This document shows positions 1 through 64,000 of a stretch of DNA of 64,000 nucleotides, one piece after another. The position numbers and the translations under genes are program-made. Below the pieces are notes generated by a model. The model was given only the letters and a program-made list of their open reading frames with translations. It did no database searches and was not told the origin of the DNA. The stretch covers positions 186,001 to 250,000 of the forward strand of contig NZ_SBIT01000002.1 in assembly GCF_004765785.1 (NCBI RefSeq), in the 5' to 3' direction. This DNA comes from Halorussus ruber (GTDB lineage: Archaea; Halobacteriota; Halobacteria; Halobacteriales; Haladaptataceae). The first letter of the stretch is position 1; each line of letters starts with the position of its first letter.

Positions 1-792
1 ATTGACGAGTACACAAGAGAGAACCTGTGGGACCTGCTGGCGGTCGGCTTCGACCCCGAACGGACCCGCATCGTCGTGGACACCGCCGACGCGGACGTAA
101 TCTACCCGCTCGCCGCACAGTTCGCCGACCGGGTCACACAGTCCACGATGGAGGCGACTTACGGGCGGCCCGACAACGTCGGGATGGCGTTCTACCCGGC
201 GGTCCAAATCGCCCACCTGCTGTTGCCCCAACTGGTCCACGGACGACACGCCAGCGTCGTTCCCATCGCGGTGGACCAAGACCCCCACGTCCGACTCGCT
301 CGCGACGTGGCCGCCAAGGAGGCGTTCGACGTGGACAAGCCCGCGGCCCTGCTGAGCAAGTTCCTCCCCACGCTCGACGGCCCGGGCAAGATGAGCAGTT
401 CGAGCGAGGTGCCCGCCATCCAACTCACGGACGACCGCGAGACGGTCGAACAGAAAGTCCAGACCCACGCTTACTCCGGCGGGCGGTCCAGCCTCGACGC
501 CCACCGCGAACACGGCGGCGACCCCGAGGTCGACGTTGCCTACCAACTGCTGGCGTTCTTCTTCGAGGAGGACGACCGGACCCTCGACCGCCTCGCCGCG
601 GAGTACCGGGCGGGCGACCTCCTCAGCGGGGAACTCAAGGCCTACGCCGCCGAGCGAATCGCGGACTTCCTCGACGCCCATCAGGAGCGCCGCGAGGCCA
701 TCGACGACCTCGAAGCCGAGTTCGAGCAGTACCGCCTTACTCAAGACGAACGTGCGCGTGCGAGACCGGAGGGAGTCGGGCTCTTCGACTGA
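1..792 (+). CDS. trpS: Tryptophan--tRNA ligase, C-terminal part (5' end outside window)
   Basis: The reading frame is open from base 1, so the gene is cut by the window edge; 263 codons remain. Class I tRNA synthetase charging tRNA-Trp in the cytoplasm. The visible part holds the end of the Rossmann fold and the signature loop GKMSSSSEVP (a KMSKS variant typical of archaeal and eukaryotic TrpRS), followed by a helical anticodon-binding region rich in Asp and Glu. The HIGH motif must lie upstream of the window. The stop at 790-792 is followed by about 210 bp without a gene. TrpRS is preferred over TyrRS because of the KMSSS form and the C-terminal helices; certainty is good. Confidence 0.9.
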   Translation: MDEYTRENLWDLLAVGFDPERTRIVVDTADADVIYPLAAQFADRVTQSTMEATYGRPDNVGMAFYPAVQIAHLLLPQLVHGRHASVVPIAVDQDPHVRLARDVAAKEAFDVDKPAALLSKFLPTLDGPGKMSSSSEVPAIQLTDDRETVEQKVQTHAYSGGRSSLDAHREHGGDPEVDVAYQLLAFFFEEDDRTLDRLAAEYRAGDLLSGELKAYAAERIADFLDAHQERREAIDDLEAEFEQYRLTQDERARARPEGVGLFD

Positions 793-859
793 CCGACAAA
801 ATCAGTCGAGAGACCTGTCCGCCGGGTTTCGCGCTGGCGGAACAAACTACAGTCCTGAC

Positions 860-885
860 GGACTGAAAGGACGAGGGCTTTCGAG
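860..885 (-). repeat. Stemless copy F of the dispersed structured element
   Basis: Read on the minus strand this site carries the 5' flank CTCGAAAGCCCT and the 3' flank CCTTTCAGTCC of the element family, but only a few bases lie between them; the long stem is missing. The plus-strand core is GGACTGAAAGG at 860-870 and AGGGCTTTCGAG at 874-885. An inverted repeat AGTCC/GGACT (851-855/860-864) overlaps it. It lies between trpS and the KH gene. Confidence 0.55.
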
Positions 886-969
886 GAATTCGATACGACA
901 ATCAGTCCGGAATCTGCGTCGGTACTACTGGGAATCCCGGCCGATTTTACAAAACCTAGCACGCGGACG

Positions 970-980
970 AAGAGTTAAAA
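970..980 (+). promoter_or_regulatory. Probable TATA box of the KH-domain gene
   Basis: AGTTAAAAC lies about 27-35 nt before the ATG at 1005, the usual distance for a leaderless haloarchaeal transcript. No Shine-Dalgarno sequence is evident next to the start. Confidence 0.45.
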
Positions 981-1004
981 CACCCGGAGCGAGTAGGTAA
1001 TCCC

Positions 1005-1553
1005 ATGCAACACGTGAAGATTCCGCAGGACCGAATCGGTGTTCTCATCGGCGAGGGAGGTGAGACGATGCGCGAAATCGAGAGTCGCGCAGAGGTGCGA
1101 CTCGACATCGACTCCGAGAACGGGTCGGTCGAGGTCGAGAAGACCGGCGACCCCGTTCGCGGCCTGAAGGGGCCGGAAATCGTGAAGGCCATCGGCCGCG
1201 GTTTCGCGCCCGAGGAAGCCCTCACTTTGCTAGAGGACGACATGATGATGTTCGACATCATCGACATCGACGCCGCCGCCCGGAACAAAAACGACCTCGA
1301 ACGCCAGAAGGGGCGACTCATCGGCGAGAACGGTCGGACCCGCGAACTCATGGAGGAGTTGACCGGCGCGAGCGTCGTCATCTACGGGACCACGATGGGT
1401 ATCATCGGCAACCCCAAGCAGGTGGACGCGGTCCGGAGCGCCGCCGAGATGATTCTCGACGGTGCGCCCCACGGCTCGGTCTACTCCTTCCTCGAACGCA
1501 AGCGCAACGAGATGAAGCGTCAGGGGATGGAGTTCCACCAGTTCCCGGGCTAG
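1005..1553 (+). CDS. Pno1/Dim2-like KH-domain RNA-binding protein
   Basis: A 182-residue protein with two KH modules. KH1 has its GxxG loop as GEGG at residues 16-19 within RIGVLIGEGG; KH2 has GENG at 107-110 within GRLIGENGRTRELME. This two-KH layout is that of archaeal homologues of Pno1/Dim2, which bind the 3' end of pre-16S rRNA in small-subunit assembly; that role is inferred from the family. The ATG at 1005 leaves a full KH1 and sits 27-35 nt after a TATA-like element. A T-rich stretch just after the stop probably ends transcription. In many archaea this gene neighbours rio1 and eIF1A; here it lies between trpS and the thermosome. Confidence 0.88.
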   Translation: MQHVKIPQDRIGVLIGEGGETMREIESRAEVRLDIDSENGSVEVEKTGDPVRGLKGPEIVKAIGRGFAPEEALTLLEDDMMMFDIIDIDAAARNKNDLERQKGRLIGENGRTRELMEELTGASVVIYGTTMGIIGNPKQVDAVRSAAEMILDGAPHGSVYSFLERKRNEMKRQGMEFHQFPG

Positions 1554-1555
1554 AC

Positions 1556-1570
1556 AGTTTTTCTTTTTCG
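1556..1570 (+). terminator. T-rich terminator after the KH gene
   Basis: The sequence AGTTTTTCTTTTTCG follows the TAG stop within a few bases. Archaeal RNA polymerase commonly terminates at such oligo-T tracts. Confidence 0.5.
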
Positions 1571-1618
1571 AGTGGGTTTATCCGGTCCGCAGGAGTCAGA
1601 CAGCATTTTTCGTTCTCG

Positions 1619-1766
1619 AAAGCCCCCGGTTCGCTCGCGGTCGTTCAGCGACATATCCGACGGACGTAGTTGCGACGGATAGAGGTCGCTGAAACGACCA
1701 CGGGCCGGAGGCCCGCGAGCGAACCGGCCCCTTTCAGTCCCGCCCCGTCGGTTGTGGCACCGAGCG
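1619..1766 (+). repeat. Copy A of a dispersed structured element (possible ncRNA or MITE-like repeat)
   Basis: Between AAAGCCCC at the 5' end and CCCCTTTCAGTCCCGCCCC at the 3' end lies a nested fold. The outer stem is CCGGTTCGCTCGCG (1626-1639) with CGCGAGCGAACCGG (1714-1727), 14 bp perfect. Inside it, GGTCGTTCAGCGAC (1639-1652) pairs with 1685-1699, 14 bp with one bulged A. TATCCG (1654-1659) pairs with CGGATA (1676-1681), and GGGCC-GGA-GGCCC (1702-1714) forms a small hairpin. The tail ending CACCGAGCG is shared with copy B and, less well, copy C. No open frame fits it. The pairing is direct observation; its role is unknown. Confidence 0.75.
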
Positions 1767-1980
1767 TTTCCGAGGAAAGAGCAACCGGCACGCTTCCGGC
1801 GGTTGTGACACCAAGCACTTCCTGTCGAAAAGTCGTACCGAGCTATCGCCGTGGAAAGTCTCACCGAGCGTGGGAATCGGGGCGAGCGTCGCTCTTCGTA
1901 ACCTCTTATAAAGGTACTGTGATAAGTATTCCCACAACAGGTTTGGGGTTCTGTGCGCCGGTTTCTCATACGGCTTAGGG
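1767..1980. other. Non-coding stretch upstream of the thermosome gene
   Basis: No credible gene. It holds an imperfect direct repeat: GGTTGTGGCACCGAGCGTTTCC from about 1750 and GGTTGTGACACCAAGCACTTCC from about 1801, so the conserved tail of element A appears twice. The rest is unremarkable until the thermosome promoter. Confidence 0.4.
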
Positions 1981-1994
1981 AAAGGTTTATATAG
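1976..1994 (+). promoter_or_regulatory. Promoter (BRE and TATA) of the thermosome gene
   Basis: The sequence TTAGGGAAAGGTTTATATAG contains an A/G-rich BRE-like stretch directly before a strong TATA box TTTATATA (1986-1993). The ATG at 2021 is about 28 nt beyond the box, so the mRNA is probably leaderless or nearly so. Haloarchaeal cct genes are known to be heat inducible from such promoters. Confidence 0.75.
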
Positions 1995-2020
1995 AATGGC
2001 AATCAATCTATCAGGTGAAC

Positions 2021-3715
2021 ATGGCTCAGCGAATGGGTAACCAGCCGATGATTGTACTTTCCGAGGACAGCCAGCGCACCTCCGGAAAGGACGCGCAGTC
2101 GATGAACATCACCGCCGGAACCGCCGTGGCCGAGGCCGTCCGGACCACGCTCGGTCCCAAGGGCATGGACAAGATGCTCGTGGACTCCACGGGCGAGGTC
2201 GTCGTCACGAACGACGGCGTCACCATCCTCAAGGAGATGGACATCGAGCATCCCGCGGCCAACATGGTCGTGGAAGTCTCCGAGACCCAAGAGGACGAGG
2301 TCGGCGACGGTACCACGTCCGCCGTCGTCGTCGCGGGTGAACTCCTCGAGAAGGCCGAGGACCTCCTCGAGCAGGACATCCACGCGACCACCCTCGCGCA
2401 GGGGTACCGACAGGCCGCCGAGAAGGCCAAGGAACTCCTCGAGGAGAAGGCGATCGACGTGAGCGCCGACGACACCGAGACCCTCAAGAAAATCGCGTCC
2501 ACCGCGATGACCGGCAAGGGCGCGGAGAACTCCAAGGACTACCTCGCGGAACTCGTCGTGAACGCGGTCCAGTCGGTCGCCGACGAGGACGGCGTCGACA
2601 CGGACAACGTCAAGGTCGAGACGGTCGTCGGCGGCTCTATCGACCAGTCCGAACTCGTCGAGGGCGTCATCGTGGACAAGGAGCGCGTCCACGAGAACAT
2701 GCCCTACTTCGTGGAGGACGCCAACGTCGCCCTCCTCGACACGGCGCTGGAGATTCAGGAGACCGAAATCGACGCCGAGGTCAACGTCACCGACCCCGAC
2801 CAGCTCCAGCAGTTCCTCGACCAGGAAGAGGAGCAGCTCCGCGAGATGGTCGACAAGCTCGACGAGGTCGGCGCTGACGTCGTCTTCGTGGACGGCGGCA
2901 TCGACGACATGGCCCAGCACTTCCTCGCCGAGAAGGGCATCATCGCGGTCCGCCGCGCCAAGTCCGACGACCTGAGCAAGCTGGCCCGCTCGACCGGCGC
3001 GAATCTCGTCAGCTCCGTGGACGACATCGAGGCCGACGACCTCGGCTTCGCCGGTTCCGTCGCCCAGAAGGACGTCGGCGGCGACCAGCGCATCTTCGTG
3101 GAGGACGTCGAGGAGGCCAAGTCCGTGAGCCTCATCCTCCGCGGTGGCACCGAACACGTCGTGGACGAAGTCGAGCGCGCAATCGAGGACAGCCTCGGCG
3201 TCGTGCGCGTCACCCTCGAAGACGGCAAGGTCGTCCCCGGCGGCGGCGCGCCCGAGACGGAACTCGCGCTCGAGCTGCGCGACTACGCCGACTCCGTCGG
3301 CGGCCGCGAACAGCTGGCCGTCGAGGCGTTCGCCGACACGCTGGAAGTCATCCCGCGCACCCTCGCGGAGAACGCTGGTCTCGACCCCATCGACTCGCTC
3401 GTGGACCTCCGTGCCAAGCACGACGGCGGTAGCTTCGAGTCCGGCCTCGACGCCTACACCGGTGAAGTCGTCAACATGGAGGAGGACGGCGTCGTCGAGC
3501 CGCTCCGAGTCAAGACCCAGGCCATCGAGTCCGCCACCGAGGCGGCCGTCATGCTCCTGCGCATCGACGACGTCATCGCCGCTGGCGACCTGAAAGGCGG
3601 TCAGGTCGACGGCGACGACGGCGGCGACGGCGGCGCGCCCGGCGGTGCTGGCGGCATGGGCGGCGGCATGGGCGGCGGCATGGGCGGCATGGGCGGTATG
3701 GGCGGCGCGATGTAA
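2021..3715 (+). CDS. Thermosome subunit (group II chaperonin)
   Basis: A 564-residue Cpn60/TCP-1 family ATPase that forms a double-ring chaperonin and folds cytosolic proteins. Visible marks are the N-terminal equatorial sequence [13 protein letters not shown], the ATP loop [10 protein letters not shown] and [12 protein letters not shown] near residues 60-95, the apical domain in the middle, and [14 protein letters not shown] in the C-terminal equatorial domain. The protein ends in a long Gly-Met-rich GGM tail, as in other haloarchaeal thermosomes. I chose ATG 2021 ([10 protein letters not shown]) rather than the GTG at 2015, because homologues start this way and it fits the promoter distance. 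It is a single-gene transcription unit. Which cct paralogue it is cannot be told. Confidence 0.97.
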
Positions 3716-4065
3716 GCTAGGCCCGACGCCTGCTTCACCGCCTCCCTCAACCCATCCGCACCACCGACTGTCCGTACCATCGACTATCCGAACCAGCACC
3801 GACCATTCGGTCGAACACTGCGCCGGAACTCTCTCGTTCGGTTTTTCTTTGCGAGTCGATTGCCGAGACGCATCTGCGGCAGAACGTCTACCCCAGAACG
3901 TCTGTCGCGGAAGTCGCTTCCGCGGATAGCAGGTTACGTATTACGCTGACACAACAGAGCAATTTCTAAATATAGAAATTTCGTTCTTTAGGAATTAAAG
4001 AGTGAGTCTAGTCGGAGGTCCGGGCGGAAGTCCGGCGCGAGCAAAAACGACGCAGACCCGCGCGT
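3716..4065. other. Convergent intergenic region with AT-rich palindrome
   Basis: This lies between the converging thermosome and bat-type HTH genes; I see no gene. The perfect palindrome AATTTCTA-AATA-TAGAAATT occupies 3961-3980, followed by TTCTTTAGGAATTAAAG. The position between two 3' ends suggests transcription termination, possibly in both directions. Similar palindromes recur at other gene borders in the window. Confidence 0.5.
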
Positions 4066-4725
4066 TCACCGGTCGAAGTCGCTCAAGAGCGTGTTCGAGA
4101 CGAGTGCCGAGACGCCCCGCCGGATGCGCTCGGAGGCCGACTGGCCGCTGATGTCCAACTCCTCGCCCAACTCCGCGAGCGCCACGTCGCGGGGGACCTC
4201 GAAGTAGCCCACGCGCTCGGCGGTGACGAGCGCGTGGCGCTGTTCCGCGCTCAGGCCGAACTCGTCTTCGAGTTCCGAGTCGCCGGGCGTGTAGAGTCGG
4301 TTGAGGCGGAAGTTCACGTCGTTGTCCGCGCAGAACTGGCGCATCTCGACCACGGCGTCCCGGTCGGGAAACCGGACCCGGCGTTGCCACCCGTCGGCCG
4401 ACCCGGTGGCCGCCAGCGGCGACGCGCCGAGTCGCTGATAGACGGGGTAGATGGCGCAGGCGTCTTCGCAGTCGAGTCGCGTGCGGTAGAGTTGCCGGTC
4501 CCCCAGCTCCTCGATGACCGCGTACTCCGTGACCGTCTCGTCGCGTTCGAGTCCCGCCTCCAGTCGCTCGAAGTCGCCGCCGAACGCCCAGAAGACGAAC
4601 ACCGGCGCGTCGAACTCGGTCGCCATCTGCTGTTCGAGTTCGACCGTGACGTTCGGGGCCGCGGCGAGCGCAGACGCCAACACGAGGTCCGGCGACCGGA
4701 GCGAGAACTCCGCGATGAGACTCAT
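4066..4725 (-). CDS. Bat-type HTH transcriptional regulator (HTH_10 family)
   Basis: A 219-residue cytoplasmic protein. Residues about 1-150 form the haloarchaeal N-terminal domain found in bacterio-opsin-activator-like proteins. Residues about 155-215 are the HTH_10 domain: LSAEQRHALVTAERVGYFEVPRD is the first helix pair and LAELGEELDISGQSASERIRRG is the recognition part. The target is unknown. It lies downstream of lrp on the same strand but with its own 73-bp gap and an AT-rich promoter-like AATAAATTTG near 4775, so separate transcription is likely. A Cys pair in DCEDACAIY could be redox- or metal-sensitive, which is speculative. Length is normal for the family. Confidence 0.85.
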   Translation of the reverse strand: MSLIAEFSLRSPDLVLASALAAAPNVTVELEQQMATEFDAPVFVFWAFGGDFERLEAGLERDETVTEYAVIEELGDRQLYRTRLDCEDACAIYPVYQRLGASPLAATGSADGWQRRVRFPDRDAVVEMRQFCADNDVNFRLNRLYTPGDSELEDEFGLSAEQRHALVTAERVGYFEVPRDVALAELGEELDISGQSASERIRRGVSALVSNTLLSDFDR

Positions 4726-4798
4726 TGGGACTAACTACTCTCGATTCCTTGAAAGCCTGTCGGAACCCGGTCAAATTTATTACGCGACGGGCTCGAAA

Positions 4799-5260
4799 CT
4801 ATTCGTCGTCGATTTCGAGGTCGAACTGCTCGTGTTCGCTGGCGGCGTTCAACACGACGCTGGTGTTGGACTCCTTGATGTCGGGGTCGTTGAGGAGCGT
4901 CTTGATTTGGCGGTTCATACCGTCGGTGTCGGAGAATTTGCCGACCGCGATGATGTCGTAGTCGCCGGTCACCTCGTAGACGCTTATCATCTGGTCGTGT
5001 TCCCGGAGTCGGTCGGTCACGGCGGGTAGGGCGTTGCCCTCGACTTTGAGTTGGAGGATGGCAGTCACGTCGTACCCGAGCGCGTCGTAGTCCACCTTCG
5101 GCGTGTAGCCCTCGATGACGCCGGACTCCTCTAAGTCCTTGAGGTGGTTCGAGACCGTCGTGACCGACACGTTCAGATCCTCGGCGAGACTCCGGAGACT
5201 GGCCCGACCGTCGCCCAAGAGTGCATTCACTAACTTCGCATCGAGATTTTCGTACGTCAT
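4799..5260 (-). CDS. lrp: Lrp/AsnC-family transcriptional regulator
   Basis: A 153-residue regulator: an N-terminal winged HTH (residues 1-55, with [20 protein letters not shown] as the HTH) and a C-terminal RAM domain (about 65-145, with [13 protein letters not shown] and [13 protein letters not shown]) that usually binds amino acids and drives oligomerisation. It is divergent from glnA across 113 bp. That arrangement is known for haloarchaeal lrp, where the protein controls glnA and other nitrogen or amino-acid genes; regulation of glnA here is inferred. ATG 5260 was preferred to upstream GTG codons because it lies 25-35 nt from the TATA box on the minus strand. Confidence 0.92.
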
Positions 5261-5282
5261 TACGCTCACCAACGTCCTCCCG

Positions 5283-5296
5283 CCTTTATAATTTTA
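5283..5296 (-). promoter_or_regulatory. TATA box of lrp
   Basis: On the minus strand the sequence AAAATTATAAAGG lies about 25-35 nt before the lrp ATG at 5260, consistent with a leaderless transcript. Confidence 0.6.
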
Positions 5297-5343
5297 CGAA
5301 TATCCAATTCTGCGTCGAAAAGCCAGAATTGGGCGAACCGGTA

Positions 5344-5355
5344 AGGTTTTACTAA
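5344..5355 (+). promoter_or_regulatory. TATA-like element of glnA
   Basis: AGGTTTTACTAA lies 20-30 nt before the glnA ATG at 5374. The 113-bp lrp-glnA interval holds both divergent promoters and is where an Lrp operator would be expected. Confidence 0.5.
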
Positions 5356-5373
5356 TGCATGTAGTGGTGTAGA

Positions 5374-6756
5374 ATGCCAACAAAGATGACGGATGGACAA
5401 ATTGCGGCATCCAAGGATGCGGGGTTGACCGAGGCCGAGCAGGACGTACTGGACCAGATCGAAGAAGAGAACGTCGACTTCGTTCGCCTCCAGTTCACGG
5501 ACATCACGGGGACGGTCAAGAACGTCAGCGTTCCGGCCTCGCAGGTCGAGAAGGCCTTCGAGGAGGGAATCTGGTTCGACGGCTCGTCCATCGAGGGCTT
5601 CGTCCGGATTCAGGAGAGCGACATGCGGCTGGAACCCGACCCCGAGACGTTCGCGGTCCTGCCGTGGCGCTCGGACGGCGACACCGCGAGTGCGCGCCTC
5701 ATCTGTGACGTCGTGAACACCGACGGCACGCCCTTCGAGGGCGGCCCCCGGCAGGTCCTCAAGAGCGTCCTCGCCGAGGCCGAGGAGATGGGCTACACGG
5801 TCAGCATCGGCCCCGAACCCGAGTTCTTCCTGTTCGAGAAGGACGAGGAAGGCCGCGCGACCACCAAGCCCCACGACGCGGGCGGCTACTTCGACCTCGC
5901 GCCGAAGGACCTCGCCTCGGACGTTCGCCGCGAGATCATCTTCACGCTCGAACAGATGGGCTTCGAGGTCGAGGCCAGCCACCACGAGGTCGCCGACGGC
6001 CAGCACGAAATCAACTTCAAGTACGACGACGCGCTCACCGCCGCGGACAACATCGCCACCTTCCGGGCGGTCGTCCGCGCCGTCGCCGAGCAGAACGACA
6101 TCCACGCCACGTTCATGCCCAAGCCCATCAGCGCCATCAACGGGTCGGGCATGCACAGCCACATCAGCCTGTTCGACGACGACGGCAACGCCTTCGCCGA
6201 CGAGTCTGATGAGTTCAACCTCTCGGAGACCGCGTACAAGTTCATGGGCGGCGTCCTCAACCACGCCGAGGCGTTCACCGCGGTCACGAACCCGACCGTC
6301 AACTCCTACAAGCGTCTGGTTCCCGGCTACGAGGCCCCGGTCTACGTCGCGTGGTCCGACGTGAACCGCTCGGCGCTCCTGCGGGTCCCCGACGCCGCGG
6401 GCGCGAGTTCGCGGTTCGAGATTCGGAGTCCTGACCCGTCGTGCAACCCCTACCTCGCGCTCGCCGTGGTCATCAAGGCCGGACTCGAGGGCATCGAGAA
6501 CGACGCCGACCCCGGCGAACCCGTCCGTGAAGACATCTACGAGTTCGACGAGGAGAAGCGCGACGAGTACGGCATCACGACGCTCCCCGGCAGCCTCGAC
6601 AGCGCGCTCGACGCGCTCGAAGAGGACGAGGTCGTCCGCGAGGCGCTGGGCAACCACGTCACCGAGAAGTTCGTGGAGGCCAAGCGCGCCGACTACGCCG
6701 ACTACAAGACCCACGTCTCGTCGTGGGAGAAAGAGAAGTACCTCGAGAAGTTCTGA
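5374..6756 (+). CDS. glnA: Glutamine synthetase, type I
   Basis: A 460-residue enzyme making glutamine from glutamate, ammonia and ATP in the cytoplasm. The beta-grasp N-domain contains [10 protein letters not shown] (near residues 68-77). The catalytic domain shows the metal-binding [10 protein letters not shown], the [12 protein letters not shown] ammonia and metal region, the ATP-site stretch [20 protein letters not shown], and [15 protein letters not shown]. No adenylylation motif typical of enterobacterial GS is evident, so control is more likely transcriptional (Lrp) or by PII-type proteins encoded elsewhere. The ATG at 5374 gives 12 extra bases before a second ATG (MTDGQ); the first is kept for its distance from the promoter. 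An oligo-T run follows the stop. Confidence 0.97.
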
Positions 6757-6765
6757 GGTAGCACT

Positions 6766-6778
6766 CGAGCTTTTTTAG
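6766..6778 (+). terminator. Oligo-T terminator after glnA
   Basis: GAGCTTTTTTAGG begins about 10 nt after the glnA stop. It lies between the converging glnA and PAP2 genes. Confidence 0.5.
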
Positions 6779-7602
6779 GTCGGCGACGCCGACCGCGCTT
6801 CTTTCGCCCGCTCGACCACCAGCGGGAGCGTCAGGATACCGACCGGCACCAGCAGATTCAGGACGAACACGCCCGCAAGCGGCAGGGCGAACCGGTTCCC
6901 GACGTAGCCGACCGCACCGAGCGCGGTCAGTCCGACGACCGCGGCTGGCCAGTGGACCAACCCGCCCGGTTTGGCGTCCAGCAACGACCACGTCACCCCG
7001 GCACCGACGACGCCTGCGACCGTGGCGACCGAGTCGGGAGTGAGACCGTTCGTGGCGAGCGCCAGAAGCGTAATCGCGCCTGCCGCGACGAACCCGCGGG
7101 TGGGACTCCACTCGGTCACGTACAGCAGGATTGCGAGATACGTGAGCGCGATAGCGATACCGACGACGACGTCCACGAGGTAGTGGACCCCGATAATCAG
7201 CCGCGAGGTCGCCACGACCGCGACGACGGCCCCGGCCCCGATTGCCCGCCAGCGGTGGCTCCCGCGTTCGAGGACGAGCGCGAGGAGCGCCCAGAGCGTC
7301 GTCGCGCCGATGGCGTGACCGCTCGGGAATCCGTAGCCCGAGGCGTGGCCGACGTGGAGTTCGGCCGGGGGCCGGGGGAGTTCGAACAGTCCCTTCAGCG
7401 CGAGGGTCAGCGCCAGCGCGCCGAGTATCGCCGAGAGCGCGAACGCGCCGCGTCGCCGGTTGCCGAACCAGTAGACCAGCGCGACCGCAGTGAAGAGGAA
7501 CCACGCGTCGCCCAACTGCGTGAGGACTGCGAATAGCTCTTGGATGACCTCCGGAAGGACCTCCCCCAGAGTTTCCGTGATTCCGAAACCCCGTCCGGGC
7601 AT
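6775..7602 (-). CDS. PAP2-family membrane phosphatase
   Basis: A 275-residue integral membrane protein with about six transmembrane segments. All three PAP2 signatures are present: K70 with R77-P78 in KGLFELPRP, PSGH at 93-96, and SR (133-134) with H140 and D144 in SRLIIGVHYLVD. The family removes phosphate from lipid phosphates or undecaprenyl/dolichyl pyrophosphate at the outer membrane face; the true substrate here is unknown. C-terminal to the catalytic core, about 100 further residues add several hydrophobic helices, as in many haloarchaeal members. It is convergent with glnA, and only about 30 bp separates its start from the end of the BrkB-family gene upstream. Confidence 0.88.
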   Translation of the reverse strand: MPGRGFGITETLGEVLPEVIQELFAVLTQLGDAWFLFTAVALVYWFGNRRRGAFALSAILGALALTLALKGLFELPRPPAELHVGHASGYGFPSGHAIGATTLWALLALVLERGSHRWRAIGAGAVVAVVATSRLIIGVHYLVDVVVGIAIALTYLAILLYVTEWSPTRGFVAAGAITLLALATNGLTPDSVATVAGVVGAGVTWSLLDAKPGGLVHWPAAVVGLTALGAVGYVGNRFALPLAGVFVLNLLVPVGILTLPLVVERAKEARSASPT

Positions 7603-7635
7603 CCTCTGTGGCTAGCTCCTCGGGAGGGTTATGCG

Positions 7636-8883
7636 CTACGACCGGAAGTTGCCGATGCGGTCGCTGATGCGGGCCGGGAGGCTGAGCGCGCTGGCACCGA
7701 AGCCGAACATCACCATCAGGACGTACAGCCCCAGCGTCGAGAGCCAGACGACGCCCATGGCGAAGATGGCCCAACCTCCTCGGAGCCAGTAGAACGCCCC
7801 GAGGGTCATCGCGGTCCCGTACAGCAGGACGAGGTACGGTCCCCAGCCGCGGGCGTGACCTCGCCGCATCCGCTTTCGGACGTACTGTTTCAGCTCCGAC
7901 TCGACTTCCGGCTTCTCGACCGTGCGCGATTCGATGTCCTCTTCGAACGATTCCACGTCTGCTCGCAACTCCCGGAGTTCGTCGCGGAGTTCCACGATGT
8001 CGGGAGCGGATTCGTCGTCACTCATGTATTGGGAGAGTAGTCGTTGTTTGCGTTCGATGCGCGTCGCTTCCGGTTCTCTGGTGCGCTCGGCGTAACTGCC
8101 GCGGTTGGCGAGGACGATGTTCACGACCGCGCCCAGCAGGACGAGGATACTGGCGAAGTAGAGCCACGTCACCAGCAGCAGCGCGGTCCCGAGAAACTGC
8201 GAGGGGCCGGTCGAGGAGAATCCCGCGTAGACCCGGAACAGCACTTGGAGTACCGTCCACCCGACCGTGACCAGCGCGGCCCCGGGGAGCGCCTCCCGAA
8301 TCGACACGTCCGCGTCGGGAAAGACGACGTACAGCGGGAGGAACACCGGGACCAGCGCCACCAACTGAATCACGGTCGTCACGACGCCGACGAACGGGAA
8401 CTGCGGAAAGAGCGCGGTCACCGTGCCCGCTAGCACGACCACGACGACGCCCACGCCGATGGCGGTCAGCACGAGGAGTGCGTCCTTGACCTGTTCGAGT
8501 AGCCCGGTCTTGGCGTCGGTCGCGTAGATGGCCGAGAAGGCCTCGTCGAAGCCTCGGAACACCTTGATGGCGCTCCACGCGAGCACGACCAGTCCGATGA
8601 CCGTCGTCCCGCCGCGACCGCTCGGGTCGGTGATGAACCGCTGTAACTCGGCTTGACCGGTCGCCGTCAGCAGGCCAGAGGCCTGATTGACGACCTGCCG
8701 AGCGAACTGGTCGCCAGCCACGAAGGTCACGACGACGAACGCCAGCACTAACAGGGGGATGAGCGAGACGAACGAGTAGTAGGCCGTACTCGCCGCGAGG
8801 AAGGTTATCTCCTGTTCTCGGGCCTCCTCTAAGACCGAGCGGCCGACGTTCAGGGCGTTTCCGAGACTGGGCACGCGACTCAT
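7636..8883 (-). CDS. YihY/BrkB-family membrane protein
   Basis: A 415-residue inner-membrane protein. Residues about 1-275 form the six-helix YihY/virulence-factor BrkB domain, starting with FLAASTAYYSFVSLIPLLVLAF, and containing the QFLGTALLLVTWLYFASILVLLGAVVN segment near its end. A charged cytoplasmic stretch follows (DDESAPDIVELRDELRELRADVESFEEDIESR, coiled-coil-like), then two more hydrophobic helices near the C-terminus. The molecular function of this family is not settled. The start is ATG 8883 (MSRVPSLGNALNVGRS); the frame stays open much further upstream but that part overlaps trm1 and has shadow composition. The PAP2 gene follows closely. Confidence 0.86.
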   Translation of the reverse strand: MSRVPSLGNALNVGRSVLEEAREQEITFLAASTAYYSFVSLIPLLVLAFVVVTFVAGDQFARQVVNQASGLLTATGQAELQRFITDPSGRGGTTVIGLVVLAWSAIKVFRGFDEAFSAIYATDAKTGLLEQVKDALLVLTAIGVGVVVVVLAGTVTALFPQFPFVGVVTTVIQLVALVPVFLPLYVVFPDADVSIREALPGAALVTVGWTVLQVLFRVYAGFSSTGPSQFLGTALLLVTWLYFASILVLLGAVVNIVLANRGSYAERTREPEATRIERKQRLLSQYMSDDESAPDIVELRDELRELRADVESFEEDIESRTVEKPEVESELKQYVRKRMRRGHARGWGPYLVLLYGTAMTLGAFYWLRGGWAIFAMGVVWLSTLGLYVLMVMFGFGASALSLPARISDRIGNFRS

Positions 8884-8945
8884 TTCGCCAACGAGATACA
8901 AATATTCATTGGCAATACGTCCGGTATGCGGTTTTGCCACCGAAG

Positions 8946-10055
8946 TTACGAGTCGCGTGTCGCTTCCCTTATGTCTTCGACGGTCGCGGGCGTCTTGAAA
9001 GTGGTCCCGCCGTAGTGAGTGCGCGAGGCCTCGAAACCGGCGTCGCGGAGTCGCCCGAGGAACTCGTCCATGCCGGAGGCCGACCGACCCCACTCCTTGC
9101 AGAGGCGGTGCTGGTCGTAGTGGGTCGGCAGGTGGAGTTCGCCTTCGAGGTCCTCGAGCAGGCGCTCGATTTTGCTCGCCGTCCCCATCGACTCGTCGCA
9201 CTCCTCGCGGACCTCGGCCACGAAGTCGGCGTCGTGGGTCGGCCCGAGCCACAGCGGTCCGGCCGCGAGGACGCGCTCGCTCTCACACTCCGGGCAGACG
9301 TCGAGCGGGTCGGCGATGAGGCCCTCGTCGTGTTCGCGGTAGAGGCAGTCCTCGCAGTGGTAGACGTGGCCCAACTGGTCGATGGCGGCGTTGGCGTCGG
9401 TCGCGCTGTGGTCGAGTTCGAGGTAGGTCCTGACGTAGTGGCTCGTCGCGTGCGTGAGGATCGGCGTCACGCCCGCGTCGTAGCGCGCCGCCGTCCGGGC
9501 CATCGCCGACAGCAGGATGCGCACGCCCATCTCGGCGTGGTAGTCGGTGTTGCGCGGGACCGCGCTGTACTTGCGGACGCCGCTGTGGAAGTGCGCGCCA
9601 CAGAGCGGCGCGGTGTCGGTCGCGGTGACGCAGACCAAATCGCGGGTGTTGGCGAACGCGGCGTCGGCGAAGGGGATGGGCGACCCGAAGGGGTCGATGT
9701 CCACCACGTCGAAGACCTCCTCGTGCATCAGCGCGTTGGCGTCGCGCTGGACGACCTCGCCGTCGAGGTCGTTCCGGGCGAGGTTCTCGCGGCAGAGGTC
9801 GATGGCCTCCTCGTCGATGTCCGCGAGGGTGACGTTCCAGCCCTCGGCGGCGGCCCGGACTCCTCGGATACCGCTGGCGGCCATCGCGTCGAGGTAGTAC
9901 TCCGCGCGCGGCTCTCGGTCCCGGTAGGCCCGGAGTGTCGCCACGGTCAGGTCGCGGTTCAGCTCCTGTACCGGGTTGAAGAACACCTCGTCGCCGATTC
10001 CCTCGTCTGGCTGTTCGGGGACCTCGACCTCGATTCCGCCTTCGCTGACGCGCAT
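8946..10055 (-). CDS. trm1: tRNA (guanine(26)-N2)-dimethyltransferase Trm1
   Basis: A 369-residue SAM-dependent methyltransferase that makes N2,N2-dimethylguanosine at position 26 of tRNA. The Rossmann domain carries [16 protein letters not shown] (motif I) and the catalytic [12 protein letters not shown]. The C-terminal domain has a zinc-type Cys set, CEDC, then CPEC, as in archaeal Trm1. I prefer ATG 10055 ([15 protein letters not shown]) over the GTG at 10070, since family members begin near this point. The gene is followed by the BrkB-family gene on the same strand after about 60 bp. Length and motif order are normal. Confidence 0.94.
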
Positions 10056-10150
10056 ACCGCTACTCGTCACTCCGCCACGAAAAGCGATGCGAACCCGGTT
10101 CGTCGGTACAGTCGTTGCCGATAGGGTAACCCTACGCCAATCGCTGGTTT

Positions 10151-10936
10151 CTATCCGTCCTCACTGTCACCGCCACCGCTTGGCTTCGGTCCGCCAGCGC
10201 CACCGGATTGCATCGCTGGATCACCGGGAGAGAGGCCAGTGTCCGAGTCGCGCAATACGAGGAAGTCGGAAACGAGGTACTGGATGAAGTACTTTTGGTA
10301 TTTTTGTTTCGCGCCACGAAACGTCGTATAGCTGGAAGTCACGACGACTAGCGACCCGAGGACGAGTACGACAGGAGATATTTGTAGTGAGCTTATATAC
10401 GTGTAGTAGTTCACCATTTCCTGTGAAATCCCGGTTATCCGAATCAGACCGTACCCGACGTAGATAACGACTAACAACAGCGAAATCAGCCACATGCTTC
10501 GGTAAAACGAATAGACGGCCTGGAACGTCCGCGACCGGCCGCGAGAGTCGATATGGATGTACGAGCGAACCAGTGCGTACAGAGCGTCGGCTTGGTCGTC
10601 AGAAACGTCGCTCCGGTCCTCAGGAAGACCGATATCTTCACCAAAGAGTTCTTTCGACCGTCTGTAGAACCGGTCAACGACGCCCTGGTCCATGTCGCCT
10701 TGATCGGTATTCTGCAGTTCCCATCGAAAGTGGTCACGATGGCCGGGATTGTCGAAGTATTCGTCGATAGTGTTCGCAGCAGTGTGGATTGCTCGACCAA
10801 CACTAAATCCGAGAACCGCTATCGGGATAAGGATGCCAGCACTTCCGACAGGCGTTTTCTTGGGGAGAAAGGGGAGGGTTCCGATGACGAGAGTGGTGCC
10901 CGGGAGGAAAACGCTGAAGAAGTCGTAAAGTCGAAT
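10151..10936 (-). CDS. Membrane protein of unknown function with no canonical start codon
   Basis: From ATG 10693 the frame gives 180 residues with two hydrophobic segments ([19 protein letters not shown] and [14 protein letters not shown]) and a Gly/Pro-rich acidic tail. The same frame continues upstream for 81 more codons to a stop at 10937-10939, and this part reads like protein: [20 protein letters not shown], then a second hydrophobic stretch [13 protein letters not shown]. No ATG, GTG or TTG exists in this upstream part. Either ATT at 10934-10936 is used (a GGGAG lies about 10 nt before it), or a small deletion separates the frame from the ATG at 10959, or translation starts at 10693. 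I cannot name the family. Confidence 0.6.
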
Positions 10937-11086
10937 CTACGCGTACTCCCGGCAAGCATACAAAACCTGTATAAGTTGTTGGCGGGTAAATGTATCGTTA
11001 TATGGACACTGAGTCATTTACCCCGGACCGGTATTGCAGTAGTATTAATAGACTCCGGAACAATGCTCTAGTGAGGTGATAGATAG

Positions 11087-11314
11087 ATGAGTCCCCCTCA
11101 ACGCCAGACAGAGAAGGCTATCGCCGGACTACGGGCGGATACCGTTGGGGACGTAATCGGGCGGACGCTCGACCATTTACGATGGGTGAGCGTCGTCGCC
11201 CTAGTCGCGGCACTCGCATTTCAGGAACTCCGCGAAACGTACGCGGTGGTCCTGTTGCTGGGTGCGGTCGCAGTCGCGGGAATCTGGGCGGTTGGCGAAG
11301 CCGCCCTCCGGTAA
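11087..11314 (+). CDS. Small two-helix membrane protein, unknown
   Basis: A 75-residue protein with a charged N-terminus (about 30 residues) and two adjacent hydrophobic helices (VSVVALVAALAF and YAVVLLLGAVAVAGIWAV). A GAGGTGAT Shine-Dalgarno-like sequence lies about 12 nt before the ATG, and codon use is typical of the window. It is divergent from the membrane-protein gene ending at 10936, and the two might be linked, but nothing shows it. I do not recognise the family. Confidence 0.5.
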   Translation: MSPPQRQTEKAIAGLRADTVGDVIGRTLDHLRWVSVVALVAALAFQELRETYAVVLLLGAVAVAGIWAVGEAALR

Positions 11315-11410
11315 GAGAATTCGGTCTATCTGCTCACAGACAGCTTCGAACCTTCATAGCACAGCGAACGACGAGGGAAACGAGAAACCAGTTCTAACAT
11401 TCCAATTCAT

Positions 11411-11421
11411 TTCTTAAAGAA
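11411..11421. repeat. Short AT palindrome TTCTTAAAGAA
   Basis: A perfect palindrome (TTCTT-A-AAGAA) in an AT-rich gap between two plus-strand genes, followed by TTTATTTTATTTG. It is one of several similar sites at gene borders and may mark termination or a regulator site. Confidence 0.4.
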
Positions 11422-11593
11422 TTTATTTTATTTGTTATCTCCAGAAGGCCGACCCGTCCACCGGCGACGAGAACGCGACACCGGAACCTGTTTAGGGTGG
11501 CCGTCCAAATCAGTCGGGCGTGTTCCCGGCCCTCGCCACCGACCGGCCTCCGTCGTTCGCGTGCCCTGCACGGTTCGAGAGGCGGTGGTATCC

Positions 11594-11941
11594 GTGAACG
11601 AGGTCGAGAAGTGGCACGCCGACCTCGCGGAGGCGGGCGAGTTGACGCCCGAGGTCACGAATCGAATTCTGTCGGTCCACGACGACCGAGGAGCGCAGGC
11701 CATCGAGGCCGTCTCGGAGGGGCGAGTCAAGGAGTACCGAGACTTCACCGTCGTCGTGGGTCACGACGACGAGTACGTCGTGGAGGGTCACGGGTGCGGG
11801 TGCCGCGACAGCGAGTACAACCTCGACCCCGACGACCCGACTGACCTCTGCTGGCACGTCATCGCGGTCGACATCGCGCGCCGCGTCGGCGAGGTGGACA
11901 ACCACGACATGTGGTACTCGGACGTGCGGGACTTCTTGTAG
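11594..11941 (+). CDS. SWIM-type zinc-finger protein, haloarchaeal
   Basis: A 115-residue protein ending in a SWIM zinc finger: CGCRDSEYN then DLCWH, giving the CxC...CxH pattern. The N-terminal half (EVEKWHADLAEAGELTPEVTNR) looks helical. SWIM domains bind DNA or protein; the target is unknown. The frame is open from 11432, but the first 50 codons look non-coding, so I start at GTG 11594 (VNEVEKW); GTG 11585 is an equal alternative. It stands alone, with an AT-rich palindrome upstream near 11415. Confidence 0.78.
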   Translation: MNEVEKWHADLAEAGELTPEVTNRILSVHDDRGAQAIEAVSEGRVKEYRDFTVVVGHDDEYVVEGHGCGCRDSEYNLDPDDPTDLCWHVIAVDIARRVGEVDNHDMWYSDVRDFL

Positions 11942-12037
11942 CAGGGCGACTCGCTGTAGCAGTGGACTTATCTAGTCGAGCGACGGCGTCGCTCGGCGTA
12001 TCCCGTGGCCAAAAAATTTGCGCGTCGAGAACGGCCG

Positions 12038-12340
12038 TTACGCCGTAATCGGACCCGTGATGGGCGACTGCGTGATAGGTCGGTCTGCCGTAATCGGAGC
12101 GTCGGCCGTAATCGGCGACTGCGTGATGGGCCGGTCTGCCGTAATCGGACTGTCGGCCGTAATCGGCGACTGCGTGATTGGGGCGGACTCCGTAATCGGT
12201 CCCGTGATTGGCGACTGGGTAATCGGTACGTCCTGCGTGATGGGCGCATCAGCAGTAATCGGGGCGGCGGCCGCTCCGCCGGTGAAAGCGATACCAAGGA
12301 CGACGAATCCGACGAGGATTCCGAATGTTTGCGTATTCAT
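12038..12340 (-). CDS. Small secreted PIT-repeat protein
   Basis: About 100 residues. Residues 1-25 form a clean Sec signal (MNTQTFGILVGFVVLGIAFT, then GGAAAA). The whole mature part is made of short units built on P-I-T followed by three or so residues (for example PITADAPITQDVPITQ, PITADSPITADRPITQ), about fifteen PIT triplets ending PITA. The repeats are Thr-rich, so O-glycosylation outside the cell is possible, though not shown. ATG 12340 is preferred to 12349 because it gives the better signal peptide. The plus strand is also open here and gives a VIG-rich hexapeptide-like product, which I regard as a shadow. No family is recognised. Confidence 0.65.
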   Translation of the reverse strand: MNTQTFGILVGFVVLGIAFTGGAAAAPITADAPITQDVPITQSPITGPITESAPITQSPITADSPITADRPITQSPITADAPITADRPITQSPITGPITA

Positions 12341-12356
12341 AGCAATCACAACGTAG

Positions 12357-12659
12357 CGCGGGCCAATATTAGGAAGTCTTTCTTCTAAAAGTTTTCTAAC
12401 CGACAGTGGTAAAACTACAAGGTTGTTTCTGTACTGAACTAGTAAACTGGCATAGTATCACAGATTCCATACTGATATTTTAAATTCCTATTTCTGCTAC
12501 TGACGCCCTGAAGCGCGTACTTTTAGCCATTTTTAGTTTTGCACCCACCCTTCGTATAAAATATCCGTTTATTATAATATTGTTTCATGACTGTATAAGT
12601 GAACTCGTCTGACACTTAATCAATCGGCAACGCGACAGTATCGAGACGCGGGGCGCACC
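12357..12659. other. AT-rich intergenic region, no gene seen
   Basis: Between the PIT-repeat gene start and the hisH stop. The first part should hold the promoter of the PIT-repeat gene. The rest is strongly AT-rich (for example TATAAAATATCCGTTTATTATAATATTG near 12555-12582 in part), with no open frame longer than a few codons. It resembles a decayed or foreign segment. Confidence 0.4.
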
Positions 12660-13322
12660 CTACTCTCGACAGATGTCCACGAAGTTCCGGAGGATGCGGA
12701 GACCGGTCTCGCCGCTCTTCTCGGGGTGGAACTGCGTGCCGAAGACGTTGCCCTCCTCGTTGGCGACGATGGCGGGGAACTCCACAGTATACTCTGTCGT
12801 CGCTACCACCGCGTTCTCGTCGTCGGGCACCGCATAATAGGAGTGGACGAAGTAGGCGTACTCGCCGTCGACGCCCTCCACGAGTGGGTGGTCGCGCTTC
12901 ACGTCGAGTTCGTTCCATCCCATGTGGGGCACCTTCTGGCCCTCGGCGAATCGGACGTTGGTGCCCGGAATCAGGTCGAGGCCGCGGACCTCGCCCTCGC
13001 CAGCGTGTTCGGCCTCCTCGCTCGTCGTGAGGAGCATCTGCATGCCGAGACAGATGCCGAAGACGGGCGTCCCGCTCTCGGCGACGTCGAGGAGCGCCTC
13101 GCGGTACGGTCCGGCGTTCTCGACGCCCTCTCGGAACGCCCCCACGCCGGGGAGGACGACGCCGTCGGCTGACGCGAACGCCTCGGGGTCGTCGCTGATT
13201 TCGACGTCCGCACCTGCTCGTTCGAGACCGCGGGTGACGCTCCGGAGGTTCCCCAGTCCGTAATCGACCACGACGACCGATGCACCGGTCGCCTCGGGTT
13301 CGTCTCGCTCGATTGTACTCAT
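12660..13322 (-). CDS. hisH: Imidazole glycerol phosphate synthase subunit HisH
   Basis: A 220-residue glutaminase subunit that feeds ammonia to HisF in histidine biosynthesis. The class I amidotransferase triad is visible: Cys in GICLGMQML, and His and Glu in TQFHPEKSG. The oxyanion strand VLPGVGAF and the YYFVHSYY-like segment AYFVHSYYAV are also typical. ATG 13322 (MSTIERDEPEAT) gives a slight acidic leader before VVVVDYGLGNLRS. No other his gene is in the window, as is common in haloarchaea, where his genes are scattered. It is divergent from, and overlaps by 2 bp, the truncated nuclease frame that begins at 13321. Confidence 0.94.
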   Translation of the reverse strand: MSTIERDEPEATGASVVVVDYGLGNLRSVTRGLERAGADVEISDDPEAFASADGVVLPGVGAFREGVENAGPYREALLDVAESGTPVFGICLGMQMLLTTSEEAEHAGEGEVRGLDLIPGTNVRFAEGQKVPHMGWNELDVKRDHPLVEGVDGEYAYFVHSYYAVPDDENAVVATTEYTVEFPAIVANEEGNVFGTQFHPEKSGETGLRILRNFVDICRE

Positions 13323-14904
13323 GCGAGAGCGTTTCGGTGGCACGGCAAAGTCGCTTTCCCTCGGGGCGAAACTCGGTCCGAATCTGCGATTTCCCGCCCA
13401 TGCTCTGTGCGAACTCGCCGACCTCTGCGACTACGTCAACAACGGCGGGGTCATCTTCCTCCACGACCAGTCGGACTACAACAACTACGACGAGACCGAG
13501 AACCTCAACGACATCGCGGGCTACCTCCAGCGCGCCTTCCGGTTCAACGACGACGAAGTGGTTGACTCGACCAACAACTCCGGCAACGACTACGCCATTC
13601 TGACGGGCAATTTCAACACGGCGAACTTCAACTACTTCGAGGACCGCTCGGGCCTCGGAAGCGGCGGTTTCGACGGCCCCAAGACCGGCACCGTCTCGAC
13701 GGTCACCGACGGCGACACCTTCAGCGTGGACTTCGACGACGGGACGACCGAGGAGATTCGCGTCCTCGGCATCGACACGCCCGAGAAAAAGCAGAATCAG
13801 GAGTACGAGCGGATTCAGGAGTGGGAGGGCATCGAGAGTCTGAACCACCTCGCCGACTGGGGCAAGAACGCGACCGACTTCGCCAAGCAGGAACTCGACG
13901 GTGCGACCGTCACAGTCGGGACCGACTCCGAGGAGGGTGCCTACGACCCGTTCGGTCGCCTGCTCGGTTACGTCTACTACGACGCCGACGGCGACGGCTC
14001 GCGCGACGGACTCTACAACCTGAAAGCGATTCAGGGACGCTACGCCCGCGTCTACGGGTCCAGCCTCACCAAGCACGAGAGCTTCTGGGACGCCGAGGCG
14101 ACCGCCCAGTCGAACGGGACGGGCGTCTGGAACCAGAGCGACCCGACCAACTCCAGCGAGATTCGGGACCGCGACGCCGACGACATCTTCTTCCCGCACA
14201 CGACCAGCGTCCGGACCTCGGGCGGAGCCATCGCCGACTCGCGGGTCCCGGTCTACGCCGAGTCGACCGCGACCCAGAGCGGCGGTAGCGTGAGCTACGA
14301 CCAGATTCCGCTGGCTGGCGTGGACGAGAACGCCAACGTCGGCGTCGTCGGGTCGCCGCTCATCGACGAGAGCTACGAGGCCGACGAAGGCTTCGGCACG
14401 GACACCTCGGGCTACGAGAACTTCGTCTTCGTGACGAACCTCGCGGACTACCTCAGCGACACCTCCGGCGACATCCTCATCGACGGCGGCCACGGCCAGT
14501 TCAACGCCGACTTCGCGCTGTCGAGCGAGGACGCCGCCTACTACCAGCGCTACCTCGAAGGACAGGACGTCGCCTTCGAGCAGGTCAACACGCTGAGTTC
14601 CGACAACCTCTCCCGAGGCCGCGCGCTCATCGTCACCTCGCCGACCGAGTGCTTCTCCTCGACCGAGGTCAGCAACATCGAGAACTTCATCAGCAACGGC
14701 GGTGCCGTCGTCCTGCTGGGTAGCTCGAAGGCTTCCGACGCCGCCCACGTCACGGTCAACGACCTCGCCAACGCGCTCGGGTCGGACCTCCGACTCAACG
14801 ACGACGAGATTACCGACTCGACGAACAACGTCAACAGCGACAGCACCATCCCGTACACGACGGTCTTCGACACCTCCTTCCCGCTGTTCGGCAAGTACAG
14901 CTAA
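13321..14904 (+). pseudogene. 5'-truncated secreted thermonuclease with flanking GATase-like repeats
   Basis: 527 codons. Residues about 117-280 are a staphylococcal-nuclease-like domain (VSTVTDGDTFSVDF, RVLGIDTPE, DPFGRLLGYVYYD, RYARVYGSS). Residues about 340-525 form an alpha/beta DUF4350-like domain (NIENFISNGGAVVLLGSS, VNDLANALGSDLRLNDDEITDSTNN). Residues 35-110 match the last third of that same domain (VNNGGVIFLHDQSDYNN, LNDIAGYLQRAFRFNDDEVVDSTNN), so the protein once had a complete copy at both ends. Its first copy, and the signal peptide expected for such a nuclease, are missing, and the remaining frame runs straight into hisH. The first 30 codons look like non-coding sequence. Probably a deletion remnant, though a cytosolic product cannot be ruled out. 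Confidence 0.7.
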
Positions 14905-15132
14905 GGAGTCGAGGAGTCGCTGTCGCGTTCGCGGACGCCACCAGAAAATACAATTTCTTTTGTCCGAGTTCTCGCGCCGAGGAGCGACGGCAGTCGTTCG
15001 AGCGATTGTCCTATCAGTGGGTGTGGTGACAAATGTCGTGTTTTTTCTAGTCACAATATAACAATAGAGATAAATTTAGAGTGAATAGGAAGACTTAACC
15101 GGCGAGTGTCTGAGAATTAAGACGATTCGGTC

Positions 15133-16158
15133 ATGGCAAATCGACGGAAATTCCTCAAATCGACTGGCGTTGCAGCGACGGTTGGACTCGCGGGTTGTAT
15201 GGGTGGCGACGGTTCCGGCGACGGGACGACCACTACCGAAGAGACCACCGACACGTCCGGTAGCGAGACAACCGAAACGACGGAGTCCACCACGACCGAG
15301 CAGACGCTAGACTTCCAGAACGGCGAGTTGAACTTCAACACCTCGCCCGCTGTCGCACAGGAGAAGCTTCAGGCACAGTACCAGCCGGTCAAGGAGTATC
15401 TCGACAAGAGCTTCGACGTCCCCGCGAAACTCAAGCTGGCCAACAACTACAGCGCCGTCATCCAGGCGCTGGGCGCGGGAACCTCCGACATCGCCGAAAC
15501 CGGTCCGTTCTCGGCCGCGCTCGGCGTCAAGGCCGACAAAGCCGAAATCGTCCTTCAGCGGAAGGGGTACGGTTCCTGGGAGTACAAGAGTCTCGTCGTC
15601 GCGGCCGACGACGTCGACGTGTCGAACCTCGACGAGATGAAGACCTACCTCGAGAACAACGACGCCACCGTCGCGTTCGCCGACCGACTCTCGGCGAGTG
15701 GCTGCCTGTTCCCGCTCTACGACCTCAAGAAGGCGGGCATCGACATCGGTAGCCTTCCCGAGAGCGGCGGTTCGGACGCCTCGTTCACGCCGAACTTCTC
15801 GAGTCACACGGGAGCCTACGAGACGCTCAAGAACGGTCAGGCAGACTTCGCGGGAATCGGCGGCTTCGTCCCCGGTCTGCAGGACGACTTCGACAAGCAC
15901 GCCACCATCATCAAGGAACACGACGGTCTGCCCCGCGCGCCCATCGTGGTCAGCCCCGAGCTGTCCGACGCGGAGAAGACGGCGCTCGTCGACGCCTTCA
16001 CCAGCGCGCCCGACAAGATTTACTACGGCAAGGACGGCGAGAAGGGCACCGACGACGACCTCTGGTTCAACGGCGTGCGAGAGACCGATGTCGAGACGTA
16101 CCAGCCCGTCATCGACGCCGCCAACGAACTTGGTATCGGTGCCGACTACTTCAAGTAA
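15133..16158 (+). CDS. phnD: Phosphonate-type ABC transporter substrate-binding lipoprotein PhnD
   Basis: A 341-residue secreted binding protein. The signal has a twin Arg (NRRKFLKSTG) and a lipobox LAGC, so it is a Tat-exported lipoprotein anchored through Cys. An acidic Thr/Ser/Glu-rich linker (residues about 24-60) leads to a PhnD-like type 2 periplasmic binding fold with SAVIQALGAGTSDIAETGPF and VAFADRLSASGCLFPLYDL. It captures phosphonate or a related phosphorus anion for PhnC/PhnE; the ligand is inferred from the family. It is the first gene of phnDCE; the gap to phnC is only 48 bp and AT-rich. Confidence 0.9.
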   Translation: MANRRKFLKSTGVAATVGLAGCMGGDGSGDGTTTTEETTDTSGSETTETTESTTTEQTLDFQNGELNFNTSPAVAQEKLQAQYQPVKEYLDKSFDVPAKLKLANNYSAVIQALGAGTSDIAETGPFSAALGVKADKAEIVLQRKGYGSWEYKSLVVAADDVDVSNLDEMKTYLENNDATVAFADRLSASGCLFPLYDLKKAGIDIGSLPESGGSDASFTPNFSSHTGAYETLKNGQADFAGIGGFVPGLQDDFDKHATIIKEHDGLPRAPIVVSPELSDAEKTALVDAFTSAPDKIYYGKDGEKGTDDDLWFNGVRETDVETYQPVIDAANELGIGADYFK

Positions 16159-16206
16159 CGGTCCGAAATAAATAGATAAATAAAGAGTAATCCTCGTTTT
16201 TTACCG

Positions 16207-16989
16207 ATGCCAGCAGTCTCACTCGAAAACGTTAGCAAAATATACGGGGGAGACACGGTCGCCTTAGACGACGTTAGCTTCGAGATTCCCAAAGGCGAGT
16301 TCGTGGTTCTCCTCGGTCCGTCGGGGGCGGGCAAATCGACTATGCTCCGCGTCCTCAACGGACTGACAGAGCCGACGGAAGGCGAGGTCCTCATCAATCA
16401 GCAACCGGTCGGGGGCGAGCGCAGCGAGGTCGGCATGGTGTTCCAGATGCACTACCTCATCGAGAGCATGACCGCCTTCAGGAACGCGCTCACCGGGGCG
16501 CTCTCGCGGTCGAACTTCGCTCAGAGCGCGCTCACCATGTACCCCGAGGAGGACAAGCGAGCGGCGCTGAAGGCGCTCGACACGGTCGGCCTCTTGGACG
16601 AGGCGGGCCAGCGCGCCGGGTCGATGTCCGGCGGGCAGAAACAGCGCGTCGGCATCGCTCGCGCGCTCGTCCAGCAACCCGACCTGTTGCTGGCCGACGA
16701 GCCGGTGTCGAGTCTCGACCCGAAAGCCGCGAAAGACGTGATGCGGTACATGAAGGAGGCGGCGAAAGAGCGCGAGCTGACGACCGTCGCCAGCCTCCAC
16801 CAGGTCAACATCGCCCGCGAGTTCGGCGACCGGTTCCTCGGGATTCGGGACGGCGAACTCGTCTTCGACGGCACCCGCGAGGACCTCACGATGGACATCG
16901 TAGACCAGATTTACTACGGCGAAGACGGCAAAGAGCGGGCCGAAAACCTCGCCACCACGGCACCCGACCGAGGTGACGACGATGAGTAG
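16207..16989 (+). CDS. phnC: Phosphonate-type ABC transporter ATP-binding protein PhnC
   Basis: A 260-residue ABC ATPase. Walker A is GPSGAGKST (about residues 37-45), the signature is MSGGQKQRVGIARAL, Walker B is LLLADEPVSSLD, and the H-loop is VASLHQVNIA. The inserted MHYLIESMTAFRNALTGAL region is typical of PhnC-type ATPases. It powers the import complex with PhnE. Its last eight bases overlap the phnE start, indicating translational coupling. Confidence 0.92.
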   Translation: MPAVSLENVSKIYGGDTVALDDVSFEIPKGEFVVLLGPSGAGKSTMLRVLNGLTEPTEGEVLINQQPVGGERSEVGMVFQMHYLIESMTAFRNALTGALSRSNFAQSALTMYPEEDKRAALKALDTVGLLDEAGQRAGSMSGGQKQRVGIARALVQQPDLLLADEPVSSLDPKAAKDVMRYMKEAAKERELTTVASLHQVNIAREFGDRFLGIRDGELVFDGTREDLTMDIVDQIYYGEDGKERAENLATTAPDRGDDDE

Positions 16990-17977
16990 TTCGCGCATCG
17001 ACGAGACCCTCGGCGTGCTGGAGCGTCGGCGGCGCATCCGCCAGCTCCTGCTCGTAGGGTTCCTCGGCGTCATCCTCGCGGCGACCTACTTCGGACTCGA
17101 CTTCATCGGGTTCGCGCCCAAAGAACTCTGGAAACAGATTCCCCAGGAAATCGAGTTCATCAAGGGCTTCGTGCCGCCGAACTTCGTGGACTTCACCATC
17201 TACACCGAGCAGAACAACATCACGGGCTTGAAGGCGATTCCGGCCAGCTTCCGGAACTTCGGCGCGCCCATCGTCGAGAGCATCACGAGCGACAGCGCGT
17301 CGCTCGTCCGACTCAGCATGGTGACGATTATCCTCGGGTTCACCGGCACGGTGCTGGGCTTCCCGCTGGCGCTGTTCTTCGGCGTCCTCGGGTCCGAGCA
17401 GGTCACGCCCTTCCCGCTCAACTTCATCTTCCGAGGAGCGATGAGCGCGATTCGGGCCATCCCCGCGCTGGTCTGGATTCTCATCTACGTCCCGCTGGCG
17501 GGCATCAACGAGGTCAGCGCGGTGCTGGCCATCGCCACCGACACCATCGGGAACCTCGGGCGACTGTTCACCGACGAACTCGAGGAGATCGACGACGGAC
17601 CCATCGAGGCCATCCAATCGACTGGGGCCTCCCGCCCGCAGGTCATCGGCTTCGGGATGCTGAGTCAGGTCTCGACCTCCTACGTCGCGTGGACGCTCTA
17701 CATCCTCGAAATCAACACCCGCATCGCAATCAGCCTCGGCGTCGTCGGCGCGGGCGGTATCGGTCGGTACATCCGCCTGCGACAGGACCTGTTCAAGTAT
17801 CAGAAGGCCGCGGCGGGCATCATCATGGTGTTCGTCATCGTCATCTCGGTCGAGTTGCTCTCCTCGCGCATCCGCGCTCGACTCCGGCCCGACGAACACG
17901 AGAGCAAGTCCATCATCGACGCCATCAAGGACCTCGCAAACGGCAACAAGTGGCTCGGCACCGGGTCGAACCGGTAG
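16982..17977 (+). CDS. phnE: Phosphonate-type ABC transporter permease PhnE
   Basis: A 331-residue membrane permease with about six helices. The BPD_transp_1 domain covers residues about 100-290. The EAA coupling loop is present (GPIEAIQSTGASRPQVIGFGM). ATG 16982 lies inside the end of phnC; GTG 16973 is possible but less likely. This gene closes the phnDCE operon. After the stop, the AT palindrome at 18044-18057 may end transcription. Confidence 0.92.
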   Translation: MSSSRIDETLGVLERRRRIRQLLLVGFLGVILAATYFGLDFIGFAPKELWKQIPQEIEFIKGFVPPNFVDFTIYTEQNNITGLKAIPASFRNFGAPIVESITSDSASLVRLSMVTIILGFTGTVLGFPLALFFGVLGSEQVTPFPLNFIFRGAMSAIRAIPALVWILIYVPLAGINEVSAVLAIATDTIGNLGRLFTDELEEIDDGPIEAIQSTGASRPQVIGFGMLSQVSTSYVAWTLYILEINTRIAISLGVVGAGGIGRYIRLRQDLFKYQKAAAGIIMVFVIVISVELLSSRIRARLRPDEHESKSIIDAIKDLANGNKWLGTGSNR

Positions 17978-18043
17978 TCCGTCCCAACCGCTCGCAAATT
18001 TTCTTTCGGAGACGGCGACGACGGTCGTAGGGAATCACGTACG

Positions 18044-18057
18044 ATTTCTTTAGAAAT
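18044..18057. repeat. AT palindrome ATTTCTTTAGAAAT
   Basis: A perfect inverted repeat ATTTCT-TT-AGAAAT, 67 bp after the phnE stop. It belongs to the same class as those at 3961, 11411, 39765 and 52354. A terminator or regulator role is inferred only. Confidence 0.45.
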
Positions 18058-18153
18058 AATATCCTGTCTTTAGCAATTGTAATCCCGCCTCGAAGCCAAC
18101 TATCGACAATCGCTCCGGCCGACCAGACCACCGGCAGACGCTTAGGGAGACAA

Positions 18154-18276
18154 CCACCGTGGCGGGGTGAAGGGGCCGGTCGCTACGCGAACCCCGGCGA
18201 CGGAAGGACCGCAGGGAGGAGCGAAGCGACGACTGAGGACCGCACCGAGCCGCGGGAGCGTAGCGACCGGGGGCGT
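18154..18276 (-). repeat. Copy E of the dispersed structured element (inverted orientation)
   Basis: Read on the minus strand it begins GCCCCCGGTCGCTACG and ends GACCGGCCCCTTCACCCCG. The outer stem arms are CCGGTCGCTACG (18176-18187) and CGTAGCGACCGG (18259-18270), 12 bp perfect. With copy D it forms a subtype whose 3' tail is CCTT(T/C)ACCCC...CCACGGTGG rather than CCTTTCAGTCC. It lies between phnE and the PQQ gene, in a 425-bp gap with no credible gene. Confidence 0.65.
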
Positions 18277-18402
18277 CAAGAAGACGAAACCACGCCGGTT
18301 CTGCCGTTCGTGACCGCTGGCGTTTTGCTGACACGGCCTGCGTAAATTCCCCACCCACGTAGCTTCCCAAATACTGAATAGCGCCGAGCGTCCGCACCCG
18401 AT

Positions 18403-20658
18403 ATGGTCCCCAGAGAAACAGGTCGGCGGGAGTTCCTCCTCGGGGCGGGCGCGGCCGGAGTCGGTGCCACCATCGACGGCAAGCACGCCGCGTCCGGCCT
18501 CGGAGCGCCCGCGGTGAGTGTTCCGGACCTCGACGCCGACCACCGAGTCCGGTGGGAGTTCGAGGCGGACACCGAGGAGTCATTCGTCTACCCCGTCGCC
18601 AGCGCCGACGGCGCGGTGTTCACCTACGTCCGCCGACACGGGTCCGAGGCGGACACTCGTGACGCCGTGTACGCCTTCGAGAGAGAGACCGGCGAGACGC
18701 GCTGGAAGCGCGAGACGAACGACTTGCCGGTCGTCAGAACCACCTCGGCCAATCGCATCTACCTCCGCGGCGAGCAGGGCCTCCAAGCGCTCGACACGGC
18801 CGACGGGTCCGTGAAGTGGAGATACGACTTGGAAGACATCCGACTGCGCGAGTTCGTGGTCGGCGAGGGCATCGCCGTCGGAGCGTTCGGAAGCGGACTT
18901 ATCGCGTTCAACGCAGAAGACGGCACCGAGCGGTGGCGAATCCCGCTCGGCGACGGACCACAGCAATCGGAGACGCCGGGCGTCTCGAACCGAGTTCGCG
19001 GGTTGACCGTCGCGGGCGACGCCCTCTACTTCGGGAACACCGAGGAGTTCACCGCGCTCTCGCTGGCCGACGGCGAGCGACGCTGGTACGCCCCAATCGA
19101 GGAGGACATCGCGTGGCCCGGCGCGGTCCGCGACGGCCTGCTGGTCGGGTGGTCGGACGGCGCGGTCTACGGCGTCGAAGTCGAGAGCGGGCAGCGCCGG
19201 TTCCGGACAGAGGTCGGCCACGTCCGCGCTCACGACAGCGGCGGCACCGTCGGCGAGCGCGCCGCCTACGTCTGGGGCGACCGATTCACCGCCGTCGACC
19301 TCCGGACCGGCGGGAAGCGCTGGACCTACACCGCCGACGGAACCGAGTCGGGTCCCAGCGACGGACGCGGCTCCTCGCCCGTCGTCGGCGACGGTCTGGT
19401 GTTCACCTCCACGGGCGAGGAGAGCGTGGTCGCGCTCGACGCCGATTCGGGCCGCGAGCGCTGGCAGTTCGACAGCGAGACCGCGTTCGGCCGCTGGGGC
19501 GAAGTCCGGAACGGGTTCGTCTACGTCACCGGACCCCACCGAATCCACGCCCTCGAAGCCGGTTCCGGCCGCGAGCAGTGGTCGCTCGAAATCGGCGACG
19601 AGAACGACACGACGTGGGCCATCGCGTTCGGCGACTCCGTCTTCGTCGGCACCCGGAACGGGCGACTCTACGCCGTCGACCCGCCGTCCCGGCTCGTGAC
19701 CGCGCCGGTCGAGACCGCCACCGAGTTCGCCACCACCTCGTCCGGGTTGGGGCTGCTCGGCCTCCTCGGCGCGGGCCTGCTGGGCGTCGGCTACCGCCAC
19801 GCCAAGCGCCGAGCGAGCGCCACCGACCGAGACGCGGACCTCGAACTCGGCCGCCTCGCGCGCCTCGACAGCGGGCCGCTCACCGAGACGTACCTGAAGC
19901 GCGTCCAGACCCCCGACGGACCCGAGTTGGTCGCCGAGACGCGACTGTCCGACTCGGCGGGGCCAGACGCCCGGCGCGCAGTCGCCGCGGCCGTCGAGAA
20001 CTGGGCCGCCCTCGACGCCGCCAGCCCCGCGAGCGGACTCCTCCCGGTCCGCGACTACGGCACCGACCCAGAACCGTGGTTCGAGACGCCCTACCTCTCC
20101 GGCGGGTCGCTCGCCGACTCGTGGCCCCGCTCGTACCGCGAGCGCGTCGAAGTCGCCTCGGCGGTCGCACGGGCGCTCCACGCCGCCCACCGCGAGGAGG
20201 TCGTCCACGGCAGGCTCGCGCCCCGACACGTCCTCCGAGGTGGCGCGGACGACGCGAACAGACGGCGCGTCGGCGACCCCGAGGTCCGCGTCGGCGGGTG
20301 GTTCCTCGCAGACGCACTCGACGAAGTCCGCGAGGACTCGGACCCCTACGCGCCGCCCGAGGTTCGAAACGGTGGCGAGAGCGCGAACTCCGTCGCTGGC
20401 GACGTGTACCGCGTCGGCGCGCTGGCCGCCCATCTGCTCACGGGCGAAGTTCCCGGTCCCTCCTCCGAGGCCGAAGTAGAGTCCGGTCCCAAATCTGAAC
20501 TGGGCTCCAGTTCCGAGTCCGGGAGTCCGGCGACTGCCGGACTTCCGGACGAACTCGCCGCGGTGCTGACCCGGGCGCTGGCGGACGACCCCGAGGCCCG
20601 CCACGACTCGGCGCTGGCCTTCGACGACGAGTTCCGGTGGGCGGCGCTGGACCGCTAG
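18403..20658 (+). CDS. PQQ-type beta-propeller / transmembrane / pseudokinase fusion
   Basis: 751 residues. The N-terminus has a Tat-like RREFLLGAG signal. Residues about 40-430 form a PQQ-like propeller with repeated blades (YAFERETGETRWKRE, LQALDTADGSVKWRY, VALDADSGRERWQF, HALEAGSGREQWSL). One helix follows (LGLLGLLGAGLLGVGYRHA, about 450-468). The C-terminal cytoplasmic part (about 480-745) resembles a protein kinase: ALHAAHREEVVHGRLAPRHVL occupies the HRD-loop place and SDPYAPPEV the APE place. The catalytic HRD Asp and the DFG motif are absent, so phosphotransfer is unlikely. It probably senses an extracellular signal and binds a partner or nucleotide inside; this is inferred. Confidence 0.82.
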   Translation: MVPRETGRREFLLGAGAAGVGATIDGKHAASGLGAPAVSVPDLDADHRVRWEFEADTEESFVYPVASADGAVFTYVRRHGSEADTRDAVYAFERETGETRWKRETNDLPVVRTTSANRIYLRGEQGLQALDTADGSVKWRYDLEDIRLREFVVGEGIAVGAFGSGLIAFNAEDGTERWRIPLGDGPQQSETPGVSNRVRGLTVAGDALYFGNTEEFTALSLADGERRWYAPIEEDIAWPGAVRDGLLVGWSDGAVYGVEVESGQRRFRTEVGHVRAHDSGGTVGERAAYVWGDRFTAVDLRTGGKRWTYTADGTESGPSDGRGSSPVVGDGLVFTSTGEESVVALDADSGRERWQFDSETAFGRWGEVRNGFVYVTGPHRIHALEAGSGREQWSLEIGDENDTTWAIAFGDSVFVGTRNGRLYAVDPPSRLVTAPVETATEFATTSSGLGLLGLLGAGLLGVGYRHAKRRASATDRDADLELGRLARLDSGPLTETYLKRVQTPDGPELVAETRLSDSAGPDARRAVAAAVENWAALDAASPASGLLPVRDYGTDPEPWFETPYLSGGSLADSWPRSYRERVEVASAVARALHAAHREEVVHGRLAPRHVLRGGADDANRRRVGDPEVRVGGWFLADALDEVREDSDPYAPPEVRNGGESANSVAGDVYRVGALAAHLLTGEVPGPSSEAEVESGPKSELGSSSESGSPATAGLPDELAAVLTRALADDPEARHDSALAFDDEFRWAALDR

Positions 20659-20951
20659 CGGGCCGCGACGGCGACGTAGCACGCCGCGACCACGACGCAC
20701 CCGACGCCCGAGAAGAAGGTCGTCGCGCCCCACGCCAGCGGCGTGAGCGACGCGACCTGCTTCTGAGAGGCGGCTCTGCGCCTCCTCGCGTCGAGGTAGA
20801 CCAGCGTGGCGAGCGCCAGCGGCGCGAGGACCGCCGCGGCGACCACGCCGAGTGATTCGAGGGCGAGAGCGAGCGATTCGGGAGTCAGGGCGAGCGGTTC
20901 GAGGACCGAGGCGAGTACTTCGAGGGTGGGGACGAGGGTCGAGGCCGACAT
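20655..20951 (-). CDS. Small membrane protein, unknown
   Basis: 98 residues with two hydrophobic stretches (SLGVVAAAVLAPLALATLVYL and TTFFSGVGCVVVAACYVAV) on either side of a basic loop DARRRRAASQK. It overlaps the end of the PQQ-pseudokinase gene by 4 bp in the opposite orientation. The N-terminal 30 residues are a Leu/Glu-rich near-repeat (LEVLASVLEPLALTPESLALALESL). No family recognised; coding status rests on composition and membrane pattern. Confidence 0.5.
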   Translation of the reverse strand: MSASTLVPTLEVLASVLEPLALTPESLALALESLGVVAAAVLAPLALATLVYLDARRRRAASQKQVASLTPLAWGATTFFSGVGCVVVAACYVAVAAR

Positions 20952-21029
20952 GGACCCCTTTGTTCCAAGCGAAACCCCATTGTTATTGGTTGGTTACTGG
21001 GGCGAGAGCCGCGTCGAAGGTAAAGGAAA

Positions 21030-21620
21030 TCAGAAGTCGCCCAGCTGGGACTGGCCGTTCGAGTCGCCGTCGGCCATCGCGGCGGCCTTGTCGAGGGCGG
21101 CGTCTAAGGTCTCCTCCTGACTGCGGTCGTAGAGGGTCGCGGCGGGGTGGACGCAAATCAACACGTCGCGGACCGCGCCGCCGAGTTCGGCCTGCTCGAT
21201 GCTCCCGGCCTCCTTGGTCACCGCCACGTCGCGGTCCAGCAGGTGCTGGCTGGGGACCTTCCCGAGCGTGATGATGAGTTCAGGGTCCACCTGCTCGATT
21301 TCGCTTTCGAGGTAGGGAAAGCAGTTGTCCAACTCCTCTCCGGTCGGGTCGCGGTTCTCGGGCGGGCGACACCGGACGCAGTTGGTGATGCGCACGTCCT
21401 GTCGGGCCAGCCCTCGGTCGCGCAACTTGTCGTCCAGAATCGTCCCGCTCCGGCCGACGAAGGGTTCGCCTTCCCTGTCTTCCTGTTCGCCGGGTCCCTC
21501 GCCGACGAACACCACGTCTGCGTCCGCCGGGCCGGTGCCGTTGACGATTCGGCTCCGACAATCGACCAACTCGGGGCACTTCGTGCAGTCGGTCACTTCG
21601 AGTCCGTCCATTTCTCCCAT
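21030..21620 (-). CDS. Type-4 uracil-DNA glycosylase
   Basis: 196 residues. It removes uracil from DNA to start base-excision repair. The family's FeS cysteines are visible: CTKC (residues 10-13) and CVRC within TNCVRCRPPENRDP, with a further Cys at the VLICVHPAATL site. The active-site loop is GEGPGEQEDREGEPFVGRSG, and the minor-groove motif is HPAATLY. ATG 21620 (MGEMDGLEV) is the start; the longer frame to 21716 has no family similarity. The C-terminus has a short Asp/Ser/Gln tail. Archaea often use this enzyme with the DNA polymerase's uracil read-ahead. Confidence 0.92.
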   Translation of the reverse strand: MGEMDGLEVTDCTKCPELVDCRSRIVNGTGPADADVVFVGEGPGEQEDREGEPFVGRSGTILDDKLRDRGLARQDVRITNCVRCRPPENRDPTGEELDNCFPYLESEIEQVDPELIITLGKVPSQHLLDRDVAVTKEAGSIEQAELGGAVRDVLICVHPAATLYDRSQEETLDAALDKAAAMADGDSNGQSQLGDF

Positions 21621-21757
21621 GCGAGGAGGGTTCGGGGTGGCGGTATTAAGAATCGGCGGCCTCGGACAAAATGTCACCCCCAAGTCCAATAAAGTACGAG
21701 TCGCCCATTCGTTCATTCGCGGCGTACCAATCAGGGTAAATCAATTTTTAGAGGGTC

Positions 21758-22138
21758 TTATTCGAAATAGTCCTTCTTCAGGTAGAGATAAGAAGCAAAC
21801 ACAATAGTAAGGACCGTTCTTGTTCCAAAAGTGGACAACTCGATCTCGTTCGTCAAGAAACTTGAGAAGGTGTAAAGGAAAGCAAGGAAGTGAATGAAAA
21901 GAGTAACAGTCCAAGCCCAGTGTTTCAATTTCCAGAGATAATATATGAGGATTAATGAAAGGATTGGTACGGGCGTGTAAATCCACATCGCAGGGTCTGT
22001 TGAAAGTAGGAGAACGAGAACGGCAAGCCATCCAACTGTGTACAGTCCAATATACAGTTTCAGACCTTGTGGCCGAGCTTTCGGCTTTCTACGCCCTTTT
22101 GGCTCCTCTACTTGCTCCGTATGAGAATGATCTGGCAT
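21758..22138 (-). CDS. Hypothetical four-helix membrane protein in an AT-rich patch
   Basis: 126 residues. A charged N-tail (HTEQVEEPKGRRKPKARP) is followed by about four hydrophobic helices (LYIGLYTVGWLAVLVLLL, PVPILSLILIYYLW, WTVTLFIHFLAFLYTF, VLTIVFASYLYL). Base composition is clearly more AT-rich than the core genes, suggesting acquisition. It stands alone between UDG and the split secreted-protein gene. No family is recognised. Confidence 0.6.
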   Translation of the reverse strand: MPDHSHTEQVEEPKGRRKPKARPQGLKLYIGLYTVGWLAVLVLLLSTDPAMWIYTPVPILSLILIYYLWKLKHWAWTVTLFIHFLAFLYTFSSFLTNEIELSTFGTRTVLTIVFASYLYLKKDYFE

Positions 22139-22211
22139 GACCCATATTAGTATTCATTTTAACATATGCCTTTTCCCCAAACCCTCAGGAAAATGCCGGA
22201 AATTACAATAG

Positions 22212-23471
22212 TTACTGAGTAGAATGAAGTCCGAGATTGGATGGCTCAAATTCAGCATGTCCCCCAGCAGGAACGTGGATCTTCCACTCCATCGCATTCT
22301 TTGCTAGGTACTCAATAGACGTACTTGGCGTAGAGAATTCCTGATTGATAGTGACATCAACACTCTCGTCTTTAGGAATTTCAATCCTAAAGGCGTCGAT
22401 TTGTAATATCATTGCTTGGAGATCGCAAAAGTCATATCTCATAGTGACCTTGTTTATCTGAGAATCAGTATAGTATTCACAGGCAGAGCCGTCATTCTGA
22501 AGGATTTCGATAGCATCAACCAGAGTAAGGAAATCTCCAAGGATGGGAACCTCGCCTAGAGCCAAAATAAACAGATCCCAAAGTCCCTGGTTTTCCTCTT
22601 TCTCGTTCAACTTGTTTCCATCCACTGCTTTGTCTTTCACTTCCTGGCTTGTTGCCCACTCGTGCCAATTGTCGGACTTCCATTGCTCCCAGTCCTCACC
22701 TTTGAGATTACCTGCATACGAACGCTGGTCGTTCCAGTACAGGTATTGATTGCTGGAATCAGCCATGTTATTCACGTCCATCGTCACTTCAATTTGTTCC
22801 ATTAGCTCCCGGAGCCCAACCTCGTCTTTCGACGGGTTCGTTACGTCTTCTTCAACAACGTAAGCATGAGCAAGTGAACCGACGACGAAGTAATGTACGT
22901 ACTCGTCTGAACCAAGGGGATCCCGTCCATCGTAATCCAAGAAGAAATTGAAATCCTGCATGACGTCAACTGAATCACTGTCCGCATCGTCCCGTTGAGT
23001 GTCCGACTTATTCACGATCCCCCATCCACCGCTATGGTACTCAAACTCTCCAACGTTGACGTGATCAATAAAGACTCCTTCAGTAGAGTCACCAAAGTAC
23101 CCATCAAACCCGATACCCCCACTTGTCCAAGTCAAATCTGAACCCTGTACGGTAGCCAACGTATTATCCTTCAAATCGTAGATCTCGACCCTCTGAGTAC
23201 CGTCTGATTGCCAGTCAATTTCGGCCCAGTACCACGCGTCTTGAGACATGGACAAGTTATTCGAACTGTCCAAAACAGTACCATCACCGTTCTGGTACTT
23301 GAACAAGTAGACATCCCCTGAAACTGGTTTGATTTTTACGTAGTAACGGTCGTCGTGACCTTGGACACCCCATGAAATGTTGAAATTATCTGCGCCACCG
23401 GTTGGCATGAAGTAGCAACCCAGTGTATCACCAGCAGACGGGGAGTTCTGAAGTCCCGACGTGCTTATCAT
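22212..23471 (-). pseudogene. 3' part of a secreted two-domain protein, separated by an in-frame TGA
   Basis: 419 codons beginning in the middle of a beta-sandwich domain. GDTLGCYFMPTGGADNFNI and DDRYYVKIKPVSGDVYLF line up with GDTITCWIRGANATENVNV and DDHYYVKINMEKS in the preceding frame, and YWAEIDWQSDGTQRVEIYD with WYKLEIKWTDGSPNTHDVT. A further 220 residues (from about 200) include an acidic segment and two Cys near the end, without a recognised family. It is in the same frame as the frame ending at 23484; only the TGA at 23484-23486 and four codons lie between. No promoter or signal peptide of its own is seen. Confidence 0.6.
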
Positions 23472-23483
23472 TTCAGTATTATC

Positions 23484-24455
23484 TCAACTAATCTTTAAAC
23501 CTCGGCGACCGTTATAGACTCCTCCTAGCTCGTTCGGACCAGAGTATTCTGACGCCTTGATTATCTCTGCTCCTGTTTCACCTCTATCAAAGTCGAAAGG
23601 TGAAAGACCGAGTGCCTTGTTGAAGTTCGCTACAGTTTGATATTTACCGATTGGACCAGAACTACCGGTGGTCGCGTAGTCGAACTGCGCCGTCTCACTT
23701 GACGATCCAAGGTACGCGGAGTACCCGAATCCACGCCCCTCAAAGTTGGGGTCGGCGCTGTCGCTCCCGTCGTAGGTGAACGACGCCAGAGAATTCCCGT
23801 TCTGGTCGTACAGCGTCACGTCGTGTGTGTTGGGCGACCCGTCGGTCCACTTTATTTCGAGTTTGTACCACGTGTTCGTCGAGAACGAGGGGTCCTCCGC
23901 CGCAGTCGTTAACCACGTGGCACTCCCGTCGTTGACCACGCCCATGCCGAGGAGACTCTTTTCCATGTTTATCTTCACGTAGTAGTGGTCGTCCCGGCCA
24001 TCGCCGTCCACCGCGCCGTAGTTGACATTCACGTTCTCGGTAGCGTTCGCACCTCGAATCCAGCACGTGATCGTGTCCCCGACTTGTGGATACGACGTCA
24101 AGTCGTTGCCATCGTCGTCGTAGGAAATCATCTTGGTATCTCCTTCACCGAGCGTGAGGACGCTATCGCTCGCGTCACCGGTTGCTTTCGTCGATACGGT
24201 GTCGAGACTCGCGTTCGATTCCCCGAACTCGAAATAGTAGTGGTCTTTCATCTCCGAAATGGAACCGTAGTCGAAGTCCGCGAAGACCGCTCCACTTGCC
24301 GCCTGCGCGGGCATCGTTACCTCCGAACTCAACGCCCCTGTCCCAAGCCCGGCTCCGACTCCCGACCCGGCCATTCCGGCCAACTTGAGGTAGGTTCGGC
24401 GGTCGAAAGTCTCAGTCGTCGTTTTGCTGGATTCGCGGGAATTTTTCTCAGACAT
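23484..24455 (-). CDS. Tat-exported protein with LamG/concanavalin-like domain (5' part of split gene)
   Basis: About 323 residues from ATG 24455 (MSEKNSRESSK). The Tat signal is FDRRTYLKLAGMAGSGVGAG with a cut near PAQAASG. Residues about 65-265 form a jelly-roll lectin-like domain (DDHYYVKINMEKS, WYKLEIKWTDGSPNTHDVTLYDQ, GRGFGYSAYLGSSS). It then enters the start of a second such domain (GPNELGGVYNGRRGLKIS) and stops at TGA. The gene therefore looks like the front of a longer protein continued in 22212-23471. Exported glycan binding or adhesion is a family-level guess. GC content falls through the gene toward its 3' side. Confidence 0.65.
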   Translation of the reverse strand: MSEKNSRESSKTTTETFDRRTYLKLAGMAGSGVGAGLGTGALSSEVTMPAQAASGAVFADFDYGSISEMKDHYYFEFGESNASLDTVSTKATGDASDSVLTLGEGDTKMISYDDDGNDLTSYPQVGDTITCWIRGANATENVNVNYGAVDGDGRDDHYYVKINMEKSLLGMGVVNDGSATWLTTAAEDPSFSTNTWYKLEIKWTDGSPNTHDVTLYDQNGNSLASFTYDGSDSADPNFEGRGFGYSAYLGSSSETAQFDYATTGSSGPIGKYQTVANFNKALGLSPFDFDRGETGAEIIKASEYSGPNELGGVYNGRRGLKIS

Positions 24456-24487
24456 CGGGAGCAAAAATACGGGCATACATATTAGTT

Positions 24488-24506
24488 AATTTCTAGTTAT
24501 AGAATT
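24488..24506. repeat. AT palindrome upstream of the Tat-protein gene
   Basis: AATTTCTAGTTATAGAATT is a near-perfect inverted repeat (one mismatch) resembling the 3961-3980 palindrome. It is 33-51 nt before the ATG at 24455, so here it is at a promoter rather than a 3' end. Confidence 0.4.
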
Positions 24507-24628
24507 AAAATAACAGTATATTTTTATTATATTTGAGCTATTATCTTGGGGTGCGAACCGAGGAAGGCCATCGATAGCAGTTGCTCTCTTTCAAGTGCAC
24601 CACCGCACCTACTCTCCCCGAACCACGG

Positions 24629-25189
24629 CTAGTCGCCTTCTCGCCGCAACTCGTCGCCCGCTCTGGCCGCCAGCCTCGCCACCCGAAGCGGTTCGGGCCG
24701 ACCGCCCTCGGGCGTGAAGGCCCGAACTGCGTCCCGAGCCTCGCTCGGGTCCACTCCCACCGAACGCACGAAGACGGTCTGGTCGTTGAGGGCGAGGCGC
24801 TCGCGGGGCGGCTGACGGTCGAGAATCTCGGTTCGGGCGCGTAATTCCTCCCCCTCGAACTCGGCTTCAAGGGCTTCGGTCAGGCCGGGACTCTCCTCGA
24901 ACGTGACCGAGATTACGGGGCGGTCGAGTTCGTCGGCGAGGCGGCGCAGGTCCACGACGTTGTACCACGCCAGCGCGATGCCAGCGACGAAGACGTATCT
25001 CACGTCCTCTCGGCCGAGTCTCGAAAAAAGGTCAGCGATTGCATCGGTGGCGTCCAGTCCGCCGACGGTGCAGGTCTCGTAGGCGAAGCCATCGGTGACG
25101 CGACTCGCGCGAGTGACGACGCCTGCGAGCGTGCTACGACGTTCCCGATACGATTCGGCGACTCCGAGCGCACGGACGCCGGACTTCAC
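24629..25189 (-). CDS. DUF99 family protein (endonuclease dU-like)
   Basis: 186 residues of the DUF99/UPF0215 family, related to endonuclease V. Marks are VRALGVAESYRERRSTLAGVV, VFVAGIALAWYNVVDL and RPVISVTFEESPGL. Some members cleave DNA at deoxyuridine; repair is a family-level inference and the active-site Asp pattern cannot be verified by eye. The stop is 2 bp from the start of no other gene, and the DUF5786 gene upstream ends 1 bp before this start, so the two are probably co-transcribed. Confidence 0.85.
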   Translation of the reverse strand: MKSGVRALGVAESYRERRSTLAGVVTRASRVTDGFAYETCTVGGLDATDAIADLFSRLGREDVRYVFVAGIALAWYNVVDLRRLADELDRPVISVTFEESPGLTEALEAEFEGEELRARTEILDRQPPRERLALNDQTVFVRSVGVDPSEARDAVRAFTPEGGRPEPLRVARLAARAGDELRREGD

Positions 25190-25190
25190 G

Positions 25191-25373
25191 TCAGGCTTCT
25201 TCGTCTTTGATGTCTTTCAGGCGGTCGAGGAGTTCGTCGTTCGACGCGCCGATTTCGAAGTCCACGCTACCTTCGTGGGAGTTCTCTTCTGTTGATACAC
25301 CGCTGTCGTCGTCCAGGTCAGCGTCGTAATCCTGGTTGTCCTGTTCGGACTCGTCGTAGCTCCCAAATCCCAT
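25191..25373 (-). CDS. DUF5786-type small acidic protein
   Basis: 60 residues, beginning MGFGSYDESEQ, a start strongly conserved among haloarchaeal proteins of this type. It is rich in Asp and Glu, with a C-terminal amphipathic helix NDELLDRLKDIKDEE. Function unknown. ATG 25373 is preferred to the upstream start at 25391. It lies directly before the DUF99 gene and is likely in one operon with it. Confidence 0.82.
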   Translation of the reverse strand: MGFGSYDESEQDNQDYDADLDDDSGVSTEENSHEGSVDFEIGASNDELLDRLKDIKDEEA

Positions 25374-25456
25374 GTGTAGTTGTACATACACGCTTGGACC
25401 ACTAAAGTCTCCTGCCGCCCGTCAACGTTTTGAGGGGTGCGGTCGAACACCCCGGC

Positions 25457-26068
25457 ATGCAAGTTCACAACGTCACCGCCGACGCGGAGACGTTCACCTG
25501 CAACGCCTATCTCGCCGAGGGCGACCGGACGGTGCTGGTCGACGCCGGAAGCATGCCCGGCGTGGTCGATGTTATCGCGGACCACGTAGACGACGTGGAC
25601 GCGGTCGTCCTGACCCACCAGCACGGCGACCACGTCGCCGAACTCGACACCGTGCTGGACGCCTACGACCCAGACTTGCTCTGCTACGACGACCACCCGC
25701 GCCGGACCCGGAAAATCGAGGACAGCGACACCGTCGAAATCGGCGACGAGGAGTTCGAGGCGGTCTACTCGCCGGGCCACGCCGACGACCACCTCGCCTT
25801 TATCAGCGATTCCGCCATCTTCAGCGGCGACGTGGTCGTCTACAACGACGGCGCGTTCGACGACGGGAGTTTCGGCCGGACCGACATGACCGGCCAGTCC
25901 CGCGAGCGGGAAATCGAGAGCATCCGCGAGATTCTGGACCGGATGGGCGACGGCGTCGAGTCGATGTACGCCGGGCACGGCGACGAGTTCCACGGCGACG
26001 TGCGCGAAGTCGTCGAGCGCGCGCTGGAGCGGGCCGAGCGCCGCGAACCCAAGTATCCCGAGGAGTGA
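25457..26068 (+). CDS. MBL-fold metallo-hydrolase
   Basis: 203 residues of the metallo-beta-lactamase fold. The metal motif THQHGDH occupies about residues 54-60; later ligands are the His in SPGHADDHLAF, the Asp in FSGDVVVYND, and the His in YAGHGDEFH. Glyoxalase II-like or general hydrolase; substrate unknown. ATG 25457 (MQVHNVTADAETFTCNAYL) fits the family start. Divergent from the DUF5786 gene. Confidence 0.88.
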   Translation: MQVHNVTADAETFTCNAYLAEGDRTVLVDAGSMPGVVDVIADHVDDVDAVVLTHQHGDHVAELDTVLDAYDPDLLCYDDHPRRTRKIEDSDTVEIGDEEFEAVYSPGHADDHLAFISDSAIFSGDVVVYNDGAFDDGSFGRTDMTGQSREREIESIREILDRMGDGVESMYAGHGDEFHGDVREVVERALERAERREPKYPEE

Positions 26069-26149
26069 CGGACTCCGACGAGTAGCCTCTCCTCCGAGGA
26101 CCAATCGGAAATCGTTTTCACGCTCCGGCCTCCTGTCTCCAGTCTGGAA

Positions 26150-26455
26150 ATGAAAGCCCAACAGAAAGTCGCGGACTTCTTCGAAAAACACGACATGGAG
26201 GGCGAACCGGCCTACCAGATACTCGACCTCGCCTCGGAGGTCGGCGAAATCGCCAAGGACGCCGCCGACTCGACGGGCTACGGGGCCGACCCCGACGAGT
26301 TGGACGTGAAGTCCGACGAACTCGGCGACGCGCTGTTCTCGCTGCTGGCGGTCGCCGAGTCGCTGGACGTGGATGCCGACGAGGCCTTGGACGAGGCGCT
26401 GGCGAAGTACGAGGCTCGAATCGAGGAGACCGGCGACCCCGGGTCCGGCGAGTGA
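26150..26455 (+). CDS. MazG-like nucleotide pyrophosphohydrolase
   Basis: 101 residues. The all-alpha NTP-pyrophosphatase pattern is clear: LASEVGEIAKDAADS (EVGE metal ligands) and KSDELGDALFSLLAVAE (ExxD). It probably hydrolyses non-canonical or excess (d)NTPs to NMPs. It follows the MBL gene after 81 bp. Length suits single-domain haloarchaeal members. Confidence 0.85.
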   Translation: MKAQQKVADFFEKHDMEGEPAYQILDLASEVGEIAKDAADSTGYGADPDELDVKSDELGDALFSLLAVAESLDVDADEALDEALAKYEARIEETGDPGSGE

Positions 26456-26470
26456 GTCCTATTTCCCACG

Positions 26471-26653
26471 TCAGCCCTTGACGTACAGGAGCCACGGGAA
26501 GAGCAGCGCCAGCCACAGCACGATGGCGACGCCCGACTGGAGCGACCGGTGAATCGGCAGGAGCCAGCCGACTGCGATTGCCACGACCGCGGGAGCGCCG
26601 ACCACGACCAGAATCGAGGGGTCGGAGTCGGCGACGGCGTCTCGTCCGAACAT
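26471..26653 (-). CDS. Small two-helix membrane protein
   Basis: 60 residues: a short acidic head (DAVADSDPS) and two helices (ILVVVGAPAVVAIAVGWLL and VAIVLWLALLFPWLLYV). It is convergent with the MazG-like gene, 15 bp from its stop. Unknown function. Composition and pattern support coding. Confidence 0.6.
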   Translation of the reverse strand: MFGRDAVADSDPSILVVVGAPAVVAIAVGWLLPIHRSLQSGVAIVLWLALLFPWLLYVKG

Positions 26654-26782
26654 CGCTCGCGGCTACTCAGCACGCGAGGAAAGTGTTTGGGTTCCGAGGG
26701 TAGAAGTCGTCCGCCGACAAAACGACAGAGAAGTAACTAACAGGGCGTTTCCGGAGCGAGGACGAAACCGAGCGACGCCGGA

Positions 26783-26932
26783 TTAGGCGTTGCGCGGTTC
26801 CTTGCTCTTGGGCCGGAGGTTACCGTAGCCGCACTTGCGGCAGTTGTCGGCTCCGTGGGGGTTGCGAGCGTTGCACCGCATGCAGATCATCTTGTCGAGG
26901 ATTCGGGCTTCCGCCTTCTCGAAGCTAGCCAT
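26783..26932 (-). CDS. rpl40e: Large ribosomal subunit protein eL40
   Basis: 49 residues, the usual archaeal length. It starts [20 protein letters not shown] and carries a C4 zinc finger [20 protein letters not shown] basic tail ([12 protein letters not shown]) follows. It is part of the 50S ribosomal subunit. ATG 26932 is chosen although the frame is open further upstream. It stands alone. Confidence 0.95.
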
Positions 26933-27072
26933 ACCGACCGGTTGGCCGTCACCGCATTTAAACCTTACAGAGTCGCCCGGCCGCCGGGCCGACTCGCGGA
27001 CCACGGAGGGCGAACTCGCATCCGGCGCAGGCGGCGACAAGCCCTAACTCCCCGTCCGACGAGTACTGGTGC

Positions 27073-28293
27073 ATGGCAATCGGACGCACAGCGAAGTGTC
27101 TCGCAATCGCCGCCGTCCTCGGGATGGTTCTGGGAGTCGTCGCGCCCGCAGGAGCGGCGGCAGGGCCGATGCCAGTCGAGCAGACTGCGCAGACCGCCCC
27201 GACCGAAATCGAGCGTTGCACCGCCATCACCGAGTCCGGCGAGTACGTCCTCGCGGACGACGTGGCGAACGCCTCGCCGACCAGACCCCGGTCGGGCCTC
27301 GGGGCCTGCATCGCCATTCGGGCCGACGACGTGACCCTCCGCGGCGGGAGCCACACCCTCGCCGCCGGACCCGGCGGCGAACCCGGCGTCGTCGGGGTGC
27401 TGGTCAGGGGCCGCTCCTCGAACGTCACCGTCACGAACCTCACGACGACTCGGTGGGGCGCTGGCGTCGCCGTGGTGGGCGCGACCGACGCGACCCTCCG
27501 GAACGTCTCGGCGGTGAACAACCTCGGCGACGGCTTCTTCGTGGAGAACGCGCCGGGCGTGGAACTCCGGGGCGGCGAGGTCCGCGGGAGCAACACGGGG
27601 GTCTTCCTCCGGAACTCGCCCGACGCCCGCCTCGCGGACCTGACCGTCGCGGACAACCTCGCGGGAATCTCGGTCCGGCGCTCCGGCGGCGCGACGGTGT
27701 CGGGCGTCAACGCGAGCCAGCACAGCCAGTTCGGACTCGCGGTCTTCGCGTCGGCGAACGCGACGATTGCGGACTCCTCGTTCGCGGAGAACGGCTTCGC
27801 CGACGTGGCGCTCTCGCGGGCCGAGGACAGTCGCCTGCGGAATCTCGCGCTGTCCGCGAACTCTGGGACCGAGTGGCCGCTCTACGCCGCGGAGAACTCG
27901 ACCGCGGTCGGCGAATCGGTCGCTATCGGCGAGACGAACCTCTCTTTCGAGGTCCGCGACGCGGCGCTCGACTCGGCGGTCGAGGCTCCGCCGCTTCCGA
28001 TAACCGAGCGGCCGGTCGTCGGCGACCCGCTGTTCGCGCTTCCGACCGGCGAGGAGGCCGCCCTCACGCTGTCGGTGACGTACACCGACGCCGCGGTCGA
28101 GGGTGCGAGTGTGACCGAGGAGGACCTCTCGCTCTGGCGCTTCGACGCGGGCGAGGGCTGGCGGCGTGCGGCGACGACGGTGGACAGCGAGCGAAACCGC
28201 GCGTCGGCGACGGTCGGAAATCTGAGTCGGAACGGGACAGTAATCGCGCTCGTCGGCAAGGGACTCGCCGAATCGGAAAATAGAACCGAGTAG
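27073..28293 (+). CDS. Secreted right-handed beta-helix protein (NosD-like)
   Basis: 406 residues. Sec signal: KCLAIAAVLGMVLGVVAPAGA. Residues about 80-290 carry beta-helix (PbH1/NosD) repeats (NVTVTNLTTT, DATLRNVSAVNNLGDGFF, VELRGGEVRGSNTGVFL, NATIADSSFAENGF). The C-terminal 100 residues (ALTLSVTYTDAAVEGAS, WRFDAGEGWRRAATTV) look like a separate beta domain. Extracellular or cell-surface; carbohydrate or metal binding is only a family possibility. N-glycosylation sequons (NVS, NLT, NAS) are frequent. Convergent with tsr3, whose stop follows directly. Confidence 0.8.
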   Translation: MAIGRTAKCLAIAAVLGMVLGVVAPAGAAAGPMPVEQTAQTAPTEIERCTAITESGEYVLADDVANASPTRPRSGLGACIAIRADDVTLRGGSHTLAAGPGGEPGVVGVLVRGRSSNVTVTNLTTTRWGAGVAVVGATDATLRNVSAVNNLGDGFFVENAPGVELRGGEVRGSNTGVFLRNSPDARLADLTVADNLAGISVRRSGGATVSGVNASQHSQFGLAVFASANATIADSSFAENGFADVALSRAEDSRLRNLALSANSGTEWPLYAAENSTAVGESVAIGETNLSFEVRDAALDSAVEAPPLPITERPVVGDPLFALPTGEEAALTLSVTYTDAAVEGASVTEEDLSLWRFDAGEGWRRAATTVDSERNRASATVGNLSRNGTVIALVGKGLAESENRTE

Positions 28294-28818
28294 CTACGCG
28301 CTCTCGTCTTCCGCCTGCTCGTCTCCGGCGTCGAGATACTCCTGCTGAATCTCGACCACTTCGGTCGAGTCCTCGCAGTCGGCGTAGCGCCGGAGGGGTT
28401 CGGCGTTGAGTTCGAGGAAGGTCTCGCCCCACGTGAACTTGGCCAGAATCTCCTCGGCCCGCTCGCGTTCGCCCAGAACGACGAGCGCGGCGGCGAACGC
28501 CTCGACGGTGGTGAGTTGGAAGGGCTTGCCGTAGTTGACGGGGTTGGCCGCCACGAGGAAGGGGAGCGCGCGGTGGACGCCGGGCATCTCGAACAGCGCG
28601 CGCTCGGCGGTCTCCCACGAGCAGTCGAGCGCGACCAGCGTGTCGGTCTCGGCCCGGTCGGCGGGCGAGAGCGCCTGCTCGGCGTGGGGGTTCAGCACGA
28701 TTCCGTAGGGGGTCGCCCCGGCGCTCCGGTGGAGGTCGGCGAGGTCGAACCGGGCCAGCTTTCTGGCCGTACACTTGTCGGGGTCGTCGTCGCCCTCGTA
28801 GCGGACGTGAAGGTTCAC
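28294..28818 (-). CDS. tsr3: rRNA aminocarboxypropyltransferase Tsr3
   Basis: 174 residues of the DUF367/Tsr3 family, which transfers the 3-amino-3-carboxypropyl group of SAM to a hypermodified nucleotide in small-subunit rRNA. Signatures are [46 protein letters not shown] and [12 protein letters not shown]. Short acidic tail. The ATG at 28818 lies just at the family's usual first beta-strand. Confidence 0.93.
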
Positions 28819-29400
28819 TTTACGGTCGTGGGTTGGGTGCAGGGTGTGAAAAGTGACTCGTTCGGAAGGAGAGTGACGGTAGCAGACAGCAGGACCGGCG
28901 TGAGCGGGGGAACCGACGTGGTGTTGTCCTCTAAAGCCCCCGGTCGCTGAACCCGCCGGGACTCGTTGCGCTCCTCGGCCTCCGGCCTGCGGTGCTTCCG
29001 TCGTCCGGGCGGGATTCAGCGACCGGCCCCTTTACCCCACCCACGGTGGATTGGTCCACTCGGCGCGCGGGAGTGCGCGCAGTTCTGCGTGCACTCCTCG
29101 TGCGAGGGAGTCGGCCGCCACCGGCGGCCGACGAGGTTGGGGAGGACGAGGTTCGGTGCGGCGGCGGGGCGGCAGACGGCTTTGTTCAAGCCTGAAGTAG
29201 CCGTCCTGTTGCGGTGCGGTCGCGGTCTGCTTCGTGTCGGAAGTCGCTACCTCGGTGCAACTCACGAGAGTCGTCTATCGAGGTCAATAAACAATGTCTA
29301 CAATTGCTAAAGAAATATAGATTTAGTCCTTCCGAGTCACTCGTAAGCGGCAATCCCGGTCTGCTCACCGAAATTCCCGACCTACTCAGACGCTAGCGCG
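28819..29400. other. Gene-poor region containing structured element D
   Basis: No frame here has convincing protein character. It holds element D (28933-29049), then about 230 bp of GC-rich sequence and, from about 29285, AT-rich sequence with TTGCTAAAGAAATATAG, a partial match to the short AT motifs seen at other gene ends. The acyl-CoA dehydrogenase stop follows. Confidence 0.5.
28933..29049 (+). repeat. Copy D of the dispersed structured element
   Basis: Starts AAAGCCCC and ends GGCCCCTTTACCCCACCCACGGTGG. The outer stem CCGGTCGCTGA (28940-28950) pairs with TCAGCGACCGG (29016-29026), 11 bp perfect, and continues inside with CCCGCC/GGGCGGG-type pairing. The middle differs from copies A-C, while the 3' tail matches copy E. 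Confidence 0.65.
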
Positions 29401-30564
29401 TCACTCGTAGGCGGGAATTCCGGTGAGGTCCTCGCCCAGAATCAGCGTGTGGATGTCGTGGGTGCCCTCGTAGGTGTAGACCGTCTCCATGTTCGCCATG
29501 TGGCGCATCGGCGAGTAGTCCGTCGTAATCCCGTTGCCGCCGAGCATCTCCCGGGCGACCCGCGACTGGTCGCGGGCCATCCGGACGTTGTTGCGCTTGG
29601 CCATCGAGACGTGCTGGGGTCGCAGGTCCCCGCGCTCTTTGAGGTCCGCCAGCCTGTGCGCCAGCAGTTGACTCGTCGTAATCTGGGTCGCCATCTCGGC
29701 GAGCTTCTGCTGTTGAATCTGGAAGCGACCGATGGGGCCGCCGAACTGGTCGCGCTCGGTGGCGTACTCGCGGGCCGTCTCGAAGCTATCGCGGGCCGCG
29801 CCGACCGCACCCCACGCGATGCCGTACCGGGCCTGCGTGAGACACGACAGCGGCCCTTTCATGCCGGAGACGCCGGGCAGGACGGCGTCCTCGGGGACGT
29901 ACACGTCGTTGAGGCCAATTTCGCCCGTGACGGAGGCGCGCATCGAGAGCTTCTCGTCTATCTTGTTCGTCGTCACGCCGTCTGTGTCGGTCTCCACGAG
30001 GAAGCCCCGGACCGGATTGTCCTCGGCCGAGCGGTCCCGCGCCCAGACGACCGCCACGTCCGAGATGGGGGAGTTGGTAATCCACGTCTTCGAGCCGTTG
30101 AGGACGTACTCTCCCGCATCTTTCTCGGCGTAGGTCTCCATCCCCGAGGGGTTCGAGCCGTGTTCGGGTTCCGTGAGGCCGAAACACCCGACCAACTCGC
30201 CCGTGCCGAGGCCCGGAAGCCAGCGTTCCTTCTGCTCCTCGGAGCCGTAGGCGTAGATGGGGTACATCACGAGCGCCCCCTGCACGCTCGCCATCGAGCG
30301 AATGCCGGAGTCGCCCGCCTCCAACTCCTGCATCAGGAGACCGTAGGCCTTCTCGCTGACGTTCGGCAGGCCGTACCCATCCAAGTTCGGCGCGTAGAAG
30401 CCGAGTTCGCCCATCTCGGGGATGAGGTCGGTCGGGAAGGTTCCCTCCTCGAAGTGGTCGGCGATGTCGGGCTTGACTTGCTCCTCGACGAACTGTCGGG
30501 CGGTGTCTCGAATCATCCGCTCTTCCTCGTCGAGGTCGTCCTCCAGCGAGACGTAATCGAGCAT
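29401..30564 (-). CDS. Acyl-CoA dehydrogenase, glutaryl-CoA dehydrogenase-like
   Basis: 387 residues: FAD-dependent acyl-CoA dehydrogenase with N-terminal helical, middle beta and C-terminal helical domains. FAD/substrate motifs are CFGLTEPEHGSNPSGMET and TWITNSPISDVAVVWA; the catalytic Glu lies in YTYEGTHDIHTLILG. RSMASVQGALVMYPI resembles the glutaryl-CoA dehydrogenase branch, which decarboxylates glutaryl-CoA to crotonyl-CoA; that specific substrate is probable, not proven. It stands alone with an upstream gap of about 80 bp. Confidence 0.9.
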   Translation of the reverse strand: MLDYVSLEDDLDEEERMIRDTARQFVEEQVKPDIADHFEEGTFPTDLIPEMGELGFYAPNLDGYGLPNVSEKAYGLLMQELEAGDSGIRSMASVQGALVMYPIYAYGSEEQKERWLPGLGTGELVGCFGLTEPEHGSNPSGMETYAEKDAGEYVLNGSKTWITNSPISDVAVVWARDRSAEDNPVRGFLVETDTDGVTTNKIDEKLSMRASVTGEIGLNDVYVPEDAVLPGVSGMKGPLSCLTQARYGIAWGAVGAARDSFETAREYATERDQFGGPIGRFQIQQQKLAEMATQITTSQLLAHRLADLKERGDLRPQHVSMAKRNNVRMARDQSRVAREMLGGNGITTDYSPMRHMANMETVYTYEGTHDIHTLILGEDLTGIPAYE

Positions 30565-30645
30565 GACGGGAGTTGCGGGCGGAACCGTGAAAAGCGCTCC
30601 TACTCGTCTGGGAGTGTCGCCGAAAATAGCGCGGCTTCGACAGTG

Positions 30646-31062
30646 CTAGACGTCGATGCTCTCGTCACGACTCGCCGCGATGTCGAGGTAGGCGTCGGTC
30701 TGTTCGGCGTACGGACCGCGCGAGACTACCGACTCCTCGTCGTCGTACTCCACCAGCCCCATCATCGCCAGTTTCGGCAACTGGGAGTGGCGAAGCGAGG
30801 TGAACACGCGCTTGCAGTGCTCCTCTGAGACGAGGTCGATCGGCTTGTCCGTCTCCCACGCGGCGACGGTGTCCACCAACTCGCGGAGGTCGAGAGGGTC
30901 GTCGGCCTCTCGGAGAGCGACGAGGACGTACCGGCTCCGCTTCGAGGACAGCGCGTCGAAGACGTTGTCCTGCGACAGTGGCGGTACGTCGAAGTCGGGT
31001 TCGTCCGGGGACGGCGTCGTCGGGGACGAACCTCCGTTACCCTCAGCTAGGTCGTTGTTCAT
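30646..31062 (-). CDS. DUF7344-type winged-helix protein
   Basis: 138 residues. A disordered acidic/Pro-rich head of about 28 residues precedes a winged-helix-like domain: DNVFDALSSKRSRYVLVAL, LDLRELVDTVAAWE, HCKRVFTSLRHSQLPKLAMMGLVEYD. This is the haloarchaeal HTH domain (DUF7344) often fused to regulators. Likely DNA-binding; target unknown. Confidence 0.8.
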   Translation of the reverse strand: MNNDLAEGNGGSSPTTPSPDEPDFDVPPLSQDNVFDALSSKRSRYVLVALREADDPLDLRELVDTVAAWETDKPIDLVSEEHCKRVFTSLRHSQLPKLAMMGLVEYDDEESVVSRGPYAEQTDAYLDIAASRDESIDV

Positions 31063-31220
31063 CTCTCTTTATGAGTAGCCCGCGAGACGGGGTGTCGCTG
31101 TTGGTTCACTAGTCAAGGTGTTTAAAGAGGGCGAGCGGGAAAACCGGCAGACGGAAACGAGGTATCTCCCGCCAGTCGTGTTCGGGAGGACTTTTCCGGT
31201 TCGGTCCGCGATAGGGAGAC

Positions 31221-31748
31221 GTGCGAGAGGAGTTACGCGAGAGTGCGACGGCGGGTGCGCTGCTGGTCGTAGTCGGCGCGCTCGCGGTGCTGTCGGGCCG
31301 GACCTTCCTCTTTCCGAGCCTCGGCCCCTCGGCCTTCCTGCTGGCGACCAAGCCGTCGGCCCCGGCGAGCCATCCCCGACGAGTCGCTGGCGGGCACGCT
31401 GTCGGCGTGCTGGCCGGACTGGCGACCTACCACGCGCTGGCGTCCGGCGTCGCCGTGACCGCGCCGCCGCCAGCGATGACGACCGCGAGTGCTTCGCTGG
31501 CGGTCAGCGGCGTCGTCTCGGTGATGCTGACGACTGCCGGGATGGTCGCCGCCGACCTCCGGCACGCCCCGGCCTGCGCGACGACGCTCATCGTCTCGCT
31601 CGGCCTGCTCTCGTCGCCGACCGACGCGCTCCTCGTCGGAGCCTCGATTCTGATTCTGCTGGCGACCCACCGGACGCTTCTTGCGACAGAAATCGCGCCG
31701 GGCCAGACGACAGCGGACATCGCCGACGCCGCCGACCGGCCGAGTTGA
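31221..31748 (+). CDS. HPP-family membrane protein
   Basis: 175 residues with four to five hydrophobic helices. HPP-family marks are TFLFPSLGPSAFLLATKPSAP near the N-terminus and LRHAPACATTLIVSLGLLSSP (HxPA form) in the second half. Some relatives are implicated in nitrite or other ion transport; function here is unknown. GTG start at 31221. Divergent from the DUF7344 gene. Confidence 0.83.
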   Translation: MREELRESATAGALLVVVGALAVLSGRTFLFPSLGPSAFLLATKPSAPASHPRRVAGGHAVGVLAGLATYHALASGVAVTAPPPAMTTASASLAVSGVVSVMLTTAGMVAADLRHAPACATTLIVSLGLLSSPTDALLVGASILILLATHRTLLATEIAPGQTTADIADAADRPS

Positions 31749-31788
31749 CCGCCAGCAGGACGACCGGCCGAGTTAATCCGGCTACGGG

Positions 31789-33360
31789 CTACTCCTCCGC
31801 GGTGGCGTTCTTCGCCTCGTCGTGCCACGCCGGGCGCTCGACCGTCGTCTCGCCGAGCGCGGTGAACTGGACGGTCTGCCGGACTCGGGTCGTGTTGTTC
31901 CCCCGGGTCGCGGTGTACGCGATGCGGTATTCGCGGACGAGGCCCTGCTGGCCGACGATGGCCGACAGCGAGACGTTTCGGACCGAATCGGCCCGGAGTT
32001 GTCCGGCCAGCGTGTCGGGGTTGCGGATACCGGTCGATTCGACCAAGTAACTCGCTCCCTCCGGTCCGTCGCCGACGCCTTCGGTCGTCGTGTTCAGCGC
32101 GCTGAAGAGGACGAAGAGGGTATCACGGCTCGTTCGAGCGGCGAACGGCGGCCGGAGTTCGTTCGAGACCTTCCGGTAGGTCGTCCCGTTCGGGCGCTCG
32201 ATGGCGTACCACGTGCCGTTCTCGCTAGCCCAGACCGACATGTCGTGTTGGTAGAGACCCGCGAGTCGAGGATGGCCGCTCACGTCGCTGTCGCTGGTGA
32301 GTCGGAGCGGGTCGTGTGCGATTCGTTTGGTCGAGTTGCCGCGCGCTCGGACCGTCCCGTCGAGGTCGCTGACGGTGATGTTCGAGCGAACCGTGTACGA
32401 CCGATTCCGGAGGTATCGAGCGTGGGCCGAGGAGAGCGCGGCCGCGTCGGTGACGCCCGACTCGTTCAGGCCGGGCGCGAGGTCGTCAGCGAGTGCCTTT
32501 CGGGTCTCGTTGGTCGCTCGCTCGGCGTCCTCGACCCACGCCGGGACCGCGACCTCGGTCGCGCCGAGTTGCGAGTAGCGGACCGTCATCGTGCGGTGAC
32601 CCGAGACGTTCTCTCGCTCGAAGTCGAACTCGTAGGTGACGTTGCGAACGAGGCCGGAGGAGGCGACCAGCACGGTAGCCGTGACGTTGGTCGCGTTGAC
32701 CTCGGCGGTGCCGTTGGGCGCGTTGTAGCTGAACGTCTCGGCCTCGGTGGTGGCCCGGACGCGGTACCGCGTTCCCTCCTCGCCGGACACGTCCTCGTCA
32801 CGCTCGACCGCCGAGACGGTCGTCTCGGAGGCGTTCAGCACGTCGGCGAGGAGTTGCTCGCTACTAAAGGTGTTCTCCGCGAAGCCCCGGCCGGACTCCC
32901 GACGGAAGTCCTCGGAGAAGATGCTGGTGTTCCAGTACGTGACCGACCCGTTGGTGTAGACGCGGGTGTCGTCGATGGGGACGCCAGCGACGCTGACGCC
33001 GGTTCCGGTCTGGGTGTGGTTGAACCGGAGGCGGTCGCTCCCGACTTGCGTGTGCTGGCTCCACTCGCCGAGTTGGGTACCGTTGTCTGCGACGACCCGG
33101 ACCTCGCGGTCGTAGGTGTACGACTGGCCCGCGAGGGCGTCCTCGTGGGCGGCGGCGAGCGCCCCGGCGTCGGTCACGCCGGAGGCGGAGAGGCCCGGCG
33201 GGAGGGCCTCCTCGTTCAGGGTCGGCCCGCCAGCAGTGGTCTCACCCGGCGATGCGGTGGTCGTCTCCTCGACGGCGGGGCCGCCTCCGGGGAGGGCGTT
33301 GCACCCCGCGAGGACGAGCAGGAGGCAGACGCAAATCGGCAGGAGGGCGTTGCGGCGCAT
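31789..33360 (-). CDS. Haloarchaeal lipoprotein with two tandem DUF7537-like domains
   Basis: 523 residues. Signal with lipobox VLAGCNAL; no twin Arg, so Sec-type. Two homologous halves follow: LPPGLSASGVTDAGALAAAH (about residue 53) repeats as LAPGLNESGVTDAAALSSAH (about residue 293), each leading to a beta-rich domain of about 220 residues that ends QLGATEVAVPAWVEDA and ALGETTVERPAWHDEA. There are many N-glycosylation sequons. Exposed at the cell surface; fold resembles outer-membrane lipoprotein carrier-type sandwiches in some annotations, but the function is unknown. Confidence 0.82.
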   Translation of the reverse strand: MRRNALLPICVCLLLVLAGCNALPGGGPAVEETTTASPGETTAGGPTLNEEALPPGLSASGVTDAGALAAAHEDALAGQSYTYDREVRVVADNGTQLGEWSQHTQVGSDRLRFNHTQTGTGVSVAGVPIDDTRVYTNGSVTYWNTSIFSEDFRRESGRGFAENTFSSEQLLADVLNASETTVSAVERDEDVSGEEGTRYRVRATTEAETFSYNAPNGTAEVNATNVTATVLVASSGLVRNVTYEFDFERENVSGHRTMTVRYSQLGATEVAVPAWVEDAERATNETRKALADDLAPGLNESGVTDAAALSSAHARYLRNRSYTVRSNITVSDLDGTVRARGNSTKRIAHDPLRLTSDSDVSGHPRLAGLYQHDMSVWASENGTWYAIERPNGTTYRKVSNELRPPFAARTSRDTLFVLFSALNTTTEGVGDGPEGASYLVESTGIRNPDTLAGQLRADSVRNVSLSAIVGQQGLVREYRIAYTATRGNNTTRVRQTVQFTALGETTVERPAWHDEAKNATAEE

Positions 33361-33632
33361 GTCTCCGGTTTCGACGCTTTCGCATAAAGGTCTATGGACT
33401 GACCAGTTCGCCGAGTTAACCGTGTTTCGGGGACCGAGGGCGCTTTCGTCGGCGGAACACCGGTATCTCCCGAACTGTCAGCGTCTCCGGGGTTCGCTGG
33501 TTTCGGACTCGGCGAGTGTTCCGAGTCCGGAAGGACGGGGCGGGGCGCAGTTGCGGGGCGATTACGACCGATTCGGTAGACAATATAAATAGGCGGATAA
33601 CATAGTGTGATGATTCCTAAATAAATAATCCC

Positions 33633-34349
33633 CTATGCAGAAACCGTCTCGTTATTGCTCTCGGACGCTATCTCGCGCACTTCGCGGACGTACTCGCAGA
33701 AGTTCTCGAAGACGAGTTTCGCCTCGCAGGCCGCCCGATAGTTCTCGTCGTTGATGCCAGCCAGCACTTCCTCCATGCGCTCGTCGGGCAACTCCTTGCC
33801 CTTCGTGACCGACTCGGCGGTCTCGGCGTCGTACTCGGGGTGGAACTGCACGCCGAAGACGCGATTTTTCCGGAAGCCGTGGTTCGAGTAGTCGTTGGCC
33901 GCGATCTCCTCCGCGCCCGGCGGGAGGGACGTCACCGCGTCGGAGTGGGTCGTGAAGACGGTGAACTGCTGGTCGATGCCGTCGAACAGCCGCGAGTCGC
34001 CGGTATGCTCGACTTCGCGGTAGCCGATTTCGTACTCGCCCATGTCGGCGACTTCCCCGCCCAGCACGTCCGCGAGGAGCTGGTGGCCCCAACAGACGCC
34101 GAGGCAAGGGAGACCGGCCTCGATGGCCTCGCCGACCCACTCCTTCGTGGGCGCAATCCACTCCTCGTCCCAGTAGACCGACGACCGGGACCCCGACACG
34201 ACCACGCCGTCGAAGTCCAGCGTCTCGGGCAGGTCGCCGCCCGTCGCGTCGAACTCCACGAGGTCGGCGTCCAACTCCCGCCGGAAGTTCCGCCGGGTGT
34301 CGGTGCCGTCGTGTGCGGCGTTGACGAACGCGATTCGCAATCGACTCAT
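33633..34349 (-). CDS. Class I glutamine amidotransferase-like protein
   Basis: 238 residues. The catalytic Cys is in CLGVCWGHQLLADVLGG and the His and Glu in VFGVQFHPEYDAE; LDFDGVVVSGSRSSVYWDE is the oxyanion region. It resembles GMP-synthase glutaminase domains and gamma-glutamyl-Gln hydrolase-like stand-alone proteins. No synthetase partner is adjacent, so the substrate is unknown. An AT-rich gap with TTCCTAAATAAATAAT follows the stop. Confidence 0.86.
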   Translation of the reverse strand: MSRLRIAFVNAAHDGTDTRRNFRRELDADLVEFDATGGDLPETLDFDGVVVSGSRSSVYWDEEWIAPTKEWVGEAIEAGLPCLGVCWGHQLLADVLGGEVADMGEYEIGYREVEHTGDSRLFDGIDQQFTVFTTHSDAVTSLPPGAEEIAANDYSNHGFRKNRVFGVQFHPEYDAETAESVTKGKELPDERMEEVLAGINDENYRAACEAKLVFENFCEYVREVREIASESNNETVSA

Positions 34350-34476
34350 TGTCGAACACGAAGGGCTCCCGGTTCAAAAGGTGTTGCGCTGTGGGGAGTT
34401 CTGCCGGTACTCAGTATCGGCGGCAAGCAAAGACACGACGGGGACTACCGCCGGGAGTACGGGAGAGACTGTTTAG

Positions 34477-34628
34477 AAAGCCCCCGCCCGGTCGCGGTCG
34501 CTCTGTGAGATATTTCCGCGCTCTCCGCACCGCTCGCGCGGAAATAGTGGCTCACAGAGACGACCAAGCGTTGCGCGACCGGGCGGCCCCTTTCAGTCCA
34601 CCCAAACGAAGGCAAGTGACACCGAGCG
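34477..34628 (+). repeat. Copy B of the dispersed structured element
   Basis: Flanks AAAGCCCCC and GGCCCCTTTCAGTCCACCC. Three nested helices are clear: CCGCCCGGTCGCG (34484-34496) with CGCGACCGGGCGG (34574-34586), 13 bp; TCTGTGAG (34502-34509) with CTCACAGA (34551-34558), plus GTCG/CGAC; ATTTCCGCG (34512-34520) with CGCGGAAAT (34537-34545), 9 bp. The tail CAAACG...GTGACACCGAGCG is shared with A and C. It fills the gap between the amidotransferase and DHH genes. Confidence 0.75.
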
Positions 34629-34680
34629 CCGCCAGAGGAGGCCACAGCCTCTTAGCCCTGTATCACAAATAACGGCACCA

Positions 34681-35724
34681 ATGACCAAATCAGCGGACCT
34701 CTACGACCTCCTCGCCGAGGGTGACGAACTCCTCATCGTCTGCCACAACAACCCCGACCCGGACTGTCTGGCGAGCGCGCTGGCGCTGGGTCGCATCGCG
34801 GCCCACGCCGGAATCGACGAGCGGCGCATCCTCTACAGCGGCGACATCTCCCACCAGCAGAACCGGGCGTTCGTCAACCTGCTCGAAGTGGACCTCGTCC
34901 AGTTCGAGGCCGAGAGCGTCCGCGAGCGGGCCGAGGACTCGCTGGTCGCGTTCGTGGACCACTCGGTGCCGGGCGTGAACAACGAGGTCCCCGACGACGT
35001 GCCCATCGACGTGGTCATCGACCACCACTCCGCCGAAGCCATCGAGGCGCGCTTCGTGGACCACCGCGAGGGAGTTGGCGCGACCGCGACCATCCTCACG
35101 GAGTACGTCCGCGAGTTGGACGTGGAGTTCGACGAGATTCTGGCGACCGGCCTGCTGTTCGCCATCCGCCGGGAGACGCTCGGGTTCCTCCGAGGAGTGA
35201 CCGGCGACGAGTACGGGGCCGCCCAGACTCTCCACGGTCACGCCGACATGGAGATGCTCCGGCGACTCGCCACGCCCGCGGTCAGCGGCGCGACGGTGGA
35301 CGCCATCGCCGACGCGGTGGGCAACCGCATCGTCCGCGGGTCGGTCCTCATCTCCCACGTTGGCCGGACTAGCGAGCGCGACTCGCTCCCGCAGGCCGCC
35401 GACTACCTCGCCACGCTGGAGGGCGTCGAGACCGCCATCGTCTTCGGCATCGTGGACGAGGAGATAGAACTCAGCGCCCGCTCGACCGACCCGCGAGTCC
35501 ACGTCGGCAACGCGCTCCGCGACATCTTCGAGGACGTGGGGAGCGCGGGCGGCCACCGCGAGATGGCGGGCGGGCAGGTCCCGCTGGGCGTGTTCGCCGA
35601 CCTGACCACCGACGGAACCGACGCGGAACTCGTGGACATCGTCCGGCGCGTCATCACGAACCGACTCGTCGCCGGTCTCAACCTCGGCGACGAGGGGGCC
35701 GACTCGGAGAACGACGGCGCGTAA
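34681..35724 (+). CDS. DHH/DHHA1 phosphoesterase
   Basis: 347 residues. DHH domain: CHNNPDPDCLASALALGRI (metal-binding NPDPDC in place of DxD), FVDHSVPGVN and VIDHHSAE (DHH). The C-terminal DHHA1 domain holds the GSAGGHREMAGGQVPLG substrate-binding motif. Likely a nanoRNase/pAp phosphatase or cyclic-dinucleotide phosphodiesterase; which one is open. Ends with an acidic tail. Converges with the AMP-binding gene (18 bp gap). Confidence 0.9.
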   Translation: MTKSADLYDLLAEGDELLIVCHNNPDPDCLASALALGRIAAHAGIDERRILYSGDISHQQNRAFVNLLEVDLVQFEAESVRERAEDSLVAFVDHSVPGVNNEVPDDVPIDVVIDHHSAEAIEARFVDHREGVGATATILTEYVRELDVEFDEILATGLLFAIRRETLGFLRGVTGDEYGAAQTLHGHADMEMLRRLATPAVSGATVDAIADAVGNRIVRGSVLISHVGRTSERDSLPQAADYLATLEGVETAIVFGIVDEEIELSARSTDPRVHVGNALRDIFEDVGSAGGHREMAGGQVPLGVFADLTTDGTDAELVDIVRRVITNRLVAGLNLGDEGADSENDGA

Positions 35725-35742
35725 CGCTCAGTCCTCGCCGAG

Positions 35743-37203
35743 TCACTCTTCACCGAATTGCTCCTCGCCCGAGAGTTGCCGCCGAAGTGCCGCGCGGTCG
35801 AGTTCACCGGTCGAGCGCCGGGGGAGCGACTCCGCGCGGTCGAGTTCCGGCAGGGCCGCGCCGTCGGGGAGTTCGTCGCCCAGAAATTCGCGGAGTTCGC
35901 TGGGGTCGGCCTCGCCGACGAACGCCGCCAGCACGCCCTCGGACGCCGGAACTACTCCGGCCGCGGTGACGCCGGACCGGGCTTCGAGCGCTCGCTCGAC
36001 TCGGCCGGGGTCGATACGGGCCGACTCGGATTCCGAGGAGTCCGAGTCGCCCGCCGAACTCACGAGGTAGTAGTCGCCGTCTTCGCGGACGGCGAGGTCG
36101 CCCGCGGCGACCCACTCCGAAAATTCGTCGGTACCGCCATCCGCTGTCAGGTATCCGCGGGGCGTCACCGGCCCGCGGAACTGGAGTTCGCCGACCTCGG
36201 AGTCAGGTTCCGCGTCCCCCGCACCTGCGATTCGGACCTCGCAGTCGGGGACGGGTCGGCCCACGCAGTCGGGGCCGAAGTCGTCGTCCCCGTCCGCTTT
36301 GCTCGCTCGGTCGGGCGGCACGTAGAGGTTGTTCGGCCCGGTATCGACTCGGCCGTAGGTCCGGACCACCGGCGCGCGCCGGGCCAACTCCTCGCGGGCG
36401 TCGGCGGGGAGCGCCGAGCGCGTGCCGAACCACTCGACGCTCCCGAGGTCGGCGTCCGCGAACGCCTCGTTCTCGACCAGTTCGCGGTACTCGGTCGCGC
36501 CGCCGAGGAGCAGGGTCGCGCCTTCCTCCTCGACCGCCGAGAGCGCGTCCTCGGGGTTGAACGCCCGGAGGAGGGCGGTTCGCCCGCCGACGTAGAGCAG
36601 GGGGAGCGCGAGCCGGAGGAGGCCGTCGGCGTCCGAGAAGGGGAACAAGGCGGGCGCGCAGTCGTCCCGGCCGAGGCCCCACGCGGCCGCCGCGGTGATG
36701 CAGTTCCACTCGACTGCTCGCGCCGGGAAGTCCACCACGCGCTCGCCGTCCTCGGTGTGGAGGTAGAGCAGGGAGTCTTCTCGACTGCGCTCGACCGATT
36801 CGTAGTCGGCCCCCTCGTGGCGACCCAAATCCTCGAACGAGTGGGTCTGCTCGTCGGGGAGGCCCCGGACGAGGTCGCGCTGGGCCTCCTCGTGGACGAC
36901 GACCTCGGGGTCGATTGTCTCCAGCGGGCGCTCGACGGTGGCGGGCGTGAGTCGGTGAGAGACGGGCGCGAAAATCGCGCCGAGTCGCCGGACCGCGAAC
37001 AGGAGCGCCAGCGTCTCGACGCGATTCCGAGACACGACTGTTACCGTGTCGCCCGGCCCGACGCCGAGCGCCGAGAGCCTGCGCGCCATCGCGTCGGCCT
37101 CGGATTCGAGGTCGGCGTAGCTGACCCGGCGGTCGGCGTCCACGTCCACGACCGCGGTTCGGTCCCCCCAGAGCGCGGCCCGGCGTGAGAGCGAGAGCGT
37201 CAT
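35743..37203 (-). CDS. Divergent AMP-binding (acyl-CoA synthetase-like) protein, probably inactive
   Basis: 486 residues with overall ANL-superfamily layout (RRVSYADLESEADAMARRLSALGVGPGDTV, GAIFAPVSHRLTPATVE, VGELQFRGPVTPRGYL). Key catalytic motifs are altered. The phosphate loop normally T-S-G-T-T-G-x-P-K is absent (the place reads LLYLHTEDGERVVDFPARAVE). The A10 lysine loop, normally RTxTGKxxR, reads RRSTGELDRAAL, so Lys is replaced by Glu. The A7-like AAGDLAVREDGDYYLVS keeps its Asp. Enzymic adenylation therefore seems unlikely; a regulatory or degraded role is inferred. Neighbours give no hint. Confidence 0.75.
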   Translation of the reverse strand: MTLSLSRRAALWGDRTAVVDVDADRRVSYADLESEADAMARRLSALGVGPGDTVTVVSRNRVETLALLFAVRRLGAIFAPVSHRLTPATVERPLETIDPEVVVHEEAQRDLVRGLPDEQTHSFEDLGRHEGADYESVERSREDSLLYLHTEDGERVVDFPARAVEWNCITAAAAWGLGRDDCAPALFPFSDADGLLRLALPLLYVGGRTALLRAFNPEDALSAVEEEGATLLLGGATEYRELVENEAFADADLGSVEWFGTRSALPADAREELARRAPVVRTYGRVDTGPNNLYVPPDRASKADGDDDFGPDCVGRPVPDCEVRIAGAGDAEPDSEVGELQFRGPVTPRGYLTADGGTDEFSEWVAAGDLAVREDGDYYLVSSAGDSDSSESESARIDPGRVERALEARSGVTAAGVVPASEGVLAAFVGEADPSELREFLGDELPDGAALPELDRAESLPRRSTGELDRAALRRQLSGEEQFGEE

Positions 37204-37304
37204 GGAAGGAGGTTCGGCGCGGGCGACCGTAGGCGTTGTTGCGGCGACTCGAAAAACGCGATTCAGAGCGAGCAGTCACCGACTTCTTCTCTATGAGAGT
37301 CGTG

Positions 37305-37436
37305 GTCGCTCAGCGGGAGATTTTGCAGGCGCAGAACTGCGCCCGCGAAATAGCGCCACGCTGAGACGACTACAGTGGACGTAAGCGACCGGCCCCTTTC
37401 AGTCCACCCAAACGTGCCAATCGTCTCGCCGAGCGT
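37305..37436 (+). repeat. Copy C (partial) of the dispersed structured element
   Basis: The 3' flank GACCGGCCCCTTTCAGTCCACCCAAACG is intact and the tail ends GCCGAGCG. The inner helices are present: GTCG..CAGCG (37305-37315) with CGCTG..CGAC (37359-37370), ATTTTGC (37320-37326) with GCGAAAT (37345-37351), and GGCGCA-GAAC-TGCGCC (37328-37343). The 5' outer arm and the AAAGCCCC flank are missing. It lies between the AMP-binding and alpha/beta-hydrolase genes. Confidence 0.65.
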
Positions 37437-37488
37437 CTGCTGGTGGATTTAGTTGTTGAGTTGCGTCAGCCTTTCCTCCCCGTCACGG

Positions 37489-37626
37489 TTACTTCTCCAA
37501 CCTTCTCCACGCTTCGCTCGACACGTCTCCCCACTCCTCGGAGAGTGTTTCAGCGCTCTCGGACGCACTCCGATAGGCAATAGCCAACTCGTTCTCGTCA
37601 GGAGTATCCGACTCAGTTTTCCTCAT
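37489..37626 (-). CDS. Small acidic helical protein (45 residues)
   Basis: A short frame from ATG 37626 to TAA 37489: begins MRKTESDTPDENELAIAYRS and ends WGDVSSEAWRRLEK. It has an Ala/Glu/Ser-rich helical pattern with Trp residues and haloarchaeal acidity. It overlaps the gap after the hydrolase gene (its stop at 37634 is 7 bp before this ATG), so it may be the last cistron of that transcript. Such short proteins are often antitoxin-like or regulatory, but no function can be assigned. Confidence 0.6.
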   Translation of the reverse strand: MRKTESDTPDENELAIAYRSASESAETLSEEWGDVSSEAWRRLEK

Positions 37627-37633
37627 GGCAAGG

Positions 37634-38437
37634 TCACTCTCCTTCCTCGTAGTCCGCCAAGAACCCGACGAGCGCGTCGTTGACCGCCTTGGACTGCTCC
37701 ACGAAGAAGAAGCGTTCGCCGGGGAACTCCCGGAACTCGCCCTTCGGGAGGCCGTCTGCCAGCAGACGGCCGTTCTCGGCGGGAATCACCCGGTCGTCGG
37801 CACCGTGGAGGACCAGCGCGGGCGTCGTGATTTCGTAGAGGCTGTCGCTGACGTCGAAGTCGGCCATCGCGTCGAGGTGGCCGCGCTGGGCCTCGGGGGT
37901 GGCGTCCTCGGCGCGTCGCCAGCGCAGGATTCGTTCGAGGAGGTCCTCGGTCTCGAATAGCTCCTCGCTGGCGACCGGTTCGAGCGACGTTCGGAGCGAG
38001 GAGGTCTCCTCGGGGTTGGCCGCCAGTCGCTCGCGCACGTCGTCGGAGATGGGTTCCGCGCGCCGACCGCCCGGCGAGGAGCCGAGAATCGTCAGCGTTC
38101 GAGCGCGAGAGTAGTCGAGAGCGTACTGGAGCGCCACCATTCCGCCCATCCCCGCGCCGACGAGGTGGGCCTTGCGCGCGCCGTGGTCGGCGAGGACGGC
38201 TTCGAGGTCCGCGGCCATCTCCGCGATGCTGTAGGAGTCGGGCGCGTCGGAGTCGCCGGTGCCGCGCGTACTCGGGACGACGACCTCGTAGGGACCGGCG
38301 AGCGCGGGATACTGCCAACTCCACTGCCACGGGCCGTAGCCCGCGTCCGCGAGGAGGACGACGGGGGTGTCGCTCTGGGTCGCGTCGCCGCTGACTTCGT
38401 ACTGGATAGAGACGCCGCCGTTGTCCGCGTAGGGCAT
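37634..38437 (-). CDS. Alpha/beta-hydrolase fold protein lacking the nucleophile
   Basis: 267 residues with a clear alpha/beta-hydrolase fold (PVVLLADAGYGPWQWSWQY, VVPSTRGTGDSDAPDSY, ALVLHGADDRVIPAENG). At the nucleophile elbow the sequence is HLVGAGMGGMVAL, so the usual GxSxG serine is glycine. The C-terminal histidine site (normally GHxxxxE) reads PGERFFFVEQS. Only the acid Asp in GADDRVIP remains. Hydrolysis by the usual triad is therefore unlikely; a binding or lyase-like role is possible. ATG 38437 (MPYADNGGVSIQYEV) is the fitting start. Confidence 0.78.
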   Translation of the reverse strand: MPYADNGGVSIQYEVSGDATQSDTPVVLLADAGYGPWQWSWQYPALAGPYEVVVPSTRGTGDSDAPDSYSIAEMAADLEAVLADHGARKAHLVGAGMGGMVALQYALDYSRARTLTILGSSPGGRRAEPISDDVRERLAANPEETSSLRTSLEPVASEELFETEDLLERILRWRRAEDATPEAQRGHLDAMADFDVSDSLYEITTPALVLHGADDRVIPAENGRLLADGLPKGEFREFPGERFFFVEQSKAVNDALVGFLADYEEGE

Positions 38438-38539
38438 GCGCGGCGATTCGGGGCCGCGGCGTTTCACCGTTTCCTTCGAGCGACGCGTGGTCGGCCGACT
38501 GCGCTAGAACTTTGTTCGCGGTGGCGCAACCCGGAAGCC

Positions 38540-39706
38540 ATGAAGGCCATCAAGGACAGCGTCCACGACCACATCCCGGTTTGCCCGCTCGCCTCGGACC
38601 TGCTCGACACGCCCGAACTCCAGCGCCTGCGCCACATCAAGCAACTCAGCACGGTCCGACTGGTCTATCCCTCCGCGAACCACACCCGGTTCGAACACAG
38701 CCTCGGCGTCTACTACCTCGCCCGCGAGGCCTGCTCGCTCCTCGGCGTCGAGGGGCAGCGGGCGAAGGCGGTCCGGGCCGCCGCGCTCCTCCACGACGTG
38801 GGCCACGGTCCCTACGGCCACCAGACCGAGGGCATCATCGAGCGCCGACTCGGCAAGCACCACGACGAGGTCGGCGACCTCCTCGCGTCGGGCCGCCTCG
38901 CCGACGTGCTGGAATCCCACGGCCTCAGTCCCGCGGAGGTGGCCGAACTGGTCGAGGGGCAGGGGAAACTCGGCCAACTCGTCGCCGGGGAACTCGACGT
39001 GGACCGGATGGACTACCTCGTGCGCGACGCTCACCACACCGGGGTCCCCTACGGCACCATCGACCACTCGCGCCTGCTGGCGGCGCTCCAGTTCCGCGAC
39101 GACGAGTTGGTCCTCTCCGCGGGCAACGTCCAGACCGCCGAGGGGACGCTGGTCGCCCGGACGCTGATGAACGCGACGGTCTACCGCCACCACGTCTCGC
39201 GCATCGCTGGCGAGATGCTCGAACGCGCCAGCGAGCGACTGCTTGACTCGACCGATTTGGACGCCGCCCAGTTCGCCCGGATGACCGACGCGCGCCTGCT
39301 GGGGACTTTGCGGGACTGCGAGGAGACCGCCGACGCCGCCCGGCGACTCGAACATCGGGACCTCTACAAGCGCGCGGTCTGGGCCAAGTTCGACGCGGTA
39401 CCGGAGTCGGTCGTCAGCGCCGACCGCGAGGCGGTTCGGTCGTTCGAGCGCGACATCGCGGGCGTCGCCGGGGTGTCGCCCGAGGAGGTGCTGGTGGACA
39501 CGCCCGGCGAACCCAGCATGCCCGAGACCTCGACCCGCGTGGTCGTGGACGGCGAAGTGCGGCGACTCGCCGACGAGTCGCCGCTGGTCGAGGGCCTGCG
39601 GGCCGCCGGACGCGCCCAGTGGCGACTCGGGGTCTACGCCCCCGAGGAGTCGGTTTCGGAGGTCTGCGCGGCGGCCGAGCGCGTGCTGGGCGTCGAGGTC
39701 GAATAG
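38540..39706 (+). CDS. HD-domain phosphohydrolase (dNTPase/SAMHD1-like)
   Basis: 388 residues. HD motif set: HTRFEHSLGVYYLA, AALLHDVGHGPYGH, and ELDVDRMDYLVRDAHHTGV (H...HD...D ligands). It starts MKAIKDSVHDHIPVCPLA with the substrate region QRLRHIKQLSTVRLVYP found in archaeal and bacterial SAMHD1-like proteins. It probably hydrolyses dNTPs; not proven. ATG 38540 is chosen, since the open frame before it overlaps the hydrolase gene promoter region and is shadow. Confidence 0.9.
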   Translation: MKAIKDSVHDHIPVCPLASDLLDTPELQRLRHIKQLSTVRLVYPSANHTRFEHSLGVYYLAREACSLLGVEGQRAKAVRAAALLHDVGHGPYGHQTEGIIERRLGKHHDEVGDLLASGRLADVLESHGLSPAEVAELVEGQGKLGQLVAGELDVDRMDYLVRDAHHTGVPYGTIDHSRLLAALQFRDDELVLSAGNVQTAEGTLVARTLMNATVYRHHVSRIAGEMLERASERLLDSTDLDAAQFARMTDARLLGTLRDCEETADAARRLEHRDLYKRAVWAKFDAVPESVVSADREAVRSFERDIAGVAGVSPEEVLVDTPGEPSMPETSTRVVVDGEVRRLADESPLVEGLRAAGRAQWRLGVYAPEESVSEVCAAAERVLGVEVE

Positions 39707-39764
39707 CGCGTGGCGCGAAAGCGCCGCTTCAGAAACCTATAGTTGTCTTAAAGAAATCTATCTG

Positions 39765-39777
39765 GTTCTTAAAGAAC
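39765..39777. repeat. AT palindrome GTTCTTAAAGAAC between converging genes
   Basis: A perfect palindrome GTTCTT-A-AAGAAC; a sister site TCTTAAAGAAATCTA lies about 20 bp before it. It sits between the 3' ends of the HD and Dps genes, which favours termination. Confidence 0.5.
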
Positions 39778-39813
39778 TGTATTTATTTCTTCGCCGTCGC
39801 TAACAGTTGGTTC

Positions 39814-40692
39814 TCAGTAGCCGGAACTGCCGTATCGGCGGTCGGTCCGAGGCGGTTGGCTCTGAGTCTGACCGCTCGTCTGACCGGATTGGCCGCCCGT
39901 CTGGCTGGTCTGACTGCTCCGACTACTCATCTGTCCGGATTGACCACTTGCCCGACCGGACTGACCGCCCATCTGGCTCGTCTGGGACTGCTCGCGGTAC
40001 TGCGAGGGCTGACCGCCCTGCGAGGAGCCCGCGCCCTGCACCCCTTCCTGCATCGACGCGCCCGGACGCTGCGGAATCGCCTCGGGGTCGACCGCTTGCA
40101 GGTGCGCTTCGAGGAAGTACAGTTGCTTGTCCACCTCCCGCGAGAGTTCGGTGTACATGTCGGCGGTGTCCTCGTCGTCGCGCTCGACCGCGGCCTCGAT
40201 TTCGCGCCGGAGGTTGTTTCCGTGGATGCCGACGCGCTCGACCAGCGCCTCGACGTACTCCGGCCCGGTGGTCACGTCCGCCGGAATCTCGGGAATCCGG
40301 GTGTTGGACGCCGCCGAGCGGACGGTGCCGTTGGCCTCGCCGCCGAGCGCCGTCGCGCGCTCGGCGATGATGTCGGCGTGTTCTTCGAGCGTCTCGGCTA
40401 TCTCGTCGAACAGCAGGTGCAGCTGGTAGAAGTTCATCCCCTTGACGTTCCAGTGGGCGAACTTGCATTGGGTCATCAGGTCGGTCGTGTCGGCGAGGCT
40501 CTGGTTGAGCATCCCGACCATCGTTCGGCGGGTCTCCTCCGGAAGCCCCACCGCGGACCGGAACATCTGCGGTCGTCGCCCGCCGGATTCGTTACTGCTC
40601 CCCATTCGGCCGCCGCGTCGAGACCGACCGCTTCGGCGCGTTTGGCTACTGCGTCGTGACTGTCGAGTCTGACGCTCCCGTTGTGAACTCAT
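39814..40692 (-). CDS. dps: Dps-family ferritin with long low-complexity tails
   Basis: 292 residues. Residues about 45-205 are the Dps four-helix bundle (FAHWNVKGMNFYQLHLLFDEIAE with the His, Asp and Glu of the inter-subunit ferroxidase site; VDKQLYFLEAHLQAVDPE at the end). The N-terminus is Arg/Ser-rich (SQRERQTRQSRRSSQTRRSG), suited to DNA binding. After residue about 215 the tail is Gln/Ser/Gly-rich (SGQSGQMSSRSSQTSQTGGQ). The usual haloarchaeal DpsA has about 180 residues, so both tails are additions. It stores iron and protects DNA in starvation or oxidative stress. Confidence 0.88.
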   Translation of the reverse strand: MSSQRERQTRQSRRSSQTRRSGRSRRGGRMGSSNESGGRRPQMFRSAVGLPEETRRTMVGMLNQSLADTTDLMTQCKFAHWNVKGMNFYQLHLLFDEIAETLEEHADIIAERATALGGEANGTVRSAASNTRIPEIPADVTTGPEYVEALVERVGIHGNNLRREIEAAVERDDEDTADMYTELSREVDKQLYFLEAHLQAVDPEAIPQRPGASMQEGVQGAGSSQGGQPSQYREQSQTSQMGGQSGRASGQSGQMSSRSSQTSQTGGQSGQTSGQTQSQPPRTDRRYGSSGY

Positions 40693-40773
40693 AGTTTCTC
40701 CCCCACCTCGTGGACGACGACTGCGAGTAAGAAAGTTCGGGCGAAGGGTGGCGCTGAGTGCCCCCGAGTACCA

Positions 40774-40783
40774 AGACTTTTAC
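40774..40783 (+). promoter_or_regulatory. TATA-like element of the DUF7529 gene
   Basis: AGACTTTTAC lies 24-33 nt before ATG 40807. No Shine-Dalgarno sequence is evident, so leaderless translation is likely. Confidence 0.4.
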
Positions 40784-40806
40784 CCTTTAAAGCCGCGTTC
40801 GAAACC

Positions 40807-41439
40807 ATGAGCGACGACGCCGAGGAGCGCGACGAGTTGGCGGACGACGCCGAAGTACCCGAAGACTTTGACGAAGCGGACCTCGAAGAACTCGCCGAAG
40901 AGGACCCGGTCGCCGGGTTCGAGCAGGCGGGCGAAATCCCCGGCACGCACCTCCGGGCCGCGGAGTTCTGGGACGAAATCATCTCCGACATGGAGGCCAC
41001 CGCCGACGAGTACGAGGCCGACGGGTGGGACACGCTCCAACTCCACCCCGGCGACGTGACCGCGCTCGTGCCCGACGACAACGACGAGCGGTTCGGTCTC
41101 GACGTGCTGGTCCCCGACGACGAGTTCGCCGAACTCGAATCGCTGCTGGACGGCGGCGTGGCCTTCGACGCCTACGAGGCCTTCCGGGCGATGGCCGACG
41201 GACTGGTCCTGTTCGTGGTCGCCATGGAGGACCGCGACAGCGAAGTCGCCGTCCTCTACCCGGCCTACTACGACGCCCAGAACGCCCAGACGATGCTCAC
41301 GACCGCCGAGAGCGCCGGAGAGATGCACACCTACGTCCGGACGCTGACCGACGAGCAGATCGAGTTCACCCACGACGAACCCCAGAACTTCGGCCCGCCG
41401 ACCGGCGAGGGCGAGGAGACGGACGTAGACGCCGAGTGA
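40807..41439 (+). CDS. DUF7529-type acidic protein
   Basis: 210 residues, strongly acidic at the N-terminus (about 40 residues) and with a single alpha/beta domain (HLRAAEFWDEIISDMEATADEYEADGWDTLQLHPGDVTAL, VVAMEDRDSEVAVLYPAYYDA, MLTTAESAGEMHTYVRTL). It matches a haloarchaea-only family of unknown function. Soluble, no export signal. Divergent from dps. Confidence 0.78.
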   Translation: MSDDAEERDELADDAEVPEDFDEADLEELAEEDPVAGFEQAGEIPGTHLRAAEFWDEIISDMEATADEYEADGWDTLQLHPGDVTALVPDDNDERFGLDVLVPDDEFAELESLLDGGVAFDAYEAFRAMADGLVLFVVAMEDRDSEVAVLYPAYYDAQNAQTMLTTAESAGEMHTYVRTLTDEQIEFTHDEPQNFGPPTGEGEETDVDAE

Positions 41440-41554
41440 GGCGACGCGACGAGGAGGCGAACGCGAACGAGCGACCACTTCTACACTCTCACCCGACGAA
41501 CCAACACGCTCGGCCGATGGACCAATACGGCCGAACGCCGAACCTCCCTGGCGA

Positions 41555-42604
41555 ATGCTCGGAGGGGACATCGACTCGCCGACCGAAATCACCGACACCA
41601 TCGAGAAACCCGACCGAGGAGCGCTCCGGCGCGCGCTGTTCGACGTCAAGCGCTGGTTCCTGCTCGACGCGAACCGATGGGTCGTCGTCGGCCTCCTCGG
41701 CGTCGGCACCTTTCTGCTGACCGTCGCTGTCGGCACCTTCGGCCCGGTGTCGGTCCAGCGATTCCTCACGCGGGGCGTCTCGCCAGCGACTGCGCTCGTG
41801 GAACTGATGAAGACCGTCGTCTCGGTCGTGACCATCGTCCTCTCCATCAATCAACTCGTCCTCTCGCCGGAGTTGGGGCCGGTCAGCGACCAGCGCGGCC
41901 GATTGGAGGACACGATGGGACTCCGCAGGCGGAGCGAGGGCCTGCTGGACGACACCGTGAGTCCCCTCTCGCCGGGCCAGTATCTCGACGACCTCGTGTC
42001 GGCGCTCCGCGACCGGGCCTCCTCGCTCCCCGACGCCATCGACGGCGGCCCGGACCTCCAGTCGGACCTCGAAGCGTTCGCCCGCGACCTCGAATCCGAC
42101 GCCGGAAGCGTCAACGACGATCTCGAAGACGCGAAGTTCGGCGACTTCGAGGCGGTCGCGGCAGCGATGAATCTCGACACCTCGGGCAAGATACGACGCC
42201 TGCGCCTGATTCGCAAGGAGTACGAAGAGCAACTGAACGACGAGGAGAGGGAGGCGCTGGTCGAGATGATAAACGCCATCGAGTTGTTCGTCACCGCGCG
42301 GAGTTACCTGAAGACGACCTACATCCGGACCGAGTTCATCAACTTCTCGCGGGCGCTACTCTACGTCGGCCTCCCGTCACTACTGCTGGCGTTCTACGCC
42401 ACGCAAATCTACGACCCCGGCGTCTTCCCCGCCACGACCTTCGGAGTCGAGAATCGGCTCTGGTTCGTGAGTACCGCGGTCACAATCGCACTCCTCCCGT
42501 TCGTGACGCTCATCTCGTACATCTCGCGGCTGGCGACGGTCTCCCAATCGACGCTGTTCATCGGGCCGTTCGTCGCCGGGAGCGAGGAACACGAGGAGGA
42601 CTGA
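41555..42604 (+). CDS. Haloarchaeal four-helix membrane protein, unknown
   Basis: 349 residues. Two helices near the front (WVVVGLLGVGTFLLTVAVGTF, TALVELMKTVVSVVTIVLSIN), a cytoplasmic helical block of about 140 residues, and two helices near the end (LLYVGLPSLLLAFYAT, FVSTAVTIALLPFVTLISYI). The block contains a charged coiled-coil-like helix (LIRKEYEEQLNDEEREALVEM). No known family signature seen. A signalling or channel-like role would be speculation. Confidence 0.75.
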   Translation: MLGGDIDSPTEITDTIEKPDRGALRRALFDVKRWFLLDANRWVVVGLLGVGTFLLTVAVGTFGPVSVQRFLTRGVSPATALVELMKTVVSVVTIVLSINQLVLSPELGPVSDQRGRLEDTMGLRRRSEGLLDDTVSPLSPGQYLDDLVSALRDRASSLPDAIDGGPDLQSDLEAFARDLESDAGSVNDDLEDAKFGDFEAVAAAMNLDTSGKIRRLRLIRKEYEEQLNDEEREALVEMINAIELFVTARSYLKTTYIRTEFINFSRALLYVGLPSLLLAFYATQIYDPGVFPATTFGVENRLWFVSTAVTIALLPFVTLISYISRLATVSQSTLFIGPFVAGSEEHEED

Positions 42605-42617
42605 CGGATTAAATCTC

Positions 42618-43382
42618 TCAGTCGTCGGCTTCCGCACCCGCGTCGGCGTCCGAGGCCTCCATCTCGTGGCCGCAGTTGGGGCACTCCAGTTCGTCGTGGC
42701 GCAACTGCTCGCTGGCCGACCGGACCTCGCGCATCACGCCCGAGATTCGGTCCTCGGCCTCAAGTTCCTCGTCGACGGACAAATCGACGCCCTCGACTTC
42801 CAGCAGGAACTTGGCGACCTCGGTCACCTCGTACATCATGTCGTCTAGCTCCTCGGCGGTGAAGAATCCGGACATCGCGCCGTAGAGGAAGGTCGCGCCC
42901 GCCTGCCGGACCTTGTCCTCGAACGAGGAGCGCGCCTGATTGACCGCCTGCGGGGTGTAGGTGTCGGTCATGAACGGGACGAGTTCCGGCAGGTTCTCGC
43001 CGATTTTGGTCATCTCGACCCCGGTTTCTGTCCGGAAGTCGGCGCAGAGCCGGGCGATGGCCCACTCGCGGGCGGTGATGTAGGTCCGGTCGCGCAGGAA
43101 CTCGTTGACGCGGTCGTACTCCGCGCCGTCCATCTTCTTGAATCGCTCGTACTTGCGAACGTCCGAGGGAATGTCGTCCGACTCGGGGATTTCGTCGTCA
43201 GAGGGTACGTCGTCTGTGGCGTCTTCTTCGGCCTCGGTCGCGTCAGCAGTCGCGTCGTCGCTGGCCTCGGATTCGGCGTCGGCAGGGGGGTTCGACTCGC
43301 GGTCGGCGTCCGTGGTGCGAGTCGGGTCGGCTTCGGCGTCCTGATTGTCGTTCTCGGAGGGACGCGGTGGGTCGTCTGCCAT
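42618..43382 (-). CDS. DUF5806-type protein with C-terminal zinc-ribbon-like Cys pair
   Basis: 254 residues. The first 75 are acidic and disordered (NQDAEADPTRTTDADRESN). Residues about 75-235 form a helical domain (RKYERFKKMDGAEYDRVNEFLRD, FEDKVRQAGATFLYGAMSGFF). Near the end, CPNCGHEMEA provides a half zinc ribbon. Haloarchaea-specific family of unknown function. ATG 43382; it converges with the membrane-protein gene (13 bp gap). Confidence 0.8.
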   Translation of the reverse strand: MADDPPRPSENDNQDAEADPTRTTDADRESNPPADAESEASDDATADATEAEEDATDDVPSDDEIPESDDIPSDVRKYERFKKMDGAEYDRVNEFLRDRTYITAREWAIARLCADFRTETGVEMTKIGENLPELVPFMTDTYTPQAVNQARSSFEDKVRQAGATFLYGAMSGFFTAEELDDMMYEVTEVAKFLLEVEGVDLSVDEELEAEDRISGVMREVRSASEQLRHDELECPNCGHEMEASDADAGAEADD

Positions 43383-43488
43383 GAATCGGGGTAGCGGTGG
43401 GAGGTGGAAAAGCGTATCGTCTGTCCCGGAGTGGCACGGAGTCGGTCGCCACACAACTGTTTTGTCGGAGGGCGCGGTTGGGGGAGAT

Positions 43489-43857
43489 ATGAACGTCCTG
43501 CTCGGAATCGGCGGAAGCGACGACTCGCTGCGCGCGCTCGAAGAAACTGTAGAGCGTGCGCAGGCCGCTGGCGACGACCTGACCGTCGTCGTCCTCGAAA
43601 ACCCCGAAAGCGACCGCGCGACCGACGAAATCGAGTCGCGGGTGTTCCAGACGCTCGAAGACGCCGAGTTCTCGGCCGAGGTCCGCCAGCTCTCGGGCGA
43701 CCCCGGAAGCCAACTCGTGGACCTCGCCGAGCGCGAAGGGTTCGACCAGATCGTCCTCGGCGGCGGCCAGCGCAGTCCGATGGGCAAAATCAAACTGGGC
43801 CACATCTCGGAGTTCGTCCTGCTGAACTCCCCGGTGAGCGTCAAGCTAGTACGATGA
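43489..43857 (+). CDS. Universal stress protein (UspA family)
   Basis: 122 residues with the UspA fold: MNVLLGIGGSDDSLRALEETVERA, FDQIVLGGGQRSPMGKIKLGHISEFVLLNSPVSV. The ATP-binding type GxxG-x9-G(S/T) is present as GGGQRSPMGKIKLGHIS. Role in stress tolerance is family-level. Its stop TGA overlaps the ATG of the next gene (ATGA), so the two are translationally coupled. Confidence 0.87.
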   Translation: MNVLLGIGGSDDSLRALEETVERAQAAGDDLTVVVLENPESDRATDEIESRVFQTLEDAEFSAEVRQLSGDPGSQLVDLAEREGFDQIVLGGGQRSPMGKIKLGHISEFVLLNSPVSVKLVR

Positions 43858-44375
43858 GTCGAAGCGAGCGTCGCTACCCCGACGAGGAGGCCGGGTCCTT
43901 CCCCGAACCACCGCTGTCGTTCGAGGACAAGGAGGGCCGGGAAATCGAGATTCGGCCCTACGCCGAGGGCGAGTTCGAGGCGGTCGTGGAGATGTACACC
44001 GACTTCGCTCCCGCCGACCGCGCGCAGGGCATCCCACCGGCCACCGAGTCGCGGGTCCGCGACTGGTTCGAGAACCTGCTGGAGGGCCTGAACGTGGTGG
44101 CGTGGCACGACGACCGAGCGGTCGGCCACGCCACGCTGGTCCCCGACGAGGACGCCCACGAACTCGCCATCTTCGTGCATCAGGACTACCAGCGCGCCGG
44201 AATCGGGTCGAAGCTGATGCAGGGCCTCCTCGGTCACGGGCAGGCAAACGGCGTCGAGAAGGTCTGGCTGACGGTCGAGCGCTGGAACCACGCCGCGGTC
44301 AACCTCTACGAGTCGGTCGGATTCGAAACCCACGGCACCGAGAGCTTCGAAATCGAGATGGTCCTGCGCCTGTGA
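43854..44375 (+). CDS. GNAT-family N-acetyltransferase
   Basis: 173 residues. GNAT fold: IEIRPYAEGEFEAVVEMY at the front, HELAIFVHQDYQRAGIGSKLMQGLL with the acetyl-CoA loop QRAGIGS, and HAAVNLYESVGFE near the end. It is coupled with the UspA-type gene upstream. The acetyl acceptor is unknown. Confidence 0.88.
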   Translation: MSRSERRYPDEEAGSFPEPPLSFEDKEGREIEIRPYAEGEFEAVVEMYTDFAPADRAQGIPPATESRVRDWFENLLEGLNVVAWHDDRAVGHATLVPDEDAHELAIFVHQDYQRAGIGSKLMQGLLGHGQANGVEKVWLTVERWNHAAVNLYESVGFETHGTESFEIEMVLRL

Positions 44376-44395
44376 GTCGGGTGGTAGAGCAGGTC

Positions 44396-44407
44396 GAATT
44401 TTAAACC
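44396..44407 (+). promoter_or_regulatory. TATA-like element of the 44433 membrane-protein gene
   Basis: GAATTTTAAACC lies 26-37 nt before ATG 44433, consistent with leaderless transcription. Confidence 0.4.
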
Positions 44408-44432
44408 GGAAGCCGGGACAACTCCGTTCCGG

Positions 44433-44903
44433 ATGGCACTACACGACGAAGACGAGCGCCGCGAGGTGACGTACGACGAGGCGAGAGCGGTGCTGGAGGC
44501 CCAACGCGAGACGCTCGCTGACATGGATACGAAAGCGGTGCGGACGGTCAGGATAACGGTTCTCCTCGTCGGCGCACTCCTTTCGGCGTGGCGAATCGAG
44601 GCAGGACTGTTCGACCCTGTGTTCGCTAGCATGGGTAGTCTCGCACTCGTCGGGTCGCTCGTCGCGGGAACGTTCACGTACAGCGAATCGGACATCTATC
44701 TCGGGCCGAACGAAGAGTACGTCACACGACTCGCAGACGGTGACTTCGACGACGAGAACTGGAAAGAAAACTTACTCTACAACTTCGGCGGTTGGATAGC
44801 TGAAAACGGGTCAGAGATACGATTAAACGGGTATCTGCTGTTGACGACGCAGGTACTCCTCGTCGTTGGTATCGTCTGTACTGCGCTTGCCGTAGCTTTA
44901 TAG
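44433..44903 (+). CDS. Three-helix membrane protein, paralogous layout to the 61003 gene
   Basis: 156 residues. A charged head (ERREVTYDEARAVLEAQRETLADMDTKAVRTVR) leads into two hydrophobic helices (ITVLLVGALLSAW, MGSLALVGSLVAGTFTY), an acidic cytosolic loop and a last helix (LLTTQVLLVVGIVCTALAV). The pattern LADMDTKAVRTVRITVLLVG parallels LREIDDKAMRTLRFNAALLG in the gene at 61003. It resembles small multi-helix membrane proteins of the SLATT type, seen in some defence loci; that link is speculative. A 42-residue microprotein follows after 23 bp. Confidence 0.65.
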   Translation: MALHDEDERREVTYDEARAVLEAQRETLADMDTKAVRTVRITVLLVGALLSAWRIEAGLFDPVFASMGSLALVGSLVAGTFTYSESDIYLGPNEEYVTRLADGDFDDENWKENLLYNFGGWIAENGSEIRLNGYLLLTTQVLLVVGIVCTALAVAL

Positions 44904-44926
44904 TCGAAAGAGTCGAAGTAGTCGGT

Positions 44927-45055
44927 ATGGCAGAACAGTCACGAACGCCCGCCGAAACAGGCCAGCGCAGTCACCAAGGTCCGGCACTACTGACGAAGTT
45001 GCTCCTCCGACGGAACAGGTACGAAGACGACGCAGACGAGGAGAACGACCAGTAA
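44927..45055 (+). CDS. Microprotein downstream of the 44433 membrane protein
   Basis: 42 residues from ATG 44927 to TAA 45055: starts MAEQSRTPAETGQRSH and has a Leu/Arg amphipathic stretch PALLTKLLLRRNRY, then an acidic end (EDDADEENDQ). It is 23 bp after the membrane-protein stop on the same strand. A comparable tiny gene follows the paralogue at 61003. Function unknown. Confidence 0.5.
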   Translation: MAEQSRTPAETGQRSHQGPALLTKLLLRRNRYEDDADEENDQ

Positions 45056-45063
45056 CGGCCGTC

Positions 45064-45519
45064 TCACACCGACAGCACGGGCTGGCTCGCGTACAACAGC
45101 ACGTACTCGGCGGCCTTCTCCAGTACTTCGCCGGGTTCCCCGCTGAGGGGTTCGCGCGGGATGACGATGAAGTCGGCATCGACGTCCTCGGCGGTGTCGA
45201 GGACCGCGCTTCCGGGATGTTGGGTCTTTCTGGTGGTCGAGAAGCCGAAGGCGTTCGAGGTCGAGACGGTCACGTCGTACTCGTCGGCGAGGTCACGGAC
45301 GGTGTCCATGAACGTCTCGGTGTCCGAGAGGACGTCCTCCTTGGCGACGGCTCCGCTCTCGATGCCTCGGACTAGCTCCTCGCCGAGGACGTACATCGCG
45401 TGGACCGACGCGTCGTACTGTTCGGCGACGGCGACGGCGTACTCGACGGCCTCGACCGACTCGTCGCTTCCATCGACGGGGACGAGGACGGTCTCGATTG
45501 CAAGCGGCGGCTCGGTCAT
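45064..45519 (-). CDS. Universal stress protein (UspA family)
   Basis: 151 residues: IETVLVPVDGSDESVEAVEYAVAVAEQYDASVHAMYV at the start; GSAVLDTAEDVDADFIVIP; AEYVLLYASQPVLSV at the end. The usual GxxG-type ATP site is weak (REPLSGEPGEVLEKAAEYV), so nucleotide binding is uncertain. It starts at ATG 45519 (MTEPPLAIET) and is the next gene after the XPD helicase on the same strand (65 bp gap). Confidence 0.86.
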   Translation of the reverse strand: MTEPPLAIETVLVPVDGSDESVEAVEYAVAVAEQYDASVHAMYVLGEELVRGIESGAVAKEDVLSDTETFMDTVRDLADEYDVTVSTSNAFGFSTTRKTQHPGSAVLDTAEDVDADFIVIPREPLSGEPGEVLEKAAEYVLLYASQPVLSV

Positions 45520-45584
45520 GTGCCTATCTGTGAGGGCGCTCGGCAAAAATCCTCGCCTCGTTGAAGGGGTGTTCGGGTCGGGGA

Positions 45585-47930
45585 CTACCAGAACCTGTCG
45601 AGACCGAGCGAGAGCATGTCGGGAGTGACCGGCTGGAACTCCTCGCGCTCGGTCTCCGGGAAGTACTTCCGGACGCTGTCCCACGAGTCGCGGGCGTACC
45701 GGGAGTCAACGAGGACCCGAACTCCGACCTCCTCCGGGCCGCGAATCACGCGACCGAGGGCTTGGCGGGCCTTTCTGACGGCGGGAACCGTCAGCGCGTA
45801 CTCGAAGCCGTCGCCGAAGGCGCGGTCGTAGGCCGTCCTGACGGCCTTCGTTCTCGGACTCGCGGTGTTGATGATTGGGACGCCACAGACCACCGCGGCG
45901 CTGAGTTTGTCCCCCTCGTAATCGACGCCCTCGGTGAGGGTGCCCCTGAGGCTCGTCACGAGGACCTTGCCCTCGCCGCCGAAGAACTCGGCCTTCAAGT
46001 CCTCGGTCACGTCGTCGGCGCTGCTCTCGTCCAACAGGACCGGTTTCTCGACGCTAGAGTTCTCTCGCAGGCTCTCGGCGGCCCACTCGGCCTCGGCGTA
46101 GTTGGGCATCCCGACGAGGACGTTGCCCGGCGAGGAGGTCGCCACGTCGCGGAGCGCGTCGGCGTAGACCTGCCGGGCTTGGGTCTCTTCTCCGGGGGCA
46201 CCGCGGTTGTCGTAGGTGAACTTGGGCGCGGCGACGGCGAAGCTCTCGCGGTTCTCCTCGGGGAAGTTCAGGCCGTAGGTTCGGTCCACGACGGGGCGGC
46301 CCTGCTCAGTTTCGAGGTGGTTCAGTCCCGTGACCTCCTCGAACACGTCGAGGGGTTCGAGCGTGGCGCTCATCAGGACGCCGCCGCCGAACTCCGCGAG
46401 TTGCTCGCCGATGGCGTCGCTGGGCACGCAGTTCTGCATGGCGAGGCGGGCGTTGTAGGCGCGCCGCCACGAGGAGTCGGGTTCCTTCTCGTTCCACGTG
46501 CGTTCGAGTTCGATTTCCCGGAAGTAGTGTTCGTGGTCGTTGCGGTACCACTCGCCGAGGACTCGGCCCGCGGCGGGGGCGGCGCGCTCCTTCTCGTCGT
46601 CCTCGGCCTCGTCGAGGATGCGGGCGACGACCGCGCCGACCGCCTCGGCCTTGACCCAGATGCCGTCGTGGTAGCCCTCGCTTTCGGCCCACTCCGAGAT
46701 TTCGTCGGGTTGGGGTTCGGTCGGGTCGCGCAGGGGAATCTCGTCGTCGGGCAGGTCGTGGAGGTTCGACTTCCAGCCGCGGTGTTCGCGTTCGAGGTGG
46801 GCCGTGACCCGGCGGTCGAGCTCCTCCCGCAAGTCGCGGAAGAAGTCGCGGGTCGCCTCGATGTCCGAGAGGGATACGTCGCTGTCTTCGAGTTCCCCCC
46901 GGACCAAATCGGCGTCGGCGGCGGTGTGGGTCTCCTTGTCGCCGTCGAATTTGAGGGGCTGGATGACCCGAGTGAGTTCTGACTCGGCGTCTCGCAGGGT
47001 CTTGTCGCCCACCGCGTCGCTGACGAGGTCCCGGACGCGGGGTTCGAGCATGTGGGCCTCGTCGCAGACGACGAACGTGGACTTGTCCAGCAGCGCGCCC
47101 GTGAATCCGGAGGTGGTGACCGGGTCGAAGGCGTGGTAGTAATTTCCGACGACGACCTCGGCGTGGCCCAGCATCGCGCCCATCATCGAGTGCGGGCAGG
47201 TACCGTGCTGGACCGACAGGGAGACCAACTCCTCGGGGTCGATGAGACCCATGCTGTCGAAGTCGAAGGGAACGGCCTCGACGGGGTCGCCGTCGTCGGG
47301 CACATCTTCGAGAAACTGGGCGTAGAACGGGCAGTATTCGAGGTTGTCGTACTCCGGCATCTCGGGCGGGTAGGGGGTCGGCTCGTCGGCGGTTTCGAGG
47401 TACGAGGCCGCGTTCCGGCCCTGCGCGCCCGAGTCGGCGAGGCCGGTCTGTTGGCTCCGCGCACGCGAGACGAGATTCTGCGCGGTGGTGGCTCCGCCCT
47501 CGCCGGTGATGGCGCGGGTGTCCTCGCGGAGGGATTCGCATCGCTCGTAGACGTTCGCGTCGTCGATGCCGCCCGCGTTCTCGCGGTTGTACGGACACAC
47601 GTCGGCCTTGCCGACGAGGGTCAGCGCGGTCACGGGGTCCCAGTCGGCCGGGAGGTTGGCGTTGATGGTCCGGAGGTCCTCCTCGAACTGCCGCAGCTGC
47701 TGTTTGACGCTGGTCAGGACGACCACGCGCTCGTAGTCGCTGTCGGGGTTCCGAACGAGGTGGATGCCCGCGGTCAGCGCCAGCATGGTCTTGCCGGTCC
47801 CGCAGGCACCCTCCACGACCGCGAACCCGCCTTGCTGGGCGGTGTCGATGGCCGTCTCGATGCCGTCTACCTGCTCGTCGTAGGGGTCGTCGTGGCCGAA
47901 GACCTCGCGCCACGAATCGCGGGAAGTCAC
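45585..47930 (-). CDS. XPD/Rad3-type FeS DNA helicase
   Basis: 781 residues. Superfamily 2 helicase: Walker A GACGTGKTM (41-49), the DEAH box in FVVCDEAHMLE, and GGVLMSATLEPLD, VLVGMPNYAE, VLVTSLRGTLTEGVDY and ALGRVIRGPEE later. Four Cys suited to a 4Fe-4S cluster lie between motifs Ia and II: in KADVCPYN, YERCES, EYCPFYAQ and HGTCPHSM. Likely a 5'-3' DNA helicase in repair. Ends GLDRFW. Divergent from thiB over 307 bp. Confidence 0.92.
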   Translation of the reverse strand: MTSRDSWREVFGHDDPYDEQVDGIETAIDTAQQGGFAVVEGACGTGKTMLALTAGIHLVRNPDSDYERVVVLTSVKQQLRQFEEDLRTINANLPADWDPVTALTLVGKADVCPYNRENAGGIDDANVYERCESLREDTRAITGEGGATTAQNLVSRARSQQTGLADSGAQGRNAASYLETADEPTPYPPEMPEYDNLEYCPFYAQFLEDVPDDGDPVEAVPFDFDSMGLIDPEELVSLSVQHGTCPHSMMGAMLGHAEVVVGNYYHAFDPVTTSGFTGALLDKSTFVVCDEAHMLEPRVRDLVSDAVGDKTLRDAESELTRVIQPLKFDGDKETHTAADADLVRGELEDSDVSLSDIEATRDFFRDLREELDRRVTAHLEREHRGWKSNLHDLPDDEIPLRDPTEPQPDEISEWAESEGYHDGIWVKAEAVGAVVARILDEAEDDEKERAAPAAGRVLGEWYRNDHEHYFREIELERTWNEKEPDSSWRRAYNARLAMQNCVPSDAIGEQLAEFGGGVLMSATLEPLDVFEEVTGLNHLETEQGRPVVDRTYGLNFPEENRESFAVAAPKFTYDNRGAPGEETQARQVYADALRDVATSSPGNVLVGMPNYAEAEWAAESLRENSSVEKPVLLDESSADDVTEDLKAEFFGGEGKVLVTSLRGTLTEGVDYEGDKLSAAVVCGVPIINTASPRTKAVRTAYDRAFGDGFEYALTVPAVRKARQALGRVIRGPEEVGVRVLVDSRYARDSWDSVRKYFPETEREEFQPVTPDMLSLGLDRFW

Positions 47931-48237
47931 TGGCGAGGAGTTAGCCCGCCATCCGGTTTGAACGTTTGGATACCGCAGGATGCGGGGTTCGACTATCCGG
48001 AAGAAACGCCGGGAGCAGAGTCGTAGCGATGAACGCTCCTCGCGGCCCCGGCCGCTCGTCCCGGTGGAGTGGTCGGTGAGCGTTCTCTGAGGAATGTAAA
48101 ATTTGCTTTAGAATGAGTCATTAACTGTAAAAACAATTTATTAATTGCGTAGACGCCGCCCGAAGGCGTCTGCCGTCGGACCGTATCAGCGCCCCACATC
48201 CGGCCAGTTAAGTATCACCGAATGTAACCACCGAGTA
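47931..48237. other. Divergent XPD-thiB intergenic region
   Basis: No gene. It should contain both promoters. The AT-rich AATTTATTAATTGCG precedes a 7-bp perfect hairpin AGACGCC-GCCCGAA-GGCGTCT at 48151-48171, and TTAAGTA near 48209 is a candidate TATA about 29 nt before the thiB ATG. I did not see TPP-riboswitch-like conserved sequences. A thiamine regulator site is possible but not visible. Confidence 0.4.
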
Positions 48238-49392
48238 ATGAGACGACGAACCCTGTTGAAACACGGCGCGACGGCGACGGTCGTCGGCCTCGCTGGCTGT
48301 GTCGGCGGCGACGAGGGCGACCAAGACACCACGACCGAGGCCACTCCGACCGAGACGCCGATGCAGGAGACCACCGAGGAGACAACCGAAACCACGACCG
48401 AGAAGTCCCTCAGCGGGACGCTGAAGGTCGCAACCTACAGTTCGTTCATCGACGCGCCCAGCACCGCGCCGGGCGGGTGGCTCAAGAAGGCCTTCGAGAA
48501 GCGCCATCCCGACGTGACGGTGAAGTACCAGACGCCCGACAACGAGGTCAACTACTTCATCCAGCGGGCCGCCCAAGGCGTGGACATCGACACCGACGTC
48601 TACGTCGGCCTGAACGTCGACCACCTCATCCGCATCGACGAGAAACTCGGCGACAAGCAGTTGTTCGCCTCGACCGGCTCGGAACTCTCGAACTACGGGC
48701 AGGTCAAAGACGGGCTGAAGTTCGACCCGCAGAACCGCGCGGTGCCTTACGACACGGGCTACATCAGCCTCGTCTACGACGAGAGCGGCGTCGACGCCGC
48801 GCCCGAGACCTTCCAAGACCTGCTGAAAGACCAGTACTCGGGAGACCTCATCGTCCAGAACGCCAAGACCTCCATCACGGGCCGGGCGTTCATGCTCTGG
48901 ACCGTCAACACCCTCGGCGAGGAGCAGTACCTCGACTACTGGAAGAAGCTGAAGAACAACGGCATCAAGATTCTGGGGTCGTGGAGCGACGCCTACACCG
49001 CCTACGAGAACGGCGAGGCCCCGATGGTCGTCTCCTACTCCACGGACCAGGTCTACGCCAACCGGCAGGACAAGGACCTGACGAAGCATCAGGTCGGCTT
49101 CCTCAACGACCAGGGCTACGCCAACCCCGAGGGGATGGCGAAGTTCGCGGACACCGACAACCCGGAACTCGCCGAGGAGTTCATGGACTTCGTGCTCACC
49201 AAGCGCGCCCAGACCAAAATCGCGCAACTCAACGTCCAGTTCCCCGCGACCGACTGGGCACCCCTCAGCGACGAGTTCCGGAAGTACGCCAAGGAACCCG
49301 AGAACCCCGTGACGTTCACCTACGAGGAGCTACAGGGCAACCTCGACGGCTGGGTGGACTCGTGGGCGCGCCAGATTGCTGGCGGTAGGTAA
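48238..49392 (+). CDS. thiB: Thiamine-type ABC transporter substrate-binding lipoprotein
   Basis: 384 residues. Signal MRRRTLLKHGATATVVGLAGC has RRR and lipobox LAGC, so Tat-exported and lipid-anchored; the acidic Thr-rich linker follows (about 22-60). The rest is a ThiB/TbpA-like binding fold: LKVATYSSFIDAPSTAPGGW, NEVNYFIQRAAQGVDIDTDVYVG, SGDLIVQNAKTSITGRAFMLW, WSDAYTAYENGEAPMVVSYSTD. Thiamine or a derivative is the likely ligand by similarity. First gene of thiB-thiP-thiQ; next gene begins 2 bp after its stop. Confidence 0.88.
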   Translation: MRRRTLLKHGATATVVGLAGCVGGDEGDQDTTTEATPTETPMQETTEETTETTTEKSLSGTLKVATYSSFIDAPSTAPGGWLKKAFEKRHPDVTVKYQTPDNEVNYFIQRAAQGVDIDTDVYVGLNVDHLIRIDEKLGDKQLFASTGSELSNYGQVKDGLKFDPQNRAVPYDTGYISLVYDESGVDAAPETFQDLLKDQYSGDLIVQNAKTSITGRAFMLWTVNTLGEEQYLDYWKKLKNNGIKILGSWSDAYTAYENGEAPMVVSYSTDQVYANRQDKDLTKHQVGFLNDQGYANPEGMAKFADTDNPELAEEFMDFVLTKRAQTKIAQLNVQFPATDWAPLSDEFRKYAKEPENPVTFTYEELQGNLDGWVDSWARQIAGGR

Positions 49393-49393
49393 C

Positions 49394-51196
49394 GTGACCC
49401 GAGACGGGGAGACCGCGGGCCGACGCGAGCGACCCGACCTCGACCCGAGCGTATGGCTCGAACGCCACGCGCTCGGGGTCCTCGGAGTCGCCACCGCGGC
49501 GGTTCTGCTGGTCGTCTTCTACTACCCCGTCCTCACGGTCTTCGCCGACGCGGTCCGCGTCGGCGGCGCGTGGACTCTCGACGTCGTCGTCGAGGTCCTC
49601 ACCGACCCCTTCTACTTCGGCGCGCTCGCCCCGATTTTCGCCGGGGAGTTCGGCGAGGTCGGGGCCGTCGCCGCCGAGTCGCCGCTGGGCCTGTTCGGCT
49701 TTACCGCCTACCAAGCCCTGCTCTCGACGATTGCGAGCGTCCTCCTCGGCCTGCCCGGAGCCTACGTCCTCTCGCGCTACGAGTTCCCCGGCCGCAGGAC
49801 GATTCGCTCGCTGACCATCCTCCCGTTCGTGATGCCCTCCATCATGGTCGCCATCGGCTTCGTCGCCTTCTTCGGGACAAACGGCCCGCTGAACGCCGCC
49901 CTGACCGCGCTCGGGGTCGGCCAAGTCAACCTCCTCTTTACGCTCGAAGCCATCGTCGTCGCTCACGCCTTCTACAACGCGCCCCTCGTGGCGCGAGTCA
50001 CCACCGCGGCGTGGGAGAGCGTGGACGCCCGGATGGTCGAGACGGCTCGCTCGCTCGGCGCGAACCCGTGGTACGCCTTCCGCGACGTGCTGGCCCCGCA
50101 GCTCCTGCCCGCGGTTCTGACCGGCGCGCTTCTGACCTTCGTCTTCACGTTCATGTCCTTCCCCATCGTCCTCGCGCTCGGCGGCTTCCAGTTGGCCACC
50201 GTCGAGGTCTGGGTCTACTCGCTCGTGCAGGAACTGGAGTACGCCGAGGCCGCCACGCTCGCGGTCGCCGAGACCGCCGTGTCGCTCGCGCTGACCTACG
50301 CCTACCTCCGGTACGAGGCCCGCGAGTCGGGCGGCCGGACCGCGAACCCGCCGCCGCGGAAGCGCCTCTTTCCCGATTCCCCCTCCCTCCTCGCGGCAGT
50401 CGAGCGGGTCGGCGTCGTGGCGTACGCCCTCGTCGTCGCCGTCGTCTTCGTCGGCCCCATCGCCAGCATGGTCGTCGAGAGTCTGACCGGTCCCTCCGGC
50501 CTCACGCTCCAGTACTACCAGTTCCTCGTCCAGCGACAGGTCGAGGGGGCCTCGTTCCAGACGAAACCGGGGGTCGCGGTCCGCAACTCCCTCGTCTTCG
50601 GCGCAGCGACCCTGCTGGTGGCGCTTCCGATGGGCGTGACCGTCTCGGTGCTGACGACCCGAGGAGGCCGGGGAAGCCGACTCGCCGACGCCGCCGCGAT
50701 GGCTCCGCTCGCGGTCAGCGGCGTGGTCGTCGGCCTCGGGATGCTCCGAGGACTCGTCTTCGGCGTCGAACTGTTCGGCGCTCGCCTGCGGGTCACCGGC
50801 CCGGTCGCCATCGTCGCGGCCCACGGCGTCGCGGCCTACCCCTTCGTGGTTCGGAACGTCGCGCCCCTGCTGGGCGGCGTGGACCGCTCTGTCGTGGAGT
50901 CGGCGCGGGCCTTGGGCGCGACCCGAGTCCGGGCCTTGCTCGACGTGGAACTTCCGCTGGTGGCCTCCGGGGTCGCGGCGGGGGCCGCCTTCGCGTTCGC
51001 CATCAGCGTCGGCGAGTTCGATTCGACGGTGATTTTGGCCACCGGGAGCAGTAGCTACACGATGCCAGTCGCCGTCGAGCGCTACATCGGCAACCGGACC
51101 CTCGGCCCCGCCTCGGCGATGGGGACGGTCCTGCTTGTCGTGACCAGCGTGAGTTTCGTGATCGTCGATAGGCTCGGGGGGCGGTGGGAAGCATGA
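49394..51196 (+). CDS. thiP: Thiamine-type ABC transporter permease (fused two-domain)
   Basis: 600 residues with about twelve helices, made of two BPD_transp_1 domains. Each half has the EAA coupling loop: VETARSLGANPWYAFRDVLAP and VESARALGATRVRALLDVELP. Such fused permeases are typical of ThiP and ferric/spermidine systems. GTG 49394 (MTRDGETAGRRERPD) was chosen over TTG 49376. Its stop overlaps the thiQ ATG by 4 bp (ATGA). Confidence 0.88.
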   Translation: MTRDGETAGRRERPDLDPSVWLERHALGVLGVATAAVLLVVFYYPVLTVFADAVRVGGAWTLDVVVEVLTDPFYFGALAPIFAGEFGEVGAVAAESPLGLFGFTAYQALLSTIASVLLGLPGAYVLSRYEFPGRRTIRSLTILPFVMPSIMVAIGFVAFFGTNGPLNAALTALGVGQVNLLFTLEAIVVAHAFYNAPLVARVTTAAWESVDARMVETARSLGANPWYAFRDVLAPQLLPAVLTGALLTFVFTFMSFPIVLALGGFQLATVEVWVYSLVQELEYAEAATLAVAETAVSLALTYAYLRYEARESGGRTANPPPRKRLFPDSPSLLAAVERVGVVAYALVVAVVFVGPIASMVVESLTGPSGLTLQYYQFLVQRQVEGASFQTKPGVAVRNSLVFGAATLLVALPMGVTVSVLTTRGGRGSRLADAAAMAPLAVSGVVVGLGMLRGLVFGVELFGARLRVTGPVAIVAAHGVAAYPFVVRNVAPLLGGVDRSVVESARALGATRVRALLDVELPLVASGVAAGAAFAFAISVGEFDSTVILATGSSSYTMPVAVERYIGNRTLGPASAMGTVLLVVTSVSFVIVDRLGGRWEA

Positions 51197-52248
51197 CCGA
51201 CCTCTCGATTCGGGGCATCTCCAAGTCCTTCGACGGCGTGGACGCCTTGCAGGACGTGAGCCTCGACGTGGCCGACGGCGAGTTCTTTACCTTAGTCGGC
51301 CCCTCCGGATGCGGGAAGACGACCACGCTCCGGGCCATCGCTGGCTTCGAGACGCCCGATTCAGGGTCTGTCCGGTTCGGCGAGCGCGAGATGTCCGGCG
51401 TGCCCCCCGAGGACCGCGACGCGGGCATCGTCTTCCAGAACTACGCGCTGTTCTCGCACATGACGGTCGGCGAGAACGTCGCCTACGGCCTGCGGTTCCG
51501 CGAGACGCCGGGCGAACAGTCGAAGGACGAGCGGGTGGCCGACCTGCTGGAACTCGTGGACCTGCCGGGGTTCGAGGAGCGCAGTCCGGACGAGTTATCG
51601 GGCGGTCAGCGCCAGCGAGTCGCGCTGGCTCGGGCGCTGGCTCCCGGCCCCGATGTCCTCCTGCTGGACGAACCGATGAGCGCGCTCGACGCCAGACTCC
51701 GCCAGAACCTCCGCACGCAGGTCAAGCGAATCCAGTCGGAGTTGGGTATCACGACCGTCTACGTCACTCACGACCAGGAGGAGGCCCTCGCCGTCTCCGA
51801 CAGGGTGGCGGTGATGAACGACGGGCGCGTCGAGCAGGTCGGGCGGCCCGAGGACGTGTACCGACGCCCCTCCTCGCGGTTCGTCGCGGAGTTCCTCGGC
51901 GAGAACAACGTCTTCGCGGGCGAGGTCGACGGAGATGCAGTCCGCGTCGGCGAGGCGACTTTCCGACTCGCGGGCCTCGACGCGCCCGACGGCGGGACCG
52001 TCACCTTCTGCGTCCGCCCGGAGAATCTGGTCCGCGGCCCGGCCGAAAACGGCTTCGAGGCCACCGTCGAGACGGTCGAGTTCCTCGGGGAGTCCTTCCG
52101 CGTGCATCTGGACTGGCAGGGCCGGGACGTGACGCTCCGGGTTCCGGAGCGACCGGATTCGGAGCGACTGCGGGTCGGATTTTCGCCGGAGGACGCCCAC
52201 GTGGTCGCCGACGGCGTTCGGGAGCGCGAGGTAGTCGGGGAGCGGTAG
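51193..52248 (+). CDS. thiQ: Thiamine-type ABC transporter ATP-binding protein
   Basis: 351 residues. Walker A is GPSGCGKTTTL, the signature LSGGQRQRVALARAL, Walker B VLLLDEPMSALDARL, H-loop VYVTHDQEEAL. A C-terminal OB/TOBE regulatory domain (about 240-345, with GENNVFAGEVDGDAVRVGEA) makes it PotA-like rather than minimal ThiQ. It powers thiP. The end shows a tandem repeat: AGCGGTAGTGGAAC occurs three times across the stop, so the stop codon itself is in the repeat. Confidence 0.88.
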   Translation: MTDLSIRGISKSFDGVDALQDVSLDVADGEFFTLVGPSGCGKTTTLRAIAGFETPDSGSVRFGEREMSGVPPEDRDAGIVFQNYALFSHMTVGENVAYGLRFRETPGEQSKDERVADLLELVDLPGFEERSPDELSGGQRQRVALARALAPGPDVLLLDEPMSALDARLRQNLRTQVKRIQSELGITTVYVTHDQEEALAVSDRVAVMNDGRVEQVGRPEDVYRRPSSRFVAEFLGENNVFAGEVDGDAVRVGEATFRLAGLDAPDGGTVTFCVRPENLVRGPAENGFEATVETVEFLGESFRVHLDWQGRDVTLRVPERPDSERLRVGFSPEDAHVVADGVREREVVGER

Positions 52249-52284
52249 TGGAACAGCGGTAGTGGAACAGCGGTAGTGGAGCTT
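52240..52284 (+). repeat. Three tandem copies of a 14-bp unit across the thiQ stop
   Basis: The unit AGCGGTAGTGGAAC occurs about three times (last copy ...GGAGC). The first copy contains the thiQ stop TAG. Likely replication slippage. Confidence 0.65.
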
Positions 52285-52289
52285 AGACC

Positions 52290-52333
52290 TCGCGTTCGGG
52301 CGCGGCGCGAGCGCGCCGCGCCCGAACGCGACG
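52290..52333. repeat. Long perfect GC-rich palindrome after thiQ
   Basis: GCGTTCGGGCGCGGCGCG, two bases AG, then CGCGCCGCGCCCGAACGC: an 18-bp perfect inverted repeat. At this GC content the hairpin would be very stable. It lies just after the thiBPQ operon and the tandem repeat; a terminator, RNA-stability element or recombination remnant would fit. Confidence 0.7.
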
Positions 52334-52353
52334 GAGGAGATAATCGAAATTCA

Positions 52354-52364
52354 TTCCTAAGGAA
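52354..52364. repeat. AT palindrome TTCCTAAGGAA
   Basis: A perfect palindrome TTCCT-A-AGGAA, followed by AATAATTTGGTTTCTCAAAGG. Same class as the sites at 11411 and 39765, here upstream of the AI-2E-family gene and downstream of thiQ. Confidence 0.4.
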
Positions 52365-52502
52365 ATAATTTGGTTTCTCAAAGGATTGTTTTTATTGTCT
52401 TTCGCGCGGTCAACGGAACCACGCGGTCACGTTCGCGTTGCTCACGTGACCGCGACCGGGCGCAAGCCAAACGTTTTGCCACGGGGGTTCGATTGAGAGC
52501 GT

Positions 52503-53492
52503 ATGTCCGCGACGAGACAATGGGTGCTGGCGGGCGTGCTGGCGCTCGTCGGTCTGCTCGCGGCCGCGGTGCTGTTCGACGTGCTGGGCACCGTCTTCTT
52601 CGCCATCACGGTCGCCTACGTCCTCGTGCCCCTCCACGAGCGACTGGTCGAACGAGGAGTCCCCCCGTGGTGGGCGAGTGCCGTTGCGACGACCCTCGCG
52701 TTCGTCAGCGTCGTCCTGCTGTTCGCGTCGTTCGGCTTTCTGGTCTACCGGCGGCGGAGCGAGTTGGTCGGCTTCCTCCTCGACCTGCCCGAGAGCGTCA
52801 GCGTCGAGATTCTGGGCACGATTTACACCGCCGACGCCAGCATCGTGACCGAGTTGGCCCGCGAGTATCTGGGCGTGGTGGCGCTGTCGCTGGCCCGCCT
52901 CGCGCCGGTCCTCGCGCTGAAGGGGACGCTGTTCGCGCTCCTGATATTCGCGCTCCTGATTCGCCGCGGACAGGCCCGCCGCGCGCTCCTCGCGCCGGTC
53001 CCCCACGAGTACCGGGACCTCGCGGCCGCCTTCCACGAGCGAACCCGACAGACCCTGTTCGCCATCTACGTCCTGCAGGCCGCGACTGCGGCGGCCACCT
53101 TCCTCGTCGGGCTCCCGGTCTTCTACGTGCTGGACTACCAGTTCTACGCCACGCTCGCGCTCGTCGCCGGGTTCCTCCAGTTTCTCCCCATCGTCGGCCC
53201 GTCGTTTCTGGTCGGCCTGCTGGCGTTCCATCGCCTGACCGCCAACGAGGTCGCCGCCGCGGTTCTCGTCCTCGTCCTCGGCGGCGTCGTTATCGGGTGG
53301 CTCCCCGACGCCGTCATCCGGACCCGACTGGCCCGCGAGACTGCCCACCTGCCCGGAAGCCTCTACTTCGTCGGGTTCACGGGCGGTCTGCTCAGCGTCG
53401 GGCCGATTGGCTTCATCGCCGGGCCGCTGGTGGTCGCGCTCCTCGTGGAGGCCTCGGAACTCCTCGCGGCCGAGGTGAACGGCCGCGGATGA
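52503..53492 (+). CDS. AI-2E/PerM-family transporter
   Basis: 329 residues with about seven to eight helices. Family marks: VLFDVLGTVFFAITVAYVLVPLHERLVERGVPPWWASA at the front and the FLQFLPIVGPSF motif in the middle, then GGLLSVGPIGFIAGPLVVALL. Substrate unknown; in archaea this family is thought to export or pass ions or small signals. The ATG at 52503 follows a 250-bp gap holding the repeats above, so it is probably not part of the thi operon. Confidence 0.85.
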   Translation: MSATRQWVLAGVLALVGLLAAAVLFDVLGTVFFAITVAYVLVPLHERLVERGVPPWWASAVATTLAFVSVVLLFASFGFLVYRRRSELVGFLLDLPESVSVEILGTIYTADASIVTELAREYLGVVALSLARLAPVLALKGTLFALLIFALLIRRGQARRALLAPVPHEYRDLAAAFHERTRQTLFAIYVLQAATAAATFLVGLPVFYVLDYQFYATLALVAGFLQFLPIVGPSFLVGLLAFHRLTANEVAAAVLVLVLGGVVIGWLPDAVIRTRLARETAHLPGSLYFVGFTGGLLSVGPIGFIAGPLVVALLVEASELLAAEVNGRG

Positions 53493-53515
53493 GCAATCGG
53501 AAAATAGCCGCGGAC

Positions 53516-56500
53516 TCACCCCATCAGGAGCCACAGCAGCGCGACGAGCGCGACCCACAGCACGCCGCCGCCGACGCCGACCGCGAGGAGGCCGCCGGTC
53601 CCCAGCAGTCCGAAGACGACCCAGACGAGGACGCCGACGGCGGCGAGTCCGTTGATGACTTTCCCGCTGACGGGGACGCCCGCCCGCTGGACGCTCCGAA
53701 TCACGCCGAACGCGCCCAGCGCCAGCGCCGCGAGGTAGAAGACCAGCCCGAGGAGTCCTCCGAGCGTGGTGAAGACCGAGAGGCTCGGGAGGAGACCGCC
53801 GTCCTCGCTCCCGGAGTTCGCGGACGAGTTGCCGACCGTGGTCGCGTTCGACGGCGTCGAAGTCGAGAGCGCCGATTCGGAGTCGGACCCTGCGCCCGGC
53901 CCCGGCGAAGCGGTCGTGGTCGCGCCCTGCTCGCGGACCCGAACCGTCGCCGTCGCGGAGTCGGCGCTCTCGACGCCCATCTCGTCGGCCACGACCAGCG
54001 AAATCGTGTACTGGCCGGTCTCCTCGAACGAGACTGTCGCGTTCGGGGCCGCCGAGTCGATTGGCGACGGGACGGTCGCGTTCTCCGGTCCTTTCACGAC
54101 GAATCGGTGGAAAGCGACCTGCCCGTCGCGGTCGCTCGACGCGCGCCCGGAGAGAACCACCGAGTCGCCGACAGTCACGGAGTCGCCGACCGCCGCGGAG
54201 TCGCCGGTCGCGGTGCCCGACGAAATCGTGACGTTGGGAACTGGACGAGAGTAGCGCTGGCGGTTCGGCGACGACGAGGAGGGGACGAAATCGACCCACC
54301 CGGCGCGGGTCACGACGCGATCGCCGGTCCCCTCCGGGTGAATCGAGGCGTGGGTCGGCCCGGACTCCGCGCCCCAGTAGTTGCGCTCGGCGAGGACGGT
54401 CCGCGAGGAGTTGACGAACAACCGCGTGGTGGTGTTCGCGTCGACCAGGGTGCTGACGTTGACCACCATTCCTCGGTCGTGGCCGTAGACGTCGTTGCCC
54501 CTGACGACGACGCGCTGGCGGTTCTCGTCGCCCTTCCGGAGGACGACCCCAGTCGGGAGGTCCTCGGAGACCGACCGGACAGCGAGCGCGGCGCGGTTGC
54601 CGTTCCAGACGTAGCCGCTCCGGTTCGGCCGGAGGACGACCGTGTACTCCTCGTCGGGGCGGCGGCCTTCGAGGTCTGACTCGACCGCCTGGTCGTCCAC
54701 GAGTTCGGCGAGTTCCTCGTCCACTTCTCCGGCCCGGAAGATAGCGCCCGCGTCGCCCTCCTCGACGACGATGCCCGTGCCGGGTCGGTAGCTCGGGACG
54801 CTCCTCGGCGCGTCGAGGCCGTAGGTGTTGAACACGACCGCGTTGTCCAGAATCCGGCCGCCGAACGCGCCGGCGAGTCGGATGCCGTATGCGTTGGCGG
54901 CCACGACGTTGCGGGTCAGCGTGACCCGTCCGGCGTGGGTCAACTCGTTGTCCACGTTCAGGCCGATACCGGCGTTGTCGAGAACCCGGTTGTCGGCGAC
55001 CGAGAGGTCGTGGACGACCAGCCTCGTCCGGACCGAGAAGCCGTGACCTCGATTGTCCGCGATAGTGTTGTCTGCGACCGCCGAGTTCACCAGACGGTTC
55101 GCCCTGAGGCGGACGCCGTCGGCGTTCTCCTCGACCGTGTTGTTTCGCAGGCGAAGCCCAGAGACGGTGTCGCCGTCGAGGAGGACCCCCGCCGCGCCGT
55201 TCCCGGTGACGTTGTTCCCGCGGACTGCTCCTCGGAGTCGCGTCGCCTCGGTGACGACCGAAACCCCGTGGCGACGGTTGTCCGAAATCTCGTTGTCGGC
55301 GAGCGTCATCGAGAGGCGGTGGGCGTAGCGTGCGACTCGGTGACGGACGCGAACGCCGGTCGTACTCCGAGTGAGGGTGTTGTCCGCAATCCGGACCCCG
55401 TCGGCGTTCTCGTTTCTGACGGAGAGTCCGACACCGGCGTCGGCCTCGGAGATTCGATTCTCGCGGACGTTCAGGTTCGCGGCGCGGCGCGTGGCGACCC
55501 GAATCCCGTCGGCGTCGTCACCGACCGCGGAGATTCGGTTGCGAGCGACGGTGGCTCCGCGGACTCGCCGTCCTCGGAGCGCGATGGCCGACCCCTGACT
55601 GTCCGAGAAGGCGTTGCCCGCGAGGCGGACGTTCCGGGTCGCGTCCGCCGAGACGAACACGCCCTGCTCGCCGATTTGCTCGAACGTCGAACCGGTCACC
55701 GAAATCCGGGTCGCGCGGGTCTCCTCCGGGGGACGCCCGGCCATCCGCCGGTCAGGGCCGTATCCGGCCGAGTGAAGTCTGAAGGGAACCGTCGTCTTTG
55801 CGGTCTGTGAGACGCCGTGACGCCGGAAATCGACCGCAATCGGATACGTCCCGTAGGTCTGGGGGTTCTCCGTGTGGTTGTACGCGACCCGGACCGTCGC
55901 GTCGCCGGGAACCGTGACGGCGCGTCGGAGTCGCAACTCGTAGGCGTTGTCTCCCGTCTCGACCTTCGAGACGAGGGGCCACAGCGACCAGTCCACGGTG
56001 CCGTTGTTGTTCAAGTCGAGGCCGAACGTTCTGAAGTGCCCGCGTTCGACGTCGCCCACCTCGCCGTGCCCGCGGTAGGAGACTCGGAAGGTGTCCATCG
56101 TCGTGTCCCCGCCGGGCGAGACCGCGAGTTGATGCTCGGTCGTGTTGCCGGGTTCGGTCGAGTTCGACGTGACGCCGAACTCGCCGATTGGACCTCGGCC
56201 CGGCGTGACGGCGACTCCTCGTCCGCCGATGGCGGCGAACGTCGAGTCCTCGATGGTCAGTTTCGGCGTGCCGGTGTCGTGGACGACGCGGACGCCGTGG
56301 CGACTGATTCGCCGGACGGTGGCGTCGCGCACGTCGACGCGGCCCACCGCGCTATCGACGGTGAGGCCGTTCGTCGCTCGTTCGAGGACGACGTGCGAAA
56401 GCGAGAGGCGCGAGTGGGCCGACCCCTCGTAGCGAATCGACCCCCAGCGAACGCGACTCGGGGCCTCCGGCGCGGGCGAGAACGTAATCGGTGCCTGCGC

Positions 56501-56827
56501 GGTCCCCTCGGCGCTGAGGTTGCCCTCGACCACGAGCGAGATGTCCGCGGCGGGTTGGACGACTGCCCCCGGTTCAACGACGAGCGTCGCTCCCTCCGCG
56601 ATGGTAACGTCGGCCGCAATCCGGTAGGGGCCGCCGTCGGCGGTCCACGTCGTGTCCTCCGTGATATCGCTCTCGACGAAGGTCACGTCGGACGCGGAGG
56701 TGTCCGCCGACGTAGCGTCGGCCGAGAGCGCGTCCGCCGGGAGCGCGACGGTCGGAGCGCCGACTGTCGAGAGACCGACACAGAGTACGAGGAGCGCGGC
56801 GAGCGTTCGAGTCGGCACGCGGTTCAC
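53516..56827 (-). CDS. Large surface beta-helix protein with PKD domain and C-terminal membrane anchor
   Basis: 1103 residues. GTG start at 56827, 25 nt after a TATAAAT box. Sec signal RTLAALLVLCVGLSTVGAPT. Residues about 60-800 are mostly right-handed beta-helix repeats with the pattern N-x-I-x-(D/E)-N (DNTLTRSTTGVRV, GNNVTGNGAAGVLLDGD, DNRVLDNAGIGLNVDNE). A PKD-like domain lies at about 885-960 (VVLSGRASSDRDGQVAFHRF, VVADEMGVESADSATATV). Three helices close the protein (FTTLGGLLGLVFYLAALALGAF, GLAAVGVLVWVVFGLL, GVLWVALVALLWLLMG). Probably a cell-surface adhesin or glycan-acting protein; activity unknown. Confidence 0.85.
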   Translation of the reverse strand: MNRVPTRTLAALLVLCVGLSTVGAPTVALPADALSADATSADTSASDVTFVESDITEDTTWTADGGPYRIAADVTIAEGATLVVEPGAVVQPAADISLVVEGNLSAEGTAQAPITFSPAPEAPSRVRWGSIRYEGSAHSRLSLSHVVLERATNGLTVDSAVGRVDVRDATVRRISRHGVRVVHDTGTPKLTIEDSTFAAIGGRGVAVTPGRGPIGEFGVTSNSTEPGNTTEHQLAVSPGGDTTMDTFRVSYRGHGEVGDVERGHFRTFGLDLNNNGTVDWSLWPLVSKVETGDNAYELRLRRAVTVPGDATVRVAYNHTENPQTYGTYPIAVDFRRHGVSQTAKTTVPFRLHSAGYGPDRRMAGRPPEETRATRISVTGSTFEQIGEQGVFVSADATRNVRLAGNAFSDSQGSAIALRGRRVRGATVARNRISAVGDDADGIRVATRRAANLNVRENRISEADAGVGLSVRNENADGVRIADNTLTRSTTGVRVRHRVARYAHRLSMTLADNEISDNRRHGVSVVTEATRLRGAVRGNNVTGNGAAGVLLDGDTVSGLRLRNNTVEENADGVRLRANRLVNSAVADNTIADNRGHGFSVRTRLVVHDLSVADNRVLDNAGIGLNVDNELTHAGRVTLTRNVVAANAYGIRLAGAFGGRILDNAVVFNTYGLDAPRSVPSYRPGTGIVVEEGDAGAIFRAGEVDEELAELVDDQAVESDLEGRRPDEEYTVVLRPNRSGYVWNGNRAALAVRSVSEDLPTGVVLRKGDENRQRVVVRGNDVYGHDRGMVVNVSTLVDANTTTRLFVNSSRTVLAERNYWGAESGPTHASIHPEGTGDRVVTRAGWVDFVPSSSSPNRQRYSRPVPNVTISSGTATGDSAAVGDSVTVGDSVVLSGRASSDRDGQVAFHRFVVKGPENATVPSPIDSAAPNATVSFEETGQYTISLVVADEMGVESADSATATVRVREQGATTTASPGPGAGSDSESALSTSTPSNATTVGNSSANSGSEDGGLLPSLSVFTTLGGLLGLVFYLAALALGAFGVIRSVQRAGVPVSGKVINGLAAVGVLVWVVFGLLGTGGLLAVGVGGGVLWVALVALLWLLMG

Positions 56828-56848
56828 GGTGGCTTTTCAAAGATGCAA

Positions 56849-56858
56849 GATATAAATC
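56849..56858 (-). promoter_or_regulatory. TATA box of the large beta-helix gene
   Basis: On the minus strand ATTTATATC lies 22-30 nt before the GTG at 56827, so the mRNA is likely leaderless. Confidence 0.55.
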
Positions 56859-56859
56859 G

Positions 56860-57266
56860 TACCCTTTGCTGACCTGTATCGGGACTGTCTCGACAGAGCC
56901 GCCCGACGAGACCGCGAAGCGACGTGCGAACGTCTCTCGTATGAGTATGCGTATGATTCTCCGAGAAGTTTCATATGCAATCGACGTGAATAATATAATC
57001 CATGTACGTTGTCTCCCAGACAATGACCGGTCGCACCGCCAAGGACGTGAAGAAAGGTCGAATCAAGCGGCGTTCGACCCAGTTCGCGTTCCTGTAGAAA
57101 CGAGGACGATTTTTCGCAGTCGCGCAGTGACTTGTCGATGCGTAGTCGAGGCCGGAGAGGCTCCACCGCAGAGTCGCCAAAGAAATATTTGTGAATTCTC
57201 GAACTGTGTTTTATTTATCTAACTGTTGTTTAGATTGTTTCTCCGCGATAGGAAACCGCCGATGGA
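56860..57266. other. Intergenic region with one possible microprotein
   Basis: Apart from a 31-codon frame (57002-57097) I see no gene. Two AT-rich stretches occur (AATAATATAATCC near 56989 and CAAAGAAATATTTGTG near 57178). The second resembles the gene-border AT motifs. Confidence 0.4.
57002..57097 (+). CDS. Possible basic microprotein, 31 residues
   Basis: A frame from ATG 57002 to TAG 57095-57097 beginning MYVVSQTMTGRTAKDVKKG and ending TQFAFL. It is Lys/Arg-rich, unlike typical haloarchaeal sequence, and follows AATAATATAATCC directly. The TATA-like stretch is too close for a leaderless start at 57002 but fits the ATG at 57023. Low certainty. Confidence 0.25.
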   Translation: MYVVSQTMTGRTAKDVKKGRIKRRSTQFAFL

Positions 57267-57648
57267 CTACGACTCGCCAGTTTCGATAGCGCCGCCGACC
57301 TCCGTCCATTCGGCCAGACTCCCCTCGTAGAACGCCAACTCCTCGTAGCCAAGCGACGAGAGGACGACGTAGGTGTGGCTGATTCGCCGGGCGGTGTTGC
57401 AGTACAGCACGACGCGCCGGTCGGGCGTGACGCCGTGGCCCGCCAGAGTCTCTGCCAGTTCCGACCGCGATTTCAGCCCGCGGGTCTCGTCGTCCACCAG
57501 TTCGCGCCAGTCGAGGTTGACCGCGCCGGGGATGTGGCCCTCGGCGAACTCGTCGTCGTCGCGGGTGTCCGCGAGGACGGCGTCGGGGTCGTCTATCGCC
57601 GAGTCGGTCGGCGAGCCAGTCGGCACCGACGACGACGTTCTCGTTCAT
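57267..57648 (-). pseudogene. Rhodanese-domain protein, frameshifted near the N-terminus
   Basis: The frame 57267-57626 encodes a rhodanese domain (DAVLADTRDDDEFAEGHIPGA, then the active-site Cys in VVLYCNTARRISHT). The family's first strand and helix are missing from it but are found just upstream in another frame: MNENVVVGADWLADRL from ATG 57648. A single extra base (or loss of two) near 57590-57600 separates the parts. GTG 57626 could restart translation of the shorter form. Rhodaneses move sulfur from thiosulfate to cyanide or other acceptors. It is divergent from the second, also broken, rhodanese at 57719. Confidence 0.62.
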
Positions 57649-57718
57649 GGCGCGAGAAATGGCGGAACCTACCGTCAATACAGGGACTATAACCTGAGAG
57701 TCCGAACCTGCGGACGTC

Positions 57719-58649
57719 ATGAGCGACGCAGAATACGCGAACGACGTTCTCGTCTCCGCCGACTGGGTGGAGATTGACCCCCTCCCGCCGTAAACGACGT
57801 GGAATCCGACCATCGGATTTCGGTCGTGCAACCTATCACCTAGATGAGTTCCAGACCGACGACCCCGAGTACCGACTCGTGGAAGTGGACGTAGACACCG
57901 AGGCCTACGACGAGACCCACGCGCCCGGCGCAGTCGGATTCAACTGGGAGACTCAGCTACAGGACCAGACCCGACGCGACATCCTCGACAAGCCCGACTT
58001 CGAGGACCTCCTCGGCTCTCACGGCATCACCGAGGACTCCACCGTGGTCCTCCACGGCGACAACGCAAACTGGTTTGCGGCCGACGCCTACTGGCAGTTC
58101 AAGTGCTACGGTCACGGCGACGTGCGCCTGCTCGACGTCGGTCGAGACTACTGGCTCGAACACGACTACCCGACCGCCGAGGAGGTGCCGGAGTTCTCCG
58201 AACAGGAGTACGACGCTGGCGGTCCGCGCGAGTCCATCCGGGCCTACCGCGACGACGTGGAGAAGGCCATCGACCGCGGCGTTCCGCTCGTAGACGTTCG
58301 GTCGCCCGAGGAGTACAGCGTCGAGGTACTGGCCCCGCCGGGACTCACGGAGACCGCCCAGCGCGGCGGCCACATCCCCGGCGCGAAGAACATCTCGTGG
58401 GCCGCGGTCACCGACGACGACGGCACGTTCAAGTCCCGCGAGGAACTGCAAGCCCTCTACGCCGAGGAGGGCATCGAGGGCGAGGGCACCACCGTCGCCT
58501 ACTGCCGCATCGGCGAGCGCTCCTCGGTCGCGTGGTTCGCGCTCCACGAACTGCTGGGCTGCGAGGACGCCGTGAACTACGACGGGTCGTGGACCGAGTG
58601 GGGTAATCTGGTTGACGCGCCCATCGAAACTGGCGAGGCTGACGACTAA
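57719..58649 (+). pseudogene. Two-domain sulfurtransferase (thiosulfate sulfurtransferase) gene split by a 64-bp insertion
   Basis: The first 18 codons (ATG 57719, MSDAEYANDVLVSADWVE) are followed by 64 bp of foreign sequence at 57773-57836, then the original gene resumes at HLDEFQTDDPEYRLVEVDVD. The rest has two rhodanese domains: the first without Cys, the second with the Cys loop VAYCRIGERSSV. The insert shifts the frame (64 is not a multiple of 3). A TTG at 57774 could give a shortened protein, but its first 22 residues would come from the insert. The stop lies in a 21-bp tandem repeat. Confidence 0.75.
57773..57836 (-). mobile_element. Likely right-end remnant of an IS200/IS605 (IS1341-type) element
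   Basis: Read on the minus strand the 64 bp contain GGATTCCACGTCGTTTACGG followed by CGGGAGGGGGTCAA. This resembles the right-end hairpin I recall from haloarchaeal IS1341/IS605 elements (consensus-like GGAATCCCCGCCGTTTACGG then CGGGGAGGATGTCAA). An inner inverted repeat AATCCGA-CCA-TCGGATT (plus strand about 57804-57820) is flanked by ACGAC/GTCGT. No transposase or TnpB frame is left. The match is from memory; it needs a database alignment. Confidence 0.55.
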
Positions 58650-58673
58650 GTTTGGCGAGGCTGACGACTGAGT
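58631..58673 (+). repeat. Tandem duplication (21-bp unit) across the sulfurtransferase stop
   Basis: TGGCGAGGCTGACGACTAAG and TGGCGAGGCTGACGACTGAG lie 22 bp apart. Both contain the stop-codon position, so the second copy is a duplicate of the gene's 3' end. Confidence 0.7.
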
Positions 58674-58767
58674 GTGACGAAGTCGGAAGCCTCGAAGCGG
58701 AACGGCGAGCGAAGCGAGCCGTGAAGCACGGGTGGCGAATAGGTTCGTTTCGCCTCCCCTCTCGTTT

Positions 58768-59631
58768 TCAGAGCAGTCCGAGCCGCCGAAGCTCCGTCCC
58801 CAACTTCCCAATCGCCCAGCGCCCCTTGTCCTGAAGCGAGTCGGGGAGGAACCGCAGGAAGACGAGCCACCGGGCCACGCCGACCGGGTAGCGCGATTTG
58901 GGGCTGGACGACGAGGCCGCGCACAGAATCTCCTCGGCGACCTCCTCGGGGTCGACCGCCAGCGGGCCGCCGTCGAGGAAGGGACCCTCCTCGTGGAGTT
59001 CGTACACGTCGGCGAACTCCGGCGAGGCGTCGATGGCGTCGAACTGCTCGCGGGCGGTCTCGTCGAATTCGGTTCGGACCCAACCCGGTTCGACCGCCAC
59101 TACGTCGATTTCGGGGGCGGTCTCCATCCGGAGCGCGTCGGTCAGCCCCTCCAGCGCGAACTTGGCGCTCCCGTAGACGCCGAGACCGGGGAAGGTGACT
59201 CGACCGAGGAGGCTGGTCACGTTGATAATCGTCCCGCCGCACTGGTCGTGCATCTTCGGCAGGACGGCGCGAGCGAGTCTGTGGGGACCGTGGACCAGCA
59301 CGTCGAACTGCTCGCGGGCCTGTTCGGTGGAGACGTCTCCGACCGCGCCGAGGACGCCGTATCCGGCGTTGTTGACCAGACAGTCGATGCCGCCCTCCTC
59401 GTCGGCGACGCGCTCGACCACCGCCTCGCATTGCTCCTCGTCGGTCACGTCGAGTTCGGCGGTCTCGCACTCGTCGGCCAGCGGTGCCAGCAGTTCGGGT
59501 CGAAGGTCGGTCGCGTAGACCGTCCAGCCCTGTCGAGCGAACTGCCGAGCAGTCGCGCGGCCGATGCCGGACCCGCACCCGGTTATCAGCACGGTTCGGT
59601 CGTCGGGGGGATTGCGTCGAGTTGCGGTCAT
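58768..59631 (-). CDS. Short-chain dehydrogenase/reductase
   Basis: 287 residues. Cofactor motif TVLITGCGSGIGRATA (TGxxxGIG), VDCLVNNAGYG-type NNAG, the catalytic Ser in INVTSLLG and YxxxK in VYGSAKFALEGL. The Asp in VYATDLRPE after strand 2 favours NAD(H). The C-terminal extension (about 245-287, VARWLVFLRFLPDSLQDKGRWAIG) is like SDRs of the retinol-dehydrogenase type. Substrate unknown. ATG 59631 (MTATRRNPPDDR). Confidence 0.88.
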   Translation of the reverse strand: MTATRRNPPDDRTVLITGCGSGIGRATARQFARQGWTVYATDLRPELLAPLADECETAELDVTDEEQCEAVVERVADEEGGIDCLVNNAGYGVLGAVGDVSTEQAREQFDVLVHGPHRLARAVLPKMHDQCGGTIINVTSLLGRVTFPGLGVYGSAKFALEGLTDALRMETAPEIDVVAVEPGWVRTEFDETAREQFDAIDASPEFADVYELHEEGPFLDGGPLAVDPEEVAEEILCAASSSSPKSRYPVGVARWLVFLRFLPDSLQDKGRWAIGKLGTELRRLGLL

Positions 59632-59753
59632 GTCTGAAACCGCACAGAGCGCGACCAAAGATTTCCCGAATGTCCGCTCGTGGGGCGCAGTTTTCGGATT
59701 CGGTTCCTGCCAACGTCGCTACTTACAAACGATTCCCCTCCGCATCCGCGGGC

Positions 59754-60396
59754 ATGGACCCGACGAGTTCCTCGCCACCGTCCGCGACGACAACGAGACC
59801 GCGCTCTCGCGGCTCGGCTCCTCGAAGTTTCGCTACGCCGAGACCGAGGGCGAGATGGACTCGAAGACCGTGTTCCGCGCCGCCGCGGCGGCCGAACACG
59901 CCGCCAGCGAGACCTTCCGGCAGTGGGCCGACGACGAAGACAGCGCCGAGTCGGTCCGCGAGGTCTTCGCCGACTTCGCCGCACAGGAGCGCGACCACTA
60001 CGAGCAGGTCCTCGGGAAGCTAGACGACGAGACGGCGGATGACCACGAACCCAGCGAGGCCCCGGCCATCCACGAGTATCTGCGGGATTTGGACGGCGTG
60101 CGAGTCGAGTCGGTGGATTCCTCGGCCGGACGCTCGCCAGCGAGAAGTCCAAAGAGCAGATGGTCGGCTTCTTCGTCGGGCAGGCCGACCCCCAGACCGC
60201 CCAACTGTTCCGCGACTTGGGCGACGACTTGGACGGGCAAATCGAGCGCGGGACGGAGTTGCTGAGCGAAGTGTGCGAGAGCGAGGCAGACTGGGACGCC
60301 GCGCTGGAAGCGGCCAGCGGCGCGATTCAGACGGCCTACGACGAGTACACCGAGACGCTGGAAGGGATGGGCGTGAATCCGAAGCCGGTGTGTTAA
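59754..60396 (+). pseudogene. Rubrerythrin/ferritin-like gene with two single-base frameshifts
   Basis: From ATG 59754 the first codons are M-D-P, then one base is missing (ATGGACC-CGACGAG) before the frame DEFLATVRDDNETALSRLGSS. It runs through a ferritin-like bundle (AAAAAEHAASETFRQWADDE, FADFAAQERDHYEQVLGKLDDE) to about 60130, where a second missing base (GGACG-CTCGCC) is needed to enter LASEKSKEQMVGFFVGQADP and end at 60396. Both losses fit a shortened C-run, so sequencing error is an alternative to real decay. Intact members bind di-iron and act against peroxide. Divergent from the SDR gene. Confidence 0.7.
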
Positions 60397-60740
60397 ACCA
60401 CCTTTTTTCTTCGTCGGGTGTCCTCAGTCGCTTCGCTCCTTGCGGGCACCGCTCCTCGAAAAAATCTGGACCAAAAAAGTGCCGCTCGCTCCCTCCGGTC
60501 GCTCGCGGTAGTACAGCTAGTTCGTCCCGCTACCGCATATGCTGACGGCGCGTTCGCTCGGTCGCTTCGCTCCCTCGCGCCGACCGCAACTCTCTGTCTC
60601 GGTCGTTTGCAGACAACTAAATCCGTCTTTAGAACATATTTATAGTTATTAAATATAGGAAAATATATTTCTATGTGGCAGTCGTCTCCCTAGTCGAACT
60701 CACAGAACGCTTTTTGACCAGTATCGCGTACTGCGGTAGC
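60397..60740. other. Non-coding region with oligo-T and repeated CGCTTCGCTCC motifs
   Basis: The start has CCTTTTTTCTTCG, a likely terminator for the rubrerythrin-like gene. Then GTCGCTTCGCTCC-like words recur (60428, 60570), with AAAAAATCTGGACCAAAAAA near 60460, a motif often seen between haloarchaeal genes. From 60610 the sequence is AT-rich (TATAGTTATTAAATATAGGAAAATATATTTC in part). No gene seen. Confidence 0.45.
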
Positions 60741-60902
60741 ATGCCACACGAGAAGCACCACCGATGCAACCTCTGCGGGAAGGACTTCGAGACGGGCGGC
60801 AAACTGGAGGAGCACATAGAGCGCAGGCACCCGAAGGCCGACGTGCATTGGTGGGTCGTCGCCGAGGACCCGAGCAATCTGCCGTTCGAGGTAGACGATT
60901 GA
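60741..60902 (+). CDS. Single C2H2 zinc-finger mini-protein
   Basis: 53 residues. One C2H2 finger: CNLCGKDFETGGKLEEHIER then RH (C-x2-C-x12-H-x4-H), followed by PKADVHWWVVAEDPSNLPFE. Such single-finger microproteins are common in haloarchaea and often act in regulation. ATG 60741 (MPHEKHHR) chosen; the earlier part of the open frame is AT-rich non-coding. Confidence 0.82.
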   Translation: MPHEKHHRCNLCGKDFETGGKLEEHIERRHPKADVHWWVVAEDPSNLPFEVDD

Positions 60903-61002
60903 GAGGACTTCGGTGAAATCGTCTCCGCGGCGGTCAGTGGAACCGACTCTACTTTTATCAATCATAACGGGACGAAGGTGGCCCACACGAGGAGACCAGC
61001 GC

Positions 61003-61719
61003 ATGACAGACCATCGAAATCCAGCGTCCGAGACCGCGGACACAATCAAGCGAGTCAGTGAACGAGACCCATCGAACGACGAGGAGGCCCCCAATGGGTC
61101 CAAGGAGTATCGTCCGCTTTCAGGACTCCGTCGCGCCGTCTCGGACTACCACGGGTCGTGGTACAGAAACGAGACGATGCACGCCGAGGTCCGCGAGACG
61201 GTCGAAGGACAAGTAGCGTGGCTCCGCGAAATCGACGACAAGGCGATGCGAACGTTGCGGTTCAACGCCGCCCTCCTCGGTCTCGTCGTGCCGATGTTCT
61301 CGTTCGCGGTCAAATTCGAGTTAGTGGCCGAAGCGCAGGCGTTTTACAATCCGCACGTGGCACTCGGAGTTGCGGCCCTTGTCGCCTCGACGGCACTCGC
61401 AGGCCTCACGTACACGTCTTCGAGCATCGAATCAGGCGTGTCGAGCGAGGATATCAGAACTGCGAGACGACAGGGGCTCACCGACGCGGAGGTTCACGAC
61501 GTACTCCTCACGAGTTATGTGACGTGGATTCAGTCGAATCGGAAAACAATTCGGTGGAATAGCGTTCTCGTTACGATGACACTTCTTCTGACAATCGGCG
61601 CGTTCGTCTCGTTGACTCTCGGACTCACTTCCGCGCTCGTGACTGATCTCCCAGAAGCTATCACGTATAGTGCATATCTCGGGTTACTCGCAATCGGGAT
61701 TGCCTCTCAATTCGTCTAA
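61003..61719 (+). CDS. Four-helix membrane protein, paralogous layout to the 44433 gene
   Basis: 238 residues. A polar, acidic head (about 60 residues), a linker with YHGSWYRNETMHAEVRETVE, then REIDDKAMRTLRFNAALLG followed by two helix pairs (LVVPMFSFAVKF, VALGVAALVASTALAGLTY; SVLVTMTLLLTIGAFVSLTLG, AYLGLLAIGIASQF). Between them is a polar loop (SSEDIRTARRQGLTDAEVHDVLL). It shares the DxKAxRTxR pre-helix motif with the 44433 gene. No enzyme motif. Membrane-effector proteins of defence systems can look like this, but there is no such partner here. A 53-residue microprotein follows. Confidence 0.68.
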   Translation: MTDHRNPASETADTIKRVSERDPSNDEEAPNGSKEYRPLSGLRRAVSDYHGSWYRNETMHAEVRETVEGQVAWLREIDDKAMRTLRFNAALLGLVVPMFSFAVKFELVAEAQAFYNPHVALGVAALVASTALAGLTYTSSSIESGVSSEDIRTARRQGLTDAEVHDVLLTSYVTWIQSNRKTIRWNSVLVTMTLLLTIGAFVSLTLGLTSALVTDLPEAITYSAYLGLLAIGIASQFV

Positions 61720-61752
61720 TCCCACGTTGTGGACCCGAAATCACCGACCCAT

Positions 61753-61764
61753 GGTTTATATACT
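61753..61764 (+). promoter_or_regulatory. Strong TATA box of the 61785 microprotein
   Basis: GGTTTATATACT is an excellent haloarchaeal TATA box, 23-32 nt before ATG 61785. It gives the microprotein its own leaderless transcript despite being close after the membrane-protein gene. Confidence 0.65.
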
Positions 61765-61784
61765 ATGTAGTCTAAATCGACTAT

Positions 61785-61946
61785 ATGCGAAAGAGTGCAA
61801 CGAAAGATGACGGTCGTTCAGCCCAGGAACTAGAGACAAAAGCTGAGGAGAACGAAGAGACCCTCGTCTTCGAGGGTGAAACCCTCGCCCACAGTCCCCG
61901 ACTCGGTCGGAAACTCCTCAGGTGGCTCGCCGACCGACGCGACTGA
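61785..61946 (+). CDS. Microprotein with basic amphipathic C-terminus
   Basis: 53 residues from ATG 61785 to TGA 61944-61946. It starts MRKSATKDDGRSAQELETKA; the middle is VFEGETLAHS; the end is SPRLGRKLLRWLADRRD, basic and amphipathic. A strong TATA box lies just upstream, so translation is credible. The short Leu/Arg helix recalls the 44927 microprotein behind the paralogous membrane protein. Function unknown. Confidence 0.65.
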   Translation: MRKSATKDDGRSAQELETKAEENEETLVFEGETLAHSPRLGRKLLRWLADRRD

Positions 61947-62021
61947 ACGGCCACGCTCGGACGTGTCGGGCCAGAATCAAGCGACCATCTCAAGTGCTTC
62001 CAATCCCTACCTCGGTCCACA

Positions 62022-64000
<1,979 letters not shown>

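What the first reader, a model, noticed from the sequence alone, without database searches (positions are those of the whole stretch)
23470..23500. In-frame TGA splits a secreted two-domain gene
The frames 24455-23484 and 23471-22212 are the same reading frame, separated only by one TGA (23484-23486) and four codons (DNTE). The TGA falls inside the second copy of a jelly-roll domain: LTLGEGDTKMIS in domain 1 matches LKIS-stop-DNTEMIS in domain 2. Either a recent nonsense mutation (for example from CGA) or readthrough. The region is AT-richer than its surroundings.
Basis: seen in the sequence. Interest (0 to 1): 0.6.

Follow-up and report, generated by a model that had tools for sequence, protein, structure and literature searches.

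The report
Broken accessory surface-protein gene in haloarchaeon
A salt-loving archaeon carries a foreign-looking gene for a secreted, lectin-fold repeat protein that a single stop codon has cut in two; it is most likely an ordinary, recent pseudogene rather than a case of stop-codon readthrough.

Summary
One minus-strand reading frame (24455-22212) is interrupted by a single TGA at 23486-23484, inside the second of two related jelly-roll domains. The host is a haloarchaeon close to Halorussus.

Relatives are single uninterrupted Tat-secreted genes with one to four such domains and differing C-termini. In a profile search of 392 genomes (about 106 domain matches in 55 genomes), only the window's domain 2 has an in-frame stop. 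The ATG after the stop is an ordinary internal residue (M/I/L of TEMISTSGL), so the downstream half is not an independently evolved gene. TGA is the commonest stop in this window, and no SepSecS gene was found.

The gene lies in a 2.9-kb AT-rich insert between Endo_dU and UDG, which are neighbours in related genomes. Its GC3 falls abruptly from 0.76 to 0.49 between the two domains, suggesting a chimera. Other family copies are disrupted too (frameshifts, truncation).

Best explanation: a recent nonsense mutation in an expendable, horizontally acquired gene. Sequencing error, reinitiation and readthrough remain minor rivals. Low interest.

The parts
24300..24455 (-). N-terminus with Tat-type signal (DRRTYLKLAGMAGSG); ATG at 24455, alternative ATG at 24476
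   Evidence: Read from sequence; relatives have the same twin-Arg N-terminus
23667..24299 (-). jelly-roll domain 1 (SO2946-like_C), intact, GC3 0.77
   Evidence: Pfam PF22237 E 2.3e-6, above cut-off; profile E 4e-55; composition
23666..23666 (.). estimated composition break (GC3 0.76 to 0.49); likely chimera junction
   Evidence: Two-segment GC3 scan, 0 of 500 permutations reach it
23487..23654 (-). first part of jelly-roll domain 2, before the stop; carries an insertion of about 10 residues relative to relatives
23484..23486 (-). in-frame TGA, the only stop inside the domain in about 106 family matches
23494..23499 (-). TTTAAA, TATA-like, 22 nt upstream of ATG 23471 (probably coincidental)
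   Evidence: 1 of 36 ATGs in the gene has such a motif at that distance
23469..23471 (-). ATG after the stop; aligns to an internal hydrophobic column (M/I/L) of the domain
23043..23483 (-). rest of jelly-roll domain 2, after the stop
   Evidence: Profile 164 bits on the post-stop piece alone; 43-51% identity to relatives
22212..23042 (-). variable C-terminal region with no clear family; weak similarity of about 54 residues to another Tat-secreted haloarchaeal protein
21758..22138 (-). 126-aa predicted membrane protein in the same AT-rich insert
   Evidence: homologues elsewhere in the family, none shown next to such a gene
21633..24628 (.). AT-rich insert between Endo_dU (24629-25189) and UDG (21030-21716), adjacent genes in relatives; the downstream edge is approximate

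Best explanation
This is a recently inactivated gene. A haloarchaeon acquired, between Endo_dU and UDG, a small AT-rich insert holding a gene for a Tat-exported protein: signal, two concanavalin-A-like jelly-roll domains and a variable C-terminal region. The gene appears to be a fusion of a near-native first part with an AT-rich second part (inferred). A point mutation then turned a sense codon in domain 2, at a column that is usually Gly, into TGA. Translation would now give a 323-330-residue exported fragment with one whole domain and a broken second one; the C-terminal region would not be made. Shown: one frame, one private stop, domain homology across the stop, the insert, the composition break. 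Inferred: point mutation as the cause, loss of function, recency, horizontal origin.
For: Single frame and single stop. Relatives are continuous Tat + jelly-roll genes of 654-1101 codons. Only 1 of about 106 family matches has an in-frame stop. The column is Gly in 22, Ser in 12 and Asp in 7 of 58 other copies, and ATG 23471 is an internal M/I/L column. The profile runs across the stop. The insert sits between genes adjacent in relatives, with a GC3 break. Other members are broken too: L047 frameshift, L042 frameshift, L088 4-nt deletion against a 99.2% identical intact twin, L083 5' truncated beside IS5. TGA is a normal stop in 16 of 38 window genes. No SepSecS. One stop among 299 one-step routes to a stop suggests little neutral divergence (inference).
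Against: No orthologue close enough (best about 51%, domain 2 only) to show the intact state of this very gene or to date the change. The downstream frame is fully intact, as also expected if it were still used. No reads or second isolate were available.
Confidence: 0.83

Rival explanations
1. Sequencing or assembly error: the genome has a sense codon and the gene is intact.
For: Draft assembly of 31 contigs; the defect is one base in an otherwise clean frame.
Against: A substitution in a non-homopolymer context (ATTAGTTGAGATAATACT) is not the typical error. The gene is accessory, and family copies in other genomes are also disrupted.
Confidence: 0.09
2. Termination and reinitiation, or an independent leaderless transcript, yields a second protein from ATG 23471.
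For: ATG lies 12 nt after the stop. TTTAAA at 23494-23499 is the only TATA-like motif at that distance before any of 36 ATGs. Reinitiation at nearby ATGs is reported in the literature, and demonstrated for overlapping gene pairs in Haloferax volcanii (PMC6728339).
Against: The product would lack an export signal and the first strands of its domain. The Met is a conserved internal hydrophobic position, and the TTA AAG codons encode an aligned L-K/E. No relative is split here.
Confidence: 0.05
3. Programmed readthrough or recoding of TGA makes both a short and a long product.
For: The downstream frame is wholly open, with coding-like composition.
Against: The stop is not conserved in any relative. 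SepSecS is absent. No relative has Cys at the column. TGA is an ordinary stop in this genome. A review of recoding in Archaea ties stop redefinition to Sec and Pyl (PMC8211752).
Confidence: 0.03

Closest known systems
SO2946-like C-terminal domain (PF22237; solved structure 2a5z), concanavalin-A-like jelly-roll
   Same: Domain 1 passes the Pfam cut-off. The profile's only solved-structure hit is 2a5z (E 0.068). The domain 2 model's best Foldseek matches are 2a5z, with many legume lectins further down.
   Different: Tandem copies behind a Tat signal and fused to varied C-termini; sequence similarity to SO2946 is remote; the fold model has low confidence (pLDDT 52).
Haloarchaeal Tat-exported tandem jelly-roll proteins, e.g. 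Halorussus vallis WP_253521657 and WP_253521669
   Same: Twin-Arg signal and tandem copies of the same domain, 35-41% identity to window domain 2 in the multiple alignment.
   Different: They are uninterrupted; domain number and C-terminus differ; those two lie on a plasmid, whereas this one is between two housekeeping genes.
Pseudogenes in horizontally acquired accessory DNA
   Same: AT-rich insert, private stop, patchy distribution, other copies broken by indels and IS elements.
   Different: Only one lesion so far, so decay would be at a very early stage.

Membership tests
SO2946-like / ConA-like jelly-roll domain | significant match to PF22237 | tested here: met
   Domain 1 28.2 bits against a cut-off of 27; the post-stop half of domain 2 alone had no PF22237 hit, but both domains match one family profile
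SO2946-like / ConA-like jelly-roll domain | jelly-roll sandwich fold | tested here: inconclusive
   Predicted mostly beta; top Foldseek hits are lectin-fold, but pLDDT is 52 and TM about 0.3
Tat substrate | twin-arginine motif with hydrophobic stretch near the N-terminus | tested here: met
   DRRTYLKLAGMAGSGVGAG read in sequence; export itself not tested; no NCBIfam Tat hit for the window protein
Pseudogene by nonsense mutation | relatives uninterrupted, stop private to this copy | tested here: met
   only this copy has an in-frame stop
Pseudogene by nonsense mutation | loss of product or relaxed selection | not testable with these tools
   No close orthologue, no proteomics
Selenoprotein | Sec synthesis machinery in the genome | tested here: not met
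   No TIGR03531 (SepSecS) match; the control genome M. jannaschii rings
Selenoprotein | Cys or Sec at the position in homologues | tested here: not met
   Gly, Ser, Asp, Asn, Ala, Val, Lys, Glu only
Programmed stop-codon readthrough | stop conserved across orthologues | tested here: not met
Polymorphic secreted toxin / halocin carrier | same N-terminus with exchanged C-terminal toxin and matching downstream immunity gene | tested here: inconclusive
   C-termini differ between relatives, but the closest pair (L085/L088) is a 99% duplicate with no exchange; no toxin family matched; the 126-aa neighbour was not shown to be linked to this family

The most novel reading that the evidence does not exclude
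The Tat-exported jelly-roll proteins are a modular haloarchaeal delivery or adhesion family whose C-terminal effector parts are swapped by recombination. Here a swap, visible as the GC3 break at about 23666, was followed by silencing of the new effector part by the stop. This is suggested by varied C-termini and frequent breakage in relatives, but not shown.
Probability: 0.13. Interest if true: 0.5.

Novelty: new member of a known kind. Interest (0 to 1): 0.15.

Why it matters
It shows how a striking-looking in-frame stop resolves into routine decay of an acquired accessory gene. It also documents an under-described family of Tat-exported tandem jelly-roll proteins in haloarchaea, several of whose members are broken, some next to mobile elements. 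The gene should be annotated as one disrupted gene, not as two.

Tried and rejected
Selenocysteine or other recoding: rejected. Two independent genes: rejected, because no split relative was found and the Met is internal; the TATA-like TTTAAA is kept as a caveat. CGA origin: not supported (no Arg at the column). C-terminal function: no family in Pfam, NCBIfam, PADLOC or PHROGs, no relative in viral contigs, no useful fold (pLDDT 34.5); only a 54-residue similarity to a Tat-secreted protein. Toxin/immunity swapping in Haloarcula marina plasmids: the two loci are a 99.2% duplicate, one with a 4-nt deletion, so no swap. Stops reported for the matches in G108 and G097 lie at the normal gene ends, not inside the domain. 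The G171 member's frameshift is discounted because that low-completeness draft also has a broken Endo_dU. The 2.9-kb insert shows no flanking repeats of note.

Full report
What is there. On the minus strand, the frame opening at ATG 24455 (or 24476) reads a Tat-type signal (DRRTYLKLAGMAGSG), a first jelly-roll domain, and then a second domain, in the middle of which TGA (23486-23484) interrupts it. The same frame goes on GAT AAT ACT GAA ATG and stays open for 423 codons to TAA at 22212. The TGA is the only stop in about 754 codons. A random sequence of that composition would stay open for 423 codons with a probability of about 1e-11, so the downstream part was coding until recently.

What the two parts are. 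Domain 1 matches Pfam PF22237 (SO2946-like_C) above the curated cut-off. A profile of the family finds both window domains (E 4e-55 for domain 1 and 5.8e-70 for domain 2 read across the stop; both domains are among the 23 rows of that profile). With the window's rows left out of the profile, the pre-stop piece aligns to positions 10-47 and the post-stop piece to 53-193. The pre-stop score is modest (12.5 bits) but exceeds all 1000 shuffles. The only solved relative found by sequence is 2a5z, SO2946 (E 0.068). A low-confidence model of domain 2, with the stop read as a residue, has 2a5z as its best structural match, with many legume lectins further down the list. A concanavalin-A-like jelly-roll is therefore likely but not proven.

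Relatives. Among Halobacteriales, relatives are single continuous genes: a Tat signal, one to four copies of the domain, sometimes a beta-helix part, and differing C-termini. In 392 genomes about 106 domain matches were listed, and only the window's domain 2 contains an in-frame stop. The TGA falls where relatives read e.g. LEIS-G-TNTEMISTSGL. The column holds Gly 22, Ser 12, Asp 7, Asn 3, Ala 3, Val 2, Lys 1, Glu 1 and no Arg or Cys. The downstream ATG aligns with a hydrophobic column (Met 15, Ile 15, Leu 8, Val 6, Ala 6). It is thus an ordinary internal residue and not an evolved start.

Recoding. TGA ends 16 of 38 coding-like genes in the window. The archaeal Sec enzyme SepSecS is not found, while the control genome rings. 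A review of recoding in Archaea ties stop redefinition to selenocysteine and pyrrolysine (PMC8211752). Programmed readthrough is therefore very unlikely.

Reinitiation. The ATG lies 12 nt after the stop, and a TTTAAA sits 22 nt before it; this is the only one of 36 ATGs in the gene with such a motif at that distance. Reinitiation at nearby ATGs is reported in the literature (PMC6728339), so some downstream product cannot be excluded. It would have no export signal and a truncated domain, and no relative has this arrangement.

Setting. Endo_dU (24629-25189) and UDG (21030-21716) are neighbours, separated by at most a few hundred bases, in nearly all genomes of the family where both could be read. 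Sequence around the joint in L055-L057 shows the empty arrangement. Here about 2.9 kb of AT-rich DNA lies between them, holding this gene and a 126-aa membrane protein. Another genome, G176, has a different 1-kb AT-rich stretch at the same spot. Within the gene, GC3 falls from 0.76 to 0.49 at about 23666, between the two domains (0 of 500 permutations). L033, L044 and L040 are roughly even along their length, and L034 and L036 decline only gradually. A fusion of two pieces of different origin is the simplest reading, but it is inference.

Breakage is common in this family. L047 is frameshifted inside a domain. L042 is frameshifted upstream of its domain. One of two 99.2% identical Haloarcula marina plasmid copies has a 4-nt deletion. 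A Haloprofundus copy is 5' truncated beside an IS5 transposase. The G246 copy is scrambled. The G171 copy is also frameshifted, but that draft has a broken Endo_dU too, so error is likely there.

Conclusion. A recent nonsense mutation in an expendable acquired gene explains all observations. Sequencing error is the main rival and needs reads. The function of the C-terminal region remains open: no family was matched, and only a short similarity to another Tat-secreted haloarchaeal protein was seen.

Noticed in passing
window 21633-24628; L058 2030-3090: The Endo_dU-UDG intergenic spot carries different AT-rich inserts in two genomes (this one and G176), suggesting an insertion hotspot.
   Followed up: partly
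L085 and L088 (Haloarcula marina plasmids unnamed2 and unnamed3): A stretch of about 9 kb with rdfA, a Tat jelly-roll gene and a PQQ gene is duplicated at 99.2% identity; one jelly-roll copy has a 4-nt deletion.
   Followed up: partly
window 21030-21716: The UDG start is probably at 21620 (MGEMDG, conserved in relatives), not at the first ATG at 21716.
   Followed up: no
L132 (G225) 991-2082: A Tat-secreted 364-aa haloarchaeal protein shares about 54 residues (KLNE..ALG..P.IGD.L) with the window C-terminal region; a small variable family of unknown function.
   Followed up: partly
window 23494-23499: TATA-like TTTAAA at a leaderless-promoter distance from the ATG that follows the stop; probably coincidental.
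   Followed up: partly
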